Below are positions 1-64,000 of a DNA stretch of 64,000 nt, piece by piece; within the stretch, counting starts at the first letter, position 1, and each line of letters opens with the position of its first letter. This stretch comes from Lachnospiraceae bacterium (GTDB lineage Bacteria; Bacillota; Clostridia; Lachnospirales; Lachnospiraceae), in assembly GCA_024697225.1 (NCBI GenBank), contig JAILGA010000136.1, positions 16,259 through 80,258 of the forward strand. The letters run 5' to 3'. Made by a program: the position numbers and the translations under genes. Under the pieces are notes generated by a model that had not been told where the DNA came from, ran no database searches, and saw only the letters and a list, made by a program, of their open reading frames with translations.

Positions 1-110
1 CTTCTCTGCACCGGTCTTATCCGGATGTGCGCTTCTGTCCTGCTTCTCTGCACCGGTCTTATCCGGATATGCGCTTCTGTCCTGCTTCTCTGCACCGGTC
101 TTATCCGGAT
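1..110. repeat. 42-bp direct tandem repeat (about 2.6 copies in window), coding on the minus strand
   Basis: CTTCTCTGCACCGGTCTTATCCGGATRTGCGCTTCTGTCCTG at 1-42, 43-84, partial 85-110. Confidence 0.9.
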
Positions 111-264
111 TGTTATCCGGAATTTTATTTGCAGCCATGGTTTTCGGCATATCTTTATCGCGGCTGTCGCTTGTTGACCCGGTCTTATGCTTTTTATCCG
201 TCATTGCGGTATTCCCGCCCTGTTTTATATTATTATCCTCTCCGGGTTTATCCGATTCCTCCAT
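1..264 (-). CDS. N-terminal part of a hydrophilic 14-aa tandem-repeat protein, truncated by window edge
   Basis: Reverse strand reads ATG at 264-262 with GGAGAGGAAACTG upstream: MEESDKPGEDNNIKQGGNTAMTDKKHK...NNPDKTGAEKQDRSAYPDKTGAEKQDRSAHPDKTGAEK, open to base 1. Not in ORF track because it runs off the edge. Confidence 0.6.
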   Translation of the reverse strand, partial: MEESDKPGEDNNIKQGGNTAMTDKKHKTGSTSDSRDKDMPKTMAANKIPDNNPDKTGAEKQDRSAYPDKTGAEKQDRSAHPDKTGAEK

Positions 265-515
265 CAGTTTCCTCTCCGGTTATCTATGCAGGTTGATGCA
301 GAGCACAACCTCACTTTCCACATACACATACGGAATAAATGATAACAAAAATGCATCCTGCCGTCAAGCACGACAGATTGTTGTTGTTTCCGTTATTGTT
401 TCCGTTATTGTTCCGTGGTTGTTTCCGTTATTGTTCCGTGGTTGTTGTTTCCGTCGGCATAAAGGTAGATCCGGCTGAGTCCGTCTTCGCAGGGGATTGT
501 AAGGGGGTGTATGCA

Positions 516-953
516 GATTTTTGCTTTTCACATGTCCGCTGGCCTAGCTCTACACATGTCAGAACAGATTTTTCTCATTTCACATGCCTGCTAGCTTGAT
601 AACCGACATGTTACAGCAGATTTTCCGCTTTTCACATGCCTGCCGGCCTAGCTCCAGACATGTCACAACAGAATTTCCGCTTTTCACATGCCCACCAGCC
701 ACAAACCAGACATGTCACAGCAGATTTTCCGCTTTTCACATGCCTGCCGGCTTAGCTCCAGACATGTCACAACAGAATTTCCGCTTTTCACATGCCCACC
801 AGCCACAAATCCGACATGTCAAAACAAGATTTCCGCTTTTCACATGCCCGCTAGCCACAACCCAGACATGTCACAGCAGATTTTCCGCTTTTTACATGTC
901 TACCGGCCACAATCCAGACATGTCAAAAAAAGATTTCTGCTTTTCACATGCCC
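516..953. repeat. 52-bp tandem repeat array A (about 8-9 degenerate units), non-coding
   Basis: Repeated unit approx. CAGATTTTCCGCTTTTCACATGCCTGCCGGCCTAGCTCCAGACATGTCACAA with paired CACATG...ACATGT ends. Confidence 0.9.
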
Positions 954-1040
954 GCCAATCTCTGCTGCTTCCGGGTGACAACAGCACCGGTATATGACGG
1001 CACATGATCAAAATATTGTACCGGACTGCAAACAGCGCCT

Positions 1041-1670
1041 TCAGAATCCCAGATTGTCACCGACAAGTATCACATGTATCCTGTCCTTGTGCCTGGAATA
1101 GCGAGTGATTAGAAACTGGCAGCAGATGGTGTCGGGGGACTTGCAGTTCATACAGGTTCCGGTTGATGAGCACGGTGTGGAAAGCCCGAAACGCTGGGCA
1201 TTTATGGGCGCGGCCACATTGCGCGCACGTTTCATGGCACCGTCAACATCATCACAGACCTTGTTCATGCCGACAATGAACAGAACCTTTTTCGGCCCTT
1301 GTGCTATCGCCGAGACACGGTTGGAATTGCCGTCGATATTGACGATCACGCCATCCTGTGTGATAGCGTTGGCGCTTGAAAGAAAGAAATCCGCATCATA
1401 AGCTGCGAGCATTGCGGCTCTCTTATCTTCAACGGCGTCTCTGTCGATGAAGTCATACTCGCCGCTTTTAAGTGCTTCAACCAGGCCTATCTCATGAACG
1501 CTCATACCACCGCCCATGGTGACGGTACTGCCTTTGGGTATGATCTCAAGAGCTTTTTCCAATGCTTCCTTTTTGTCTGCCGCATAATAACCGGTCATGT
1601 TTCTGGACTCCAGTCCTTTGATCACCTGTGCTGAGAGCAGCTCATTTCTTTTAATGATGTTTTTATCCAT
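1041..1670 (-). CDS. LUD-domain (LutC/YkgG-like) lactate utilization family protein
   Basis: 209 aa with LUD features (MGGGMSVHEIGL, GPKKVLFIVGMNKV, CSSTGTCMNCKSPDTICCQFLIT). Confidence 0.8.
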   Translation of the reverse strand: MDKNIIKRNELLSAQVIKGLESRNMTGYYAADKKEALEKALEIIPKGSTVTMGGGMSVHEIGLVEALKSGEYDFIDRDAVEDKRAAMLAAYDADFFLSSANAITQDGVIVNIDGNSNRVSAIAQGPKKVLFIVGMNKVCDDVDGAMKRARNVAAPINAQRFGLSTPCSSTGTCMNCKSPDTICCQFLITRYSRHKDRIHVILVGDNLGF

Positions 1671-1810
1671 GTGGCCTCCTTGTCTGCCTTTACCCGCCGG
1701 ACGATTTCATTCATTGCGGCGATTTCTTTGTTGACAACATGTTCATCGTCAGAGTGACAAAAATATCTTACCATAGCTTGCAGTTTCTCGCCAGCAGGTC
1801 CGACAGGACT

Positions 1811-1970
1811 GTTGTTTCCGTCGTATGAAGACAAATCCGGCAGATTCCGTCATCATAAGGGATCGCAGAATGCGTCGTAAACGTCATTCAGGCATCGTAG
1901 CATAAATCCGGCAGATTCCGTCATCATAAGGGATCGCAGGATGCGTCTCAAACGTCATTCCGGCATCACA
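1811..1970. repeat. 71-bp direct repeat, two copies, with a diverged copy near 440-500
   Basis: AAATCCGGCAGATTCCGTCATCATAAGGGATCGCAGRATGCGTC..AAACGTCATTC at 1833 and 1904; GTTGTTTCCGTCG...ATCCGGC..GTCCGTCTTCGCAGGGGAT at about 441-497 resembles 1811-1868. Confidence 0.8.
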
Positions 1971-2090
1971 GTAAAGATCTCCTGTGCAAATTTTTGTAAG
2001 GAAAAATCTTCCGGTCCAGTTGCCGACATGTAATCAGCTGTGTTCCGATGCCCTGCTCTTAATATTTTATAGCAAAATGGCTTTTTATAC

Positions 2091-2618
2091 TCAGACCAGG
2101 CTTTTTGACAAAAACAGGAGCAGATCGTCGTCGTTAACGCAGGGTGCATACTGATCAAGCACTTTGTTTTTATACCAGACTCCGCTTCCGTCGGGAATAT
2201 ATCCGCGTTTCACATAGATGCGCTGTGCCGGACCATAACCGGAGTGAACTCCGACTGCCAGAAATACCATGTCCGACACCCTTGCGGCTTCGCTTTCCGC
2301 CACATCGAGCAGTTTATTCCCGATCCCTTTTCCATGAACATCAAAAAATACAGTAAGATCAACGATTTCAGGAAAACCCTTGCCGCCCCAGGGACCTTCT
2401 GCGGGATGAAGAACCAGTGTACACTGACCCTTCACGGCTCCTTCATATTCAGCGATGAAAACAAGCCTTTCGCCTGCTTCCTGCTCTTTGTAATAATCCT
2501 CATAGATCGTTATCTGCGGATGCCAGCCGTAGGACAAATATGTGTCATAAAGGATCTTTGTATCATCCATTACCATGCTTCGGATCTTCAACGTCCCGTC
2601 ATCATAATATGTTTTCAT
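2091..2618 (-). CDS. GNAT-family N-acetyltransferase
   Basis: 175 aa; VDLTVFFDVHGKGIGNKLLDVAESEA and C-terminal Y.KRGY motif. Confidence 0.8.
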   Translation of the reverse strand: MKTYYDDGTLKIRSMVMDDTKILYDTYLSYGWHPQITIYEDYYKEQEAGERLVFIAEYEGAVKGQCTLVLHPAEGPWGGKGFPEIVDLTVFFDVHGKGIGNKLLDVAESEAARVSDMVFLAVGVHSGYGPAQRIYVKRGYIPDGSGVWYKNKVLDQYAPCVNDDDLLLFLSKSLV

Positions 2619-2638
2619 GTTTTCCTCTTTTCTGTGAT

Positions 2639-3196
2639 TTACGGCACTTTGTAATCCTCAAGTTCTATTTCCCTGATCACCTCTTCCAGATGTTTATCAG
2701 TATTATCATAGATATGTCCGGCGTTCTCAGGCAACGAGTCAAGCTTTCTTTTTAAAAACTTCGCACGTTCGATCATATCTACATCTCCGCGATTTTGAAT
2801 GCGTCTTTCCAGTTCATCTTCCGCAGCTGTGAGCACGATGTAATAAAGCTTTGCATTGTGTAATGAAGCCAGTTCTCTCACTCTTGGCAGTTCATCTTCT
2901 ATGACATAATCGATCAGTACATCTACTCCCCTACCTAGTGCTCTGTCCGCTGTAGTAATGATACAATCCCAATTAAACTGAAGTATATCTTCCCATTTTA
3001 CGGTATCCGAAGCTTCTCCGTTCACAAAGAAATCGCCCTTATTCTCCGGTTCCACAAAGCCGGCATGAAAATCATCCCCGTGAATAACATAAACGGCCTT
3101 TCCGCTTTCAGAGACCAGGTGTCTTGCATACCTGTCTGTAAAGGTTGATTTGCCGGTCCCGCATGGACCTGATACAAAAATAATCCTGTTACCCAT
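2639..3196 (-). CDS. P-loop nucleoside/shikimate kinase-like protein (AAA-type kinase)
   Basis: MGNRIIFVSGPCGTGKSTFTDRYARHLV Walker A; ORF extends upstream to 3370 but homology-like sequence starts at 3196. Confidence 0.65.
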   Translation of the reverse strand: MGNRIIFVSGPCGTGKSTFTDRYARHLVSESGKAVYVIHGDDFHAGFVEPENKGDFFVNGEASDTVKWEDILQFNWDCIITTADRALGRGVDVLIDYVIEDELPRVRELASLHNAKLYYIVLTAAEDELERRIQNRGDVDMIERAKFLKRKLDSLPENAGHIYDNTDKHLEEVIREIELEDYKVP

Positions 3197-3451
3197 ACTG
3201 TTTATCGCCCCATCTATTATCGGCAATGTCTTTCCTGATTCCCTCCGGACTGCTTTGTATTGCCGTGCCGCACGGGGCCGCTTCCCGCGCGGATCCTGCA
3301 GTAAATCTACGCTTCCTCGTACTATATTGTATCGATCAATTCTCAAAATATATGGTATACTATACCGCATGGGTTATCAACCGCAACACCCCGGCTCTTT
3401 TCCGGATATGTTGTTTCATACACAGTTGTCAGATTTTACGGGAGGTGAAAG

Positions 3452-4159
3452 ATGCTTACATTACTCGCTGTACTGCCGAGTATAGTTCTGTTTGTGATCG
3501 TATGGAAAGGAGATAAGATCGAGAAGGAGCCGCCGAAGCTTCTGCTGAAACTGTTCTTCTTTGGGATGCTGACCACAGCCAGCGCCATAATCATAGGCCT
3601 GGCGTGTACAGGCATTACGAAAATGTTCATCAGCGAAGAAAGCATGCTGTATATAGTACTTGATAATTTCATCTTTACAGCGCTTGTCGAAGAAGGCGGC
3701 AAGTACTTTGTCCTGAAAAAGTGCACATGGAAACACAAGGCTTTCAACTATACTTTTGACGCAGTCCTTTATGCGGTTGTGGTCTCTCTCGGTTTTGCGA
3801 CGCTGGAAAACATCCTGTATCTGATCGATGAAGGTGTGGGGCTTGCTCTTATGCGTGGATTGCTCTCGGTTCCGGGGCATGTTATCGATGCCATATATAT
3901 GGGATGCTATTATGGCATAGCCCGGTATGAAGCTGCACGCGGCAACGTGAAGCAGTCCGGGACAGAATTGAAAAAGGCGCTTCTGATACCCGTATTACTG
4001 CATGGATTTTACGATTTCTGCCTGAGCTCGGGAAGAGACGTTTTCCTGCTGGTGTTCCTGGTGTTTGAGATCATCATCACGATTCTTGCGATAAAGAAAT
4101 TCAAAAAGCTCTCGAAGGGTGACACTGAAATCCCGGGTTCCGGCGAGGATGCGGTTTAA
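3452..4159 (+). CDS. prsW: PrsW-family intramembrane metalloprotease
   Basis: Multi-TM; ALVEEGGKYFVLK (EExxK), LGFATLENILYL, VPGHVIDAIYMG, PVLLHGFYDF. Confidence 0.85.
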   Translation: MLTLLAVLPSIVLFVIVWKGDKIEKEPPKLLLKLFFFGMLTTASAIIIGLACTGITKMFISEESMLYIVLDNFIFTALVEEGGKYFVLKKCTWKHKAFNYTFDAVLYAVVVSLGFATLENILYLIDEGVGLALMRGLLSVPGHVIDAIYMGCYYGIARYEAARGNVKQSGTELKKALLIPVLLHGFYDFCLSSGRDVFLLVFLVFEIIITILAIKKFKKLSKGDTEIPGSGEDAV

Positions 4160-4197
4160 ATACCGGTATCATGCCATGCAAAAGAAGGAAGGATGCC

Positions 4198-4725
4198 ATG
4201 AATGCTTATTTTGAGACTGAACGTGTTCTGGCAAGAAAACTTGAGCCTGAAGATGCTGCACGATTATATGAAAATCATGCAGAGGAAAAAGTGAAGAAAT
4301 GGTTTCCGAACGAAAGTTATGCTGATGTCGATGAAGCCCGGGAAGCTGTCAGTTTTTTCAGTGATTGTGTTGAGGGGAACCGTCTGCCTTTTGTTCTTGC
4401 AATTCAGTTTAAAGAGACCGGGGAGCTGATCGGCGATACCGGTGTCAGCGAAGTTGAGGGACAGCCGGACTCGGTTGAAATAGGTTATCAGATCTGTGAA
4501 AAATACAGCGGAAAGGGACTGGCAACAGAGGTTCTTGAAGCAATGACAGCATTCTCATTCAGCAGATTCGGCGCGACAACCTGCTATGGACGTGTTGTTC
4601 ATGGAAACGCGGCTTCGGCAAGAGTGCTTGAAAAAGCAGGTTACATATTTGTGAATGAGGAACACGGCGCCGAAGATGATCCCTACGGAAACGGGATGCT
4701 GGTATACAAAAAAGAAGCACGATAA
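4198..4725 (+). CDS. GNAT N-acetyltransferase, RimJ/RimL-like
   Basis: MNAYFETERVLARKLEPEDAARLYE...GYQICEKYSGKGLATEV; AGAAGGAAGG RBS before ATG 4198. Confidence 0.85.
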   Translation: MNAYFETERVLARKLEPEDAARLYENHAEEKVKKWFPNESYADVDEAREAVSFFSDCVEGNRLPFVLAIQFKETGELIGDTGVSEVEGQPDSVEIGYQICEKYSGKGLATEVLEAMTAFSFSRFGATTCYGRVVHGNAASARVLEKAGYIFVNEEHGAEDDPYGNGMLVYKKEAR

Positions 4726-4762
4726 ATCACAGGACAGCGTCGGGGAAGAATCGGAAAGTGCA

Positions 4763-5524
4763 ATGGCATATGCATTTATAGTATATTTGATCCTCGGGAT
4801 CATCTTTTGTCTATATGGTTTTTCTGTTCGTATGGTCGGCAGCGGCACGGCTTTCTATTTGATCTGGTTTGCCGGCGGGATCATATGCTTTTTACATGCG
4901 GCTGCTGCAAAGAAGAGCATTTGGAAAAAGGTTCCCGTAATATTTCGCAGAGTGTCATTTATTGTGTTTGGCGCATGTCTTTTGCTGTTCATCTTTGTCG
5001 AAGGATTGATACTAAGCGGCTTTCGCCGGAATGGGGATAATGATACGGATTATATCATAGTGCTGGGGGCGCAGGTATATGAGAGTGGTCCGAGTGTTGT
5101 ACTGAAGTACCGGCTTGATAAAGCGGTGGAATATCTCGAGGATCACCCGCAGACTATGTGCATAGTGACAGGCGGTCAAGGGTATAACGAGCCATATGCG
5201 GAGGCTTTGGGAATGCAGAAGTACTTAATCGGGTCAGGCATCCCGGCAGAACGGCTCGTCATTGAAAACAGCGCACTTAACACAGTACAGAATATCCGAT
5301 ACAGTGCCGCACTTCTCAAGGAGAGCTCAATCGATATCAGAACGATAAAGATCGGTGTAGTGACAAATGATTTTCACGTATACAGAGGGGTGGCGATCGC
5401 AAAAAAACAGGGTTTTGAACATGCTTTCGGGATCGCTTCCACATCAAATCCGTATTTTCTCCCCAATAACATGCTCAGAGAGTTCTGCGGCGTGTGCAAA
5501 GATAAGCTTTTGGGGAATATGTGA
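4763..5524 (+). CDS. YdcF/SanA-family (DUF218) membrane protein
   Basis: TM helices followed by DYIIVLGAQVYESGPSVVLKYRLDKAVEYL...VTGGQGYNEPYAEA...ENSALNTVQN. Confidence 0.85.
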   Translation: MAYAFIVYLILGIIFCLYGFSVRMVGSGTAFYLIWFAGGIICFLHAAAAKKSIWKKVPVIFRRVSFIVFGACLLLFIFVEGLILSGFRRNGDNDTDYIIVLGAQVYESGPSVVLKYRLDKAVEYLEDHPQTMCIVTGGQGYNEPYAEALGMQKYLIGSGIPAERLVIENSALNTVQNIRYSAALLKESSIDIRTIKIGVVTNDFHVYRGVAIAKKQGFEHAFGIASTSNPYFLPNNMLREFCGVCKDKLLGNM

Positions 5525-5560
5525 AAGGCATAACAATGATATACCAAATCTTGCCGGACC

Positions 5561-5692
5561 TGCCGGCGAGAGGCCGGCAGGCATGTCAAAAACAAAAAAT
5601 CTGTTTTGACATGCCGAGAACCCGGCCGGCAGGCATGTCAAAAACAAAAAATATGTTTTGACATGCCGAGAACCAGGCCAGCGGGCATGCAA
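5561..5692. repeat. 52-bp palindromic repeat array B, same family as array A in inverse orientation
   Basis: GGCATGTCAAAA (5580, 5632) alternating with TTTTGACATGCC (5604, 5656); period exactly 52. Confidence 0.9.
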
Positions 5693-5717
5693 CAACAATA
5701 CCGGGGATTTCTTTTGC

Positions 5718-5746
5718 TTGAAAGAAAAGGCCTTATGCATTATAAT
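5718..5746 (+). promoter_or_regulatory. sigma-70-type promoter upstream of the J-domain-like gene
   Basis: TTGAAA (5718) - N17 - TATAAT (5741-5746), followed by GGAGGT RBS. Confidence 0.7.
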
Positions 5747-5772
5747 ACCTCCGTTACATTGGAGGTAAATTG

Positions 5773-7014
5773 GTGATAAGTCTTGTTGTTACAGCAGTGA
5801 TCACGGTTCTGATCACTATACTAAAGGGTGCGCTCTCTATTCTGGGATTTATCTTCGGGATGATCAGCCGCATCTTCAGGCTTGCAGCCTGTATCGCTCC
5901 TGTCTTTGTAACGGTGATCATTGCCACTGCCGTGATCATCGTATATAAAGCCTTTACCGGGACTGATATCCTGCCGGCTGCATTTTTCTTTCACCCTGAT
6001 GCTTCTCCCTTTGTGGCTTCAATGGGGTCACTGATATTTCTTGTCAAAGATCTGCGCGCAGGCAGCAGCGCTGTCCTATCTGCAATCATACTCGTTGCAG
6101 CTGTTATTCTCGCTCTTCCCGTAACAGTAGTACTGCTCACAGCACACACTCTTGTCGCTTCGATCCCGGTAATGCCGTGGCTCATCGCCTGCGACGGTAT
6201 CATATATATCATTTACGGTATCATTTCACGAAAATCACCGTTTCTTCAGATCCGTGACAGATACTTCTTCCTGTTCCCCAAAAGTGCAAAACGTCACTAT
6301 GAACGCAATTATGACGCATGGCTGAGACGGCACGCTGACGAATTCGAAGATGATACCTACAGAGAAGGTGGACGCTACAACAGGTACGATGACCGCTATG
6401 ATGACGGATATGATGACAGCTACGTTGATGGTTATGATGTCAGACGCAGATCTGCCGACAGATATGACAGCCGCAACAGGTACGATGACAGATACGATGA
6501 TGACTATGACGGCGGATACGATTACGGATATGGGTCAGATGCCGGAAATGACTCACAAGATGGCGGAAGAAGGACCGGCAGGCGTAAGTCCCCAAACAGC
6601 CGTGAAGAAAAGCGTCGCAGGCATCAGCAGGCGATCGATGACTACTACGATGAAGATTATAACATTGAAGAAGAAACAACCGAAGATGCAGAATACTCAC
6701 GCAGAGCCCGCAGAAATACGTACAGAAGCGAAGAGTATACCCACAGAGACCGCAGAAATGCATACGAGGACGCAGAATACTCCAGCAGAAACCGCAGGAA
6801 TCAGCAAACCGGACGCAGAGACGACAGCTTCAGAAATGATCGCCGGGATTCTTCCGGTTTTGATTTCTTTGCGGGATGCAACAGTCTGGAAAGTGTAGAA
6901 AAAAAATACAGATCTCTTGCCAAGATATACCATCCCGACAATCAGGATGGTGACACAAGTGCTATTCAGGAGATCAACGCCCGTTATGAGGAGGCCAGAA
7001 AACGGTTTAGTTAA
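5773..7014 (+). CDS. membrane protein with Asp/Tyr/Arg-rich low-complexity region and C-terminal J-domain-like segment
   Basis: N-terminal TM helices; RYDDRYDDGYDDSYVDGYD-type repeats; C-terminus LESVEKKYRSLAKIYHPDNQDGDTSAIQEINARYEEARKRF with HPD motif. GTG start at 5773 fits GGAGGT spacing. Confidence 0.75.
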   Translation: MISLVVTAVITVLITILKGALSILGFIFGMISRIFRLAACIAPVFVTVIIATAVIIVYKAFTGTDILPAAFFFHPDASPFVASMGSLIFLVKDLRAGSSAVLSAIILVAAVILALPVTVVLLTAHTLVASIPVMPWLIACDGIIYIIYGIISRKSPFLQIRDRYFFLFPKSAKRHYERNYDAWLRRHADEFEDDTYREGGRYNRYDDRYDDGYDDSYVDGYDVRRRSADRYDSRNRYDDRYDDDYDGGYDYGYGSDAGNDSQDGGRRTGRRKSPNSREEKRRRHQQAIDDYYDEDYNIEEETTEDAEYSRRARRNTYRSEEYTHRDRRNAYEDAEYSSRNRRNQQTGRRDDSFRNDRRDSSGFDFFAGCNSLESVEKKYRSLAKIYHPDNQDGDTSAIQEINARYEEARKRFS

Positions 7015-7023
7015 GAGCGAAGA

Positions 7024-8166
7024 TCACACCACTACCCTCGGCACTCTCTCACTTATGTCGCAGACAAGCTCATAATTGAACCTTCCGCTTATACTGCCGA
7101 GCTCCTCCACCGTTATCTCATCTTCGCCGTCTCTACCGATCAGCACCACTTCATCCTCGGTAGCAACGCCCGGTATGTCGGTCACATCCACCATCATCTG
7201 ATCCATGCATACCCTGCCGACTATATGGGCCCTCTTCCCGTGGATCAACACCTCGCCTTTGTTTGAGAGGCTCCTGGGATACCCGTCCGCATAACCAACA
7301 GGGATCGTAGCGATCCTCGAAGGTCTCGGTGCACTCCAGGTTCCGCCGTAGCTCACGCGTGTTCCCTCGGGGATATCGTGCACATGAACGATATGGCTCT
7401 TCATTGTGAGAGCGGGTTTTAAATCTATCAGATCCCTGGACACGTCATCCGATGGCCACATCCCGTACATGGTTATACCTGCGCGGGCAAGATCTCTTAT
7501 GCCATGGCGCAGAACCAGCATGCCAGCACTGTTGTCACAATGCACCAGCGGTATATCTATGCCCTTCGCATTAAGCTCATCTACAAATCCGTCAAAAAGC
7601 TCGAGCTGCCTGTAAGCCCCTGTCAAATCGGCTTCATCAGCACCCGCAAAGTGGGTAAATATACCCTCTACTTCGATCCCTCGTGCACTCCAGGCTTTTT
7701 CTACAGTTTTGATCCCGGTTTCATCGGGCTTTACACCGATCCTGGACATCCCCGTATCCACGGCGATATGCACAAGTGCATTCTTTCCGGCTTTTTCCGC
7801 AGCCCCGGCGATATCATCTATCATGTCGTCCCTGAACACCGCCATCCTGATCTCGCGCTCGATCAGCATCTCATAGGCATACTCCCAGGTATATCCGAGT
7901 ATCATCAACGGCTTTCTTATACCGGCATCCCTCAGCGCAATAGCCTCCTCTGCTGTCGCCAGTGCATAACCCCATATGCCGTCCTCATTTTCGAGAGTAT
8001 GTGCTATGGCAGCGGCACCGTGCCCGTATCCATTGGCCTTTAGGACGGCAAGTACCTTTGTCCCCCCGGGCAGCCTCTTCCTGATCTCCCTCAGATTGTG
8101 GAGTATCCTGTCCATATGAATATATACTGCAGCCCTCGCTGTATGTCCCAGATGTCTTCCACTCAT
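7024..8166 (-). CDS. alr: alanine racemase
   Basis: VYIHMDRILHNLREIRKRLPGGTKVLAVLKANGYGHG (PLP lysine motif), VRVCMDQMMVDVTDIP. Confidence 0.95.
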   Translation of the reverse strand: MSGRHLGHTARAAVYIHMDRILHNLREIRKRLPGGTKVLAVLKANGYGHGAAAIAHTLENEDGIWGYALATAEEAIALRDAGIRKPLMILGYTWEYAYEMLIEREIRMAVFRDDMIDDIAGAAEKAGKNALVHIAVDTGMSRIGVKPDETGIKTVEKAWSARGIEVEGIFTHFAGADEADLTGAYRQLELFDGFVDELNAKGIDIPLVHCDNSAGMLVLRHGIRDLARAGITMYGMWPSDDVSRDLIDLKPALTMKSHIVHVHDIPEGTRVSYGGTWSAPRPSRIATIPVGYADGYPRSLSNKGEVLIHGKRAHIVGRVCMDQMMVDVTDIPGVATEDEVVLIGRDGEDEITVEELGSISGRFNYELVCDISERVPRVVV

Positions 8167-9743
8167 CTAAACACTTCCTTTACCGCATCGGCTATGTCAC
8201 CCGCACTCATCGCAGCCTCTCCGAGCACGGCGGCAGCCGCATCACCCGCGATACCGTGGATATATGCGCCGACAGAGGCAGGATCCCCTATCTTTGTTCC
8301 GCGAAGAGAGAGCGCGCCGATCATACCGGCAAGCACATCACCGCTGCCGGCTGTGGCCATTCCGCTGTTTCCCGTCAGATTTATAACGCTTTCGTCCCGG
8401 CCGGCCTGTGCCGTGACTGAGCGCGAATCCTTCAGGAGCAGCGTGCACTTCAGATCCCCGGCAGTCCTTCGGGCTGCATCTACAACATCCTTCTTTACAT
8501 CTGCGATCTCCATGCCTGAGAGTCTCGCAAATTCACCGACATGGGGAGTGAGCACAGGCTGGACTCCTTTTTCGGCATACGCTCTCAGACTCTCCTTAAA
8601 TTCTTCATTCCCGGAAATGATATTGATTGCATCCGCATCTATCACAAGCGGTATCTCACACTCGTCAAGGACCAGGCCCAGCATGGCTTTTGCTCTCTCG
8701 TCGGTTCCTATTCCGGGGCCTATCACACAGGCTCCGGCCCACGGAAGAATATTGCCCAGTCTTTCCAGAGTCCTGTCAACGGGTTCCTCTTCATCCCACA
8801 CATCCACGAGAGTCTCGGGTACAGTTGACAACAGCGCAGTCCGGTTTTTCTTCTCGGTGAAAACCTTTGTCATACCGGCGCCCACTGCCATCGCACCCCT
8901 TGCACACAGGATCGCCGCACCGCCGATACAGCCGTTCCCCGCTATTATAAGCAGTTTTCCGTAATCACCTTTGTTAAATGAACCGTTTCTTGGCGGCAAA
9001 AGCTCCTCCGGCGCCTCGCTGTATGCCCTGACAGAGGGAAGTCTCTCAAGAAAGCTCTCGGCAGTTATACCCGCATCCGCCTTTATGATCCTTCCGGCAT
9101 AAGCGGTCCCGGGATACAGCACCAGTCCTCTCTTTTTGTGGTTCATCGTCACCGTGAGATCCGCCTTCACGGCTATCCCGCACACCTCACCGTTATCACT
9201 GTTTATGCCGCTCGGCATATCGATGCTCACACAAGTCAGGCCCCCGTTCTCCTTATCCGTAAGGAGATTGATTAGAGACACCGCAGCGGCCTGTATGCCG
9301 GAGAGCGGTCTCGAAACGCCCGTACCGAATATCGCGTCGACCACATAGTCAAATCTCCATTCAGTAACCATCCTCACCGCCTCGACCTCATCGGTCTGCC
9401 TTAGGCAAATGAGAGGAACGGAGTATTTCATGGCAGTATCGAGCTGATCTCGTGCAGCAGGACTCAGATCGGCTATCTCACCCACCGTCACAAGAAGGGT
9501 CTGCAAGCCTCTCTGATGCAGTATCCTGGCTACCGCCATGCCGTCGCCGCCGTTGCCTCCTGCTCCCGCAAAAATGAGTACCCTGGGCGCGCTGTTTAGC
9601 CCTTTTCCGGCATGATCGCTCATTATTGCGTTCACCACCTCCAGTGCCGCTCTCTCCATAAGAACAGCGCCGGAGAGTCCGAACACCCGGGACGTATTAA
9701 TGTCCGCAAGTCTCATCTCTTCAGCGTTAACTATATATTCCAT
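8163..9743 (-). CDS. nnr: bifunctional NAD(P)H-hydrate epimerase / ADP-dependent dehydratase
   Basis: YjeF-N (GAGGNGGDGMAVARIL) plus carbohydrate kinase-like C-domain (GNSGMATAGSGDVLAGMIGAL). Confidence 0.93.
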   Translation of the reverse strand: MEYIVNAEEMRLADINTSRVFGLSGAVLMERAALEVVNAIMSDHAGKGLNSAPRVLIFAGAGGNGGDGMAVARILHQRGLQTLLVTVGEIADLSPAARDQLDTAMKYSVPLICLRQTDEVEAVRMVTEWRFDYVVDAIFGTGVSRPLSGIQAAAVSLINLLTDKENGGLTCVSIDMPSGINSDNGEVCGIAVKADLTVTMNHKKRGLVLYPGTAYAGRIIKADAGITAESFLERLPSVRAYSEAPEELLPPRNGSFNKGDYGKLLIIAGNGCIGGAAILCARGAMAVGAGMTKVFTEKKNRTALLSTVPETLVDVWDEEEPVDRTLERLGNILPWAGACVIGPGIGTDERAKAMLGLVLDECEIPLVIDADAINIISGNEEFKESLRAYAEKGVQPVLTPHVGEFARLSGMEIADVKKDVVDAARRTAGDLKCTLLLKDSRSVTAQAGRDESVINLTGNSGMATAGSGDVLAGMIGALSLRGTKIGDPASVGAYIHGIAGDAAAAVLGEAAMSAGDIADAVKEVFR

Positions 9744-9754
9744 ATCGGTTTTCC

Positions 9755-10438
9755 TTATCCTGCGGGATTTCCGCCCACGATACCGCCTTCAGCACCGCCT
9801 GCTCTGGAGTCGATATTCATGGTTCTGATGGGATGCTGTTTTTCGGGGTCGTAGCCAATATCAAAGATCTCGATGACCTCCGCCCCGAAAATGTCATGCA
9901 TATACGAATAAAGATTGAAATTCTCCACCTCTCTGCGCTGCTTCTCTATTATCTGCTTTTTCAGTTCTATGCGCGTCGCAGTGATCCACTTATCTATCTC
10001 TTCGATGTGATCGCTGTTTCTTTCGAGTTTCTCATAACAAATATCCATAGAGAGCATCATCAGCTTCATGTTCTTCTGATATATCTCTCTGGGAATATCT
10101 ATCAACTCGTCCTGATATTGCTCGATCCTGTCGTTGCAGTCGTTGATCAGCCGTGTGTGTTCATCAAGCTCTTTGGAGGCTTTTGACTTCTCTCCCTCCC
10201 TGGCCACTCTGTCACGAAGCTCCATTATTTCGCTCATGAGTTTCTTCTTGAGCGCCTTCACCTTTTTCTCATCATCGCGCAGCTTGGCCTGCTTCTCCAT
10301 GAGAGCATTGATATCATCCGCGAGTTCATCTATCTCCGGTGTCTTCTCTCTCTGGGTAAAAAGCTTGTGCCATTTGTTATCAAGCGTCAGTATAGGGAGA
10401 TCCTTGCCCTCAAGTGCCGCCCTGAAATCAGCTTTCAT
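9755..10438 (-). CDS. conserved coiled-coil protein of unknown function
   Basis: 227 aa, long heptad-like Lys/Glu-rich region, same strand as neighbours. Confidence 0.65.
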   Translation of the reverse strand: MKADFRAALEGKDLPILTLDNKWHKLFTQREKTPEIDELADDINALMEKQAKLRDDEKKVKALKKKLMSEIMELRDRVAREGEKSKASKELDEHTRLINDCNDRIEQYQDELIDIPREIYQKNMKLMMLSMDICYEKLERNSDHIEEIDKWITATRIELKKQIIEKQRREVENFNLYSYMHDIFGAEVIEIFDIGYDPEKQHPIRTMNIDSRAGGAEGGIVGGNPAG

Positions 10439-10463
10439 TTATACCTCGCTTTTGTTGCCCGTA

Positions 10464-10865
10464 TCACGTAGTCTCTTCGTGCCGCCCTTTCACGCTCATG
10501 AGCGTCTCTATGAGTGCATCTATTTCCCTCTGCGAGAGGACCGTAAGATCACCGACGCCGGTATCGGCATATTTGTGTTTTCCGTCATACTTTCTGATCT
10601 CGAACAGTGTTTCCACAAGAGAATCGATCTCCGGCTGCGTCAGCACACCTTGAGGTTCGGAATGGAACGCAGGCATCTCGATGTCTCCCTTCCTGTCCTT
10701 TGCCTCCCTGAGCGCATCGATCAGAGCATCTATCTCCTCCTGCGACAACACGCCGCCCTTGGCTGCTATCACATCGGTGAGTGTCTTTTCACCGCCGTCC
10801 TCACGCACCTCGTTCAGCGCATCAATAAGCGCATCGATCTCTCTCTGTGTTAATACTCTCTGCAT
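10464..10865 (-). CDS. tandem FliM/FliY N-peptide (LSQxEIDALI) repeat protein, putative CheY/REC docking hub
   Basis: Motifs VLTQREIDALIDAL (res 4), VLSQEEIDALIDAL (39), VLTQPEIDSLVETL (74), VLSQREIDALIETL (109); period exactly 35 aa. Confidence 0.85.
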   Translation of the reverse strand: MQRVLTQREIDALIDALNEVREDGGEKTLTDVIAAKGGVLSQEEIDALIDALREAKDRKGDIEMPAFHSEPQGVLTQPEIDSLVETLFEIRKYDGKHKYADTGVGDLTVLSQREIDALIETLMSVKGRHEETT

Positions 10866-10964
10866 CCGTAACCTCCGGTCATCTTGTGGCGGTCAATCTC
10901 CGCAGTCAACAGCTTAAGTTATTACAGTATACCACAAAAAGCACCTGCGTCAAAGAAAACACCG

Positions 10965-13900
10965 TCATGTATCTATATATTTTGCCAGCGTCTCCTCAAG
11001 TTTCCCCGAATTCACAGGTTTGGACAGATAGCCGTTAAAGCCCTCTCCCAGATAATACTCCGATGCATCACCGACTGCATTTGCCGTAAGAGCAATGACC
11101 GGCGTCTCGCTGTCTGTTTTTCTGATCTCGTGCAGGGTCTCTATCCCGTCCATCTCCGGCATCATGTGATCCAACAGCACTATATCAAAATGTCCGCCGG
11201 CAAGCTTTTCCAGACACTCCCTTCCGCTCATCGCGGTCGTAAGCCTCACTTTCGTCGGTCTAAGCAGCCCCTCCAGTACCTTGAGGTTCATGATGTTGTC
11301 ATCTACCGCCAGAACCTCAGCTTCAGGAGCAATAAACACAGGTTTGTACTCCTCCCTGCTGCCGGCCGTTTCATCATCGATCCTGAACTCTCCGATGGGA
11401 GTTGCGTCTATCACCTTCTGCTCCAGCGAAAAACCAAACGTAGACCCCTCACCGTACACGCTCTCGCACCTCAATTCGCCTCCCATCAGAGCCACGAACT
11501 GCCTTGAGATATCGAGTCCCAGACCTGTCCCCTGGATACCGCTGTTCCTCTTTTCATCAAGCCTCTCAAACGCCGAGAACAGCTTGTCCATATCCTCCTG
11601 TCTGATGCCTATTCCTGTGTCGCTCACGCTGTAATCCATGCGGACCATATCTCCTTCTCCGGGCACGGCATTTATCCTAAGGGTGAAGGAACCTTTTTCC
11701 GTATACTTTACGGAATTGGTCAGAAGATTCAGCAAAACCTGGCGTATCTTCCCGTCATCGCCGTACAGACGCGACGGAAGCCCGGGATCGATCTCGGTGT
11801 TGAACGTGAGATCCTTAGCCGCGCTTTTCACAAGGATCATCGTGATGAGTCCCCTGATCAGGGCGCGCGTGTCGTACTCCTTCTCAACCAGGTTCATCTT
11901 CCCGGACTCGATCTTGGAGAGATCCAGTATATCGTTGACTATGGAAAGCAAAGACTCCGATGCGTGCATGATGTCTCTCGCATAACCGGTCACCGTGGGA
12001 CTCGCATTCTCCCTGAGGATCAGCTCATCCATACCCATTATCGTGTTTATGGGCGTTCTGATCTCGTGACTCATATTGGCGAGGAATCTGGACTTGGCAC
12101 TGTTTGCGCGCTCGGCCTCATCCCTTGCCTGCCTGATCTCCTCATACTGCCTGTTGATTATCGTGGTCCGAAGGAACCACCACACAAAGAAGCCCGCAAA
12201 GAATATCGCCAGCGCCACAGCCGTGAGCTTGAACGCGAGCAAATCCACAAGCCTCGCGTCCTTCCTGATCTTAAAGGTTTCCTCCCTGAGAAGGGAATAA
12301 TCCGTGCTGTCAATGGTCTGTACATGAAGAGTGTAATCGCCGTAGGGAAGATTGGTATAAGACAACGGCACAAGCTCATTCTGATAAACCGTAAAGCCCT
12401 CATCGGCTGCACCCTCCAGGTACATCCTGACCAGCGGATTGGAGAGCGTGTAGTTGAGCACCGATGCATGAATCTGTATCCTTCTCGCGTTCTTAGGGAT
12501 AACATATACCCCGTCGTCATCCGCGGAGATTTTTGCATCATCGCAGGTGACACTCCCCAGCCTGATAAAGTATGAGGTGTCAAAGGAATTGTAATCGAGC
12601 GTGGATATCTGTCTCACACCATCCGTGCAGCAAAGAAGCAGTGTGCCGTTATTATCCAGCATTGCATTCCATGCATTTGCCGTAAGCGTAGTGTCAAAGC
12701 CTCTCGAATAATCAAGCAGCGCATATCTGTACTCACCGTTTTCCACGAGATCCTCGAGATGCACTATGAAAATCCCGGCACTTGACGAGATCCATGCCTC
12801 ATTTCCGCCGACAACGCGCACATCATAGTTGTTGCTGTAGGGGAAAGCATCCAGTTTCGTCACCGATACTCTGTCATCGTAGTAGAGGGCGTTGCTGGTC
12901 ACGTAGATAAATCCCCCCCTGCATGGCACTATCCTGAGCACTACCAGAGTATCCAGTCCGTCTTCGTTTCCCTTGTGACCTATGACCTTCTTGTTCTTTA
13001 TGTAATATATGCCCGCGCCGTCCGTGCCCGCTATTACAGTATTGTTATCCTCAACCATCGTGAGTATCTGCGGTGCGTCCAACCCCTCGTTCTCGCCGAG
13101 CACTCCCGTCACCCTGTCGTTTTCGATATAGGTCAGGCCCAGATTGCTCGCTGCCAGTATCGTTCCATCCGAGAGCTCCATAACATATCTGAACCTGCCG
13201 CCCATAGTTCCGACAGATTCATTGAACTCCTTTGTCGTCCCGTCCGGACTGATCTTCACCAGACCTGCCTTTCCATATGTGCTGACCCACACATTTCCCT
13301 TACTGTCCGAGGCTATGTGTCTGACTCTCACACCTTCAAACTGCTTAAGGAACGGATAGGATCTCCTGACAAATGTATTCTTGTCAAGCACCTCAAGTCC
13401 GCTGTCCATGCCGATATACAGATCATCTCCCTCGACAAGAAGCGCGTTTACCACATCACTGTCTATCCCCGCAAGTACAAATACATTCACAAAGGGATTT
13501 TGGGAATACTCAAGGACTCCCTGCTTGTTTGATACGAACCACACATTGCCCTGATAATCTATAATGGCATCACTCACGGAACTGTCAAATCTGTCCTGCA
13601 TCAGCGGTGTCACATATCCTTCATCGGACACATAGCCCAGGCCGTTTTCCGCACAGAAAAAATATCCGCTGGTGGCTTCGTCATAAACTATGTGGTTAAA
13701 GTATGAAATATCTCCTGTGCTTATGCTCCTTAACCTTTTTATCCTGGAACCGTCAAATCTCATCCTGATCATTTCCGTCGTCGATGTGCCCACAAGATAT
13801 CCGCCCTTTCCGTCGGCGGAAACAGCCTCATAATACACACCGTCCTCATCGAGTGTATCGGTTTCGATCAGAGTTCTGTCCTTAAGGAAAAAGAGCAGAC

Positions 13901-14504
13901 CTCCGTTGGTGACGCCCGCTATCACACCCCTGCCGTCATGAGTCATGGATCTTACACCTGTCAGATCGCTCCATTCCTCATGAGTGTCAATATTTCCGCT
14001 GTCCGCGTCTATGACAGACATATAGGACACAGTACCCACATAAAGATCTCCTCTGTCATTTTCGCACAGAGACCTTATGGAATTTGAGGCCAGTCCGTCC
14101 CCGGCAGTGTAGAAAATAAGTTCATCGTCTGCAACATCATAGCAGCACAGACCGCTGTCATTGGTGCCTATCCACAGTCTTCCCCTGCTGTCCGCGTAAA
14201 GCTCCGTGACGCTGTTTATGCGTTCATCGAGCGAGATCTTTTCAAATCGCGAACCGTCATATCTGTAGAGCCCCGAATAAGTTCCGGCCCACAGATAGCC
14301 GTCCTTAGTCTGCGCTATGGCATTTATCTCGGCAGAAGCCAGACCATGATCGGCTCCGTACGATCTCGCCTCGTATTCTGCAATAAAATCCCTTGATGAC
14401 AACCCAGGATCATCTGCCGCATTAGCTGCCGGGCATGGAAGTATAAGTAATAAAACAACGATCCAGAATACGGCTGCTGCATTCTTTAGCATAGCTGATC
14501 TCAT
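10965..14504 (-). CDS. hybrid sensor histidine kinase: regulator propeller repeats, Y_Y_Y-like domain, TM, HisKA, HATPase, REC
   Basis: Propeller-like DGYLWAGTYSGLYRYDG/RLWIGTNDSGLCCYD; NMSHEIRTPINTIMGMDELIL; GTGLGLDISRQ; VLLDHMMPEMDGI. Confidence 0.93.
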   Translation of the reverse strand: MRSAMLKNAAAVFWIVVLLLILPCPAANAADDPGLSSRDFIAEYEARSYGADHGLASAEINAIAQTKDGYLWAGTYSGLYRYDGSRFEKISLDERINSVTELYADSRGRLWIGTNDSGLCCYDVADDELIFYTAGDGLASNSIRSLCENDRGDLYVGTVSYMSVIDADSGNIDTHEEWSDLTGVRSMTHDGRGVIAGVTNGGLLFFLKDRTLIETDTLDEDGVYYEAVSADGKGGYLVGTSTTEMIRMRFDGSRIKRLRSISTGDISYFNHIVYDEATSGYFFCAENGLGYVSDEGYVTPLMQDRFDSSVSDAIIDYQGNVWFVSNKQGVLEYSQNPFVNVFVLAGIDSDVVNALLVEGDDLYIGMDSGLEVLDKNTFVRRSYPFLKQFEGVRVRHIASDSKGNVWVSTYGKAGLVKISPDGTTKEFNESVGTMGGRFRYVMELSDGTILAASNLGLTYIENDRVTGVLGENEGLDAPQILTMVEDNNTVIAGTDGAGIYYIKNKKVIGHKGNEDGLDTLVVLRIVPCRGGFIYVTSNALYYDDRVSVTKLDAFPYSNNYDVRVVGGNEAWISSSAGIFIVHLEDLVENGEYRYALLDYSRGFDTTLTANAWNAMLDNNGTLLLCCTDGVRQISTLDYNSFDTSYFIRLGSVTCDDAKISADDDGVYVIPKNARRIQIHASVLNYTLSNPLVRMYLEGAADEGFTVYQNELVPLSYTNLPYGDYTLHVQTIDSTDYSLLREETFKIRKDARLVDLLAFKLTAVALAIFFAGFFVWWFLRTTIINRQYEEIRQARDEAERANSAKSRFLANMSHEIRTPINTIMGMDELILRENASPTVTGYARDIMHASESLLSIVNDILDLSKIESGKMNLVEKEYDTRALIRGLITMILVKSAAKDLTFNTEIDPGLPSRLYGDDGKIRQVLLNLLTNSVKYTEKGSFTLRINAVPGEGDMVRMDYSVSDTGIGIRQEDMDKLFSAFERLDEKRNSGIQGTGLGLDISRQFVALMGGELRCESVYGEGSTFGFSLEQKVIDATPIGEFRIDDETAGSREEYKPVFIAPEAEVLAVDDNIMNLKVLEGLLRPTKVRLTTAMSGRECLEKLAGGHFDIVLLDHMMPEMDGIETLHEIRKTDSETPVIALTANAVGDASEYYLGEGFNGYLSKPVNSGKLEETLAKYIDT

Positions 14505-14523
14505 CTGACCGACCTCCGGTTCC

Positions 14524-15276
14524 TCATGCCAAAGCCTTTTTTATGGCGGCCACAAGTGTCTCCCTGACAGCGGGCTTGAGCATATACCCTGACGGCTTCA
14601 GCGCGAGAACCGCCTGAATATGCTGTCTGTCATTAACTCCCGTCAAAAAGACGACCGGTATGTCTGCAATATCCTCCTCGCTTCTTATCATCTCAAGAGT
14701 CTGCTTCCCATCGCACACAGGCATCTCGTAGTCAAGAAGGATGAGATCCGGGCGTCTTTTCCCTATCATCGTCATTGCCTTCATCCCGGAGGTCGCAAGT
14801 GTCACATCGAATTCATCATCCAGCATCGTCTTGATACTGCGAAGCGTTGCGGCATTATCATCCACCACCAGTATGGACGGGCGGTTATCTTCATCATGTC
14901 CGCCCCTGGTCACGGGATCGAGTTCGAGGCGTTTCGCAATGGCTTTTTCTACATCAGCGTTATCTATAGGCCGTATAAGATTTTCGAACTGGGAGTTTTC
15001 AAAGAACCTGAGGAAGTTTCTCCGCTCGCCTTCGGTTCCTATCGTAACGACCGGAATATCGGGATACTGCATTTCCATCACGTTGAAGATGTCGCGCTGC
15101 ACATCTCCCATGCCTATCAGGCTGACAAGCACGAGATCGGGGTGTACTACCTTCATCATCCCGCCAAAAACCTGCGCGCTCTCGGAGCTTACCTGCACCT
15201 TGTACCATTTTGACAGATATGCATTCAGATCCTTTACGGTTTCATTGAGCTTTCCGACTACCAGTATGGTCTTCAT
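14524..15276 (-). CDS. REC dyad protein: degenerate receiver plus intact receiver, no output domain
   Basis: ILVVDDNAATLRSI...DLILLDYEMPVCDG second REC; first REC has PDLVLVSLIGMGD at the phospho-Asp region. AAGGAGAGAGGT RBS before ATG 15276. Confidence 0.85.
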   Translation of the reverse strand: MKTILVVGKLNETVKDLNAYLSKWYKVQVSSESAQVFGGMMKVVHPDLVLVSLIGMGDVQRDIFNVMEMQYPDIPVVTIGTEGERRNFLRFFENSQFENLIRPIDNADVEKAIAKRLELDPVTRGGHDEDNRPSILVVDDNAATLRSIKTMLDDEFDVTLATSGMKAMTMIGKRRPDLILLDYEMPVCDGKQTLEMIRSEEDIADIPVVFLTGVNDRQHIQAVLALKPSGYMLKPAVRETLVAAIKKALA

Positions 15277-15295
15277 ACCTCTCTCCTTTACTGTA

Positions 15296-16813
15296 TTACA
15301 GTGAAACACCGAGTATTTCGGCCAACTTCTGTACATTTTCATCCGCAAGATCAGTGTCCAGATCCGTCACTGAAGCCTTAAGCGCCGCGAACACATCCTC
15401 TGCTTCCCGGGGATATGAATACTTCGACAACTCCTTAACCGCTTCATCGGCGGCATCCACGTCCATATCCTCCATGGCGTTCTTCACAAGCATAAGCATG
15501 GCACATACCACATCCGGATCGTATGCCGTCTTTTCTTCCGCATTGTTTTCGCCGCAGCCGAACACGCCCTTAAGCTTGTCTCTGTAGGAGCGCCAGCTTT
15601 TCTGAAACATGCCGTGGGCGCCCAGTATTGCCTCCTTATCGCCGTCTCTTGCGGCGTATTCAAGAAGCGCGGCCGTACCGGCAAGAGGCACTATGCCCAC
15701 CGTCGCCGCGGAGCTCTTCATCCCGTGAACCTGTATCCTGTATGATGAAAGATCGTTTTCGTCGCCCCGGTTTTTTACCGCATCGTAAAAATCTTCCAGT
15801 CTGTCCGCCTGTATGTCAATAAGTTCGTAAAAGGTTCTCACGCCCTCTTCCAGCATGTTTCTGTCGCGAAGATAAAGACGTGCTATATTCCAGTCTGTTC
15901 CCTCCACCAAAGGCAGCTCCTGCTCCACCGTGTCCATATCATAAACCGTATCACCAGACGGCTTTTGCCTTACATTTTCATCTCTGTTATGATCATGCAT
16001 TGCATCAGTGGTCTTTTGCTGCCGTTCATCCTCATCCGCATTCTGATCATGCATGGCTTCGGCGATCTTCGTCAGCTGCTCAAGCTCCTCGGATTTTTTA
16101 GCCAGCTCTCTCGAAGACTTCTCAACGGTCACCCTGTATTCCATGAACATAGCATATATCTGGATCACCGTCATGGTCATCATGAATGCGCCGATACCGC
16201 CCAGCCTTGTATTTACACGTATATCGCCGTCATACATGCCGTTCTCACGAAATGCCAGTCTGAGGATCCCTGTCACGGGAAGCGCTATCAGCGCGGCGCT
16301 CTCCCAGTAGATGCGACCGTAGCCCTGCTGACCGCCGTGCCATTTGAAAAGAGTATAGACCACTGATGCCGCGGACACCGCAAGTATGAACAGAGCAAAT
16401 AACTCCGTGACCACCCTCTCCTTCGGCAGGACAAAGAACAGGATCATGAGATAGATCGCAAGTCCGGCGTCAAAAACAAGTATTCTCCTTAACCGGACCG
16501 CGAGATCCTTTCTCACCACGAGACAGTAATATATCATCAGGATATGCGGAGTCCAGAGATAGATTATCTGACCTGCGGCAATCCCGGGTGCGCCGTGATT
16601 TGACACACCGTATGATCTGTCGGGATCAAAAAGGCAGCTGATGAGCGTCAAAAGTCCGAACAATCCCACGAGCATCAAACCCTTTGTCCTTCCGCCCAGA
16701 TACAGTCTGACTGTATCCATAACCACCAGCAGTATCACGCACAGAACGATAAGGATGATACAGCTTACGCCGAACATCACGCCGTTCCACACATCAACGG
16801 ACACCATCGTCAC
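15296..16813 (-). CDS. polytopic membrane protein with HPt domain and C-terminal extension, no kinase domain
   Basis: About 7 hydrophobic helices, then HPt signature IQVHGMKSSAATVG. Confidence 0.8.
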   Translation of the reverse strand: MTMVSVDVWNGVMFGVSCIILIVLCVILLVVMDTVRLYLGGRTKGLMLVGLFGLLTLISCLFDPDRSYGVSNHGAPGIAAGQIIYLWTPHILMIYYCLVVRKDLAVRLRRILVFDAGLAIYLMILFFVLPKERVVTELFALFILAVSAASVVYTLFKWHGGQQGYGRIYWESAALIALPVTGILRLAFRENGMYDGDIRVNTRLGGIGAFMMTMTVIQIYAMFMEYRVTVEKSSRELAKKSEELEQLTKIAEAMHDQNADEDERQQKTTDAMHDHNRDENVRQKPSGDTVYDMDTVEQELPLVEGTDWNIARLYLRDRNMLEEGVRTFYELIDIQADRLEDFYDAVKNRGDENDLSSYRIQVHGMKSSAATVGIVPLAGTAALLEYAARDGDKEAILGAHGMFQKSWRSYRDKLKGVFGCGENNAEEKTAYDPDVVCAMLMLVKNAMEDMDVDAADEAVKELSKYSYPREAEDVFAALKASVTDLDTDLADENVQKLAEILGVSL

Positions 16814-18531
16814 CTCTGCGCAAGCCTCACGTGATAGATCCTTGCTTCATACGGCTCAAATTCCATCTTTTCCGGAAGCACCTCCTTCGGACAACGCTCG
16901 GGATCCAGGTGGTCGAACCGGCTTATATCACCGGAATTGGACAGCATGAGTCTCGCTCTTACGCCTCTGTATTCCGGCGGTATTTCAACCTGCGACCTCG
17001 TCTTTGACAGTGAACACAGTATCAGATATCTGTTGTTCCCGAGCTTTCGTTCATAGGTGTAGATATTTTTATCCTGCGGGTAGTATTCTTTATATGATCC
17101 CCGCAATAATGTGCCGCTCTTCTTTCTCAGTTTCAGACAAAGTCTGTAAAAATTCAATATGCTGTCAGGATCTTTTTCTTCAGTCTCGACGTTGACCGCC
17201 CTGTAATTGGGATTGACGGCGAACCAGGGCTCGCTTTCTGAAAAGCCCGCATTTTTGCCCGGATTCCACTGCATCGGTGTCCTCGCCGAATCCCTGCTGG
17301 AGTGATGTATCAGTTTCATGCGCTTATGCAGGGGCTGTCCCGTGAAGAACCTCTCAAAGTTGTCAATGCTCGAAATATCCATATAATCCCTGATGGACCT
17401 TAGCCGGATATTGGTCATTCCGATCTCCTGACCCTGATAGACAAAGGGCGTGCCCTGCTGGAAGATATAGGACACCGCAAGGGCTTTCCCGCTCATCTTC
17501 CAGAAGCTCTCGCTCCCGTATCTGCTTATGATCCTCGGATGATCGTGATTCTCGATGTAAAGAGCATTCCACCCCCTGCCGTTTATCGTTTCCTGCCAGT
17601 GCGTGAAAGCCTTTTTCATACTGACCAGCGAAAACGGTCTCGGGATGTATTCGGTAAATCTGCAGTCAGCCATCATATGGTCAAAGGATATCATCATGTC
17701 CATCACCGGCCTGTCGCCTGTCAGATACATGAGAGCCGTGTCCGCTTTGGTCATGGGGCCTTCACCGATCTGTACGATGCCGTCGTATTCCCTGCAGACT
17801 TCCCTGAACTCAGACAGATACTCCAGAATGTGCGGGCCGTCCTTATAGTGCATCATTCCGTTTATTGCGGGCAAAAGCGGCAGTCCGTCAGGCAAACCCT
17901 CCCTCTTGGAGATGAAGGTGATCACGTCCATTCTGAAGCCGTTTACACCCATATCCAGCCAGAACCGGATGATTGATTTTATCTCCTCGCGGACCTTGGG
18001 GTTATCCATATTCAGATCGGGCTGCTTTTTTGCAAAGAGATGCAGATAGTACTGATCTCTCGTACCCTCGTATTCCCAGGCGCTGCCTCCGAACATGGAA
18101 TTCCAGTTGTTGGGTTTTTTCCGCCATATATAGTAATCCCTGTAAGGGTTGTCCTCGCCCTTTCTGCTCTCAATGAACCAGGGATGCTCGTCGGAGGTGT
18201 GATTGATAACAAGATCCATTATGATCTTAAGCCCCAGACTGTGCGCTTTATCCAACACTTTCTTAAACTGCTCCAGATCGCCGTAATCAGGATGAATGTT
18301 TTTATAATCCGAAATATCATATCCAAAATCGGCATTGGGCGAAGGATAGAGCGGCGAGAACCATATGGCGTCAACTCCAAGGCTCTTTATATACTCAAGC
18401 CTGTCATAAACACCGTACAGATCACCTATGCCGTCCCCGTTTCCGTCGGCATAGCTTCTCACCCATATCTGATATATGGATGCCCTCTTAAACCAGGGCA
18501 GATCTCCTTTTATATCAAAATGCCTCATCAT
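16810..18531 (-). CDS. GH13 alpha-glucosidase / oligo-1,6-glucosidase-like
   Basis: IYQIWVRSYADGNGDGIGDLYGVYDRLEYIKSLGVDAIWFSP, GVNGFRMDVI, YIENHDHPR. Confidence 0.93.
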   Translation of the reverse strand: MMRHFDIKGDLPWFKRASIYQIWVRSYADGNGDGIGDLYGVYDRLEYIKSLGVDAIWFSPLYPSPNADFGYDISDYKNIHPDYGDLEQFKKVLDKAHSLGLKIIMDLVINHTSDEHPWFIESRKGEDNPYRDYYIWRKKPNNWNSMFGGSAWEYEGTRDQYYLHLFAKKQPDLNMDNPKVREEIKSIIRFWLDMGVNGFRMDVITFISKREGLPDGLPLLPAINGMMHYKDGPHILEYLSEFREVCREYDGIVQIGEGPMTKADTALMYLTGDRPVMDMMISFDHMMADCRFTEYIPRPFSLVSMKKAFTHWQETINGRGWNALYIENHDHPRIISRYGSESFWKMSGKALAVSYIFQQGTPFVYQGQEIGMTNIRLRSIRDYMDISSIDNFERFFTGQPLHKRMKLIHHSSRDSARTPMQWNPGKNAGFSESEPWFAVNPNYRAVNVETEEKDPDSILNFYRLCLKLRKKSGTLLRGSYKEYYPQDKNIYTYERKLGNNRYLILCSLSKTRSQVEIPPEYRGVRARLMLSNSGDISRFDHLDPERCPKEVLPEKMEFEPYEARIYHVRLAQR

Positions 18532-18547
18532 TGAAAAACATAAGCCT

Positions 18548-20062
18548 CTATTCGTCACCGTCTTCTCCGTACAGGAGTATCTTTGCCCGCTTCCACGCGT
18601 CTCTGCCGAACTTTTCCACCTCTTCTCCCGCACGCCTTATGTCCGACCTGAACTGTTCGATATTTTCAAGCATGCCCTCGTAATGCATCTCATGTATATG
18701 TTCCATGCCGGCAAGGATCTCGCTCCAGCGCCCGTCACGTATCTGCTCCAGGCTCTCCATCACCTCATTTCTGCGCTCCTCATGCATTTCCTCCAGGTTG
18801 TCGATCATGTCGTTCCAGCGCTCCTCGCGCCGCGCGGCGGATTCCCTGGTCCCCTCCTTTATCTCTTCAAATCTCCGCGCAAGTCCCGACTGATACACGC
18901 CGCGCTCATTATTTTCCATGACCTCGCCGTAAAGGTCGTATGCGTGCCTTACACTCTCCTCCCAGGAGATGTATATCTCATTCATCGCGTGATCACCGGT
19001 ATCCCGCATCCTGTCTATATCTGAGCCAAGCTCAAGCAAGAGTTCCGCCAGGCTTTCGTCATTTTCATCAATGAAGAAGCCGTTTCTTCCGTCAGTTATT
19101 CCCTCGGAGGCGCATGAATCCCTGACAAGCACGCTCGCGAGTCCGCAGGCCGCGGCTTCTCTAACCACTATACCGTTGGTATCATAGGTAGACGGGAACA
19201 GGAACAGATCGGCTCTCGTATTCCACGCCCTGAGCGCCTCCCTGTCATGAACAGGACCGGTAAATATAACCTTGTCCGAAAGAGCATATTCATCAGCCTT
19301 CTGCCTGAGATCCTCGAGATCCGGGCCTCCGCCTATGAATACCATCCTGAAATCCTGACCGCCGTCACGTACCCTCTTAAGAGCGTCCATTATGATCGGC
19401 AGACCTTTATAGTTTATTATCCTTCCCACAAAAAGATATACCGGAACTCCCTCGGGCAGATCATACCCCGAGACGGTCTCCTTTATCCTGCCGACTTCCG
19501 CTTTCCCTCTCGGAAAATCGACGCCGTTTAAGACAACCCGGTATTCCCCTTCGTAGCCCAGGGACTTCAGGTTCTCGCCCGCTCCGCGGCTCACTGTCCA
19601 CACCTCGTCGCAGGCCTCTATATTGTCCACAAGCGCCTTTGCGGCCTCCTTCTGCAGGAACCGGTTTTTGACCGCGCGTGCGATGTCCACATCGAATTTC
19701 GTGTGATAGGTGAAGATCAGCGGTGCCTTTGTCCGCATCTTAAGGCTCCTCGCCATCATTGTAGAGACCACCGGACAGTGGCTGTGAATAATATCCGGCG
19801 AAAAAGCCACCAGCTGCTCTATAGCCGGCACATCAAGCGGATTGCCCGCCCTGTACCCGGACACCAGATTTCCTATGGAAAAGCTTGAATACGGCACCAC
19901 CCTGTATGGATATCCGGAATAATCAGCCCCCGGATACTCGGGAGTTGCGACCGTCACCCCGGCCAGATCCTCCTCTGAGAGAATGCGCGCATAATTCATG
20001 ACGGTGTTTGCAACTCCGTCTATGACAGGCGGAAAAGAATCATTCAACAGACAGACGTTCAT
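18548..20062 (-). CDS. GT4-family glycosyltransferase with C-terminal 15-aa repeats
   Basis: MNVCLLNDSFPPVIDGVANTVMNYA...FVGRIINYKGLPIIMDAL...PSTYDTNGIVVREAAACGLASVL; GGAGGT RBS. Confidence 0.9.
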   Translation of the reverse strand: MNVCLLNDSFPPVIDGVANTVMNYARILSEEDLAGVTVATPEYPGADYSGYPYRVVPYSSFSIGNLVSGYRAGNPLDVPAIEQLVAFSPDIIHSHCPVVSTMMARSLKMRTKAPLIFTYHTKFDVDIARAVKNRFLQKEAAKALVDNIEACDEVWTVSRGAGENLKSLGYEGEYRVVLNGVDFPRGKAEVGRIKETVSGYDLPEGVPVYLFVGRIINYKGLPIIMDALKRVRDGGQDFRMVFIGGGPDLEDLRQKADEYALSDKVIFTGPVHDREALRAWNTRADLFLFPSTYDTNGIVVREAAACGLASVLVRDSCASEGITDGRNGFFIDENDESLAELLLELGSDIDRMRDTGDHAMNEIYISWEESVRHAYDLYGEVMENNERGVYQSGLARRFEEIKEGTRESAARREERWNDMIDNLEEMHEERRNEVMESLEQIRDGRWSEILAGMEHIHEMHYEGMLENIEQFRSDIRRAGEEVEKFGRDAWKRAKILLYGEDGDE

Positions 20063-20122
20063 TTCAACCTCCAAAATATTCAATCTATGAAAGATTTTAG
20101 CATTTTGGAGAAAAAATAACAA

Positions 20123-20150
20123 TTGACAAATGTGGCATACATCATATACA
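20123..20150 (+). promoter_or_regulatory. promoter of tRNA-Pro
   Basis: TTGACA - N16 - TATACA about 35 nt upstream of the tRNA. Confidence 0.6.
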
Positions 20151-20182
20151 ATGTTTTAGCGCGCGAAGAAAAAAAGGCGCAT

Positions 20183-20255
20183 CGGGGTGTGGCTCAGATG
20201 GTAGAGCACCACGTTAGGGACGTGGGGGCCGCTGGTTCGAATCCAGTCACTCCGA
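20183..20255 (+). tRNA. tRNA-Pro (anticodon AGG)
   Basis: CGGGGTG/CACTCCG acceptor; anticodon arm CCACG-TTAGGGA-CGTGG; T arm GCTGG-TTCGAAT-CCAGT. Confidence 0.92.
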
Positions 20256-20261
20256 GTGAAA

Positions 20262-20298
20262 ACGGAAAGCTGTCATAACACGGCTTTCCGTTTTTTAT
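20262..20298 (+). terminator. intrinsic terminator after tRNA-Pro
   Basis: AACGGAAAGC-loop-GCTTTCCGTTTTTT. Confidence 0.8.
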
Positions 20299-20333
20299 TT
20301 CATCTTTGCTGTCATAACACGACTTTCCGCTTT

Positions 20334-21092
20334 TTATTCCACCTTTGCGTACTTGCGCTTCAGGTAATTGGCCACGCTCTGCTCGCCCATTTCCCTTGAA
20401 AAGGCCATGCCCGAGCGGTCGTTGCCGGAATTGACCCTGTCGCGTTCATCATTGGTCGCCGTGAGATAATACAGATGGAACCCGATCTGCTTCATCTTAT
20501 GATATATGACGCGGAAGATGTCCATATACTCGACAAGGGTGAGCTTCTTGTCCATGCCCACCAATATGACGTCCGAGCGGAGTATCATAAATCCGAGCTC
20601 ATCCATATCAAAATGATTTACATAGATGTGGAAGAACGGTTCAAGATAGACGCGGAGTTTTTCTATATACTCAGTTTTATCATCAAGAAGGAGTATCGCG
20701 GGTCGATCATCTGACCCCATCTCTTTTTCCATGACCGCCAGATCATCAAGAAGTACCGTGAAAGGCATCTGACTTGCATATGAATACATGCGCGTAAACA
20801 TGACAGGCATCTTCGAGACAAGGATATCGACACCCCTGCGGCTTCCGTAGATGTATACTATCTTCTCGTCCTCTATGCACAGATCGCGCAGATAGAGTCC
20901 TATTCTCTTAAGATCATCCTCTTCCTCATCCTTCGGGCAAAGGAACAAGACGTTGGATCGATCCCTGACGCGCAGGATGTCATCCAGTTCGAGCGCACAC
21001 CATGTCACATAGCATCCTTTTCCGAGAGTCGCCTTTTCAAGTTTTTCCCTGTCATTGGTAGCGATTATGATCTGTTTCAGCTGCATGTCCAC
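20334..21092 (-). CDS. degenerate double-receiver (pseudo-REC dyad) protein
   Basis: RPAILLLDDKTEYIEKLRVYLEPFF...SDVILVGMDKKL (phospho-Asp position not Asp); same layout as 14524 and 30714 proteins. Confidence 0.6.
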   Translation of the reverse strand: MDMQLKQIIIATNDREKLEKATLGKGCYVTWCALELDDILRVRDRSNVLFLCPKDEEEDDLKRIGLYLRDLCIEDEKIVYIYGSRRGVDILVSKMPVMFTRMYSYASQMPFTVLLDDLAVMEKEMGSDDRPAILLLDDKTEYIEKLRVYLEPFFHIYVNHFDMDELGFMILRSDVILVGMDKKLTLVEYMDIFRVIYHKMKQIGFHLYYLTATNDERDRVNSGNDRSGMAFSREMGEQSVANYLKRKYAKVE

Positions 21093-21144
21093 CCTCCGTG
21101 ATCAGTGTATGTCAGGCATCAGATCATATTATACCATAAACAGT

Positions 21145-23052
21145 TCATTTCTTCAGGCATCGCATGGAATTAAGGATTGCGATCACGGCCACGCCCACAT
21201 CGGCAAAGACCGCCGCCCACATTGAGGCAAAACCTATCGCTCCGAGGATCAGAATAATAACCTTTACTCCGATGGCGAAAACAATATTCTCCCTGACGAT
21301 CCGAATGGTCTTTCTGCCGATCTTTACCGTATCGGCGATCTTGGCTATATCGTCATCCATAAGCACGATATCAGCGGCTTCTATGGCGGCATCGCTTCCC
21401 ATGGATCCCATAGCTATTCCCACATCGGCGCGCATGAGGACCGGTGCGTCGTTTATCCCGTCACCCACGAAGGCAAGCTTCTCTTTTTCACCCAGGGAAT
21501 TCATCAGTTCCTCTACCCTGCTCACCTTATCGGCAGGCAGAAGCCCGGCATAATACTCATCCAGCCCGAGTTCCTTTGCAACTGCGGCCGCGGCCTCCTT
21601 TCTGTCTCCGGTGAGCATTATAAGCCTCTTGACCCCCGCGGCCCTCATGTCTGAAACAGCGGCGCCTGCCTTGTCCTTTACGGCATCGGCTATCAGTATG
21701 CTTCCCATATAGGTCCCGTCCGCAGCTATATAAACGACGGTCCCCGCATCATCGATCTTTTCTACATCTATTCCCTTATCCGCAAGAAAACCTTCTCTGC
21801 CGATATAAACTTCTTTTCCGTCAAAGATGCATGATACACCGTGTCCGGCCTCCTCCTTCACATCCTTTAGTCTGTCGCCCCATGCAGCCTGCCCGCCGAA
21901 CTGCTCATAGGCGGACATGATCGATACGGCGATGGGATGTGTAGAAAAACTCTCCCCTGCCGCGGCTACAGTCAGAAGCTCCTCAGCAGATGCCCCCTCA
22001 GCGGGATATATCTTTTTCACGGCAAACTCACCTTTGGTGAGCGTACCCGTCTTATCCATAACTATCGTATCTGCCTCAGCTATAGCCTCCAGGAAATTGC
22101 CACCCTTGACAAGCACTCCTATACCTGACGCAGCCCCGATCCCTCCGAAGAATCCCAGAGGTACGGAGATCACAAGTGCACAGGGACATGAGACTATCAG
22201 GAAGATACATGCTCTCTTTATCCATTCACCGAACGCATAGTCGGCACCCGTTGCCATAAGAACAAGCGGCGGCACCACCGCAAGAAGCAGCGCTCCTATA
22301 GTCACAACTGGCGTGTACACCTTGGCAAATCTGGTTATAAAGCCCTCCAGCTTCGCCTTTCTTGAGCTCGCATTCTCCACCATTTCAAGGATCCTTGCAA
22401 CGGTCGAATCCTCATAAGCCTTGCTGACTCTGACACGAAGGGTCCCTTCACCGTTTACGCAGCCGCTTATCACATCATCACCCTCAGCTGCTCTTCGGGG
22501 TACCGACTCACCCGTCAGAGCCGCTGTATTCAGATATGACTCACCGGAGATCACAGTGCCGTCCAGCGGGATCTTCTCACCGGGCTTGATGATGATAGTC
22601 GCCCCCACCTCCACGTCATCGGGATCAACTTCCTCGTATGAGCCGTCATCACCCTCAAGGTTTGCGTACTCGGGAGCGATACTCATCATATCGGCTATTG
22701 ACTTTCTTGATCTTCCCACTGCATAGCCCTGGAACAGCTCGCCCACCTGGTAGAAAAGCATGACTGCCAGAGCCTCTGAATACTCCGATATCGCAAACGC
22801 CGCAAAGGTCGCGATCATCATCAGAAAATTCTCATCAAACACCTGACCGTTTCTTATATTTTTGAATGCTCTCAATATCACATCGTAGCCCGCCAGCAGA
22901 TAAGGCAGAGCATACATTACAAAGATCACGGGAGCCGGGAACAGTTCCTCGAGCTTCCAAATGCGGTCAATGGTCATCAGAACCACAAAGCACTGAATCG
23001 CGATCAGTACCCGTACAAGTGTCTTTCTCTGTTTTGCAGTAAGATCTTTCAT
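21145..23052 (-). CDS. P1B-type heavy-metal-translocating ATPase (Cd/Zn type)
   Basis: IVSCPCALVISVPLG (CPC), DKTGTLTKGEF, GDGINDAPVL; no N-terminal HMA domain. Confidence 0.95.
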   Translation of the reverse strand: MKDLTAKQRKTLVRVLIAIQCFVVLMTIDRIWKLEELFPAPVIFVMYALPYLLAGYDVILRAFKNIRNGQVFDENFLMMIATFAAFAISEYSEALAVMLFYQVGELFQGYAVGRSRKSIADMMSIAPEYANLEGDDGSYEEVDPDDVEVGATIIIKPGEKIPLDGTVISGESYLNTAALTGESVPRRAAEGDDVISGCVNGEGTLRVRVSKAYEDSTVARILEMVENASSRKAKLEGFITRFAKVYTPVVTIGALLLAVVPPLVLMATGADYAFGEWIKRACIFLIVSCPCALVISVPLGFFGGIGAASGIGVLVKGGNFLEAIAEADTIVMDKTGTLTKGEFAVKKIYPAEGASAEELLTVAAAGESFSTHPIAVSIMSAYEQFGGQAAWGDRLKDVKEEAGHGVSCIFDGKEVYIGREGFLADKGIDVEKIDDAGTVVYIAADGTYMGSILIADAVKDKAGAAVSDMRAAGVKRLIMLTGDRKEAAAAVAKELGLDEYYAGLLPADKVSRVEELMNSLGEKEKLAFVGDGINDAPVLMRADVGIAMGSMGSDAAIEAADIVLMDDDIAKIADTVKIGRKTIRIVRENIVFAIGVKVIILILGAIGFASMWAAVFADVGVAVIAILNSMRCLKK

Positions 23053-23096
23053 ATCATTTTCGATTCCGGTTTTCTATAATATCAATACCATCAACT

Positions 23097-23312
23097 TCAG
23101 AACGCCATCTCAAAATCGGATTCCACACGCTTGCCGGCCTTGAATGCTGCCTTCACCACCTCATCAAACTCTTCCTCGGCGGCCTCTATTGTCACCTTCT
23201 GCGTGATGAAATTCACGCTTGCATTGATGACACCGGGCACCTTTTTCATTGCTTCCTCGATCTTTGCCGCACAATTTGCACAATCAACTTCGCATCCATA
23301 TTTCTTTTTCAT
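23097..23312 (-). CDS. stand-alone HMA metallochaperone-like domain protein
   Basis: 71 aa, VDCANCAAKIEEAMKKVPGVINASVNFITQKVTIE. Confidence 0.9.
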   Translation of the reverse strand: MKKKYGCEVDCANCAAKIEEAMKKVPGVINASVNFITQKVTIEAAEEEFDEVVKAAFKAGKRVESDFEMAF

Positions 23313-23388
23313 GTCATTCTCCTTTCGCCGTTGTTTAATGATCTGTCATATGATCATATCTGATATCCGCCGGTATAACCTGCGGCTG

Positions 23389-23748
23389 TCATTCTTCTAC
23401 ATGTTCTCTTCCCTGATCGATTATCGTCCTCACATGCTCGTCGGCGAGAAAATAAAAGATGCTCTTACCCTCTCTTCTGCTCCCCACCAGATGAGCCTGC
23501 TTGAGGATCTTGAGCTGATGTGATACCGCGGACTGTGTCATCTTAAGCTCCTCCGCAAGATCGCATACACAGATTTCCGCGCCTGTCAGTGCAAACAGGA
23601 TCTTCATCCTGGTGCTGTCACCGAACACCTTGAACAACTCCGCGAGGTCCACGATCTCATCCTCATCGGGCATATTCTCATGCACCACCTTCAGCCTTGC
23701 TGTATGTATGGTTTTATCCTCGCACTGCTCCACATCCAGCACACTCAT
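23389..23748 (-). CDS. ArsR/SmtB-family metal-sensing repressor
   Basis: LAELFKVFGDSTRMKILFAL, EICVCDLAEELKMTQSAVSHQLKILKQAHLV; start 23748 preceded by AGGAGGAAGAT (ORF track start 23808 lies in the operator). Confidence 0.93.
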   Translation of the reverse strand: MSVLDVEQCEDKTIHTARLKVVHENMPDEDEIVDLAELFKVFGDSTRMKILFALTGAEICVCDLAEELKMTQSAVSHQLKILKQAHLVGSRREGKSIFYFLADEHVRTIIDQGREHVEE

Positions 23749-23766
23749 ATCTTCCTCCTGAAAAAG

Positions 23767-23802
23767 AAACAAACATATGAACAATTGTTCATATGTTTGT
23801 TT
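23767..23802. promoter_or_regulatory. 36-bp perfect palindromic operator upstream of arsR-type gene
   Basis: AAACAAACATATGAACAATTGTTCATATGTTTGTTT is its own reverse complement. Confidence 0.85.
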
Positions 23803-23860
23803 TATCACTTAGTCTTTAGTATGTCAAGTATAATTTGCTATTTTTATATCAGCGCGTTTA

Positions 23861-26269
23861 TCACGCTCCCAGGGTCACAACGATCTCGTTGTCGGCACCG
23901 ACATTAAGCTTTGCCGCCGGAACCAGATTGTCGGGCAAAGTCTCGCCGTTTAACGTGACCGATCTCACACCGGCCTGTACATGGCCTGGATTCTCCACCC
24001 TGATCTTCAGATGAGCTCCCCTGAAATCCTTTTCGATTGTGAAGCCGTCCCATTTTGCGGGAATAGACGGATCTATCACAAGTCCCGCGTTATTGGGCCT
24101 CATGCCGCAGATTCCCTCGACGCAGCCCACCATCACAGTGGATGCGGTGCCCGTAAGCCAGTGCACATGCGCCCTTCCTGCATAAGGTGATCTCGTTGCC
24201 TCAACAAACTGTCCGTGTACATAGGGTTCGATCACGCGCCTTTCAGCCCTGTCATTCATAGCCGCGGGCGATGTCTCAAAGAAGTACTCGAAAGCCCTGT
24301 CTCCGTGACCCTTGAGCGCTTCCGCCAGGATCAGCCAACCCTGTGACTGCGAGAAGATACCGCCGTTCTCCTTGGTGTCCGGATTGAAGACTATCATGAG
24401 CGCGCCGTTGAACGCCTCATCAAAATAAGGGGTCTCCATCAGCTTTGCACCGTAAGGGGTATTCAGTATCTCATGCACACTCTCGAGAGCCGCGTCGCCC
24501 TGCTCTTTAGTCGCAAACTTCGAAATGACCGACCAGCTCTGAGGATTGAGCCACATATTTGCTTCTTTATCCTTCTTTGCCCCCACTATCTGCCCGTTCT
24601 CACGGATGCCGCGGATGAACCTGTCCTCATCCCAGCACTTGGACAGCGCTGCGCCGAGCTTTTCTTTGGCCTCGTCAATAAAGGTAATATACTGATCGTC
24701 GCCCCTCTCCTTTGCTATCTCCCTCATCATGTTAAAGGCATAATACAGCTGGAAGGCGACAAATGTGGACTCGCCCTTGGCTCCGAGTCTCAGGCAATCG
24801 TTCCAGTCGGCGTGCAGACCTGCGGGCATGTTGTGATCTCCCATGTGATTCATGGAGAAATCAATCGCTCTCTTTAAGTGGTCGTAGACCGTGTCCTCGC
24901 CGCCGTTGGCGTAGACTATCTTCTCATCATAAAACGCGGTATTTCCGCTCTCCGCCACATACTTGTATACCGTCGGGAAGAGCCACAGCGCATCATCGGC
25001 GCGATATGAAGGATGCCCCGTCTCCTTGACATAGCTCGGGTCATCGGGCGTATTCTCATGTCCGGCGTTGTGATCGAACTTCACCAGCGGAAGTCCCGCC
25101 CCGTTGTCCACCTGTGCAGACAGCATGAATCTGATCTTCTCCAGCGCCATATCGGGATCGGTGTGTATAACACCCTGAATGTCCTGTACGGTATCCCTGT
25201 ATCCGTAGCCGTTTCTCTGTCCACAGTAGATGAGGGACGCCGCCCTCGACCAGGTGAATGTGATGAAGCACTGATACGCGTTCCACACGTTCACCATGTT
25301 GTTGAACTCCTCAGAAGGCGTATTCACCTGGAAGCGGTCCAGCTTGGCATGCCAGTACATCTTCAGCTCGTCAACCTCGGCATCGACGATGGCAGGATCC
25401 GCGTCATAGCGCGAAAGGATCTTGTCTGCTTCAGGGGGAATCTTCTGACCAAGGCAATAGATAAAGGTCTTTTCCTCACCCGCCGCCAGTTCGATATCGG
25501 ACTGCAGCGCGCCGCAGCTGTTGGAATTGAAGTTCATCTCGCCGGCACATTTTCCGCTTTCAACCGCTATCGGGTTAGCAAAGGTCCTGTAAGGTCCGAT
25601 GAACACGTCCCTGTTGCCCTCGGCGGCCGAAACCTGTGCGGCTGCAAGACCGAAGAATCTCTCATGATGATTGTATCCCGACTTGTCGCGTCCATTGTAT
25701 TCGTTGATATGCTGGACGATCTTGTTTTTAACAAACTCCGTTCTCGTGATGAAAAGCGTATACTGCAGATTGACCTGATCCTGCTCGTAGTTGTTCTCGT
25801 TTGTGAATTCCACGAAGCCAAATACAGAGAGTTTTCTCGCCCTGCCGGAATCATTTCTGACTTTTATGCGCCACACCTCATAAGTCGCGTCCTTGGGAAC
25901 GTAGTAAGTGGTCTCTGTGTGTATGCCTTCATAATCCGATTCGATCACACTGTAGCCGGTGCCGTGACGGCAGACGCTGGAATACTTGTCCAGGGGCTTT
26001 CCGACAGGCTGCCACGTGGCTGACCAGTAGTCCGCACTGTCATTGTCACGCAGATATATGAACCTTCCGGGCAGATCCATTGTGGAATTGAAGCGATAGC
26101 GCGTGATCCTTCCGTTTGCTCCGCTCTTCTCAAAGCTGTAGCCCTCGGCATTGCCCGAGATGATCGCACCGTAGGCGGGCGATCCCAGATAGTTGCACCA
26201 GGGTGCCGGGGTGTCCGGTCTTGTGATAACATATTCCCTGGCTTTTTCATCAAAATGTCCGTACTGCAT
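23861..26269 (-). CDS. GH94 cellobiose-phosphorylase-like glycoside phosphorylase
   Basis: MQYGHFDEKAREYVITRPDTPAPWCNYLGSPAYGAIIS...YRDTVQDIQGVIH...HADWNDCLRLG; AGGAGGTGTGT RBS. Confidence 0.9.
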   Translation of the reverse strand: MQYGHFDEKAREYVITRPDTPAPWCNYLGSPAYGAIISGNAEGYSFEKSGANGRITRYRFNSTMDLPGRFIYLRDNDSADYWSATWQPVGKPLDKYSSVCRHGTGYSVIESDYEGIHTETTYYVPKDATYEVWRIKVRNDSGRARKLSVFGFVEFTNENNYEQDQVNLQYTLFITRTEFVKNKIVQHINEYNGRDKSGYNHHERFFGLAAAQVSAAEGNRDVFIGPYRTFANPIAVESGKCAGEMNFNSNSCGALQSDIELAAGEEKTFIYCLGQKIPPEADKILSRYDADPAIVDAEVDELKMYWHAKLDRFQVNTPSEEFNNMVNVWNAYQCFITFTWSRAASLIYCGQRNGYGYRDTVQDIQGVIHTDPDMALEKIRFMLSAQVDNGAGLPLVKFDHNAGHENTPDDPSYVKETGHPSYRADDALWLFPTVYKYVAESGNTAFYDEKIVYANGGEDTVYDHLKRAIDFSMNHMGDHNMPAGLHADWNDCLRLGAKGESTFVAFQLYYAFNMMREIAKERGDDQYITFIDEAKEKLGAALSKCWDEDRFIRGIRENGQIVGAKKDKEANMWLNPQSWSVISKFATKEQGDAALESVHEILNTPYGAKLMETPYFDEAFNGALMIVFNPDTKENGGIFSQSQGWLILAEALKGHGDRAFEYFFETSPAAMNDRAERRVIEPYVHGQFVEATRSPYAGRAHVHWLTGTASTVMVGCVEGICGMRPNNAGLVIDPSIPAKWDGFTIEKDFRGAHLKIRVENPGHVQAGVRSVTLNGETLPDNLVPAAKLNVGADNEIVVTLGA

Positions 26270-26391
26270 ACACACCTCCTGTGAACAGATAGTCCGATAA
26301 GTATAAATAATTGTAACAAATCCGATTTTTAATTACAATTGACTGATGTGTTATAATATACAAAATCATACGAAGAAATGAGGATACCGAT

Positions 26392-26475
26392 ATGAATAAA
26401 AAAGTAATACGCGTTGTAGCCATTCTCCTTGTTGCGGCCATGATAATAACCACCTTCATCGGGATCTTTTCCTGA
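26392..26475 (+). CDS. 27-aa hydrophobic small protein
   Basis: ATG...TGA encoding MNKKVIRVVAILLVAAMIITTFIGIFS; TATAAT at 26352 and GAGG upstream; below ORF-track cutoff. Confidence 0.5.
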   Translation: MNKKVIRVVAILLVAAMIITTFIGIFS

Positions 26476-26522
26476 CCCGATTAAGAGACGCACACTCATG
26501 CTTCGCCGTATCCTGCAGCCGC

Positions 26523-27458
26523 TCAGAAAGTATAGCTGCCCACCACTCTCTGTACGGATTCGACAAGCTCCTCGACCGATGCCTTCTTGACTCCGTCCCT
26601 CAGATAACCATACTGCACCAGAAATTCGGCGCTCTCTCCAAGCTCAAATACCACAAATGGAGAAAGCTTATCATCATGCATATAATTGGCCGTGATATTC
26701 CTGGGGAAGAAAGAAAAAGCCGCCCCGGTCTTGCAGAATTCGAGAAGTGTATCAAAGGAATCCGTCTCCGCCACAAGATTGGGAACCGGTATGTGTTCAG
26801 CGATAAACCGGTTTGCAAATCGCGATACTACCCCATTCTTGGTGTTTTTTATGTACGGGCACCGGCCAAGCAGTGAGAAATCCCCTTTCACTCTGATTTC
26901 CTCTATAACCGCATCCGCAGATGGGCCAAAAGTATTCTGAAACATCTCATATGTTCCTATAATGATCGTTTCTTCCCTGAAAAGAGGATAGCAGACAAAT
27001 GCGGGATCATTATCCGGAAAGTGTGTGATCGCAAAATCCACGGATCCGTCCCTCAGGCTTTTGATCAGCTCATCACCAGACATCCTAATTATCTGATACT
27101 GTGTCGATGCGTTCTTTCTTCTGTAATCAGTCAGAATATTTTTGAAAACAGGAAGAACGCCGTTAAAAGCGAAGCCTATATTGAGGGTCTCCGGCCCACT
27201 CTTCGAGATCATATCCATCTCATACCGAAGTTTCCTGTAGTCCCTCAACAGAGACGTCGCATAACTGTAGAAGACCTCACCCGCCTCAGTGAGTCTCAAA
27301 GGCTTGCTCCTGTAGAAGAGCTTTACATTCAGTTCCTTCTCTATGCCGGCTATCTGCCCGCTGAGCGACTGCTGTGTGATATATAGTTTTTCGGCCGCCT
27401 TGGTAAAGTTACATTCCGTTGCCGCAGCGATAAAGTACTCAAGATTTTGAAAATTCAT
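26523..27458 (-). CDS. LysR-family transcriptional regulator
   Basis: MNFQNLEYFIAAATECNFTKAAEKLYITQQSLSGQIAGIEKELNVKLFYRSKPLRLTEAG. Confidence 0.93.
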   Translation of the reverse strand: MNFQNLEYFIAAATECNFTKAAEKLYITQQSLSGQIAGIEKELNVKLFYRSKPLRLTEAGEVFYSYATSLLRDYRKLRYEMDMISKSGPETLNIGFAFNGVLPVFKNILTDYRRKNASTQYQIIRMSGDELIKSLRDGSVDFAITHFPDNDPAFVCYPLFREETIIIGTYEMFQNTFGPSADAVIEEIRVKGDFSLLGRCPYIKNTKNGVVSRFANRFIAEHIPVPNLVAETDSFDTLLEFCKTGAAFSFFPRNITANYMHDDKLSPFVVFELGESAEFLVQYGYLRDGVKKASVEELVESVQRVVGSYTF

Positions 27459-27540
27459 GGCTCAATAACAGGATATTGCCTGTGATATAAACGAGGATTA
27501 ACAGTTTCACAAAATACTTATCTGTTGCTAACATGATAGT

Positions 27541-27612
27541 GGTGTACGTCGCCGAACTCCCCGAGGTCCCCCAAGCCCATGTGAAAGAGCTTACGCGGCG
27601 TATACCTTTTTA
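27541..27612 (+). ncRNA. candidate structured RNA / terminator-ended transcript (unidentified)
   Basis: GGTGTACGTCGC pairs with GCGGCGTATACC over 12 bp using two G-U pairs that exist only on the + strand; T-rich tail follows. Confidence 0.4.
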
Positions 27613-27690
27613 TTTTATCACAAATCCTTTTCTTTCTCCAATTTCGTGATATAATACGTGGGAAAAACTTCTTTGGGAGGATATTGTCGT

Positions 27691-27984
27691 ATGAGCCAGC
27701 TCAAGGTTGATGCACACAAAAAAGAAAAAGCAGGCCGCAAAGAACAGGTCGCAAAGCAGAAAAAGGTCAGAAAAATCGGCCGGATAATCGCCATTATCCT
27801 GTGTCTTGCACTGGTCGCCCTTGTGGTGTTCCTGGTGGTCAGAAGCCGCACAACAGACAGCGCGGATACCGCAGAGGATTCAGGCATAGAACTGTCCACC
27901 GATGATCAGGATTACACGGACGTTGATGTTTCCGATCTCGAGGAGAGCACGGGTATCGATCTTGACGGAGCTGCCGGGGAGTAA
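27691..27984 (+). CDS. small single-TM protein with basic N-terminus and acidic C-terminus
   Basis: MSQLKVDAHKKEKAGRKEQ...IIAIILCLALVALVVFLVV; GGGAGGA RBS. Confidence 0.7.
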   Translation: MSQLKVDAHKKEKAGRKEQVAKQKKVRKIGRIIAIILCLALVALVVFLVVRSRTTDSADTAEDSGIELSTDDQDYTDVDVSDLEESTGIDLDGAAGE

Positions 27985-27989
27985 AAGAC

Positions 27990-28619
27990 TTACCTGAGTC
28001 CTATAAGATAGAGGCCTGAAGCCGCGCCGAGCGCGTTCAGCATGGAACTGACAGATGCATAGGGACCGCTCTGATGTCCGTCCTCTGTCAGATTATGTGC
28101 TACAAAGGCATTTTCCTGTCTTGAGAGGCACACTGTGTGGACTCCCTTTCTGATGTCATTCCTGTCATTATAGTAACTTAAGATCGCGCAGGTACTCTCC
28201 TGCGCGATCTTGTCGAATTCATCCGTTTTGTCGCTCGATACCGCGTTGAACCCGTTCGCAAAAAGCCACCTGTACAGAGCTCTGGGCGATGTGCCGAAGA
28301 GTCCGAACAGCGCCATGCCCGCTTTTCCAAAGATCCCGACCAGCGAAGAAAAACCTATCATTTCAAAACCGTTAAGGATTCCAAGGGCATTGTAGAGCGC
28401 TATCACCTCACAGCCGGCTCTTGAAACGCTGGATCTGCCGAAACGCTCGTCGGTTCTCCTCCTCTGATCCTCAATAAAAGCAAAAGCATTATGGGATTTC
28501 TTTTCGGGCAATCCTTCCCCGCCTCTTCTCACCCTGCCGAAATGTCTTGACAGCAGATCATAAAAGAACAGAACTATCCGGTTAGGTATGCGCCCCGGTA
28601 TAAGCCCCCAGATCTTCAT
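27990..28619 (-). CDS. putative C39-like/papain-fold cysteine peptidase family protein
   Basis: SRAGCEVIALYNALGILNG with later GVHTVCLSR and HNL; stop overlaps next gene operon-style. Confidence 0.45.
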   Translation of the reverse strand: MKIWGLIPGRIPNRIVLFFYDLLSRHFGRVRRGGEGLPEKKSHNAFAFIEDQRRRTDERFGRSSVSRAGCEVIALYNALGILNGFEMIGFSSLVGIFGKAGMALFGLFGTSPRALYRWLFANGFNAVSSDKTDEFDKIAQESTCAILSYYNDRNDIRKGVHTVCLSRQENAFVAHNLTEDGHQSGPYASVSSMLNALGAASGLYLIGLR

Positions 28620-29788
28620 TTCTTCTGAGGGATCTCGTCTGAGGCAGCGGCCTTTGTATTCTCAGTTTCCTCGTCATCCAGAAACAGATACGGGAACAGC
28701 TCCTTGCAGGCGAACAGAATGATCGCGGCGATGGGAATGGCGAGGAGAATGCCTATCATACCAAACATTCTTCCGCCGACTATCAGGGTTATCAGTATCC
28801 ACACCGCGGGGACACCCAAAGATTCGCCGAAAAGCCTCGGCTTTATCACGTAGCCGTCAAGAGTCTGAAGTATGACGGTAAATATCAGAAACCACAGTGC
28901 ATCCAGAGGATTCACCAGAAGAAGGATGAACGCGCCGATGGCACCGCCCGCTATGGGACCAAAGGTGGGCGCCAGGTTAGTCACCGCAACGACCACGGAT
29001 ATCAGCACACTGTAAGGGATACCGACGATAAGCATGAAAATGCAGTTGACCACGCCTACGATAATACCGTCCAGCAGATCAAAGGCTATGAACCGCACAA
29101 ATATCTCATTGCAGTGATTCCAGTAAGTCGTGAATTTGTCATAGCGCGAGTCATTCAGCCAGTGTTTCAGAAGCCTCCTCACGGCGGCCATCAGCCTGTG
29201 CTTATCCGCCATCAGATATACGGTGACAAAGAGCGCAAGCACCACATCGAAGACGCTGGCCCCGATGTCAGAGGTCACCTCCACTATCCCGCCCATATTG
29301 CTTGTGATGAGCGAAGGCAGGGTTTCAAGCATCCCGTACAGATGCGTCACCTGCTCCGAGAACTCTATGGTCTTTCCTCCGAAAACAAAGTTCAGGCTCT
29401 TTATCCAGTTCTGGAATGACACGGAATACGCGCCGATATTGGATGCAAAAGTCCTTATGCTGTCAACGAGCTGAGGTATGAGAAGCACAAGCAGAAGCGC
29501 AACAAAGAGTACCCCCAGCACCAGCGTGAGCGCCGTGGCGAGAGCCCTCCTCCTGTTCTGCTTTTTCACCTTGCCGAAAAGGGACTTTTCAAAGAAATTG
29601 GCGAGCGGATTCAATACATACGCAAGGACAAGGCCTATAACCAACGGTCTTATCCAGCCGTATACGATCGACAATCCTTTGGCAAAGATATACAGATGCG
29701 TGATGACAACATAAAAGAGTATTGCTATGCACGCGGCTATCGCGGCATTTGCCCAGGGTTTCTTTTTTAATTCGTCAATGAATTTCAT
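28616..29788 (-). CDS. AI-2E family transporter-like permease
   Basis: Eight-TM profile; LAPTFGPIAGGAIGAFILLLVNPLDALWF, VIKPRLFGESLGVPAVWILITLIVGGRMFG. Confidence 0.9.
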   Translation of the reverse strand: MKFIDELKKKPWANAAIAACIAILFYVVITHLYIFAKGLSIVYGWIRPLVIGLVLAYVLNPLANFFEKSLFGKVKKQNRRRALATALTLVLGVLFVALLLVLLIPQLVDSIRTFASNIGAYSVSFQNWIKSLNFVFGGKTIEFSEQVTHLYGMLETLPSLITSNMGGIVEVTSDIGASVFDVVLALFVTVYLMADKHRLMAAVRRLLKHWLNDSRYDKFTTYWNHCNEIFVRFIAFDLLDGIIVGVVNCIFMLIVGIPYSVLISVVVAVTNLAPTFGPIAGGAIGAFILLLVNPLDALWFLIFTVILQTLDGYVIKPRLFGESLGVPAVWILITLIVGGRMFGMIGILLAIPIAAIILFACKELFPYLFLDDEETENTKAAASDEIPQKK

Positions 29789-30707
29789 TTTTCGCTCCTT
29801 TTTTTGTACGCAAAATCGTGTCTATAGGCAGCTCTGCCACCAGTACGGCGCAAAGCATGATAACGCAGCCCGAAAGCTCTTTGGGCGTGAGGGCCTCACG
29901 CAGTATGATCCAGCCGAACAGGGCACTGAACACGCTTTCAAGACACATGGCCAGGGATGCAACCGCGGGATTGACATCGCGCTCTCCCAGCGTCTGAAGC
30001 GTATAGCCTGCTCCGCTTGAAAGAATACCCGCATATAGTATGGCCGGAAGCGCACTAATTATCGATACCGCCGTGGTTCCCCTCTCAAAAATGAGCATGC
30101 ACACCGTTGAAAAGAGTCCCTCAAAAACAAATTCGATGCAGGTGAGCCGCACACCATCCACCTTCTTTACGAAGTGCCCCACCGCCATGATCTGTATCGA
30201 AAACAGAAAAGCCGCAAGCAGCGTCCACAGATCTCCCGTATTCACGCTCATCCCGCCCTTTATACAAAGGAGGTAGAGTCCGAAGACGGACATGCACACG
30301 GCGACCCATATCCTTGCTTCGGGGCGCCTGCCGATAAACAGCGAGATCACCGGCACGAGCACCACATACATTGCGGTCACAAAACCTGATTTGGCTGCGG
30401 TTGTGGAGGCGATCCCTATCTGCTGTGCCGCGCTCGCCGCAAACAGGAAAAAGCCGCAGATGACGCCTCCTGTTATTACGGTCTTAATGTCCGCGCGCTC
30501 CTGTGACTTTTGTCCGAGGGCGCTTCTCCTCCAGTCCATAAACGGTATCACGGGCAAAAGCACCGCCACACCGAGATATGTCCTCAGAGACAGGAAGGTA
30601 AAAGGTCCCACATAGTCCGCCCCAACAGACTGTGCGACAAAAGCGACGCCCCATATGAGCGCCGCGAGGACTAAAAGCAATGTACTTCTTATTTCCCGCG
30701 AGTTCAA
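29775..30707 (-). CDS. EamA/DMT-family transporter
   Basis: Ten-TM, LLLVLAALIWGVAFVAQSVG, duplicated EamA pattern. Confidence 0.9.
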   Translation of the reverse strand: MNSREIRSTLLLVLAALIWGVAFVAQSVGADYVGPFTFLSLRTYLGVAVLLPVIPFMDWRRSALGQKSQERADIKTVITGGVICGFFLFAASAAQQIGIASTTAAKSGFVTAMYVVLVPVISLFIGRRPEARIWVAVCMSVFGLYLLCIKGGMSVNTGDLWTLLAAFLFSIQIMAVGHFVKKVDGVRLTCIEFVFEGLFSTVCMLIFERGTTAVSIISALPAILYAGILSSGAGYTLQTLGERDVNPAVASLAMCLESVFSALFGWIILREALTPKELSGCVIMLCAVLVAELPIDTILRTKKGAKNEIH

Positions 30708-30713
30708 GGCGCC

Positions 30714-31502
30714 TCAGATCATCGTCTTCTTGGCTATGAAGTATTTCTCGAGTTCCTCAAGCAGCTCTTCCCTGCTTATGGTCTTAAGGAGGTATCTCTC
30801 GGGCTTCAGTCCTATAACCTTTTTAATGCTCGCTTTGTCACTCTTGCCGGTGAGAAACATTACCGGAATGGAGCTGGTGCCGACCTCACTCTTAAGCATT
30901 TCCAGAACACTCGGTCCTGATGTGACAGGCATCTCGTAATCAAGAAGCACCAGATCCACCTGATTTTTGGCAAGCCACGTAATCGCCTGCATACCGGAGT
31001 TGACTATCGAAACCCGGTAACTGTCCTTGAGCCACGAATGAACCATTCTCAGGTAGGTCACATCATCATCAACCACAAGAATGCTCTTTTTCCTGTTCTC
31101 TATGGCCTTCAGATCACTTAAACATCTCACCTTGTCAAGAAGAGCATGCATGTCTATGGGGCGTTCAAACCAGGCCGCGAGGTTCTCCTTGGGCAGCACC
31201 GATGTCGCCATGTTAAACTCATCCGGTGTCCCTATGAGTATGACCATCTTGTCCTCCGCGACGCTCATATCCTTAAGAAACACCAGCAGGTTCATTCCGC
31301 CGGTTATATCCTCATCCATATACAATATGAAAATACTTACCTGATCCGTGTACGCTGATATACTTTCGACATCCGCCTTTGAATATGACACTTCATAACC
31401 CGCATCCCTCAGATTTTTCTGAAGTGCCTTTGCTATGAACGCCTCCTTGGCGCTTATCACCAGGACTTTATTGTTCTTATCGGAATTTTCGCCGCCAAAC
31501 AT
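30714..31502 (-). CDS. REC dyad protein, no output domain
   Basis: KSILVVDDDVTYLRMVHSWL...DLVLLDYEMPVTSG...MFLTGKSD plus preceding receiver-like half. Confidence 0.85.
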   Translation of the reverse strand: MFGGENSDKNNKVLVISAKEAFIAKALQKNLRDAGYEVSYSKADVESISAYTDQVSIFILYMDEDITGGMNLLVFLKDMSVAEDKMVILIGTPDEFNMATSVLPKENLAAWFERPIDMHALLDKVRCLSDLKAIENRKKSILVVDDDVTYLRMVHSWLKDSYRVSIVNSGMQAITWLAKNQVDLVLLDYEMPVTSGPSVLEMLKSEVGTSSIPVMFLTGKSDKASIKKVIGLKPERYLLKTISREELLEELEKYFIAKKTMI

Positions 31503-33430
31503 TATCCATTTACCTCTTCAGCCATTCTTTCTATTTCTTTTCTCGACAGGGGTCTTGAAAAATAATTGCCCTGATACCAGTTTATCTTAAGCTTCTTTGT
31601 GCGCTCAAACTGTTCTCTCGTCTCAACGCCCACAACAACAACCTCGTGTCCCAGCTCATGTATCAGTCTCACGCTGTTTTCAAGGACCGTCCAGCCCTCT
31701 TCGCCCTTTTCCGCCTCCCACAGGAGACGTCTGTCCATCTTTATCATATCCAGATCCAGCGAAAAGATCGAATGCATGTTGGAATATCCGGTTCCGTATG
31801 CCTCCATTGAGAACATGTACCCCTCACTCTTAAGCTCCCTGATGACCGCATCGAGAGAGTTATAATCAAGCGAGGCAACAGTTTCAGTTATCTCAAAGTT
31901 GATACGCGACGGATCCACTCCATGGGCTGTTACTATTTTCTTTACGTTTGCGGCAAATCCCGCACTCATGCATTGTATCACAGACAGGTTCACATTTATA
32001 TACCTGATGCCTAATTTATCAGGTATCCCGCTGACAAAGAAGTTGCAAACCTCATCAAGCGTATATTCCCCTATCTGCTCTATCATACCGTTTCTCTCTG
32101 CGGCCGGTATGAAATCTCCCGGGAAGAGTTCTCCGAACTCCGGATCGCTCAGTCTTATGAGAGATTCCGCGGAGTATATGGTCCTGCCGTCAGGAGTATA
32201 CACCGGCTGATAGTAAACCCTGAAATTGTGTTCCGCAAGTCCCCTGTGAAGTGCCGTCTCGAGATTTGCCCTGTAAAGTATGGCTCTCAGATCGTCGCCC
32301 ACAAGTATCGAACCCGATTCACAGGTAGGCAGAGGCGATTCGCACATAAGAAGGACATCACTTGCGGATTTGAGCTCATCCGGTATGGCTGCGTACATTA
32401 TCACGCCCTGTATCTTTATGGCTTTTCCGTTAAACTCCCATCCCTCTTCAAATTTCCAGGCGATCATCTGCGACAGGAATCTGACATGTCCTTCCTTGCC
32501 CCTCAGATCCAGAAGTATAAAGGAAGTCTGCGTAACCCTGTAGATCATATAGCGGTGATAGACCGATGTGAGGTAGTCGGACACCATACTTATCACCTGT
32601 TCTGTGTTGGACGCGCCAACCACCCTTTGAAGCGCTTCCGTATTTGTCAGCCGCACGCAGATGCAGTAAAACTTGCGGCCGGCGCCGAAATAGCTCTCCA
32701 TATCCTGCATCAGTGCACTTCTGTTGTATACGCCTGTTTCGGTATCAAGCCTGTCTTCATCAAATTCAAGGGCGAGCATCAGTCCCATAAGGGCAATGGC
32801 TTCCCCGAACAACTCCGTGTTGGTATCAGGATAAAAAAGCTGCACCGCTATACCCAGACCGCCTATTAACAGGGAGATCATGAGGATCAGCCGTCTCTTT
32901 TTCGTCGTCCCCGCCCATTGGGTCATGAACTGTCTCATGGCCAGCACTATATAGAAAAACCCGGTGGCGTATACGATATAAAGCGCTACACCTCTCACAA
33001 AAACAGATGAGTCGTCAAAATCCCACACCAGATGCAGAAAGGGATTTAACAGTACCAGCAGTTCGCATACCGCAAAAGGCATGATATACAGGACGTGCAT
33101 ATATGTTCTTACGCGCTGGAAGCTTCGGGTCGCACTGAGTGAATAATAAAACAGCAGCGGCGGCAGAACGCCGTGCAGGACAAAATACAGATAATTGGAA
33201 GCAAGAGCCGCGTTAAGAGCTGTACGTCTTACCGCCATGTCTCCGTAATTGCAGTTGTAAATTATATTTGCAAACGCCGTCAGGCCGAGCGAAATGGTCA
33301 TCACAATATACAGCACATTCTGCGGCCTGTCCGTGTGACGCTGTGCCAGAGTAAAGATAAGGCACGACATCGAAACAAGTATTGTGGCCTGGAACAAGGC
33401 GGTCTCATTTACATAGTTCAGTATCGTCAT
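31502..33430 (-). CDS. 7TM-type membrane protein with degenerate GGDEF and degenerate EAL
   Basis: DTETGVYNRSALMQDM, GGDEF position reads TQTSF; ESLIR and NFEITET retained but DDFGTG reads EAYGTG. Confidence 0.88.
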   Translation of the reverse strand: MTILNYVNETALFQATILVSMSCLIFTLAQRHTDRPQNVLYIVMTISLGLTAFANIIYNCNYGDMAVRRTALNAALASNYLYFVLHGVLPPLLFYYSLSATRSFQRVRTYMHVLYIMPFAVCELLVLLNPFLHLVWDFDDSSVFVRGVALYIVYATGFFYIVLAMRQFMTQWAGTTKKRRLILMISLLIGGLGIAVQLFYPDTNTELFGEAIALMGLMLALEFDEDRLDTETGVYNRSALMQDMESYFGAGRKFYCICVRLTNTEALQRVVGASNTEQVISMVSDYLTSVYHRYMIYRVTQTSFILLDLRGKEGHVRFLSQMIAWKFEEGWEFNGKAIKIQGVIMYAAIPDELKSASDVLLMCESPLPTCESGSILVGDDLRAILYRANLETALHRGLAEHNFRVYYQPVYTPDGRTIYSAESLIRLSDPEFGELFPGDFIPAAERNGMIEQIGEYTLDEVCNFFVSGIPDKLGIRYINVNLSVIQCMSAGFAANVKKIVTAHGVDPSRINFEITETVASLDYNSLDAVIRELKSEGYMFSMEAYGTGYSNMHSIFSLDLDMIKMDRRLLWEAEKGEEGWTVLENSVRLIHELGHEVVVVGVETREQFERTKKLKINWYQGNYFSRPLSRKEIERMAEEVNG

Positions 33431-36400
33431 TTACCGTCCCCCTGATCTCCCAGCGCCTCATTGATGATCCCCGTCATTTTGTCCCAGTCCAGAATCTCAA
33501 GTGCCTCCCTGAGACTCTGTATCCGTGCGGCATCGGTCTTCGGCAGCACATAGCCCGCCATTTCATCCAGAACGAACGATGAATCGTCAAAATCCATGGA
33601 GGCCACAAAATCCGCCAGGGCCTGATAGCCTTCCTTCAGCGTGACATCATCTATCGGCGGCTCATCGCTTCCTTCTTTCTCTTTTGCCCCGTCATCCGCC
33701 GAAAAGACCTTCTTCAATCTTGCGTCGATATCCTCAAGATGATCCAAAAGTACGGGCGTTTTGCTCTCTATCGTCTCCGTATCGCCGGCATCGCCCGCCT
33801 GCTCGAGCACCCAGGCCTCCTCACCCAGATCAAGCGCTCCTATCACCCTCGAAGTACTCTTTAAGCTGTGAACCCTTATTGTATAGTTTTCCCAGTCCTC
33901 CTCTTCAAAGAACTGTCTTACTTCTTTTATCTTGGAGGCAAGCGAACTCACATAGATCTTCAGGGCATCCAGATATCCGTCAATGCCGCCGCATCTGACA
34001 AGACCCTCCTTAATGTCTATCTCGGGCGCATTCTCCCTCAGCAGGCTTATCACGCCGTTTTCGGGCTCTCCGGAGGGAGCTTCTTCATTTGCCGCACCGC
34101 CTTCTCCTGACCCCGTGAAGATCACCTTGTCCTGAGGAAGATATTTGATCAGCGTCTGTTCCAGCTTTCTGGTCTCGATAGGCTTGGTCAGATAGTCATC
34201 AAAGCCCTCTGCGAGGAACTTCTCTCTCGCCCCGGAGAGCGCGTTAGCCGTGAGGACTATGACAGGCGTCTCGCGGTTCTTATTCTCCCTTGCATCTCTC
34301 AGGCGCTTAAATGTCGTGGTGCCGTCCATCTCAGGCATTCTGTAGTCAAGGAATATGCAGTCATATTTGGTCACAGCCGTCATTTCAAGGCACTCCATGC
34401 CGCTTATGGCTGTATCTATGATGAGTTTTGTCTTCTTCAGAAGTCCCTTTACCACCGTCAGGTTCATGGGCGTATCATCGACGACCAGGATACGCGCATC
34501 CGGTGCCGTGAAGGATTCGCGGTATTCCACTCTGCTCTCGGTGGTGATCCTGTATCTTTCCTTGAGGTTTCCGATCGGCTTCCTGTCGAGCACCATTTGG
34601 GGGAATCTGATGCTGAAGGTGCTGCCCTGTCCGTATACGCTCTTTACATCGATATCGCCGCTCATAAGCTTCAGCAGGTTCTGGGTTATGGCTAGTCCCA
34701 GCCCCGTGCCCTCGACCGTACGGTTCTTATCAATATCCAGTCTCTGGAAGGTCCCGAAGAGATTCCCCATATCCTCTTCTTTGATACCTATACCCGTATC
34801 GGTGATGTCCACCAGCAGCTGTATGGTATCCTCGTCAAGATATCTTCCGTGCACGGAGAGCTTAACATAGCCCTCATTGGTATATTTGACAGCATTATTC
34901 AGGATGTTGACGATGATCTGCCTTATCCTCATCTCATCGCCGAAGAGATCCTCCGGAAGAGTCTCATCGATATCAAGCCTGAATTCCAGGTTTTTCTGCG
35001 CGATCTTTACCTGTATCATATTTGCGACATCGTTTATGACGGAGGACAGGCCGTATTCAACAGGCACGATTTCCATGTTGCCCGCTTCAATCTTGGAGAA
35101 GTCAAGGATATCATTGATCAGCGACAACAGGGTATTTCCTGCTCTTTCGATATCCCTTGCATACGAGATTATATTGCCGTCGCCACACTCCCTCAGTATC
35201 ATCTCGTTCATACCCAGTATCGCGTTGATGGGGGTTCTGATCTCATGGGACATATTGGCAAGGAAGCTTGATTTTGCTTCACTCTTGGCTCTTGCCTGCT
35301 GCTCCTCCCTTCTTGCAACCTCGGTGACTCGAAGGATCGATATCAGCTCATTCTGAGTGACCGGCTTGGAATAATAATCTCCCTGAAGATAATCAACATC
35401 CAGTTCCGAGAGCCTGTCGACCTGCGCCTGAGTCCTGATGCCGCGGATAAGGATCTGTCTGTGCATCTGGGATATCATGCGCACGCTGTTCTCGACTATG
35501 CGGTAGCCCAGATCATCGTCCCTGCCGCCGTCGCTGTCCAGCATCAGCTCCACGTCCATATTTACGACGTCAAAATGCATTTCAGTCAGCGACTGCAGGT
35601 TGGAATCACCCATTCCGAAGCGGTCTAGCGAAAGCTTGAACCCCATCTCCCTCATTGTGCCTATGACCTGCTTCAGCAGAGGATAATCGCCCGCTGTGGC
35701 AAATTCCCTCAGCTCAAAGTTTATGAAGGAGGCATCCACACCGTATTTGCGTATGTACTTTTTAAGATCCTCAAGGAAAGAGGGATTCAGGCACTGATGA
35801 GCGGAGATGCCGACATTTATGCGCTGCAGTCCCATCTCCGTGGGGATACCGCTGGAAAGGAACAGGCATATTTCCTCAAAGATCAGGGTGTTCAGTCTCT
35901 CCATGATGTCGCTTTTGGCGGCTATGGGCAGGAAGTCCTCCGGATACAGCACTTCCAGTTTGGAATCAAGGAGCCTGAACTGGGCCTCAGCGGAATGTAT
36001 CGATTTGCTCTTAAGATTGTAGACCGGCTGATAATAAATCTCAAAATTGTGCTCCGCAAAACCCTTGACGAGCGCCTCCTCAATCTGAGCATCTCTTTTG
36101 ATAAACTTAAGTTCCTCGCCCGTGAGTATCCTTCTCCCCTCGGATACCGGTATGGCACAGTCGAGCATAAGCATCACATCCTCAACAGAACGGTATTCCT
36201 CGGGCATGGCGGCTATCAGCAGCACGGCCTTGAGTCGCATATCCGCCCCGTTTCCCGTCCAGGGCGCGTCAAATCGTCTGGTTATCTCGTATGCCAGATT
36301 TCTTACCTTTTCCGCGTCATAATCCTTGCATAGAAGCAAAAACGAAGACTGCGAACGATAAATATTATACTTGTCATATATCCCTGCCAGATAATCGGCC

Positions 36401-37302
36401 ACATCCTTAAGTACAGCGTCGGAATCGCCCGAACCGGTCACGCGCTGGAGCATATCGGCATTTGTGATCCTTATGCATATCATTGATGCCTTGATCTTAA
36501 GCCTTAAGAGATTGGCCACATCCGCAGCGAGTGCGCTTCTGTTGCAGACACCCGTAGCCGTATCAGTCCTGTCATCCTCCTTTTCGACGGTAAAGAGGAT
36601 TCCGCTGAACGCCATGGCCTCGAACATCAGCTCAACCCTCAGCTTTATGTTCACCATCTGCAGTACGACTCCCAGGATGGCTATACCGAAGCTGTACAGC
36701 AGGGCCCACCTTCTTCTGAAGGTCAGCATTTTCCAGTACCTCAGCAGATGCACAATGGCCAGAGCGATGTAGAGTCCCGATACCGCATAGAGTACCGCTT
36801 CGCCCCAGCCGCGGTTCATCTGCTGATTCTGATCATAATAGTACACAAAATGAACCATGGGGTTTATCAGCGCCATTATCTCGATCAGGATACACGGGAT
36901 CATCGTTATGAACTGCCGCAAACGGCTGTGGGCATATATAACCCCGCTCACCATGGCGACATAAAGATAGAACATGACCGGAAGCAGCGTGTGGATCACA
37001 AAATAGATATACTGAGAGGTTTCCATTATTAAACGTGCAGTTATATCCATCGCTGCATACTCTCTGGTAAATACGACAGCTATCGAGGTAGCTGAGCTGA
37101 TCACCGTGAATATGAGCAATAACGAAAACACCCAGTTCTGGGCCTTTTTATTCGGTATCTCGATCGCATGATAAATGAACGTAGCAAGGCAGATCACCGT
37201 TGCTGCGATGAAATACGAAGACTCGTAATAATGTTTCAGAAAAACATCCATCAGTGGTCCGCTATCTCCGTTCATGCATAAAAATACACAATAATTATAC
37301 AT
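33427..37302 (-). CDS. multidomain receptor: 7TM, degenerate GGDEF, degenerate EAL, HisKA, HATPase, REC, HPt, C-terminal module
   Basis: DTATGVCNRSAL; AEAQFRL; NMSHEIRTPINAILGMNEMIL; GTGLGLAITQNL; CIFLDYRMPEMDG; RVHSLKSTSRVIG. Confidence 0.92.
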   Translation of the reverse strand: MYNYCVFLCMNGDSGPLMDVFLKHYYESSYFIAATVICLATFIYHAIEIPNKKAQNWVFSLLLIFTVISSATSIAVVFTREYAAMDITARLIMETSQYIYFVIHTLLPVMFYLYVAMVSGVIYAHSRLRQFITMIPCILIEIMALINPMVHFVYYYDQNQQMNRGWGEAVLYAVSGLYIALAIVHLLRYWKMLTFRRRWALLYSFGIAILGVVLQMVNIKLRVELMFEAMAFSGILFTVEKEDDRTDTATGVCNRSALAADVANLLRLKIKASMICIRITNADMLQRVTGSGDSDAVLKDVADYLAGIYDKYNIYRSQSSFLLLCKDYDAEKVRNLAYEITRRFDAPWTGNGADMRLKAVLLIAAMPEEYRSVEDVMLMLDCAIPVSEGRRILTGEELKFIKRDAQIEEALVKGFAEHNFEIYYQPVYNLKSKSIHSAEAQFRLLDSKLEVLYPEDFLPIAAKSDIMERLNTLIFEEICLFLSSGIPTEMGLQRINVGISAHQCLNPSFLEDLKKYIRKYGVDASFINFELREFATAGDYPLLKQVIGTMREMGFKLSLDRFGMGDSNLQSLTEMHFDVVNMDVELMLDSDGGRDDDLGYRIVENSVRMISQMHRQILIRGIRTQAQVDRLSELDVDYLQGDYYSKPVTQNELISILRVTEVARREEQQARAKSEAKSSFLANMSHEIRTPINAILGMNEMILRECGDGNIISYARDIERAGNTLLSLINDILDFSKIEAGNMEIVPVEYGLSSVINDVANMIQVKIAQKNLEFRLDIDETLPEDLFGDEMRIRQIIVNILNNAVKYTNEGYVKLSVHGRYLDEDTIQLLVDITDTGIGIKEEDMGNLFGTFQRLDIDKNRTVEGTGLGLAITQNLLKLMSGDIDVKSVYGQGSTFSIRFPQMVLDRKPIGNLKERYRITTESRVEYRESFTAPDARILVVDDTPMNLTVVKGLLKKTKLIIDTAISGMECLEMTAVTKYDCIFLDYRMPEMDGTTTFKRLRDARENKNRETPVIVLTANALSGAREKFLAEGFDDYLTKPIETRKLEQTLIKYLPQDKVIFTGSGEGGAANEEAPSGEPENGVISLLRENAPEIDIKEGLVRCGGIDGYLDALKIYVSSLASKIKEVRQFFEEEDWENYTIRVHSLKSTSRVIGALDLGEEAWVLEQAGDAGDTETIESKTPVLLDHLEDIDARLKKVFSADDGAKEKEGSDEPPIDDVTLKEGYQALADFVASMDFDDSSFVLDEMAGYVLPKTDAARIQSLREALEILDWDKMTGIINEALGDQGDGK

Positions 37303-37351
37303 GAAAATGATACATTGTAAAACAAAAAAAAACTTACAACATCAAATCCCG

Positions 37352-37380
37352 TTGCAAATGCAAAACGGAAAACATATAAT
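37352..37380 (+). promoter_or_regulatory. sigma-70-type promoter of GH94 gene
   Basis: TTGCAA - N17 - TATAAT. Confidence 0.75.
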
Positions 37381-37425
37381 TGTCTTGTAACCCTCGTTTA
37401 ACTCTCATCTTTACAGGAGGAACGC

Positions 37426-39939
37426 ATGAAATTCGGACATTTTGACGATCAGGCCAAAGAATATGTCATCACAACCCCCAAGACCCCGCTGCCCTGGATA
37501 AACTACCTCGGAAATCAGGATTTCTTTTCCCTGATCTCCAACACCTGCGGCGGATACACATTTTACAAGGATGCCAAGCTTCTGAGGCTCACTCGTTACC
37601 GCTATAACAACGTACCCTACGACAACAACGGCAAGTATTTCTATATCAAGGACGGCGACCTGGTCTGGAATCCCGCATGGCAGCCCGTCAAGACCGATCT
37701 CGACTCCTATGAGTGCCGTCACGGTCTTGGTTATTCCACCTTCAGAGGCAGCAAAAACGGCGTCGAAGCAGATCTGCTCACCCTTGTTCCCATGGGCGAC
37801 ACCTGCGAAGTCACCAAGCTCACCGTCAAAAATACCGGGAGTGCGGCAAAGAAGCTCTCCGTATTCTCATATGTGGAATGGTGTCTGTGGAATGCCGATG
37901 ACGACATGAAGAATTTCCAGAGAAATCTCTCAACCGGCGAAGTCGAGCTTGAACTTCCCAAGAGCCTTGCTTCCGACAAAGCATTTGAAGGCCGCCCCTG
38001 GATCTTCTCACATGATGAGGAGCGCACGACCATTTACCACAAAACGGAATACCGTGAGCGCAGAAATCACGTGGCTGTTTATTCCGTAAATGCGGAAGCC
38101 GATGCGATCGACACCTCCCGTGATGCCTTCCTCGGCGCTTACAACGGCCCCGACCATCCGGATGCCGTCTTTGCAGGCAGAGGCACCAACAGTGTCGCCA
38201 GCGGCTGGTCACCCATCGCATCACAGCAGCTTGACTGCGAACTCGCTCCCGGCGAAGAGAAGACCTGGGTCTTCGTACTTGCCTACGTTGAAAACCCCGA
38301 TGATGACAAGTGGGCTCCCGGCACGGTTCCCACCGATGAGGTCGTGAACAAGAAGAATGCTCACGCTCTCCTTGCAAAGTATCAGAAGCCCGAAGATGTT
38401 GACAGTGCGCTTAAGACATTGCAGGCATATTGGGAGGATCTGCTCTCCTACTATCATGTGGAGTCCTCCAGCCCCGAGCTCAACAGAATGGCAAATATCT
38501 GGAACCAGTATCAGTGCATGGTCACCTTCAACATGAGCCGCTCAGCCTCATACTACGAGTCAGGCATCGGCCGCGGAATGGGCTTCAGGGATTCCTGCCA
38601 GGATCTTCTTGGTTTCGTGCATCTGATCCCCGACCGCGCAAGAGAGCGCATCATCGATATCGCATCCACCCAGTTTGAGGACGGCAGCGCGTATCACCAG
38701 TATCAACCTCTCACCAAGAAGGGCAATTCCGACATCGGTTCCGGCTTCAACGACGATCCGCTCTGGCTCATCGCGGGCACAAGTGCGTACATCCGCGAAT
38801 CGGGTGATGCGACAATACTCGACGAGATCGTGCCCTTCGACAATGATATGTCTGTTGCCAAGCCTCTCATGGAGCATCTGAAACGCTCCTTTGATTACAT
38901 TGTGAACCACAAGGGTCCCCACGGTCTGCCCCTCATCGGCAGAGCCGACTGGAACGACTGCCTCAACCTCAACTGCTTCTCGGAGCATCCCGGTGAGAGC
39001 TTCCAGACCTTTGGTCCCTCTGAGGGCCCGGTTGCTGAATCGGTCTTCATCGGCGGAATGTTCGTAAAGTACGGCGAGGAATATGCGAAGCTCTGCGAGC
39101 TCAAGGGCGATACCGCCGAGGCCGCAAGAGCCCGCGAGGAAGTAAAAAAGATCTATGCCGCGATCCTCAAGGACGGCTGGGACGGCGACTGGTTCGTCCG
39201 CGCCTATGACGCTCACGGCAATAAGGTCGGTTCCAAAGAGTGCAAGGAAGGTCAGATCTTCATCGAGCCCCAGGGCTTCTGCGTACTGGCCGGCGTCGGT
39301 GTCGAGGAAGGTCTCGCCGAGAAGGCGCTTGCCTCCGTCAAGGAAAAGCTTGATACCAAGTACGGTATCATGATCCTGCAGCCCGCCTACACCGAGTATC
39401 ATTTGGAACTCGGCGAGGTCAGCTCCTACCCTCCGGGGTACAAGGAGAACGCAGGTATCTTCTGCCACAACAATCCCTGGGTCTCCATCGCTGAGACAGT
39501 GCTCGGACACGGCGACAGAGCCTTTGAGATCTACAGGAAGACCTGTCCTGCCTTCATCGAGGACATCAGCGAGATCCATTGCACGGAACCCTATGTGTAT
39601 TCACAGATGGTAGCCGGAAAAGATGCTCACTTCTTCGGTCAGGGCAAGAACAGCTGGCTCACAGGTACCGCGGCATGGACATTTGTCAATGTCAGCCAGT
39701 ACATCCTGGGTCTCTATCCCACTCTCTCCGGTCTGTCCGTCGATCCCTGCGTCCCCGGAGACTTCGGCGACTTCAAGCTCACCAGAAAGTACCGCGGCGT
39801 GACCTATCACATCGACGTGAAGACCAACGGCAATGAAAAGGGCGTGAAGAAGATGACCGTTGACGGCGCGGTCGTAGACGGCAACGTGATCCCCTTCGAT
39901 GCATCGAAAAAGGATGTCAGCGTGATTGTAGAGCTGTAA
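37426..39939 (+). CDS. GH94 cellobiose-phosphorylase-like enzyme
   Basis: [29 protein letters not shown]...[16 protein letters not shown]...[20 protein letters not shown]. Confidence 0.93.
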
Positions 39940-39983
39940 ACGGAAGTTTGCGGGAAACCGGAACAAAAAAAGCCCCGAAATTG

Positions 39984-40021
39984 AACAGATCCCCGGAATC
40001 ATAAGATTCCGGGGATCTGTT
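39984..40021 (-). terminator. strong hairpin downstream of tRNA-Leu, probable terminator
   Basis: AACAGATCCCCGGAATC / GATTCCGGGGATCTGTT 17-bp perfect arms. Confidence 0.6.
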
Positions 40022-40022
40022 A

Positions 40023-40105
40023 TGCGGGTAGCCGGACTTGAACCGGCACGGACAAAGTCCGAGAGATTTTAAGTCTCTTGCGTCTGCCTATTCCGCCATA
40101 CCCGC
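40023..40105 (-). tRNA. tRNA-Leu (anticodon TAA)
   Basis: GCGGGTATGGCGGAATAGGCAGACGCAAGAGACTTAAAATCTCTCGGACTTTGTCCGTGCCGGTTCAAGTCCGGCTACCCGCA. Confidence 0.95.
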
Positions 40106-40114
40106 GTTGCATGA

Positions 40115-40246
40115 GCAAGTGCGGCTCGTAAGATCAAGGCTTCAAGCGAGCTTGCTCGCTATGCCGCCTTGATCTTACGAGACATAAGCGGCGAAGCCGC
40201 GGACGGCACGCCGGTGCGAAGCACCAAGTGACGTCACCGCACTTGC
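40115..40246. repeat. multi-hairpin palindromic element between two tRNA genes
   Basis: Outer arms GCAAGTGCGG/CCGCACTTGC enclosing 16-bp-arm hairpin, two GCGAAGC mini-hairpins, and palindrome GTGACGTCAC. Confidence 0.75.
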
Positions 40247-40293
40247 CAATCATACTGCCCTCAACACCGAAGCAGCTGCATGCAATCCTGCTT

Positions 40294-40321
40294 AAAAAAT
40301 GAGCCGCCCTAAGGCGGCTCA
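40294..40321 (-). terminator. intrinsic terminator after CAT-anticodon tRNA
   Basis: TGAGCCGCC-TTAG-GGCGGCTCATTTTTT on minus strand. Confidence 0.85.
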
Positions 40322-40324
40322 AGT

Positions 40325-40397
40325 GGACCCCCAGGGACTCGAACCCGGGACCGATCGGTTATGAGCCGACTGCTCTAACCAACTGAGCTAGGGGTCC
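40325..40397 (-). tRNA. tRNA with CAT anticodon, probably tRNA-Ile2 (lysidine type), elongator Met not excluded
   Basis: GGACCCCTAGCTCAGTTGGTTAGAGCAGTCGGCTCATAACCGATCGGTCCCGGGTTCGAGTCCCTGGGGGTCC; CTCATAA loop typical of Ile2. Confidence 0.93.
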
Positions 40398-40506
40398 AAA
40401 CACAATTAGATACTTTATCAGTTATCATCCCTATTGTCAATACCAAATATTTTCTTTAATTCACCTTTGCGGGAGTCCGGCAGGCTCCCGCCAGATTGAC
40501 TACCGT

Positions 40507-41001
40507 TTACGGTATAACCCTGATCTGAGCAATTCTGTCATAATCATCTGTCAATGTCAGCACAGCATACGTTCTCTCCCTGCTCCCGCCATGAGGATAT
40601 GTAGGACTGCCCGGATTTATCATCAATATACTGCCTTCATTTACAATCTCGGGAACGTGCGAATGCCCGAACAATATGATATCCGCGCGGTTTCTTTCTC
40701 CGATCTCCAAAAGATCATGATTGCCGTATTTTACATTTTCATGATGACCGTGAGTGATCAGCACATTATAGAACATGATCCTCTCGTTAATGATAAGCGG
40801 CAGGCCGCCTCTGAAATCGCAGTTGCCCTGTACAGCCAGAAATGTAAAGCGTTCGGGCGATTCAAAATACCGTTTCAGACTGGTCTCAGAGTCTCCGCAA
40901 TGTATCAGATAATCAAAAGGTTCCTCCTTTGCGATCACCTGATCTATGACACGGTTATCTCCATGTGTATCTGAGATTATTACAAGCTTCTTCTGATCCA
41001 T
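40507..41001 (-). CDS. YfcE/MJ0936-family metallophosphoesterase
   Basis: LVIISDTHGDNRVIDQV, YLIHCGDSE, QGNCD, LITHGHHENV, FGHSHVPEI. Confidence 0.92.
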   Translation of the reverse strand: MDQKKLVIISDTHGDNRVIDQVIAKEEPFDYLIHCGDSETSLKRYFESPERFTFLAVQGNCDFRGGLPLIINERIMFYNVLITHGHHENVKYGNHDLLEIGERNRADIILFGHSHVPEIVNEGSILMINPGSPTYPHGGSRERTYAVLTLTDDYDRIAQIRVIP

Positions 41002-41100
41002 TTATTTCTTCCTGACACAAAAACAAACTACGCCGGGTATAAAGTATATCAAACCCGCCCTTCCTGCGCAATCATAACCTGCTTCTGCACTACGGCAATC

Positions 41101-41130
41101 TTGAGAATACATCTGAAAGCGTGATATAAT
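41101..41130 (+). promoter_or_regulatory. sigma-70-type promoter of GGDEF gene
   Basis: TTGAGA - N18 - TATAAT. Confidence 0.6.
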
Positions 41131-41203
41131 ATTCCATAGAATCGCTGTCAAAAGCAAAATGAATACCACAGCTGCATAAAAACATTCATGGAGAAGTAAG
41201 ACA

Positions 41204-42703
41204 ATGGAGACCGAGATTTCAGAATATAGTTCGTTTTTGAAAGAAAACCGCATCAAAGTGAACGGCTATCTCAACAAGGCGCTGTGGTTCTTTGTCCTGA
41301 CAGGACCTGCCATCGCATCGGGCATCAAAGGCGGTATCTTCAAAGACATCACTTATTTTACATGCATAAACATCTCCGTTGTGATCATCATCATGGCCCT
41401 TATCCATCTGTTGCTGCTCAAAAAGTATCCCGACAAGGCCTTCACCTGCATATTTGCATTAACGGCTCTGAACATGCTGCTGGCATATATGAACTATTCA
41501 CACGTAAGCATATACCTGACCTGGTTTCTGGTCCCGCTTCTTAGTCTTCTGTTCTGCGACAGGCATCTCTTCTTCTATTCTGTCATATCAAACTACATTC
41601 TGATGTTCATCACCACCAGGCTGACAGCACCGTACGAAGCGGCACTGAGGACAGAGCACAAAAGCGTCAACGCATATTTTGCGAATGTCATCAGCGGCTT
41701 TACGATCGAATCGGTAGTAATGTTCGCATCCGCATATCTAATCGGGAAACTGACAGTTGATTATTTCAAAAGTCTTTTTGATCAGCGCAGACAGATCATG
41801 GAACAGGAAAAAGCCATGGAAGAAAAAATGGGCATTCTCGATTCCATGGCTGAGATATATGATAATGTAAACCTTATCGACTTTGTCAATAATACGGAAA
41901 TGTCGCTTCGTGACTCAGAACAGAAAAAACACGGCATCGACTTCAGCGTTCAGACGCACACCCTCATGAATCAGAGGATCAAAAACCAGGTAATGCCCGA
42001 TCAGCTCGATGAGTTCCTGCAGTTTACCAATATCAAGACCGTAAGATCAAGACTGGCTCAGAAGAAGCTTATCAGTGCGGACTTTATAGACATCGTCTCC
42101 GGGTGGTTTCGCGCACAGTACATCACCGTGGACTCAACCCTTGACAACATCCCGAATATGGTCATCTACACCACAAGAAACGTTGATGAAGAAAAAAGGA
42201 GGGAGGAACATCTCATCAGGATATCTATGACCGACGAGATGACAAGACTGTTCAACCGCAGATGTTATGATGAAGATCTGAGGGAGATCAGAGATAGCGT
42301 TCTTTCGGATGATTTTGTGCTGTTCTCCATCGACGTAAACGGGCTTAAGAGAGTAAATGACACAAAGGGCCATGTGGCGGGCGATGAACTTATTAAGGGA
42401 GCAGCCAACTGCCTCGCTTTGTCAGTCGGAAACAAAGGAAAGGTATACAGAACCGGCGGCGATGAGTTTATGGCTGTGGTACACACGGATGATCCCGAAA
42501 AAGTGCGCGGCGAGATAATGAAGAAAGCCTCCGAATGGCACGGGATATATACCGATGAAGTCACGATGTCGGTAGGATATGCCTCTCACAAGGCCAATCC
42601 CGAAGCATCCGTCGACGACCTTGAACGCACTGCGGATGCTGACATGTACGCAGAAAAAGACAGGCACTACAAAGAGAGAGGAATCGAGAGGAGAAAACAC
42701 TAG
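41204..42703 (+). CDS. membrane diguanylate cyclase (intact GGDEF)
   Basis: TM helices, C-terminal DEMTRLFNRRCYDEDL and YRTGGDEFMAVV. Confidence 0.92.
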   Translation: METEISEYSSFLKENRIKVNGYLNKALWFFVLTGPAIASGIKGGIFKDITYFTCINISVVIIIMALIHLLLLKKYPDKAFTCIFALTALNMLLAYMNYSHVSIYLTWFLVPLLSLLFCDRHLFFYSVISNYILMFITTRLTAPYEAALRTEHKSVNAYFANVISGFTIESVVMFASAYLIGKLTVDYFKSLFDQRRQIMEQEKAMEEKMGILDSMAEIYDNVNLIDFVNNTEMSLRDSEQKKHGIDFSVQTHTLMNQRIKNQVMPDQLDEFLQFTNIKTVRSRLAQKKLISADFIDIVSGWFRAQYITVDSTLDNIPNMVIYTTRNVDEEKRREEHLIRISMTDEMTRLFNRRCYDEDLREIRDSVLSDDFVLFSIDVNGLKRVNDTKGHVAGDELIKGAANCLALSVGNKGKVYRTGGDEFMAVVHTDDPEKVRGEIMKKASEWHGIYTDEVTMSVGYASHKANPEASVDDLERTADADMYAEKDRHYKERGIERRKH

Positions 42704-42709
42704 AACCTC

Positions 42710-43363
42710 ATGGGTATTATGAGCCTGATTTTTGCGGCTGCCTTTATCATCTCAACGGCCGTACATCTTTATGCCTCACTCCGCAAGGATAGAAGGATGA
42801 GAAACATCTCCAAGCCCTTTATCCTGCTGTCCCTTCTCGGCTTTTACGCCCTGACGGCAAGTTCCGTGTCCGCGGCGATAATCCTCGCCCTCTTCTTCAG
42901 CTGGCTGGGCGATGTCCTGCTTATACCCGCCGGCATCAAATGGTTCACAGCCGGCGGCATCGCCTTTATGATCGGCCACGCATGCTTTGTGGCAGGCTAC
43001 CTGCCCGATGTGGATATCTCCGTCATCCCGCTTCCTCTTATCCCTGTCCTTGCCTTGTTTTTTGCGGCGGCGGTGGCTTTCATCTTCTCAAAGCTCAAGC
43101 CCCATCTCCCGAAAGAAATCTTTTATCCGATGTTTTTCTACCTTCTCATAAACGGCACCATGAACTGCTTTGCCATCTTGAGATGCGCTAGTTTTCCCTC
43201 TGCCCCCACTCTGACCACAGCCGTCGGCGCGGCCCTGTTCTTCGTTTCCGACACCTCCCTGTTTTTTGTCAGGTTCAAGAAGGACAGCCGCCTTAAGACA
43301 CATTTCCTGGTGATGTTAACATACTCGATCGGAGAGTTTCTGATCGTGCTGGGTCTGCTGTAA
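42710..43363 (+). CDS. YhhN-family (lysoplasmalogenase-like) membrane protein
   Basis: 8-TM; FFSWLGDVLLIP, GGIAFMIGHACFVAGYL, FVSDTSLFFVRF. Confidence 0.85.
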   Translation: MGIMSLIFAAAFIISTAVHLYASLRKDRRMRNISKPFILLSLLGFYALTASSVSAAIILALFFSWLGDVLLIPAGIKWFTAGGIAFMIGHACFVAGYLPDVDISVIPLPLIPVLALFFAAAVAFIFSKLKPHLPKEIFYPMFFYLLINGTMNCFAILRCASFPSAPTLTTAVGAALFFVSDTSLFFVRFKKDSRLKTHFLVMLTYSIGEFLIVLGLL

Positions 43364-43419
43364 GATAAGAAGTGGCATGTGAATAAAGAATCACACAGTT
43401 AATCAGGAGGACACAAGTC

Positions 43420-44235
43420 ATGAAATACTATCTCTACAATTCCCTGTCAAACAACGGTATCAGGCCTCAGGTGGCTGCGGGCACGGAACTGATCGATGCA
43501 GTCGGCATGGATTATCCTGAATACCTGAAAAAACTGGCTCCTGAAGATGAGGTCGTCCTCGTCGGCGGTGACGGCACGCTTAATTACTTTATCAATGCGG
43601 TAAAGGATACCGGTGTCAAAAATAACATTTATCTCCTTGGATGCGGGACCGGGAATGATTTCCTTAAGGACATAGACAGACAGCCCGGTGAAGAGGTACT
43701 GATCAACCCGTATATCACCAATCTGCCCACCGTGCGCGTAAACGGTCTCGAAAGGCTCTTTATCAACAACATGGGCTTCGGGATAGACGGCTATTGCTGT
43801 GAGGTTGCGGATAAGATCAAGGAGAAGAATCCTCAGGAAAAGATAGACTATTCGGGCATTGCGATCAAAGGCCTTCTGTTCCACTTTAAACCCTGCCACG
43901 CCGAGATCACCGTGGACGGAAAAAAGCATGAATTCGATCACGTGTGGATAGCGCCCACCATGAAAGGAAAATACTACGGCGGCGGCATGAAGATGGCTCC
44001 CGGCCAGGACCGCACAAAAGACACGCTCACTGTTGTGGTCTACCACTGCCGTTCCAAGCTGAAGGCACTTATGGCATTTCCATCGATTTTCAAAGGTGAG
44101 CACGTAAACAGGACGGACATCGTCGATATATTCACCGGGAAAGAGATAACGGTCCGTTTCTCCCGTCCCTGCGCAGCGCAGATAGACGGGGAAACAGTAT
44201 TAAATGTGACAGAGTATTCAGCCCTTATGGGATGA
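43420..44235 (+). CDS. diacylglycerol kinase / YegS-like lipid kinase
   Basis: VVLVGGDGTLNYFINAV, LGCGTGNDFLKDI, IDGE near C-terminus. Confidence 0.9.
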   Translation: MKYYLYNSLSNNGIRPQVAAGTELIDAVGMDYPEYLKKLAPEDEVVLVGGDGTLNYFINAVKDTGVKNNIYLLGCGTGNDFLKDIDRQPGEEVLINPYITNLPTVRVNGLERLFINNMGFGIDGYCCEVADKIKEKNPQEKIDYSGIAIKGLLFHFKPCHAEITVDGKKHEFDHVWIAPTMKGKYYGGGMKMAPGQDRTKDTLTVVVYHCRSKLKALMAFPSIFKGEHVNRTDIVDIFTGKEITVRFSRPCAAQIDGETVLNVTEYSALMG

Positions 44236-44255
44236 CCGGTCGTTTGGCGTATATA

Positions 44256-44870
44256 TCAACCCCTGAGAAGCCCGGCTTTTGCAAGCGCCCTTTTAAGGAT
44301 CGGTCCGAGTATCCCCGCGAGAATGATCTTAAGTATTGCTGTCGGAATGAAGGGTATGACACAGGCTGAGAGCGAATACATAAGCCCTGCCTCCGCCACA
44401 AACATGAACCAGACCGTGCCGATCGCATAGTTGATGAGAGCGCCGATTATCAGACCGAGCCACATGGGGACAGAACGTTTAAGCGCATTACCCTGAATTC
44501 TGCGTGAAAGCTCCACACCAAGCCCGGCTGCCAGCGCCATGAGAGGGAATGAAAACAGGAATCCTCCTGTCATGCCGAAGAGCTTGCCTATTCCTCCGAC
44601 AAAGCCGGCAAAAACAGGGACGCCCGCCGCGCCAAGCAGCAGATAGACAATTACCGAAAGAGTTCCGCGCTTTGTTCCCAGTATCATTGCGGCAAGCGGC
44701 ACAGCCAGAGTCTGCAGCGTCATGGGCACTCCGCCCGGCAGCGGAACGCTTATCTGTGCCATTACCGTAATTATAGCCGTAAATACCGCGATATAGCAGA
44801 TATCCAGCGCAGTGACCGCTGTTTTCTCCATATTTCCCGCCGACATGTCTCTTTCCTTTGCCTTACTCAT
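44256..44870 (-). CDS. bioY: BioY biotin transporter S-component
   Basis: ISVPLPGGVPMTLQTLAVPLAAMILGTKRGTLSVIVYLLLGAAGVPVFAGFVGG. Confidence 0.93.
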   Translation of the reverse strand: MSKAKERDMSAGNMEKTAVTALDICYIAVFTAIITVMAQISVPLPGGVPMTLQTLAVPLAAMILGTKRGTLSVIVYLLLGAAGVPVFAGFVGGIGKLFGMTGGFLFSFPLMALAAGLGVELSRRIQGNALKRSVPMWLGLIIGALINYAIGTVWFMFVAEAGLMYSLSACVIPFIPTAILKIILAGILGPILKRALAKAGLLRG

Positions 44871-44907
44871 GATGTCTCTCCTTCCTGAATGCACATATAT
44901 TCTCCCG

Positions 44908-46488
44908 TCACGTCTCCATAAGAGCCGCGGCAAGCAGTTCCTTAGTATAAACCTGTTCGGGCGCGGAGTAAACCCTGTCAACCGAACCTTCCTCTACGAT
45001 CCTCCCGCCCTTCATGATGGCCACCCTGTCGCAGATGCGGTATATTACCCTCAGATCATGCGATATCAAAAGCATCGCGATCCCCTTCTCATCTCTGAGT
45101 CTCTCCATAAGTGCGATTATCTGCTGCTGTACGGTAACGTCCAGAGCAGAAACAGGTTCATCCGCTATAATGAGTCCGGGACGGGATATTATCGCCTCGG
45201 CTATGGCAACCCGCTGTCTCTGCCCTCCCGACAGTTCTCTGGGTTTTCTCGAAAGCAGTTCCTCAGAAAGCTCCGCCTGATCAAGCGCATTCAGGACGGC
45301 CTCCCTGATTGCAGACGCACCTCCCGGATACTTCCGCCTCTTTCCTCCTGTGAGCGCCTCCGTCAATATCCATTCCACGGTATGCGCCGGATTAAGGCTG
45401 CCGTAGGGATCCTGAAATATCATCCTCATCCCGTTCCCGTAAGGCTCATATCCCTCTGCTCTCAATATCTCACCGGAAGTCACCTCAAGAGCTCCCATTA
45501 TCGCCCTTGCCGCTGTGGATTTGCCGCTCCCGCTCTCCCCCGCAAGCCCCAGTATCTCACCGGCCTTAAGTTCAAGCGAGACATCATGCAGTACCGTTTT
45601 GAAGCTGTTTTTGGACACTCCCGTCCGGTAGCCCGCGTCCACGCGGGACATTCTGATCAGAGTTTCTCCTGCTTCCCTGCTCTTCTTCTTTTCACCTATC
45701 CTCGGGATCGCCCCGATGAGCTGTTTTGTATAATCCTCGCGCGGATTATAGAATACTTCCTCTGTTTCTCCCTCTTCGACTATTCTGCCGTCCTTCATCA
45801 CGATGACCCTGTGGCAGAGAGTCTTTACCAGACTCAGATCGTGAGAGATGAAAAGGATCGCGCACCTCTTCTCCCTGTTTATCTTCTTAAAAAGCTCGAT
45901 GATCTGGGCCTGAACCGTCACATCAAGCGCCGTTGTAGGTTCGTCGGCTATCAGTATCTTGGGATCGCTTATCATCGCGGCAGCTATCATGACTCTCTGC
46001 CTCATTCCGCCCGAGAGTTCATGGGGATAACTGTTATATACGCGCCCGCTGTCGGACAGACCGGCGTCCTCCAGTGCAGCAAGTGCCCTTTCCTTCCTCT
46101 CATCCGCAGACATTTCCGGATGATGGATCCTTAAGCTCTCTTCGACCTGCTTTCCCACTCTGTACGCCGGATTCAGGGACGAAAGCGGCTCCTGAAACAC
46201 CACTGATATCTCATCACCCTGAAAGCCGCGCAGGATCTCCCTGTCGCAGTTTAAGAGGTTGTTTCCCTCAAAGAGTATGCTTCCGTTTCTGGCCATGCTG
46301 TGTCTCTTCAGGAGTCCGGCTATTGCAAGTGCGCTCAGGCTCTTCCCGGCGCCGGATTCCCCGACGATACCCACTATCTCACCCGCATTAAGTGTGAGGT
46401 CAAAATCAAAAACCGCAGTCTCCGGAAGTGTGTGGTCATTGAATTCTATCATGAGATCCTTAACGGACAGGATCGGCGCGTCAGTCAT
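44908..46488 (-). CDS. fused OppD-OppF-type ABC ATPase (two nucleotide-binding domains)
   Basis: Two Walker A (GESGAGKS, GESGSGKS) and two signature motifs (LSGGMRQR, LSGGQRQR). Confidence 0.92.
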   Translation of the reverse strand: MTDAPILSVKDLMIEFNDHTLPETAVFDFDLTLNAGEIVGIVGESGAGKSLSALAIAGLLKRHSMARNGSILFEGNNLLNCDREILRGFQGDEISVVFQEPLSSLNPAYRVGKQVEESLRIHHPEMSADERKERALAALEDAGLSDSGRVYNSYPHELSGGMRQRVMIAAAMISDPKILIADEPTTALDVTVQAQIIELFKKINREKRCAILFISHDLSLVKTLCHRVIVMKDGRIVEEGETEEVFYNPREDYTKQLIGAIPRIGEKKKSREAGETLIRMSRVDAGYRTGVSKNSFKTVLHDVSLELKAGEILGLAGESGSGKSTAARAIMGALEVTSGEILRAEGYEPYGNGMRMIFQDPYGSLNPAHTVEWILTEALTGGKRRKYPGGASAIREAVLNALDQAELSEELLSRKPRELSGGQRQRVAIAEAIISRPGLIIADEPVSALDVTVQQQIIALMERLRDEKGIAMLLISHDLRVIYRICDRVAIMKGGRIVEEGSVDRVYSAPEQVYTKELLAAALMET

Positions 46489-47305
46489 TGTTGCGCACCC
46501 CCTCTCCCATAAGCGAAAAGCCCAGGATCGAAAAAACCAGCACGATTCCCGGAAGAAGTGCCATCTGAGGAGCTTTGAACAGATATTGCTGCGACTCCGA
46601 AAGCATCCTTCCGAGAGAGGAATCCGGAGGCTGTACACCTATACCCAAAAAGCTCAGGGACGCTTCAGCAAGCACAGCGTTATTAAAGCCTATAAGCGCC
46701 GATGAGATGAGGACATCCGCAATATTTGGCAGGATATGGAAAAATATGATCCTCATATGTGATATGCCGTGCTGTCTCGCACTCATGCAGTAATCCCTGT
46801 TCTTTTCCCTCAGGAACTCGCCCCTGACAGTTCTCGCGAAGCTCGGGATAAATGCGATGCCGAGCGCCAGCATGACATGTATACGCCCGCTCCCGAATAC
46901 ACTTACGAATACCAGTGCGAGCAGGATACTCGGAAAGGCAAAAAGCGTGTCTATCACGCGCATCATGACTTCATCAAAAATACCGCCGAAATAACCGCAC
47001 AATGCGCCTATAAAAGCGCCGGCCGCCATACCTGTCATGACAGTGCCGAAAGCTATCGCAAGCGTCATTCCCGTTCCGGCCATCAGTCTGCTGAGCATAT
47101 CCCTGCCCAGATGATCGGTGCCAAGCAGATGTCCGGCTGATATGCCTGCGAGCTTTGCACCCTCGTCCATGGCATTCGGCGGAAACGGCGTATGCACATA
47201 ACCAGCAAGAGCCAGAGCAAGCACAGCCATCGAGATCACAAAGCCCGTGCGGAACATCGCGCTCTTACCGAACCTGTCTGAAAACGGTGAGAAAAACTTC
47301 GCCAT
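46481..47305 (-). CDS. peptide/nickel-type ABC permease (OppC/DppC-like)
   Basis: GTDHLGRDMLSRLMAGTGMTL, EASLSFLGIGVQPPDSSLG. Confidence 0.92.
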   Translation of the reverse strand: MAKFFSPFSDRFGKSAMFRTGFVISMAVLALALAGYVHTPFPPNAMDEGAKLAGISAGHLLGTDHLGRDMLSRLMAGTGMTLAIAFGTVMTGMAAGAFIGALCGYFGGIFDEVMMRVIDTLFAFPSILLALVFVSVFGSGRIHVMLALGIAFIPSFARTVRGEFLREKNRDYCMSARQHGISHMRIIFFHILPNIADVLISSALIGFNNAVLAEASLSFLGIGVQPPDSSLGRMLSESQQYLFKAPQMALLPGIVLVFSILGFSLMGEGVRNND

Positions 47306-47315
47306 GCTCCAACTC

Positions 47316-48260
47316 CTATATCCTTGGATCCAACAGGCGGTACAATATGTCCGCCGTCATGTTGACAAGCAGTATAAATGCAGCAAGCCCCATCACTATG
47401 GCTTCAACCACCGGATAATCCCTGCCGAGTATCGCGTTAAGAAGAAAACGCCCGTATCCGGGTATCCCGAATACCTGTTCTATGACAACGCTGCCGGCCA
47501 CCATGTCCGTGAGATTCATTGACAGAAACGTCAGCGCGGGAATGAACGCATTTTTCAGCACGTGTCTGTACAGAACCGCCATGGTTGAATTCCCTCTGCT
47601 GTAAGCAGTCCTTACATAATCCTCTCTGGCCTCCTTCAGGATCTGTGCCCTGAGAAGTTTTACAGTCATTGCGATCCTCGGAAGCGCTATGGCAAGCGCA
47701 GGAAAGAACATATATGCCAGAAAACCCGCGGGATCGGTCTTATACGAAACATAGCCGCCCGGTACAAATACCTTCAGAATTATGCCGAAGAACCAGGTCA
47801 GCATGATACCCATGAAAAAAGGCGGCACTGCCATAATGCCCTGACCGATAAAGAGAAGCACGCGATCGGACCTCTTCCCCTCATTTCTCGCATGCAAAAT
47901 GGAGAGAGGTACAGATATTACGACCAGTATCACAAACGCCATGAAGACGAGAGCCATGGTCACCGGAAGCTTATCACCCAAAAGCTCGGCCACCGGCATA
48001 TCATAAGAATAGGACACTCCGGGATCGCCCGTGATAAATCCGGATACCCACTTAAGATATCTCAGGGGAAGAGGACCGGTGAGCCCGAGTTTTTCCCTCA
48101 TCATCTCAAGCGCTTCGGGCGTGGCCTGCGTCCCCAGCTTCTTAACTGCAGGATCCCCGGGTATCAACGAAAAGGCAAAAAAAACCAGAACAGAGACCGC
48201 GGCAAGTGTTGCTGCCGCGGCCAATAACTTTTTGATCACATATTTCGCAGGGCTTTTCAA
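47316..48260 (-). CDS. peptide/nickel-type ABC permease (OppB/DppB-like)
   Basis: FFAFSLIPGDPA...GLTGPLPLRYLKW...EQVFGIPGYGRFLLNAI..RDYPVV. Confidence 0.92.
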   Translation of the reverse strand: MKSPAKYVIKKLLAAAATLAAVSVLVFFAFSLIPGDPAVKKLGTQATPEALEMMREKLGLTGPLPLRYLKWVSGFITGDPGVSYSYDMPVAELLGDKLPVTMALVFMAFVILVVISVPLSILHARNEGKRSDRVLLFIGQGIMAVPPFFMGIMLTWFFGIILKVFVPGGYVSYKTDPAGFLAYMFFPALAIALPRIAMTVKLLRAQILKEAREDYVRTAYSRGNSTMAVLYRHVLKNAFIPALTFLSMNLTDMVAGSVVIEQVFGIPGYGRFLLNAILGRDYPVVEAIVMGLAAFILLVNMTADILYRLLDPRI

Positions 48261-48276
48261 TCCTTCACCTTGACCG

Positions 48277-49788
48277 TCACTGTGCGGCAGGCTTTAACAG
48301 AGCGACATCCTGAACATAGAGCGGATAAAACACATAGCCGGTGAACTTCTTATTCAGTGCCACAAAACATGGCAAATCCTGAATGTACACATTTGCCGCA
48401 TCCTCAGCAAGTATTCTCTCGCACTCCTTGAAGCATTCGGTCCTCACGCTGTCATCAACGCTCGACATCGCCTTATCGTAAGCCTTGTCGTAGTCGGGAT
48501 TGTTATAGTTAATAAAATTATTGCCAGCCTTAGAGTGGAATCTCGATAGAAGAGCCGTCGCGGAGAGCGTTGATGCGTCAACTCCGACCACGGTCGCCTC
48601 ATAATTTCTCGCACTGTAGACATCAGAAAGCCAGGTGTTCCACTCGACTGAATTGATCTTAACCTCTACTCCGCCCTTTGCGAACTGCTCGGCAAGCACC
48701 TGTGCTGTATCCACGTGCTGCTGATAATTGGACGGAACAGTGATCGTGAAAGACAGCGGAGATGAACTGTCATATCCAGCCTCAGCAAGCAGACTCTTAG
48801 CCGCTTCCACATCTGTCTCATACAGATCGTTTAGTTCCGGCATGAAATACTTTGAGAATGAAGGATACATGCTGCTTCCTATAGCAGAGCCCTCGCCGTC
48901 CGAAACAAAGTTCATGACACCCTGTCTGTCCATCAGCATGCACAGAGCCCTTCTTACACGGACATCGGAAAAAGGTCCGTAAGCGTTGTTCAGATACAGA
49001 GCCTGAACCAGATTCATAGCACCTGTATATATCTCAAATTTGTCGGACAACTGATCCTTCTGCGCGCTGGTGACTCTCGCATACATATCGATGGAACCGC
49101 CCTCAAGATCCATTACGACCGCATCGGCGTTGGCCTCCACCTTAAAGGTTACATCCTTTATGCCCGCAGGCGTGCCCCAGTAATCATCAAAGCGTGTGAC
49201 GATCAGATTCTCCTGTGGTGATCTTGAAACAAACTTATAGGGGCCGGTGCCTATCGGCTTTACGGCCGGTTCCTTGTTGCTTTCCGGAATGATCGCGCAG
49301 GTCAGATTGCAGAGAAAGTCTGCATCACCCTGCTCAAGGATCACGCTCACATGAGTGTCATCCGGTGTCTCGATCTCTTTTACAGCAGAAAGAGACGCAT
49401 TGATCCCTGCCTCTGCGCACCTTAATATCGAATATTTAACATCCGAGGCTTTTACTGACGAACCGTCATGAAAGAGAATGCCTTTTCTGATAGTGAAATC
49501 ATACCTGGCCGCGTCCTCTGAGATCGTCACGTCCTCTGCGACAGCCGGCACGAGATCACCTGCCTGATCGGGCTTTACAAGCCCCTCAAACACATTGAAC
49601 AACACCTCTTTGGTCCCTGCCGCCGTCATATAATGGGGGTCAAGGCTGTCGATATCCTGAGGTATCGCGATAGTGATCCCGGAAGAATCCTTTGCTGTCT
49701 TGCCGCCTGCGCACCCGCACAGTGCAGCAGCCAGAACCGACGCAACGATCAGAGAAAGAACACGCCTTGCAGCTGTTCTTCCGATCAT
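48277..49788 (-). CDS. ABC substrate-binding lipoprotein (family 5)
   Basis: Lipobox LAAALCGC; IPQDIDSLDPHYMTAAGTKEVLFNVFEGL. Confidence 0.92.
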   Translation of the reverse strand: MIGRTAARRVLSLIVASVLAAALCGCAGGKTAKDSSGITIAIPQDIDSLDPHYMTAAGTKEVLFNVFEGLVKPDQAGDLVPAVAEDVTISEDAARYDFTIRKGILFHDGSSVKASDVKYSILRCAEAGINASLSAVKEIETPDDTHVSVILEQGDADFLCNLTCAIIPESNKEPAVKPIGTGPYKFVSRSPQENLIVTRFDDYWGTPAGIKDVTFKVEANADAVVMDLEGGSIDMYARVTSAQKDQLSDKFEIYTGAMNLVQALYLNNAYGPFSDVRVRRALCMLMDRQGVMNFVSDGEGSAIGSSMYPSFSKYFMPELNDLYETDVEAAKSLLAEAGYDSSSPLSFTITVPSNYQQHVDTAQVLAEQFAKGGVEVKINSVEWNTWLSDVYSARNYEATVVGVDASTLSATALLSRFHSKAGNNFINYNNPDYDKAYDKAMSSVDDSVRTECFKECERILAEDAANVYIQDLPCFVALNKKFTGYVFYPLYVQDVALLKPAAQ

Positions 49789-49791
49789 TGC

Positions 49792-50250
49792 TTATTCCTC
49801 CTGATTCAAAACCTTTTTCAGTTCTTCCATAAATGTTTCAACGTCCTTGAACTCGCGGTACACGGACGCAAAACGCACATAAGCCACCTGGTCGAGTTCC
49901 TTCACCTTGTTGATGACGAGCTCGCCGATGATACTGCTCGGGATCTCCTTCTGCTCCATATTGAAGATCTCGTTCTCTATCTCATCTATACATTTGGTGA
50001 TCTGAGCCGCGCTGACCGGCCTCTTATGACAGGCGAGAAGAATGCTGTTCTCGATCTTGGAGCGGTTATACTGCTCGCGCCCCGAATCCTTTTTGATCAC
50101 GATGAGAGGAATCGTCTCCACCTTTTCATAGGTGGTAAAACGCTTCTTGCAATTATCACATACGCGCCTTCTGCGGATAGATGTATTCTCGTCAGCCGGT
50201 CTCGAATCTATAACGCGCGTATCATCTTTTCCGCAGAAAGGACACTTCAT
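49792..50250 (-). CDS. nrdR: transcriptional repressor NrdR
   Basis: MKCPFCGKDDTRVIDSRPADENTSIRRRRVCDNCKKRFTTYEKVE. Confidence 0.97.
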   Translation of the reverse strand: MKCPFCGKDDTRVIDSRPADENTSIRRRRVCDNCKKRFTTYEKVETIPLIVIKKDSGREQYNRSKIENSILLACHKRPVSAAQITKCIDEIENEIFNMEQKEIPSSIIGELVINKVKELDQVAYVRFASVYREFKDVETFMEELKKVLNQEE

Positions 50251-50271
50251 ATTTCACCTCTTATTGTTGTA

Positions 50272-51459
50272 TTACCTCTTCAGGAAATCCGGGATCTTAA
50301 GGCTCTGTTCCGGAATAGTGGAAGCCGTGGGAGCCTTGGGAGCCGTAAATGCAGTCCTGAGCGGTGTCGAAGACTGAACCTGGGGCTGAGAGATCTCCTG
50401 TGCAGGTTCGCTCTCTGCAGCCTGCTGGGGCTCAGGATTGACAGCCACGGTTATGGGTGCCGAACGCGTGGGTTCAACAGCCTTAAAGGTGCGGCCGCCC
50501 TTATTCTTCTTTTCATCGATACCCGTAGCTATGACCGTGATGTTGCACGTGTCATTTCTGGACTCGTCATAGGAAGCACCGAATATGATGTTTACATCGT
50601 CTCCCGTGAGTTCCTTGACATAGCTTGCGGCATCGCTTGCATCCATAAGTGTCACATCGCCCGAGATATTGACGATCACGTTCGTCGCGCCGTCGATCTT
50701 TGTCTCGAGCAGCGGACTCTCGACCGCCATGCGCACGGCATCGCTCGCCTTGTTGTCGCCCTTGCCGTAACCCAGACCGATATGGGCAATACCCTTATCC
50801 TTCATGGTAGTCTGAACATCCGCGAAGTCAAGATTGATGATCGCAGTGTCATTGATCAGATCAGTTATGCCCTGAACAGCCTGCTGAAGCACCTCATCGG
50901 CCTTCTTGAGAGCATCCTGAATCGAACTTCTTCTGTCAACTATCTGAAGAAGCTTGTCATTCGGAATGACAATGAGTGTATCGACAGCATTTCTGATGTT
51001 CTCGATACCCATCTCTGCATTGGTCTTGCGGGTTCTTCCTTCAAAGGTGAAAGGCTTAGTCACGACACCGACCGTCAGAACACCCATATCCTTGGCGATC
51101 TTGGATACAACAGGTGCCGCTCCGGTTCCCGTACCGCCGCCCATACCGCAGGTGACGAATACCATGTCAGCGCCCTTTATCGCTGCGGAAATCTCTTCCG
51201 CGCTCTCCTCCGCCGCCTTCTGGCCTACGGAAGGCTCTGCGCCCGCACCAAGTCCTTTCGTGAGTTTCTCACCGATCTGCAATAGTTTGGGGGCTTTGCA
51301 TAACTGCAGAGCCTGCTTATCGGTGTTGATGCCGATGAATTCGACACCTGAGATCTGTTCGTCAACCATGCGGTTGACTGCGTTGTTACCTGCGCCGCCT
51401 ACACCGATCACGATGATACGGCAGCCGCTTTCTGTCTCGTTAGATTTAATCTCCAGCAA
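50272..51459 (-). CDS. ftsZ: cell division protein FtsZ
   Basis: [33 protein letters not shown]. Confidence 0.98.
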
Positions 51460-51540
51460 GGTGTGCCTCCTTACTTCTCCCCAAAAAAGTTACCTAGTCA
51501 TTTTAGAATGTTTTTTCGCAAAAGGCAACCCCTTTTTTAG

Positions 51541-52296
51541 TTATTCCGTGCTAATGTCCGATGAACGCTCTTCAAAAGTGATATTATTGGTTGCCGAAGT
51601 ATAGTCGTCGAGCTTCAGGACACCCTTCTTTCCGACAAGATCCGGAAGAATGTAAGTGAGCTGGATGATCTTCTCGTCTATGCCCGACCCGTCCCCTATA
51701 CTGACCTCGACATCACCAAAATACAGATAAATGTGATAGTTCCTGTCAAAGAATATCCTGTCCGCCTTCAGTGAGTATTTATTTAGCAGCTGCGTGATAT
51801 CAAGTATCTCCGCAAAAACATCCTCCCTCTCGACAGGAAGCTTTTCATACAGCACCACATGGTCAAAATCCAGTCCCATCACCATCGGAACATCCTGATA
51901 TGCCTGCGTTGAGCTCTCCATGACAATGCCGTTCCTGTCGAAATACATATACCTTCCGAGATACTTTATATATCCCGCGATCATTTTTTCATAGACATGT
52001 ATCCTCACCGTATCTTTGGACACAATATCCACATCTATCCTTTCCACAAAAGGGATATCCGTGATGGATCTGTTTCTGTACTGAAGCGCCAGATAGATGG
52101 AATTATTGCTGAAGCGCGACGAGGCGACCATATCAATGATCTCCTCATTGGTATAATGTTCATTGCCATCTACATAGATATGAGTAATGGTATAGTTTTC
52201 AAGAATATAGTACAGAGCATATCCCGCGGCACCGACCAGCAGGACCACTGTTGCAATGATGATGATCAGACTCCTGTGGAGCCGGATAAACCTCAT
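51541..52296 (-). CDS. ftsQ: FtsQ/DivIB-type cell division protein
   Basis: Single TM and POTRA-like YVDGNEHYTNEEI; dcw position. Confidence 0.88.
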   Translation of the reverse strand: MRFIRLHRSLIIIIATVVLLVGAAGYALYYILENYTITHIYVDGNEHYTNEEIIDMVASSRFSNNSIYLALQYRNRSITDIPFVERIDVDIVSKDTVRIHVYEKMIAGYIKYLGRYMYFDRNGIVMESSTQAYQDVPMVMGLDFDHVVLYEKLPVEREDVFAEILDITQLLNKYSLKADRIFFDRNYHIYLYFGDVEVSIGDGSGIDEKIIQLTYILPDLVGKKGVLKLDDYTSATNNITFEERSSDISTE

Positions 52297-52297
52297 G

Positions 52298-53524
52298 CTA
52301 CTCCACCCTGATATTTCTGGCGACGGACATACAGATACCTATCTCAATAAGCTGGAAAAAGACCGCGCTTCCGCCGTAGCTGATAAAAGGAAGCGTGATA
52401 CCGGTATTCGGCATCGTATTGGTCACGACCGCGAGATTAAGTATGACCTGTATTGAAATATGTCCGATAACACCGACCACAAGAAGTGCGCCGAAACGGT
52501 CCGCTGCATTTGTGGCGATTATCATCAGTCTGAGCAGCAGGATGACAAACATCAATATGACTGCTATTGCACCGAACAGTCCAAGCTCCTCGCAGATGAT
52601 GGAAAAGATCATGTCATTCTGTGCCTCGGGAATGAACCTCTTCTGCATACTCTGTCCGAGTCCCTTGCCGAATATGCCGCCGGATCCGATCGCATAGAGG
52701 GCCTGCAGGGTCTGGAAACCTCTGTCTGACGCATATGCCTCGGGGTCGAGCCATATGAGTATTCTCCTGAAGCGGTAGTTCATCGGATTATCCCTGGTCT
52801 GTACGGCAACAAAGACGGCGAGAGCCGCTATCGCAGCCATTACCGCACCTATGAGCAGGAATCTCTTGTAGTCGGGAATGGCGATAAACAGCATCAGAAG
52901 AGCTATACCAAGTATTATTATCGCACTGGAGAGATTGTCCGTAATGGCATAGACGACAAAACTCACGGGCAGCGGTGTAAGAAGTATGAACCAGAAGCCC
53001 TTTTTATCCGCTGCCAGTTTTCCGAGCTTATTTATCAGGGCTGCCAGAAAAACTATCATTCCAAGCTTTGCTATCTCAGCGGGCTGAACCGACACGCCGG
53101 CTACCTTGAACCATCTTCTGGCACCGTTTGCGGAATATCCGAGAGGCGTAAGAACTAAGAACACGGACAAAAATGAAACCGCATAGGCCAGATACATGAT
53201 CGTCCTGTTCTGATAAAATCTGTAGGGGATGTACGACACTCCGAGCATCACCGCGACACCTGCGATGACCGCAAAAAGCTGATGCCTCAGATAATAGGTC
53301 GTATCTCCGTCAAAGTCTATGCCGGCCTGGTAGGAGCTGGTGGAAAACAGCATTACCAGTCCGAATGCCAGCATGAATATCATTATGAACACCAGGCTGT
53401 AATCATAATAGAACTCCTTATGAAACCTGGCACGCAGCGCCTCTTTTGCCGCTTCTTTTTTCTGTGCGGTCTTTGCCGCTTCTTCGCTGTTGAGCGCAGC
53501 TGCGTTTCGCGATACGTGAGCCAT
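52298..53524 (-). CDS. ftsW: FtsW/RodA/SpoVE family glycosyltransferase
   Basis: 10-TM SEDS; NTGITLPFISYGGSAVFFQLIEIGICMSVARNI. Confidence 0.95.
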   Translation of the reverse strand: MAHVSRNAAALNSEEAAKTAQKKEAAKEALRARFHKEFYYDYSLVFIMIFMLAFGLVMLFSTSSYQAGIDFDGDTTYYLRHQLFAVIAGVAVMLGVSYIPYRFYQNRTIMYLAYAVSFLSVFLVLTPLGYSANGARRWFKVAGVSVQPAEIAKLGMIVFLAALINKLGKLAADKKGFWFILLTPLPVSFVVYAITDNLSSAIIILGIALLMLFIAIPDYKRFLLIGAVMAAIAALAVFVAVQTRDNPMNYRFRRILIWLDPEAYASDRGFQTLQALYAIGSGGIFGKGLGQSMQKRFIPEAQNDMIFSIICEELGLFGAIAVILMFVILLLRLMIIATNAADRFGALLVVGVIGHISIQVILNLAVVTNTMPNTGITLPFISYGGSAVFFQLIEIGICMSVARNIRVE

Positions 53525-53535
53525 TATTACCTCCG

Positions 53536-54921
53536 TTACAGCGCTCCCGCAAATTCCTTAAACCACTTTCCCCTGGCCTCATAGTTGGGGAACATGTCCC
53601 AGCTGGCGCAGGCGGGAGAAAGCAGCACCGCATCCCCGGGTTCGGCATTCTTTTTTATGAGTTCCAGCGCTTCCTCTTTTGAATCAACGAGCACAACGGC
53701 ATCGAATCCGTGCGTTTTTGCGCACTCAGCTATCTTTTCCTTAGTTGTTCCCATCAGCACCAACAGCTTGACCTTGTCTCCGAAGGCTTCTATCCACTCG
53801 TCAAAGGTGTTGCCCTTGTCATAGCCCCCACCGAGAAGTATTGTCGGCCTGCTCATGGCCTCAATCCCCTGTATCGCCGCGTCGGGATTGGTAGCCTTGG
53901 AATCATTGTAATAATCCACCCCGTTTTTGGTCGTAACATATTCAATCCTGTGCTCGACCGCCCGGAATGCTCTTACAACATCAAGTATCACTCCCAGGGA
54001 AACTCCAAGAGAAATGGCTATGCCGATGGCGGCCATCACGTTTTCGGCGTTGCACCGCCCTACGAGATGCATTTCTCTCGTGCCCATAAGAGCCGCTTTA
54101 TCACCGCCTCTCGCCATCATGATCGTCTCGCCATCAAGGAAAATACCCTCCTGCAGTGCCTCGTGCGAAGAAAACCACAGCACCTTTGCAGGGCAATGCT
54201 TCTCGCCGAATTCGCGTGTATACTCATTATCGTAATTGAGAACGCACACGTCGTCCCCGGTCTGTCTGTTGGTGACATTGGACTTGCAGCGCATATACTC
54301 TTCCATGGTATGATGCCTGTTTAAGTGATCCGGAGTGAGATTGAGTATCGCCGATACCTGCGCGTGAAACTCCTCCACTGCCTCCAGCTGGAAGCTTGAG
54401 ATCTCGGCGACGGTCACCGTGTCATCATTTGTGCCCGGTGCTGCCGCGGCATACGAGAAGCCGATATTGCCGACCACTCTTGTTCTTTCCTCTCCGAAAG
54501 CAGCCTTTACTATTTCGCCCACAAGAGTCGTGGTCGTGGTCTTGCCGTTTGTTCCCGTGATCGCCGCGAGCCTACCGCGCGAAAATCTGTATGCCAGTTC
54601 TATCTCGCTCCACACAGGTATCCCCGCGTTTCTGATCCTGTCAAATGCCGGGGTATCAAGCGGCACTCCGGGTGACGGGACAACTGCCGCAAAAGAGTAT
54701 GCCGAAAGATCAAGCTCCGCCAGCTTTCCGATAACTATTCCGGTCTTATCCCTGTCGCTTTCTTCAAGCTTAACCCTTATATCATCGGCGGTGAGCTTAT
54801 CATTTTCATCAAGGAGCACGGGTTTGGCACCCGCATTGTTAAGAAGATGCACGGCCCCGACACCCGAGAGTCCCGATCCTACAACAAGTATCTGTCTGTC
54901 CTTAATATCCGTAGCCATCAT
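53536..54921 (-). CDS. murD: UDP-MurNAc-L-Ala--D-Glu ligase MurD
   Basis: ITGTNGKTTTTTLVGEIV, YYNDSKATNPDAAIQGIEAM, LLSPACASWDMFPNYEARG. Confidence 0.97.
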   Translation of the reverse strand: MMATDIKDRQILVVGSGLSGVGAVHLLNNAGAKPVLLDENDKLTADDIRVKLEESDRDKTGIVIGKLAELDLSAYSFAAVVPSPGVPLDTPAFDRIRNAGIPVWSEIELAYRFSRGRLAAITGTNGKTTTTTLVGEIVKAAFGEERTRVVGNIGFSYAAAAPGTNDDTVTVAEISSFQLEAVEEFHAQVSAILNLTPDHLNRHHTMEEYMRCKSNVTNRQTGDDVCVLNYDNEYTREFGEKHCPAKVLWFSSHEALQEGIFLDGETIMMARGGDKAALMGTREMHLVGRCNAENVMAAIGIAISLGVSLGVILDVVRAFRAVEHRIEYVTTKNGVDYYNDSKATNPDAAIQGIEAMSRPTILLGGGYDKGNTFDEWIEAFGDKVKLLVLMGTTKEKIAECAKTHGFDAVVLVDSKEEALELIKKNAEPGDAVLLSPACASWDMFPNYEARGKWFKEFAGAL

Positions 54922-54952
54922 AAGTCCTTTCTCGTGCAGTCATCAGTGCTCG

Positions 54953-55975
54953 TTACAGTCCGATTCCCGCAAGCGCCGCGAGGCACATTATCAGCGTTAC
55001 AGCGGTAAAAACACCCGTGACCTTAGCTTCAGACCAGCCGCCCTTCTCATAGTGATGATGCAGCGGTGCCATGCGGAATATCCTTTTCCCTTTTGTTGCC
55101 TTGAAATATGATACCTGAAGGATGACCGACACAACTTCCGCTGCGTAGATCAAGCCTACAACCGGTATGAAAAGCGGCATGCCAAGTGCATACGACATAC
55201 CTATCACAAACCCTCCGATAGCAAGAGATCCGGTGTCTCCCATAAACACCTTTGCAGGATGATAATTGTAGAAAAGATATCCGAGAAGCGCTCCGGCCAT
55301 AGCAGCTGCCGCGGGTGCCGCGGGCTTTGCGGTCATCATCGCGGATATGACAAAGAACAGAGCCACAGGGATCGTCACAGATGCGCACAGAGCATCAACA
55401 CCGTCCGTAAGATTCGTGCCGTTCGTTGTCGCAAGCGTTATGAATATCAGAGCGGGCACCGCGAGTACTCCAAGGTTCAGCACACGTCCGCCGCTGAAAG
55501 GAATGATCATTTCCGAAAGCGAGATATCGGTTGCAAAAGATATGTAGAAAAAGAAGACCGCGGTCACCACAAACTCAAGAGCAAATTTCTGCCACACCTT
55601 CAACCCCAGATTGTGGTGTCTTATGACCTTTAAGTAATCATCCGCAAAGCCCACCACTCCGAAGCCTATGGTCGGTATAAGCACCGCCACAAGTGCTGTC
55701 GCTTCGGCCGTATCCGAGGATGCTGCGCTCACGACTGCGTACACAAGAGCGACAGCAGCTGCCGGTATGATAAAGATGATACCGCCCATTGTGGGCGTAC
55801 CGGTCTTTTTCTTATGTGATTCCAGCCCCTCTTCTCTCTCTGTCTGGTTAAATTTCAATCTGTGCAGGAACGGTATCATGGGACGTCCCAGTAAAAGTGC
55901 AAAGAGCCATGCCGCGAGAAATGGGCACAGCACCCGCACGGGATACTCCTGCATCATGAACATAATATCTGTCAC
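54953..55975 (-). CDS. mraY: phospho-MurNAc-pentapeptide transferase MraY
   Basis: HKKKTGTPTMGGIIF, FADDYLKV, NGTNLTDGVDAL, APLHHHYEKGGWSE. Confidence 0.98.
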   Translation of the reverse strand: MTDIMFMMQEYPVRVLCPFLAAWLFALLLGRPMIPFLHRLKFNQTEREEGLESHKKKTGTPTMGGIIFIIPAAAVALVYAVVSAASSDTAEATALVAVLIPTIGFGVVGFADDYLKVIRHHNLGLKVWQKFALEFVVTAVFFFYISFATDISLSEMIIPFSGGRVLNLGVLAVPALIFITLATTNGTNLTDGVDALCASVTIPVALFFVISAMMTAKPAAPAAAAMAGALLGYLFYNYHPAKVFMGDTGSLAIGGFVIGMSYALGMPLFIPVVGLIYAAEVVSVILQVSYFKATKGKRIFRMAPLHHHYEKGGWSEAKVTGVFTAVTLIMCLAALAGIGL

Positions 55976-58368
55976 GGCCAGTCTTCCTCCAATTGCGATT
56001 CGTCTATAACGCTGTTTCCGTTTGCGTCAACACCGGCAACCTGCCCCTGGTCCTCGCCAAGGGAATCAGCTCCGTACTCGAAGCCGGTGTCGGGATCGAT
56101 GCGGTTTCCGTTATTGGGATCAATATAGTATCCCTCACTGTCTCTGTCAAAAGTCTTCCACACGGGTTCCGTGGCCTCTGCAAACTCCTGAGGCGTCACT
56201 TCCTTTACTTCGCCTTCGCCGGCAGCGGTTTCGGCGTCTGTCCCATCACCATCCTGTCCCTCTTCGACCGTCGTCTCCGTATCCTCGGCTATTATTCCCT
56301 CCTGAGTCGTGACCGAGTTGGCCCTAAGCTCTGCAAGTTCCTCCTGTTCCTTCTCGGAGAGTTCCTCCGTCATGGGGACATTCAGGTAAGGAAGAACCTC
56401 CGTGAGTACCTTTCTCACGATCCTTGTGGCGTACTTCGCATCCGCCTGCTGGCCCATCACGCCCGCGTTAGGCCTGTCAACAACGACATATATAGCATAT
56501 TTCGGATCATCCGCAGGCGCATACCCCATAAAGGATACGACATATTCACCGTTCCTTCTGGGCAGAGTCTCCGCCGTACCTGTCTTTCCGCCTATCCTGT
56601 AGCCGGCGGGTCTCGCGGTTTTTCCGGTGCCCTCTTCCTCGGACACGACCTTGTTGCACATGTCGATGATCTTGTCGGAAGTCGACCTTGAAACTGTCTG
56701 TCTCAGAAGTCTGGGTTCGATGTGTTTTATCGTCGCTCCGGACGAATTGACGATCTTGCTGACCAGGTGCGGTTCGTACATATTTCCGCCGTTTACGAGT
56801 GAACTGAACGCGGCTATCATCTCTATCATATCCACATTAAAGCCCTGTCCGAAGGTATTTGTCGCAAGCTCGGAAGGTCCCATCTGCGCTGCGGTATATG
56901 TGAGGCCGACAGTCCTGGCTTCGCCCGCAAGATCGATATTGGTCTTAAGGCCAAAGCCGAAGGCCTTCTGATATTTTGTGAAAACATTCGATCCTATCGA
57001 CTGTCCGATATGCATCATGGCAACGTTGCAGGATATCACGATACCGCGCGTAACGGACACCGGACCATCGCCGTATACATTGTGGCATTTTATATCGTGA
57101 TCGCCGACATGCAGGAAACCGTTGCACTGATAGACCTCGTTGCCGGTTATGGAGCCGGATTCAAGGCCTGTCGCGACCGTGAAAGGCTTGGCGACAGAGC
57201 CCGGTTCATAGGTATCCGCGATGCAAAAATTCTTCCACAATGCATTGTAATTCTGATACAGAAGTTCGTTATCCGCTTCGAGTTCTGCAAGGGATTCCTC
57301 GGTGATCGCCTCCCAGGTTTTTCTGCCGTATTCATTCTTCAGGAGATTGCCCTTCTCGTCAACCCTTGCCATCCCTATAAGAGCATCCGTATTTCTGGGA
57401 TCATTGAGATCGTAGTTCGGATAGCTGGCCATTCCCAGTACATTGCCCGTATCCACCTCCATGAGGATGCAGCCGGTATTTTGTGCTCCGTTTCCTATGC
57501 GGGCTGCGTTTTTGTACTCTTCATTGAATTCCTTGAGGTATTTCTCGATGATCGACTGGATGTTTCCGTCTATGGTTGAAACTATCGAATTGCCGTCCTG
57601 AGCCGGAATGGTGGTTCTCTCAAGATTCGAGTTATCGTCGAGGTAGCCGTACTCTCTACCGGGATTTCCGGTCAGCACGCTGTTATAGTATTCCTCGAGC
57701 CCATACTGTCCTCTTGAATCGGAAGTGGTAAACCCTATCACGTCACAGGCCATGCTGTGATTGGGATATTTTCTTATGTATTCGTCCTCAAACCACACAC
57801 CGTTAATAAGCTCGTTGTAATCATCGGACTTGGGATCCGTAAGCGATTCAAAAACGCTTATCTGATCGTACGGTACTTTCTTTGCTACCTTGGTGTACTG
57901 GGAGGTTGGATTATCTGCCACATATCTTCGAAGTTCCGTGGCGTCTGCCTTGAAATATCTGGCAAGAGAATTAAGTGTGGCGTCTGTGCAGCCGGGCTTT
58001 TTCTGTTCTGCCTGGAGAAGAAGCTTGGTGTCCAGGATCACGTTGTAAACCTTTTCGCTTGTTGCGAGCACCGTGCCGTTCCGGTCAAGTATCTCGCCCC
58101 TCCTCGCGGGGAGAGTCACCGAGTCGTATTCCTGCTGTGAGAGCACCTGCCTCTTATACTCGTCCCCGTTTTCCCTTGCTATGACTATAAGTCTGGCACC
58201 CAGCCCGATAAAACAGAGCATGATACAGAGAAACATAACAACCAGTTTGCGCTGCATGTGGTGCGTAAACTGGCTGGGTTTTCTCTTCTGCGGAGCCGCA
58301 GGCATCCGTTCCCTGCCCCTTCGTCCCCGCTCATTCGCGGCGTTTTTATCATTATCGCCGGATCTCAC
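55972..58368 (-). CDS. class B penicillin-binding protein (FtsI/SpoVD-like)
   Basis: YEPGSVAKPFTVATGLE (SxxK), SCN, GGKTGTAETLP; acidic C-terminal tail. Confidence 0.95.
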   Translation of the reverse strand: MRSGDNDKNAANERGRRGRERMPAAPQKRKPSQFTHHMQRKLVVMFLCIMLCFIGLGARLIVIARENGDEYKRQVLSQQEYDSVTLPARRGEILDRNGTVLATSEKVYNVILDTKLLLQAEQKKPGCTDATLNSLARYFKADATELRRYVADNPTSQYTKVAKKVPYDQISVFESLTDPKSDDYNELINGVWFEDEYIRKYPNHSMACDVIGFTTSDSRGQYGLEEYYNSVLTGNPGREYGYLDDNSNLERTTIPAQDGNSIVSTIDGNIQSIIEKYLKEFNEEYKNAARIGNGAQNTGCILMEVDTGNVLGMASYPNYDLNDPRNTDALIGMARVDEKGNLLKNEYGRKTWEAITEESLAELEADNELLYQNYNALWKNFCIADTYEPGSVAKPFTVATGLESGSITGNEVYQCNGFLHVGDHDIKCHNVYGDGPVSVTRGIVISCNVAMMHIGQSIGSNVFTKYQKAFGFGLKTNIDLAGEARTVGLTYTAAQMGPSELATNTFGQGFNVDMIEMIAAFSSLVNGGNMYEPHLVSKIVNSSGATIKHIEPRLLRQTVSRSTSDKIIDMCNKVVSEEEGTGKTARPAGYRIGGKTGTAETLPRRNGEYVVSFMGYAPADDPKYAIYVVVDRPNAGVMGQQADAKYATRIVRKVLTEVLPYLNVPMTEELSEKEQEELAELRANSVTTQEGIIAEDTETTVEEGQDGDGTDAETAAGEGEVKEVTPQEFAEATEPVWKTFDRDSEGYYIDPNNGNRIDPDTGFEYGADSLGEDQGQVAGVDANGNSVIDESQLEEDWP

Positions 58369-58832
58369 TTCATGGCCTCCGGGATCGAGTCAAACTGCCT
58401 GACATAATCCTCTGCTCCCTCATCGGAGTAGATCACTATCTGTCCTTCATCGGCATACTTCATACCAAGCTCCTGAATGGCCATCCTCTTAACCTCCTCA
58501 AGATCTATCCTCGAGTTGGCTCTGCTGTATGCCTCGTCATTTTCCTGTCTCATTGCGGCAAGCTGCTTTTCAAGCGACGCGATCTCGCTCACGCTTCCCT
58601 CAAGTGAAGACTGTACGCTCACATAATAATAGAGAGTTAGAGCCATAAGGAAAAGCGCCGCCAGCATGACAAACAGGCTCATGATGCTGCTTATCTTCGA
58701 AGGACGCTCCGCTACCTTTCCGCCCTTTATGACCTTGAGCGCCTTTCTGTCCCTGCGCTCCTCTCTTACTCTTCTGACTCGTGCGGTATTTCCCTCCACA
58801 TATATTCTGTTCTTCGGGATATCAGCTCTCAT
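58365..58832 (-). CDS. ftsL: FtsL-like division protein
   Basis: Single TM with coiled coil SEIASLEKQLAAMRQENDEAYSRANSRIDLEEVKRMAIQELGM; position between rsmH and PBP. Confidence 0.8.
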   Translation of the reverse strand: MRADIPKNRIYVEGNTARVRRVREERRDRKALKVIKGGKVAERPSKISSIMSLFVMLAALFLMALTLYYYVSVQSSLEGSVSEIASLEKQLAAMRQENDEAYSRANSRIDLEEVKRMAIQELGMKYADEGQIVIYSDEGAEDYVRQFDSIPEAMK

Positions 58833-59778
58833 CAGTCTCCATTCTCCTTTCAAATACTCTCAGCCTGGCACTTCTGGCCCGTCTGTTAGTTTCTGTCTCA
58901 TCCTTACCCGGCATCACCGGTTTTCTTGTTATCACTTTTCCCCTGGATATTCTTCCGCATACGCACTTCGGAAAAGTCGGCGGGCAAATGCACGGATCCT
59001 CCCAGGTTCTGAAGGTCTGCTTCACCATTCTGTCCTCAAGAGAATGAAAGGTGATCACCGCAAATCTTCCGCCATCATTCAGCATATCCGCCAGAGTATC
59101 CAAAGCGGTCTTTAGCACGTCCAGTTCCCTGTTGGTTGCGATCCTCAGTGCCTGATAGGTGCGTCTGGCAGGATGTCCCGAATCCTTTGCCCTGACCCTG
59201 GCAGGTATTGCCGCATCGATCACCGCGTTCAGATCGGAGGTTGTCTCGATCTTTCTGATCCCGCGCTCTGCAGCTATATGCTTTGCAATGTTCGCCGCAA
59301 AGGGTTCTTCACCGTAATCCCTGAGTATGTGAAAGAGTTCCTTCTCCGACCACTCGTTAACTATGGTCATGGCGGAGAGCTCCTGTCTCCTGTCCATCCG
59401 CATATCTAACGGCGCATCCATGCGGTAGGAAAAGCCTCTCTCCGGCGCGTCGAACTGTCTTGATGATACCCCCAGATCCAGCAGTACCCCGTCCAGCCCG
59501 GCAATGCCCATACCTTTAAGCCTGTCCGCGGCGTTTTCAAAATTGTCCCTGACAAATGTCACCCTGTCGCCAAAGCGCGCCAGGCGCTCGCCCGCGGCTT
59601 CGAGTGCCTCATCATCCTGATCCATGCCGATCAGCCTGCCCTTCCCCGTCAGCCTCGAGGCGATCTCCTCGCTGTGCCCGCCGCCGCCGAGGGTCCCATC
59701 CAGATATATCCCGTCCGGCTTAATGTTCAGGGCATCGACTGCCTCTTCTTTGAGAACAGATAGATGTGAGAACTCCAT
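58822..59778 (-). CDS. rsmH: 16S rRNA m4C1402 methyltransferase RsmH
   Basis: HLSVLKEEAVDALNIKPDGIYLDGTLGGGGHSEEI; VITFHSLEDRMVK. Confidence 0.97.
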   Translation of the reverse strand: MEFSHLSVLKEEAVDALNIKPDGIYLDGTLGGGGHSEEIASRLTGKGRLIGMDQDDEALEAAGERLARFGDRVTFVRDNFENAADRLKGMGIAGLDGVLLDLGVSSRQFDAPERGFSYRMDAPLDMRMDRRQELSAMTIVNEWSEKELFHILRDYGEEPFAANIAKHIAAERGIRKIETTSDLNAVIDAAIPARVRAKDSGHPARRTYQALRIATNRELDVLKTALDTLADMLNDGGRFAVITFHSLEDRMVKQTFRTWEDPCICPPTFPKCVCGRISRGKVITRKPVMPGKDETETNRRARSARLRVFERRMETDES

Positions 59779-59784
59779 AACTGC

Positions 59785-60219
59785 TCAGATTCTCAGTCCG
59801 TATTCCGCGAGAGCTCCGGCCAGTTCGTCGATATCTCCGAAGCTTTCCGCGTCGCGGAACCTTTCCTTGCTCCATATTTCAATGTGCTCGCCGTTTCCGA
59901 CAACCACCACATCCTTCTTTATACCGGCGAACCGTATCAGATCCTCACCAAGCAGTATCCTGCCCTGCTTATCGGGCTCAACCTCAGTCGCCGTGGTGAG
60001 AAAGAACTGTCTGAAAAGTCTTGCCTTTTCGTCACTTCTTGGAAGTTCCATAAGCTTCGATGAAAAATCCTCGAAGTCCTCCATGGAATATACAAACAGA
60101 CTGTGGTCAAAACCGCCGCACACCACAAAGCTTTCTCCCAGCTTGTCGCGGAATTTCGCGGGTATGACCACCCTGCCCTTGGCATCTATGGAATTGTTGT
60201 ATCTTCCCAAGTACAGCAT
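59785..60219 (-). CDS. mraZ: division/cell wall cluster regulator MraZ
   Basis: MLYLGRYNNSIDAKGRVVIPAKFRDKLG. Confidence 0.96.
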   Translation of the reverse strand: MLYLGRYNNSIDAKGRVVIPAKFRDKLGESFVVCGGFDHSLFVYSMEDFEDFSSKLMELPRSDEKARLFRQFFLTTATEVEPDKQGRILLGEDLIRFAGIKKDVVVVGNGEHIEIWSKERFRDAESFGDIDELAGALAEYGLRI

Positions 60220-60237
60220 GCATTCACCAAAAAATGA

Positions 60238-60264
60238 CACAAATCACCACAAATCCACACAAAT
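60238..60264 (-). promoter_or_regulatory. candidate MraZ box
   Basis: Three CACAAAT (ATTTGTG on minus) copies at exactly 10-bp spacing (60238, 60248, 60258) just upstream of mraZ. Confidence 0.65.
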
Positions 60265-60335
60265 GTGATTATAAGTTATATTTTTTGACATTTCAAGACC
60301 AAAAATCCAAAAAAATCGCCGTCTCAGGCAACAAA

Positions 60336-60368
60336 ACAGGCGCCCGGAGATGTTTTCCGGGCGCCTGT
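60336..60368 (-). terminator. hairpin downstream of lgt, probable terminator
   Basis: ACAGGCGCCCGGA / TCCGGGCGCCTGT 13-bp arms, then TTTTGTT on minus strand. Confidence 0.7.
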
Positions 60369-60415
60369 CGAATATCTGGTGTGCGTCTGTTTCTTCTTAT
60401 ACTATATGTTGTGGA

Positions 60416-61429
60416 TTATTCAGAATTGGAATTTTCATCTTTTTTGAAATTTTTTTCATCCTTATGCTCGGCGACGTTTTCCTGATCAGAAAGCCCAGCA
60501 ATCTCCGGGATCTCTTCATCTTTATGCACATCAGTGTCTTCCCGGACAGGAATCTCTGCCGGCCTCGAATTCATTCTGATTCTTACGATCACAGCCGTGA
60601 CAACCGCAAATACAAGCAGACAGATACCAAGCAGCTGGGAAACCGGGATATCCGTGCCCCATAGCTTTAGCTGATCGGTCCTCAACCCCTCAATGATGGC
60701 CCTGCCCAGACCGTATCCGCCAAGGTAGATGAGTATCATCTCACCCTTGTATCTTCTGTGCTTTACATACAGCAGCATTATCACAAGCAGTGCCAGATTC
60801 CAGCAGCTCTCGTACAGAAAAGTGGGATGCACCTGTATATAATTGGTGCCGGAGATAAAATGCTCCGCGATCGACTCTGTGATCTCACCCGATCTCACGG
60901 CCTCCAGCGGCAGACGCATGGCGAAAAGAGAATCTGTATACTGTCCGAAGGCTTCCCTGTTGGTGAAATTCCCCCACCTTCCGACACATTGCCCCACCAG
61001 CAGGCCGAACATGATCATGTCGGTGATCTCAAGAAACGATCTCTTCTTTATGCGCGCAAGTACCGCCAGCGTGGCAAAACCTGTCAGCACACCGCCGTAT
61101 ATGGCCAGTCCGCCCTGATGTATGTAGAATACGCTTATTGGATCATATTTGTAGATCCTGTCCCAGGAGAAGATAACATAGTACACTCTGGCGCCTATCA
61201 CCGAGATAAAGACCAGAGGGACAAAGATATCCCAGTATATCTCACCGTCTTCGCCTATCTTCTTTGCCACAAGTTCGCAGGTCTTTACGGCAAGCAGCAC
61301 ACCCGCTGCAATGATAATGGCGTAGAGCGTGATCGTATATCCGAATACGGAAAACTCCTTCGGAACATTTTTCAGATATATTCCAAGATGCGGAAACGCG
61401 ATGTCCGCGGCATCCATCATATCAGGCAC
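60416..61429 (-). CDS. lgt: prolipoprotein diacylglyceryl transferase Lgt
   Basis: HQGGLAIYGGVLTG, GRWGNFTNREAFG, HPTFLYESCWNL. Confidence 0.96.
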   Translation of the reverse strand: MPDMMDAADIAFPHLGIYLKNVPKEFSVFGYTITLYAIIIAAGVLLAVKTCELVAKKIGEDGEIYWDIFVPLVFISVIGARVYYVIFSWDRIYKYDPISVFYIHQGGLAIYGGVLTGFATLAVLARIKKRSFLEITDMIMFGLLVGQCVGRWGNFTNREAFGQYTDSLFAMRLPLEAVRSGEITESIAEHFISGTNYIQVHPTFLYESCWNLALLVIMLLYVKHRRYKGEMILIYLGGYGLGRAIIEGLRTDQLKLWGTDIPVSQLLGICLLVFAVVTAVIVRIRMNSRPAEIPVREDTDVHKDEEIPEIAGLSDQENVAEHKDEKNFKKDENSNSE

Positions 61430-61446
61430 ACAAAACTCCTTTCACA

Positions 61447-62550
61447 TCATACATTAAATCTGAAGAGTATCACATCGCCGTCCTGAACGATATATTCCTT
61501 GCCTTCCATGCGGACAAGCCCCTTCTCCTTTGCTGCTGAAAGCGACCCTTCGCGGAGCAGATCCTGATAATTGATGACTTCCGCCTTGATGAAGCCGCGC
61601 TCGAAATCGGTATGTATCTTACCCGCCGCCTGCGGAGCCCTTGTCCCTATCTTAATGGTCCAGGCGCGTGTCTCGTCCTCTCCCGACGTCAGGAAACTCA
61701 TGAGGCCCAGTGTCTTGTAGCTTGCGGCCACAAGCTTGTCAAGGCCCGAGGATGTGATCCCGAGATCACTTAAGAACTCCTCCTTTTCCTCATCGGAGAG
61801 TTCAGACAACTCCGCTTCTGTCTGCGCGCTGATGACGAAGACCTCGCTCCCGCTCTGTTCAGCCCACTTCCGGACTGCCGCCACATGGGAATTGGTCGCG
61901 CCATCATCAGCAAGATCCTCATCCTTCACATTTGCAGCAAAGATCACTGGCTTGGCGGTCAGCAGATCATAGCTCTTAAACAGCTTAAGCTCCTCCTCGT
62001 CCGTGATCTCATCAATAAGAGAGCGCGCGGGCTGATCCGACTCAAGCCTCTCCTTTATCTTAAGGAGCAGCGCGTGCTCCTTTGCCGCGTCCTTATCCAT
62101 TCTGGCGGTCTTCGCCACCTTGGCGATCCTGCGCTCAAGCACCTCGATATCCGCAAAGATAAGTTCCAGATCGATCGTCCCGATATCCCGCACCGGATCC
62201 ACCGAGCCGTCCACATGCACCACATTGTCATCATCGAAACAGCGCACAACATGCACTATCGCATCGCACTCGCGGATATTGGCAAGGAACTGATTCCCCA
62301 GGCCCTCACCCTTAGACGCGCCTTTCACAAGTCCCGCGATATCCACGAACTCTATGGTGGCGGGAGTCACCTTTTTCGAGTGGTAGAGATCCCCAAGAAG
62401 CTTCAGCCTCTCATCCGGCACCGCCACGACGCCGACATTGGGGTCTATCGTGCAAAACGGATAATTCTCCGCCTGCGCTCCCGCTTTTGTCAGCGAATTG
62501 AACAGTGTGCTCTTGCCCACATTAGGTAAACCGACGATTCCTAGTTTCAT
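61447..62550 (-). CDS. ychF: ribosome-binding ATPase YchF/OLA1-like
   Basis: [42 protein letters not shown]. Confidence 0.98.
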
Positions 62551-62661
62551 ATATTTTCTCCTAACTGCCGTATTTTACGGCTTTTCTTTATTTCCAACAT
62601 TCTCTCCACTACCATTTCCACTACCTATTTCTAAAAGATATAACAAGTTACGTGAATGATT

Positions 62662-63819
62662 TCAGTCAAACAAGGAATCCAGATAGTTTGAAAACTTTGC
62701 AGTGGTTTCTTCGACAGTTTCGTTGGTTTCATGAACATAAGTATCGACCGTGACCTTTATGCTGCTATGACCAAGCATCTTAGAAAGCCTCTTATAATCC
62801 GTTGATTGTTCAACAAACCGCGTAGCCATCGTGTGTCTCAGGTCATGCATCGACAATTTCTTTATCTCTGCTTTTTTACAGCGCTTTTCGAGCGTCGAAT
62901 CATATGTGCTATTCTTAGTCGGATACCCCGTTCTGTTGAGAAACACTATATCTTTGAACTCATCGGGGGTTTTCTCATTCACTTTCCGTTTGTTCCAAAG
63001 ATCAGCCAAAATCTCATATGATTTATTCGTTAATTTTAGAGTCCTGAAACCTTGTTTGGTCTTAGGCGGACCCCACGCCCATTCTTTCGTACTATAACGG
63101 TATTCCAGTGTTTTTTCAATACATATTTCTCTATTTTTCAGGTCAACACACTTCCATGTTAGGCCAACCAGTTCTGATGTACGTAATCCAAGTTCAAGTA
63201 TCAGTCTATACTGTTCGTAATAGCAATAATTCCTTGCCACCTCTATAAATCGTCTCTCTTCCTCTATTGAAAAGAAATCAATCTCTTTTTTCTCAGTCAC
63301 AGGCATCTTAACGCCGATCTTGGTAACAGGACTTTTCCTTATAATATCATTCTCATACGCCGCCCAAAACAAAGTTGTCATAGTATTAAGAGTTTGTCTT
63401 ACTGTCCCATAAGCATATGGGTCATCTATATCGACCATCCTATTCAAAACTTCCTGGCAATGTATAGGCTTAACATCTACGATCCTCATTCTCCCAATAA
63501 CCGGCTTTATATCGTTCTCAAAGCGCTCTCTGTAATTCCTCATGGTATTAGGTCGCACAAGAACAGCCTTTTCGCGAGACCATGCATCAAACCATTCGTT
63601 AACAGTCATCTTTTCAGATACGACCGTCATATGGTGGGCATCCTCGTATTTTGAATCGGCAAGCCATGTCCGCGCCTCGGTTAATGTCGCAAATTCTCTG
63701 CTAATGCGCCTGCCATCACTATTATAATAATTTGCCTGATATTTCCCAGTGTCCTTGCGCTGTGACAAGCCTTTGCCAAGATTATGACCCTTTAAATCTT
63801 TTCCCACAAGAAACCCCAC
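62662..63819 (-). CDS. tyrosine recombinase / integrase with N-terminal arm-binding domain
   Basis: KYQANYYNSDGRRISREFATLTEA; catalytic LGLRTSELVGLTW, HDLRHTMATRF, LGHSSIKVTVDTY; GTG start. Confidence 0.95.
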   Translation of the reverse strand: MGFLVGKDLKGHNLGKGLSQRKDTGKYQANYYNSDGRRISREFATLTEARTWLADSKYEDAHHMTVVSEKMTVNEWFDAWSREKAVLVRPNTMRNYRERFENDIKPVIGRMRIVDVKPIHCQEVLNRMVDIDDPYAYGTVRQTLNTMTTLFWAAYENDIIRKSPVTKIGVKMPVTEKKEIDFFSIEEERRFIEVARNYCYYEQYRLILELGLRTSELVGLTWKCVDLKNREICIEKTLEYRYSTKEWAWGPPKTKQGFRTLKLTNKSYEILADLWNKRKVNEKTPDEFKDIVFLNRTGYPTKNSTYDSTLEKRCKKAEIKKLSMHDLRHTMATRFVEQSTDYKRLSKMLGHSSIKVTVDTYVHETNETVEETTAKFSNYLDSLFD

Positions 63820-63882
63820 TACTATTGATTATGAGTATATGCCCATTATACAGCCACTCATATTTGAGTTCAATAGTAGTGG
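63816..63882. repeat. inverted repeat overlapping integrase start
   Basis: CCACTACTATTGA (63816-63828) and TCAATAGTAGTGG (63870-63882). Confidence 0.8.
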
Positions 63883-63919
63883 AGCTTCTATTTTCACCTT
63901 ATTCAGTTTTTCCTTCGCT

Positions 63920-64000
63920 TCAGATTGCCCTGTGATTAATCAAATATTCTTCGAACTTCGGGCGGATTATCATGAGTTTTTTGTTCCCGACCTTCACAGC
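63920..64000 (-). CDS. C-terminal fragment of excisionase-like small DNA-binding protein, truncated by window edge
   Basis: Reverse strand from 64000: AVKVGNKKLMIIRPKFEEYLINHRAI*, directly upstream of integrase. Confidence 0.6.
   Translation of the reverse strand, partial: AVKVGNKKLMIIRPKFEEYLINHRAI

Follow-up and report, generated by a model that had tools for sequence, protein, structure and literature searches.

A small Lachnospiraceae protein with four FliM-type CheY-docking motifs is a candidate CheY-P decoy or buffer

Introduction

In the standard picture of chemotaxis, CheY-P docks on the motor protein FliM or FliY, on CheZ where it is present, and on its kinase. Phosphate-sink CheYs, for example those of R. 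sphaeroides and B. burgdorferi, are receiver domains that take phosphoryl groups. The N-terminal CheY-docking peptide of FliM is represented by PDB entries 1F4V and 4IGA.

The LSQXEIDALL peptide of FliM binds CheY-P, and the FliM N-terminus (FliM-N) is disordered until it does so (PMC6700473). Among the residues that map into this motif, L6, Q8, I11, D12, and L14 are tabulated as CheY contacts of E. coli FliM-N (PMC3774744), and PMC9126983 cites Ahn et al. 2013 for a structure that pairs activated T. maritima CheY with the FliM N-terminus. Here we describe a gene encoding four such peptides and little else, located in a 64,000-nucleotide stretch of the genome of a flagellated rumen Lachnospiraceae bacterium (the window). 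No description of stand-alone docking arrays was found in the library searched, which is short of most subscription papers.

Results

The array gene (positions 10464..10865, minus strand) encodes a protein of 133 aa with four FliM-type CheY-docking motifs, as judged from the open reading frame, a match to a FliM model, homologs, and selection. The motifs, all read from the minus strand, are VLTQREIDALIDAL (residues 4-17; 10815..10856), VLSQEEIDALIDAL (residues 39-52; 10710..10751), VLTQPEIDSLVETL (residues 74-87; 10605..10646), and VLSQREIDALIETL (residues 109-122; 10500..10541). They start at residues 4, 39, 74, and 109, a spacing of 35/35/35, and their consensus is VL[ST]QxEID[AS]L[IV]xxL. 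The NCBIfam FliM model TIGR01397 was matched in three separate stretches, each time through its N-terminal positions (E=2.6e-11), with a score of 43.3 bits that lies below the family cut-off of 219.6; the match reaches no further than the first 20 residues of FliM. The next biologically meaningful NCBIfam match was the FliY model NF005995. Reading frame, motif positions, and the TIGR01397 match thus confirmed the original prediction of a 133-aa protein with four FliM-type motifs at 35-residue spacing.

A Pfam scan of the 133 aa returned sub-threshold matches only. The protein did not match the FliM middle or C-terminal FliMN_C/SpoA domains (PF02154, PF01052), the CheZ helical phosphatase domain (PF04344), or a receiver domain with its acceptor Asp (PF00072), and no CheC-like phosphatase domain (PF04509 or PF13690) was found in it. 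The proposal of a stand-alone, tetravalent set of docking peptides that lacks a FliM/FliN core therefore stands, as neither PF01052 nor PF02154 is matched. Across the 2.8 Mb genome, six sites fit a degenerate DNA pattern for EID[AS]L[IV/M], and four of these lie inside the array gene; a reversed control pattern fits a single site. The four-motif array is not due to chance. The four copies have 8-12 of 14 residues in common, yet only 27-31 of 42 bases, so their likeness has been kept by selection and does not reflect a recent duplication.

Eleven four-motif homologs, the window protein counted, were collected, all from Lachnospiraceae. Six come from other species of the genus (42-60% identity) and were gathered by whole-protein similarity, and four more from the family (L027, L064, L085, and L119) were reached with the EID[AS]L pattern. 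Another array, L101, shows the first two motifs only because its locus is cut. The homologs can be aligned over their length. Their synonymous sites are almost saturated, whereas non-synonymous substitutions are held back: the median pN/pS is 0.52 for the gene as a whole, 0.23 for the motif 14-mers, and 0.77 for the linkers. By these substitution patterns, the reading frame is a real gene whose motifs are under strong purifying selection.

The array is rare. Its profile was found in 7 of the 79 genomes of the genus, the window's own genome counted (a possible eighth, L008, proved to be a weak single-protein match and not an array), and in 2 of the 397 genomes sampled across the family. Among 295 genomes sampled from the order, only the window's own genome carries it; the other match, L130, is a FliY. 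With so few bearers (7/79 in the genus), the gene is dispensable for chemotaxis in this group. It should be noted that the two-motif pattern used on GTDB genomes demanded GAG in the first motif, so that arrays with only GAA there were missed, and also A or S after EID. Most of its 104 matches were discarded as low-complexity serine-aspartate repeats, coiled coils, or FliY proteins whose second EIDAL is the start of the CheC-like domain. A search of plasmids gave no match, and two pattern scans of viral contigs did not find true arrays.

The equivalents of FliM residues L6, Q8, I11, D12, and L14 are invariant in all 44 motif copies of the 11 homologs, an invariance that was in part selected for, since four of the homologs came through the EID[AS]L pattern. 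Position 15 is I or V, and positions 5, 7, 9, and 13 vary. The best PDB match of the array family profile was 4IGA chain B, the T. maritima FliM peptide DVLSQEEINQLIEALM (E=0.0046), and both peptide and array have the extension LIEAL. The stand-alone CheY of the window's own genome (L199) is identical to T. maritima CheY at 82 of 117 positions (70%), with 1TMY and 4IGA chain A as its best PDB matches; from residue 86 on, the two differ at eight positions. Judged by these resemblances, the array motifs very probably dock CheY. The same 2.8 Mb genome gives 52 receiver-domain matches, and the array's actual partner might be any one among them.

The original prediction noted that the window shows no flagellar gene, and none was seen there; the genome, however, encodes a full flagellar and chemotaxis set elsewhere. 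Outside the window we found cheA, cheW, cheB, cheC, cheD, cheV, cheY, a FliA/SigD-type sigma factor, fliY (MDGMLSQDEINALLNG), and fliM (ADVLSQSEIDALLNG). These names come from reading the sequences; CheV, FliM, and FliY were also matched by family models. A suspected break in fliM was rejected, as the gene is intact and has a non-ATG start. All array-bearing genomes examined have two FliM/FliN-domain proteins, FliM and FliY. Because both occur in every array-bearing genome tested, the proposed decoupling of the array from the flagellar switch is not supported, although the co-occurrence inside the genus is itself weak evidence, as nearly all its members are flagellated.

Stronger flagellar support comes from a second family, here called docking-pair proteins and seen only in flagellated genomes. 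These proteins of ~180 aa (for example L224:1504-2055, L226:1495-2064, and L233-L242) have two N-terminal FliM-type motifs at a spacing of 23-26 residues and, after these, an additional domain of some 110 aa at the C-terminus. They align to array motifs 2-3 with an hhalign probability of 97. Pfam and NCBIfam hold no family of their own for them, and a fold search of a docking-pair model against the PDB gave nothing better than E=0.12. We found the family in 17 of 299 sampled Lachnospiraceae genomes, belonging to 17 genera, and 3 of the 17 copies have in-frame stops. FliM/FliN domains are present in 17/17 of these genomes, against a baseline of 152/299 (hypergeometric P=6e-6, in a test that is not fully independent because the genera are related). 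The docking-pair family is an uncharacterised candidate chemotaxis component in many gut bacteria.

Across the 11 homologs, the spacing between motifs 1 and 2 is 35 (once 34) and that between motifs 3 and 4 is always 35, whereas motifs 2 and 3 lie 28, 29, 33, 34, or 35 residues apart, so that two pairs of motifs are the best description of the protein. The predicted 35-residue period accordingly holds within the pairs and fails between them, where it runs from 28 to 35. Linkers 1 and 3 hardly vary in length and are conserved, and the sequence of linker 3 is kept in the near clade (YDGSQTFADTGAGSLA). The expectation that linkers keep their length and not their sequence was right for the length of linkers 1 and 3; it fails for linker 2, whose length varies, and for linker 3, whose sequence is kept in that clade. 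Constant pair spacing together with conserved linkers suggests more than beads on a string. The fixed pair spacing is the main reason for keeping, as the main rival of the decoy or buffer reading that we prefer, a chemotaxis scaffold that would bring multiple CheY-P to CheC, FliY, or CheV, or arrange them 35 residues apart.

Proteins in which docking motifs are multiplied on a CheY-P phosphatase also speak for a scaffold. The FliY proteins L130 (859-2385) and L225 (820-2292), both from Lachnospirales, have four tandem motifs 36-39 residues apart and three tandem motifs, respectively; in both, the peptide is absent at the N-terminus and placed between the CheC-like and FliN domains. In a Rhodothermus-assigned MAG, a CheZ (L060:2-979; PF04344, 41 bits) ends in four EIDALF-type copies (EIDAL/EIDRL), ~16 residues apart. 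These phosphatase-borne arrays, however, belong to other proteins and other genomes, and the array's own 133 aa lack a second interaction domain, which makes a scaffold an unlikely, if serious, alternative to a CheY-P decoy or buffer.

Longer EIDAL arrays, all cut by contig ends, were seen in two further phyla. A Planctomycetota contig (L047) encodes about twelve GQDEIDALMASLGG-type copies, most of them repeating every 35 residues and joined by Ala/Pro linkers; no FliM/FliN domain was seen in its genome, a possibly incomplete bin of 2.3 Mb. The Verrucomicrobia bin OFTM300 (L095 and L074) has many VDQSEIDALLNGG copies at period 39. Linkers in these arrays are Ala/Pro- or Gly/Ala/Asp-rich. The FliY, CheZ, Planctomycetota, and Verrucomicrobia arrays share the motif alone with the window protein and, from their sequences, look like independent inventions.

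Separately, a membrane protein present in 74 of the 79 genus genomes (L019:381-2156; G000:C46 in the window's own genome; relatives L172-L186) has an acidic cytoplasmic tail with a [DE][IL]DA[LI]M motif, as seen in the ~seven copies of the protein that were read. In the array clade, this tail contains repeated DPDDIAALFAAM segments. It is possibly a second multivalent docking protein.

The array gene lies between a hybrid histidine kinase gene (10965..14504, minus strand; Reg_prop propeller, HisKA, HATPase, and REC) and a gene for a coiled-coil-like protein of 227 aa without a family (9755..10438, minus strand), which begins 26 bp past it. A sigma-70-type promoter-like site, TTGACG-16-TATACT with TG before the -10 (10926..10953, minus strand; 10/12 matches), lies ~60 bp upstream of the array start codon, in the gap after the kinase gene; the region contains as many sites of this kind as chance would give. 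TATAAT-like hexamers were read by eye upstream of several homologs, and no sigma-D-type promoter was found upstream of the window gene or its homologs. The downstream gene is possibly co-transcribed with the array and was not seen beside the homologs. In four genus members, the array adjoins a convergent symporter-like gene (the L147 array was placed from a protein-similarity search). Given its own promoter-like site and neighbors that are not conserved, the array gene appears to be an independent transcription unit.

These surroundings bear on the original prediction of a functional link to the adjacent hybrid kinase, REC-dyad, and HPt genes, by which the array would be their docking hub, independent of flagella. 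The genes are indeed adjacent and on the same strand, and 52 receiver-domain matches would offer such a hub ample partners. However, in the ten other genomes the array is never next to a counterpart of these kinase, REC-dyad, or HPt genes, it has its own promoter-like site in the window, and array-bearing genomes are flagellated. Moreover, cheV lies ~5-6 kb from the array in G038 and G015; the matching cheV region of the window's own genome (CheV 90% identical) is on another contig and is without an array. We judge the kinase to be a neighbor and not part of the array system, and a hub of this kind to be improbable.

Other features of the window were recorded in passing. Two genes (33427-37302 and 31502-33430) encode large signaling proteins with a membrane N-terminus and GGDEF/EAL-like segments, the first also with histidine kinase, REC, and HPt-like parts, all as read by eye. 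Tandem repeats of 52 bp with ACATGCC/GACATG segments occupy 513-957 and 5571-5698, apparently outside likely genes, and those at 513-957 have higher-order periods of 104 and 156 bp.

AlphaFold2 placed helices of the array at residues 7-22, 42-58, 77-95, and 112-132 (16-21 residues), that is, at the four motifs, and gave no confident tertiary fold (pLDDT 48, pTM 0.30). This model is compatible with helices that fold upon binding and proves nothing; at such low confidence (pLDDT 48), it only suggests disorder of the free protein. The modeled helix lengths, and amphipathic helices that run past the FliM peptide (EIDALIEALxxVK), would also fit a helical domain that serves structure or oligomerisation and has come to resemble FliM-N by convergence. 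That is very improbable: the invariant residues are CheY contacts and not a heptad, the model has no confident packing, and the CheY-bound T. maritima FliM peptide has the same LIEAL extension.

Finally, a broken fragment of fliM or fliY, as a match limited to the N-terminal 20 residues of FliM could suggest and as the original prediction had allowed for, was already refuted by the homologs and can be dismissed with near certainty, since the gene has four divergent copies of the motif and is conserved across species in 11 genomes under purifying selection, and intact fliM and fliY are found elsewhere in the genome.

Discussion

In our view, the array probably serves the flagellar pathway as a tetravalent decoy or buffer of CheY-P. 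The free protein would be small, soluble, and for the most part disordered. Each of its four short amphipathic helices, a copy of the FliM N-terminal peptide, should fit into the alpha4-beta5-alpha5 groove of CheY in its phosphorylated form. A single chain would have room for as many as four CheY-P, and would merely hold them, because monomeric CheY gains no avidity from multivalency. In this way, the array would be a competitor of the motor proteins FliM and FliY, which have single docking peptides; it would lower free CheY-P and thereby raise or damp the switching threshold of the flagellar motor. This reading builds on conserved and selected motifs, identity at the FliM contacts, the lack of a FliM core, receiver, or phosphatase domain, and co-occurrence with FliM, FliY, and CheY, all taken from sequence. 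From these we infer CheY-P binding, and buffering over scaffolding. Weighing against it are the rarity of the gene, the fixed pair spacing with its conserved linkers, the many receiver domains of the genome as other candidate partners, and the failure to find a sigma-D promoter that would tie the array to motility genes. The strict phospho-sink that had also been proposed is unlikely, as the array has no receiver domain; having neither a receiver nor a phosphatase domain, it fits a decoy or buffer better than the usual phosphate sink.

If this is true, motor sensitivity would be set in a new way, by a soluble tetravalent protein dedicated to competing for CheY-P, and the array could serve as a genetically encodable CheY-P sponge. 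More broadly, and more tentatively, multivalent CheY-docking arrays may form an unrecognised, repeatedly evolved layer of chemotaxis control that routes or titrates CheY-P to or from the motor, a possibility to which we give slightly less than even weight. Such a layer would take in stand-alone decoys, docking-pair proteins, and the arrays on FliY and CheZ.

Among known systems, FliM-N, the N-terminus of the TIGR01397 family, is the closest: the array shares its LSQxEID[AS]L[LI] core and contact residues. FliM-N is helical when bound and disordered when free (PMC6700473, PMC3774744), a likeness that we propose for the array. Unlike FliM, the array has four copies and neither the middle nor the C-terminal FliMN_C domain, and its helix continues with EALxxV where FliM-N ends at LLNG. 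FliY likewise carries the docking peptide, in three to four tandem copies in L225 and L130; the array differs in lacking the CheC-like phosphatase and FliN domains. CheZ is another case of a short C-terminal docking peptide outside the motor, fourfold in L060, where, unlike in the array, the motifs are fused to the phosphatase domain, ~16 residues apart, with unrelated linkers.

As the phosphate-sink CheYs do, the array would cut the CheY-P available to the motor, although, unlike them, it has no receiver domain. With the docking-pair proteins, it shares FliM-type motifs that align over its motifs 2-3; these proteins differ in the closer spacing of their motifs (23-26 residues) and in their ~110-aa C-terminal domain.
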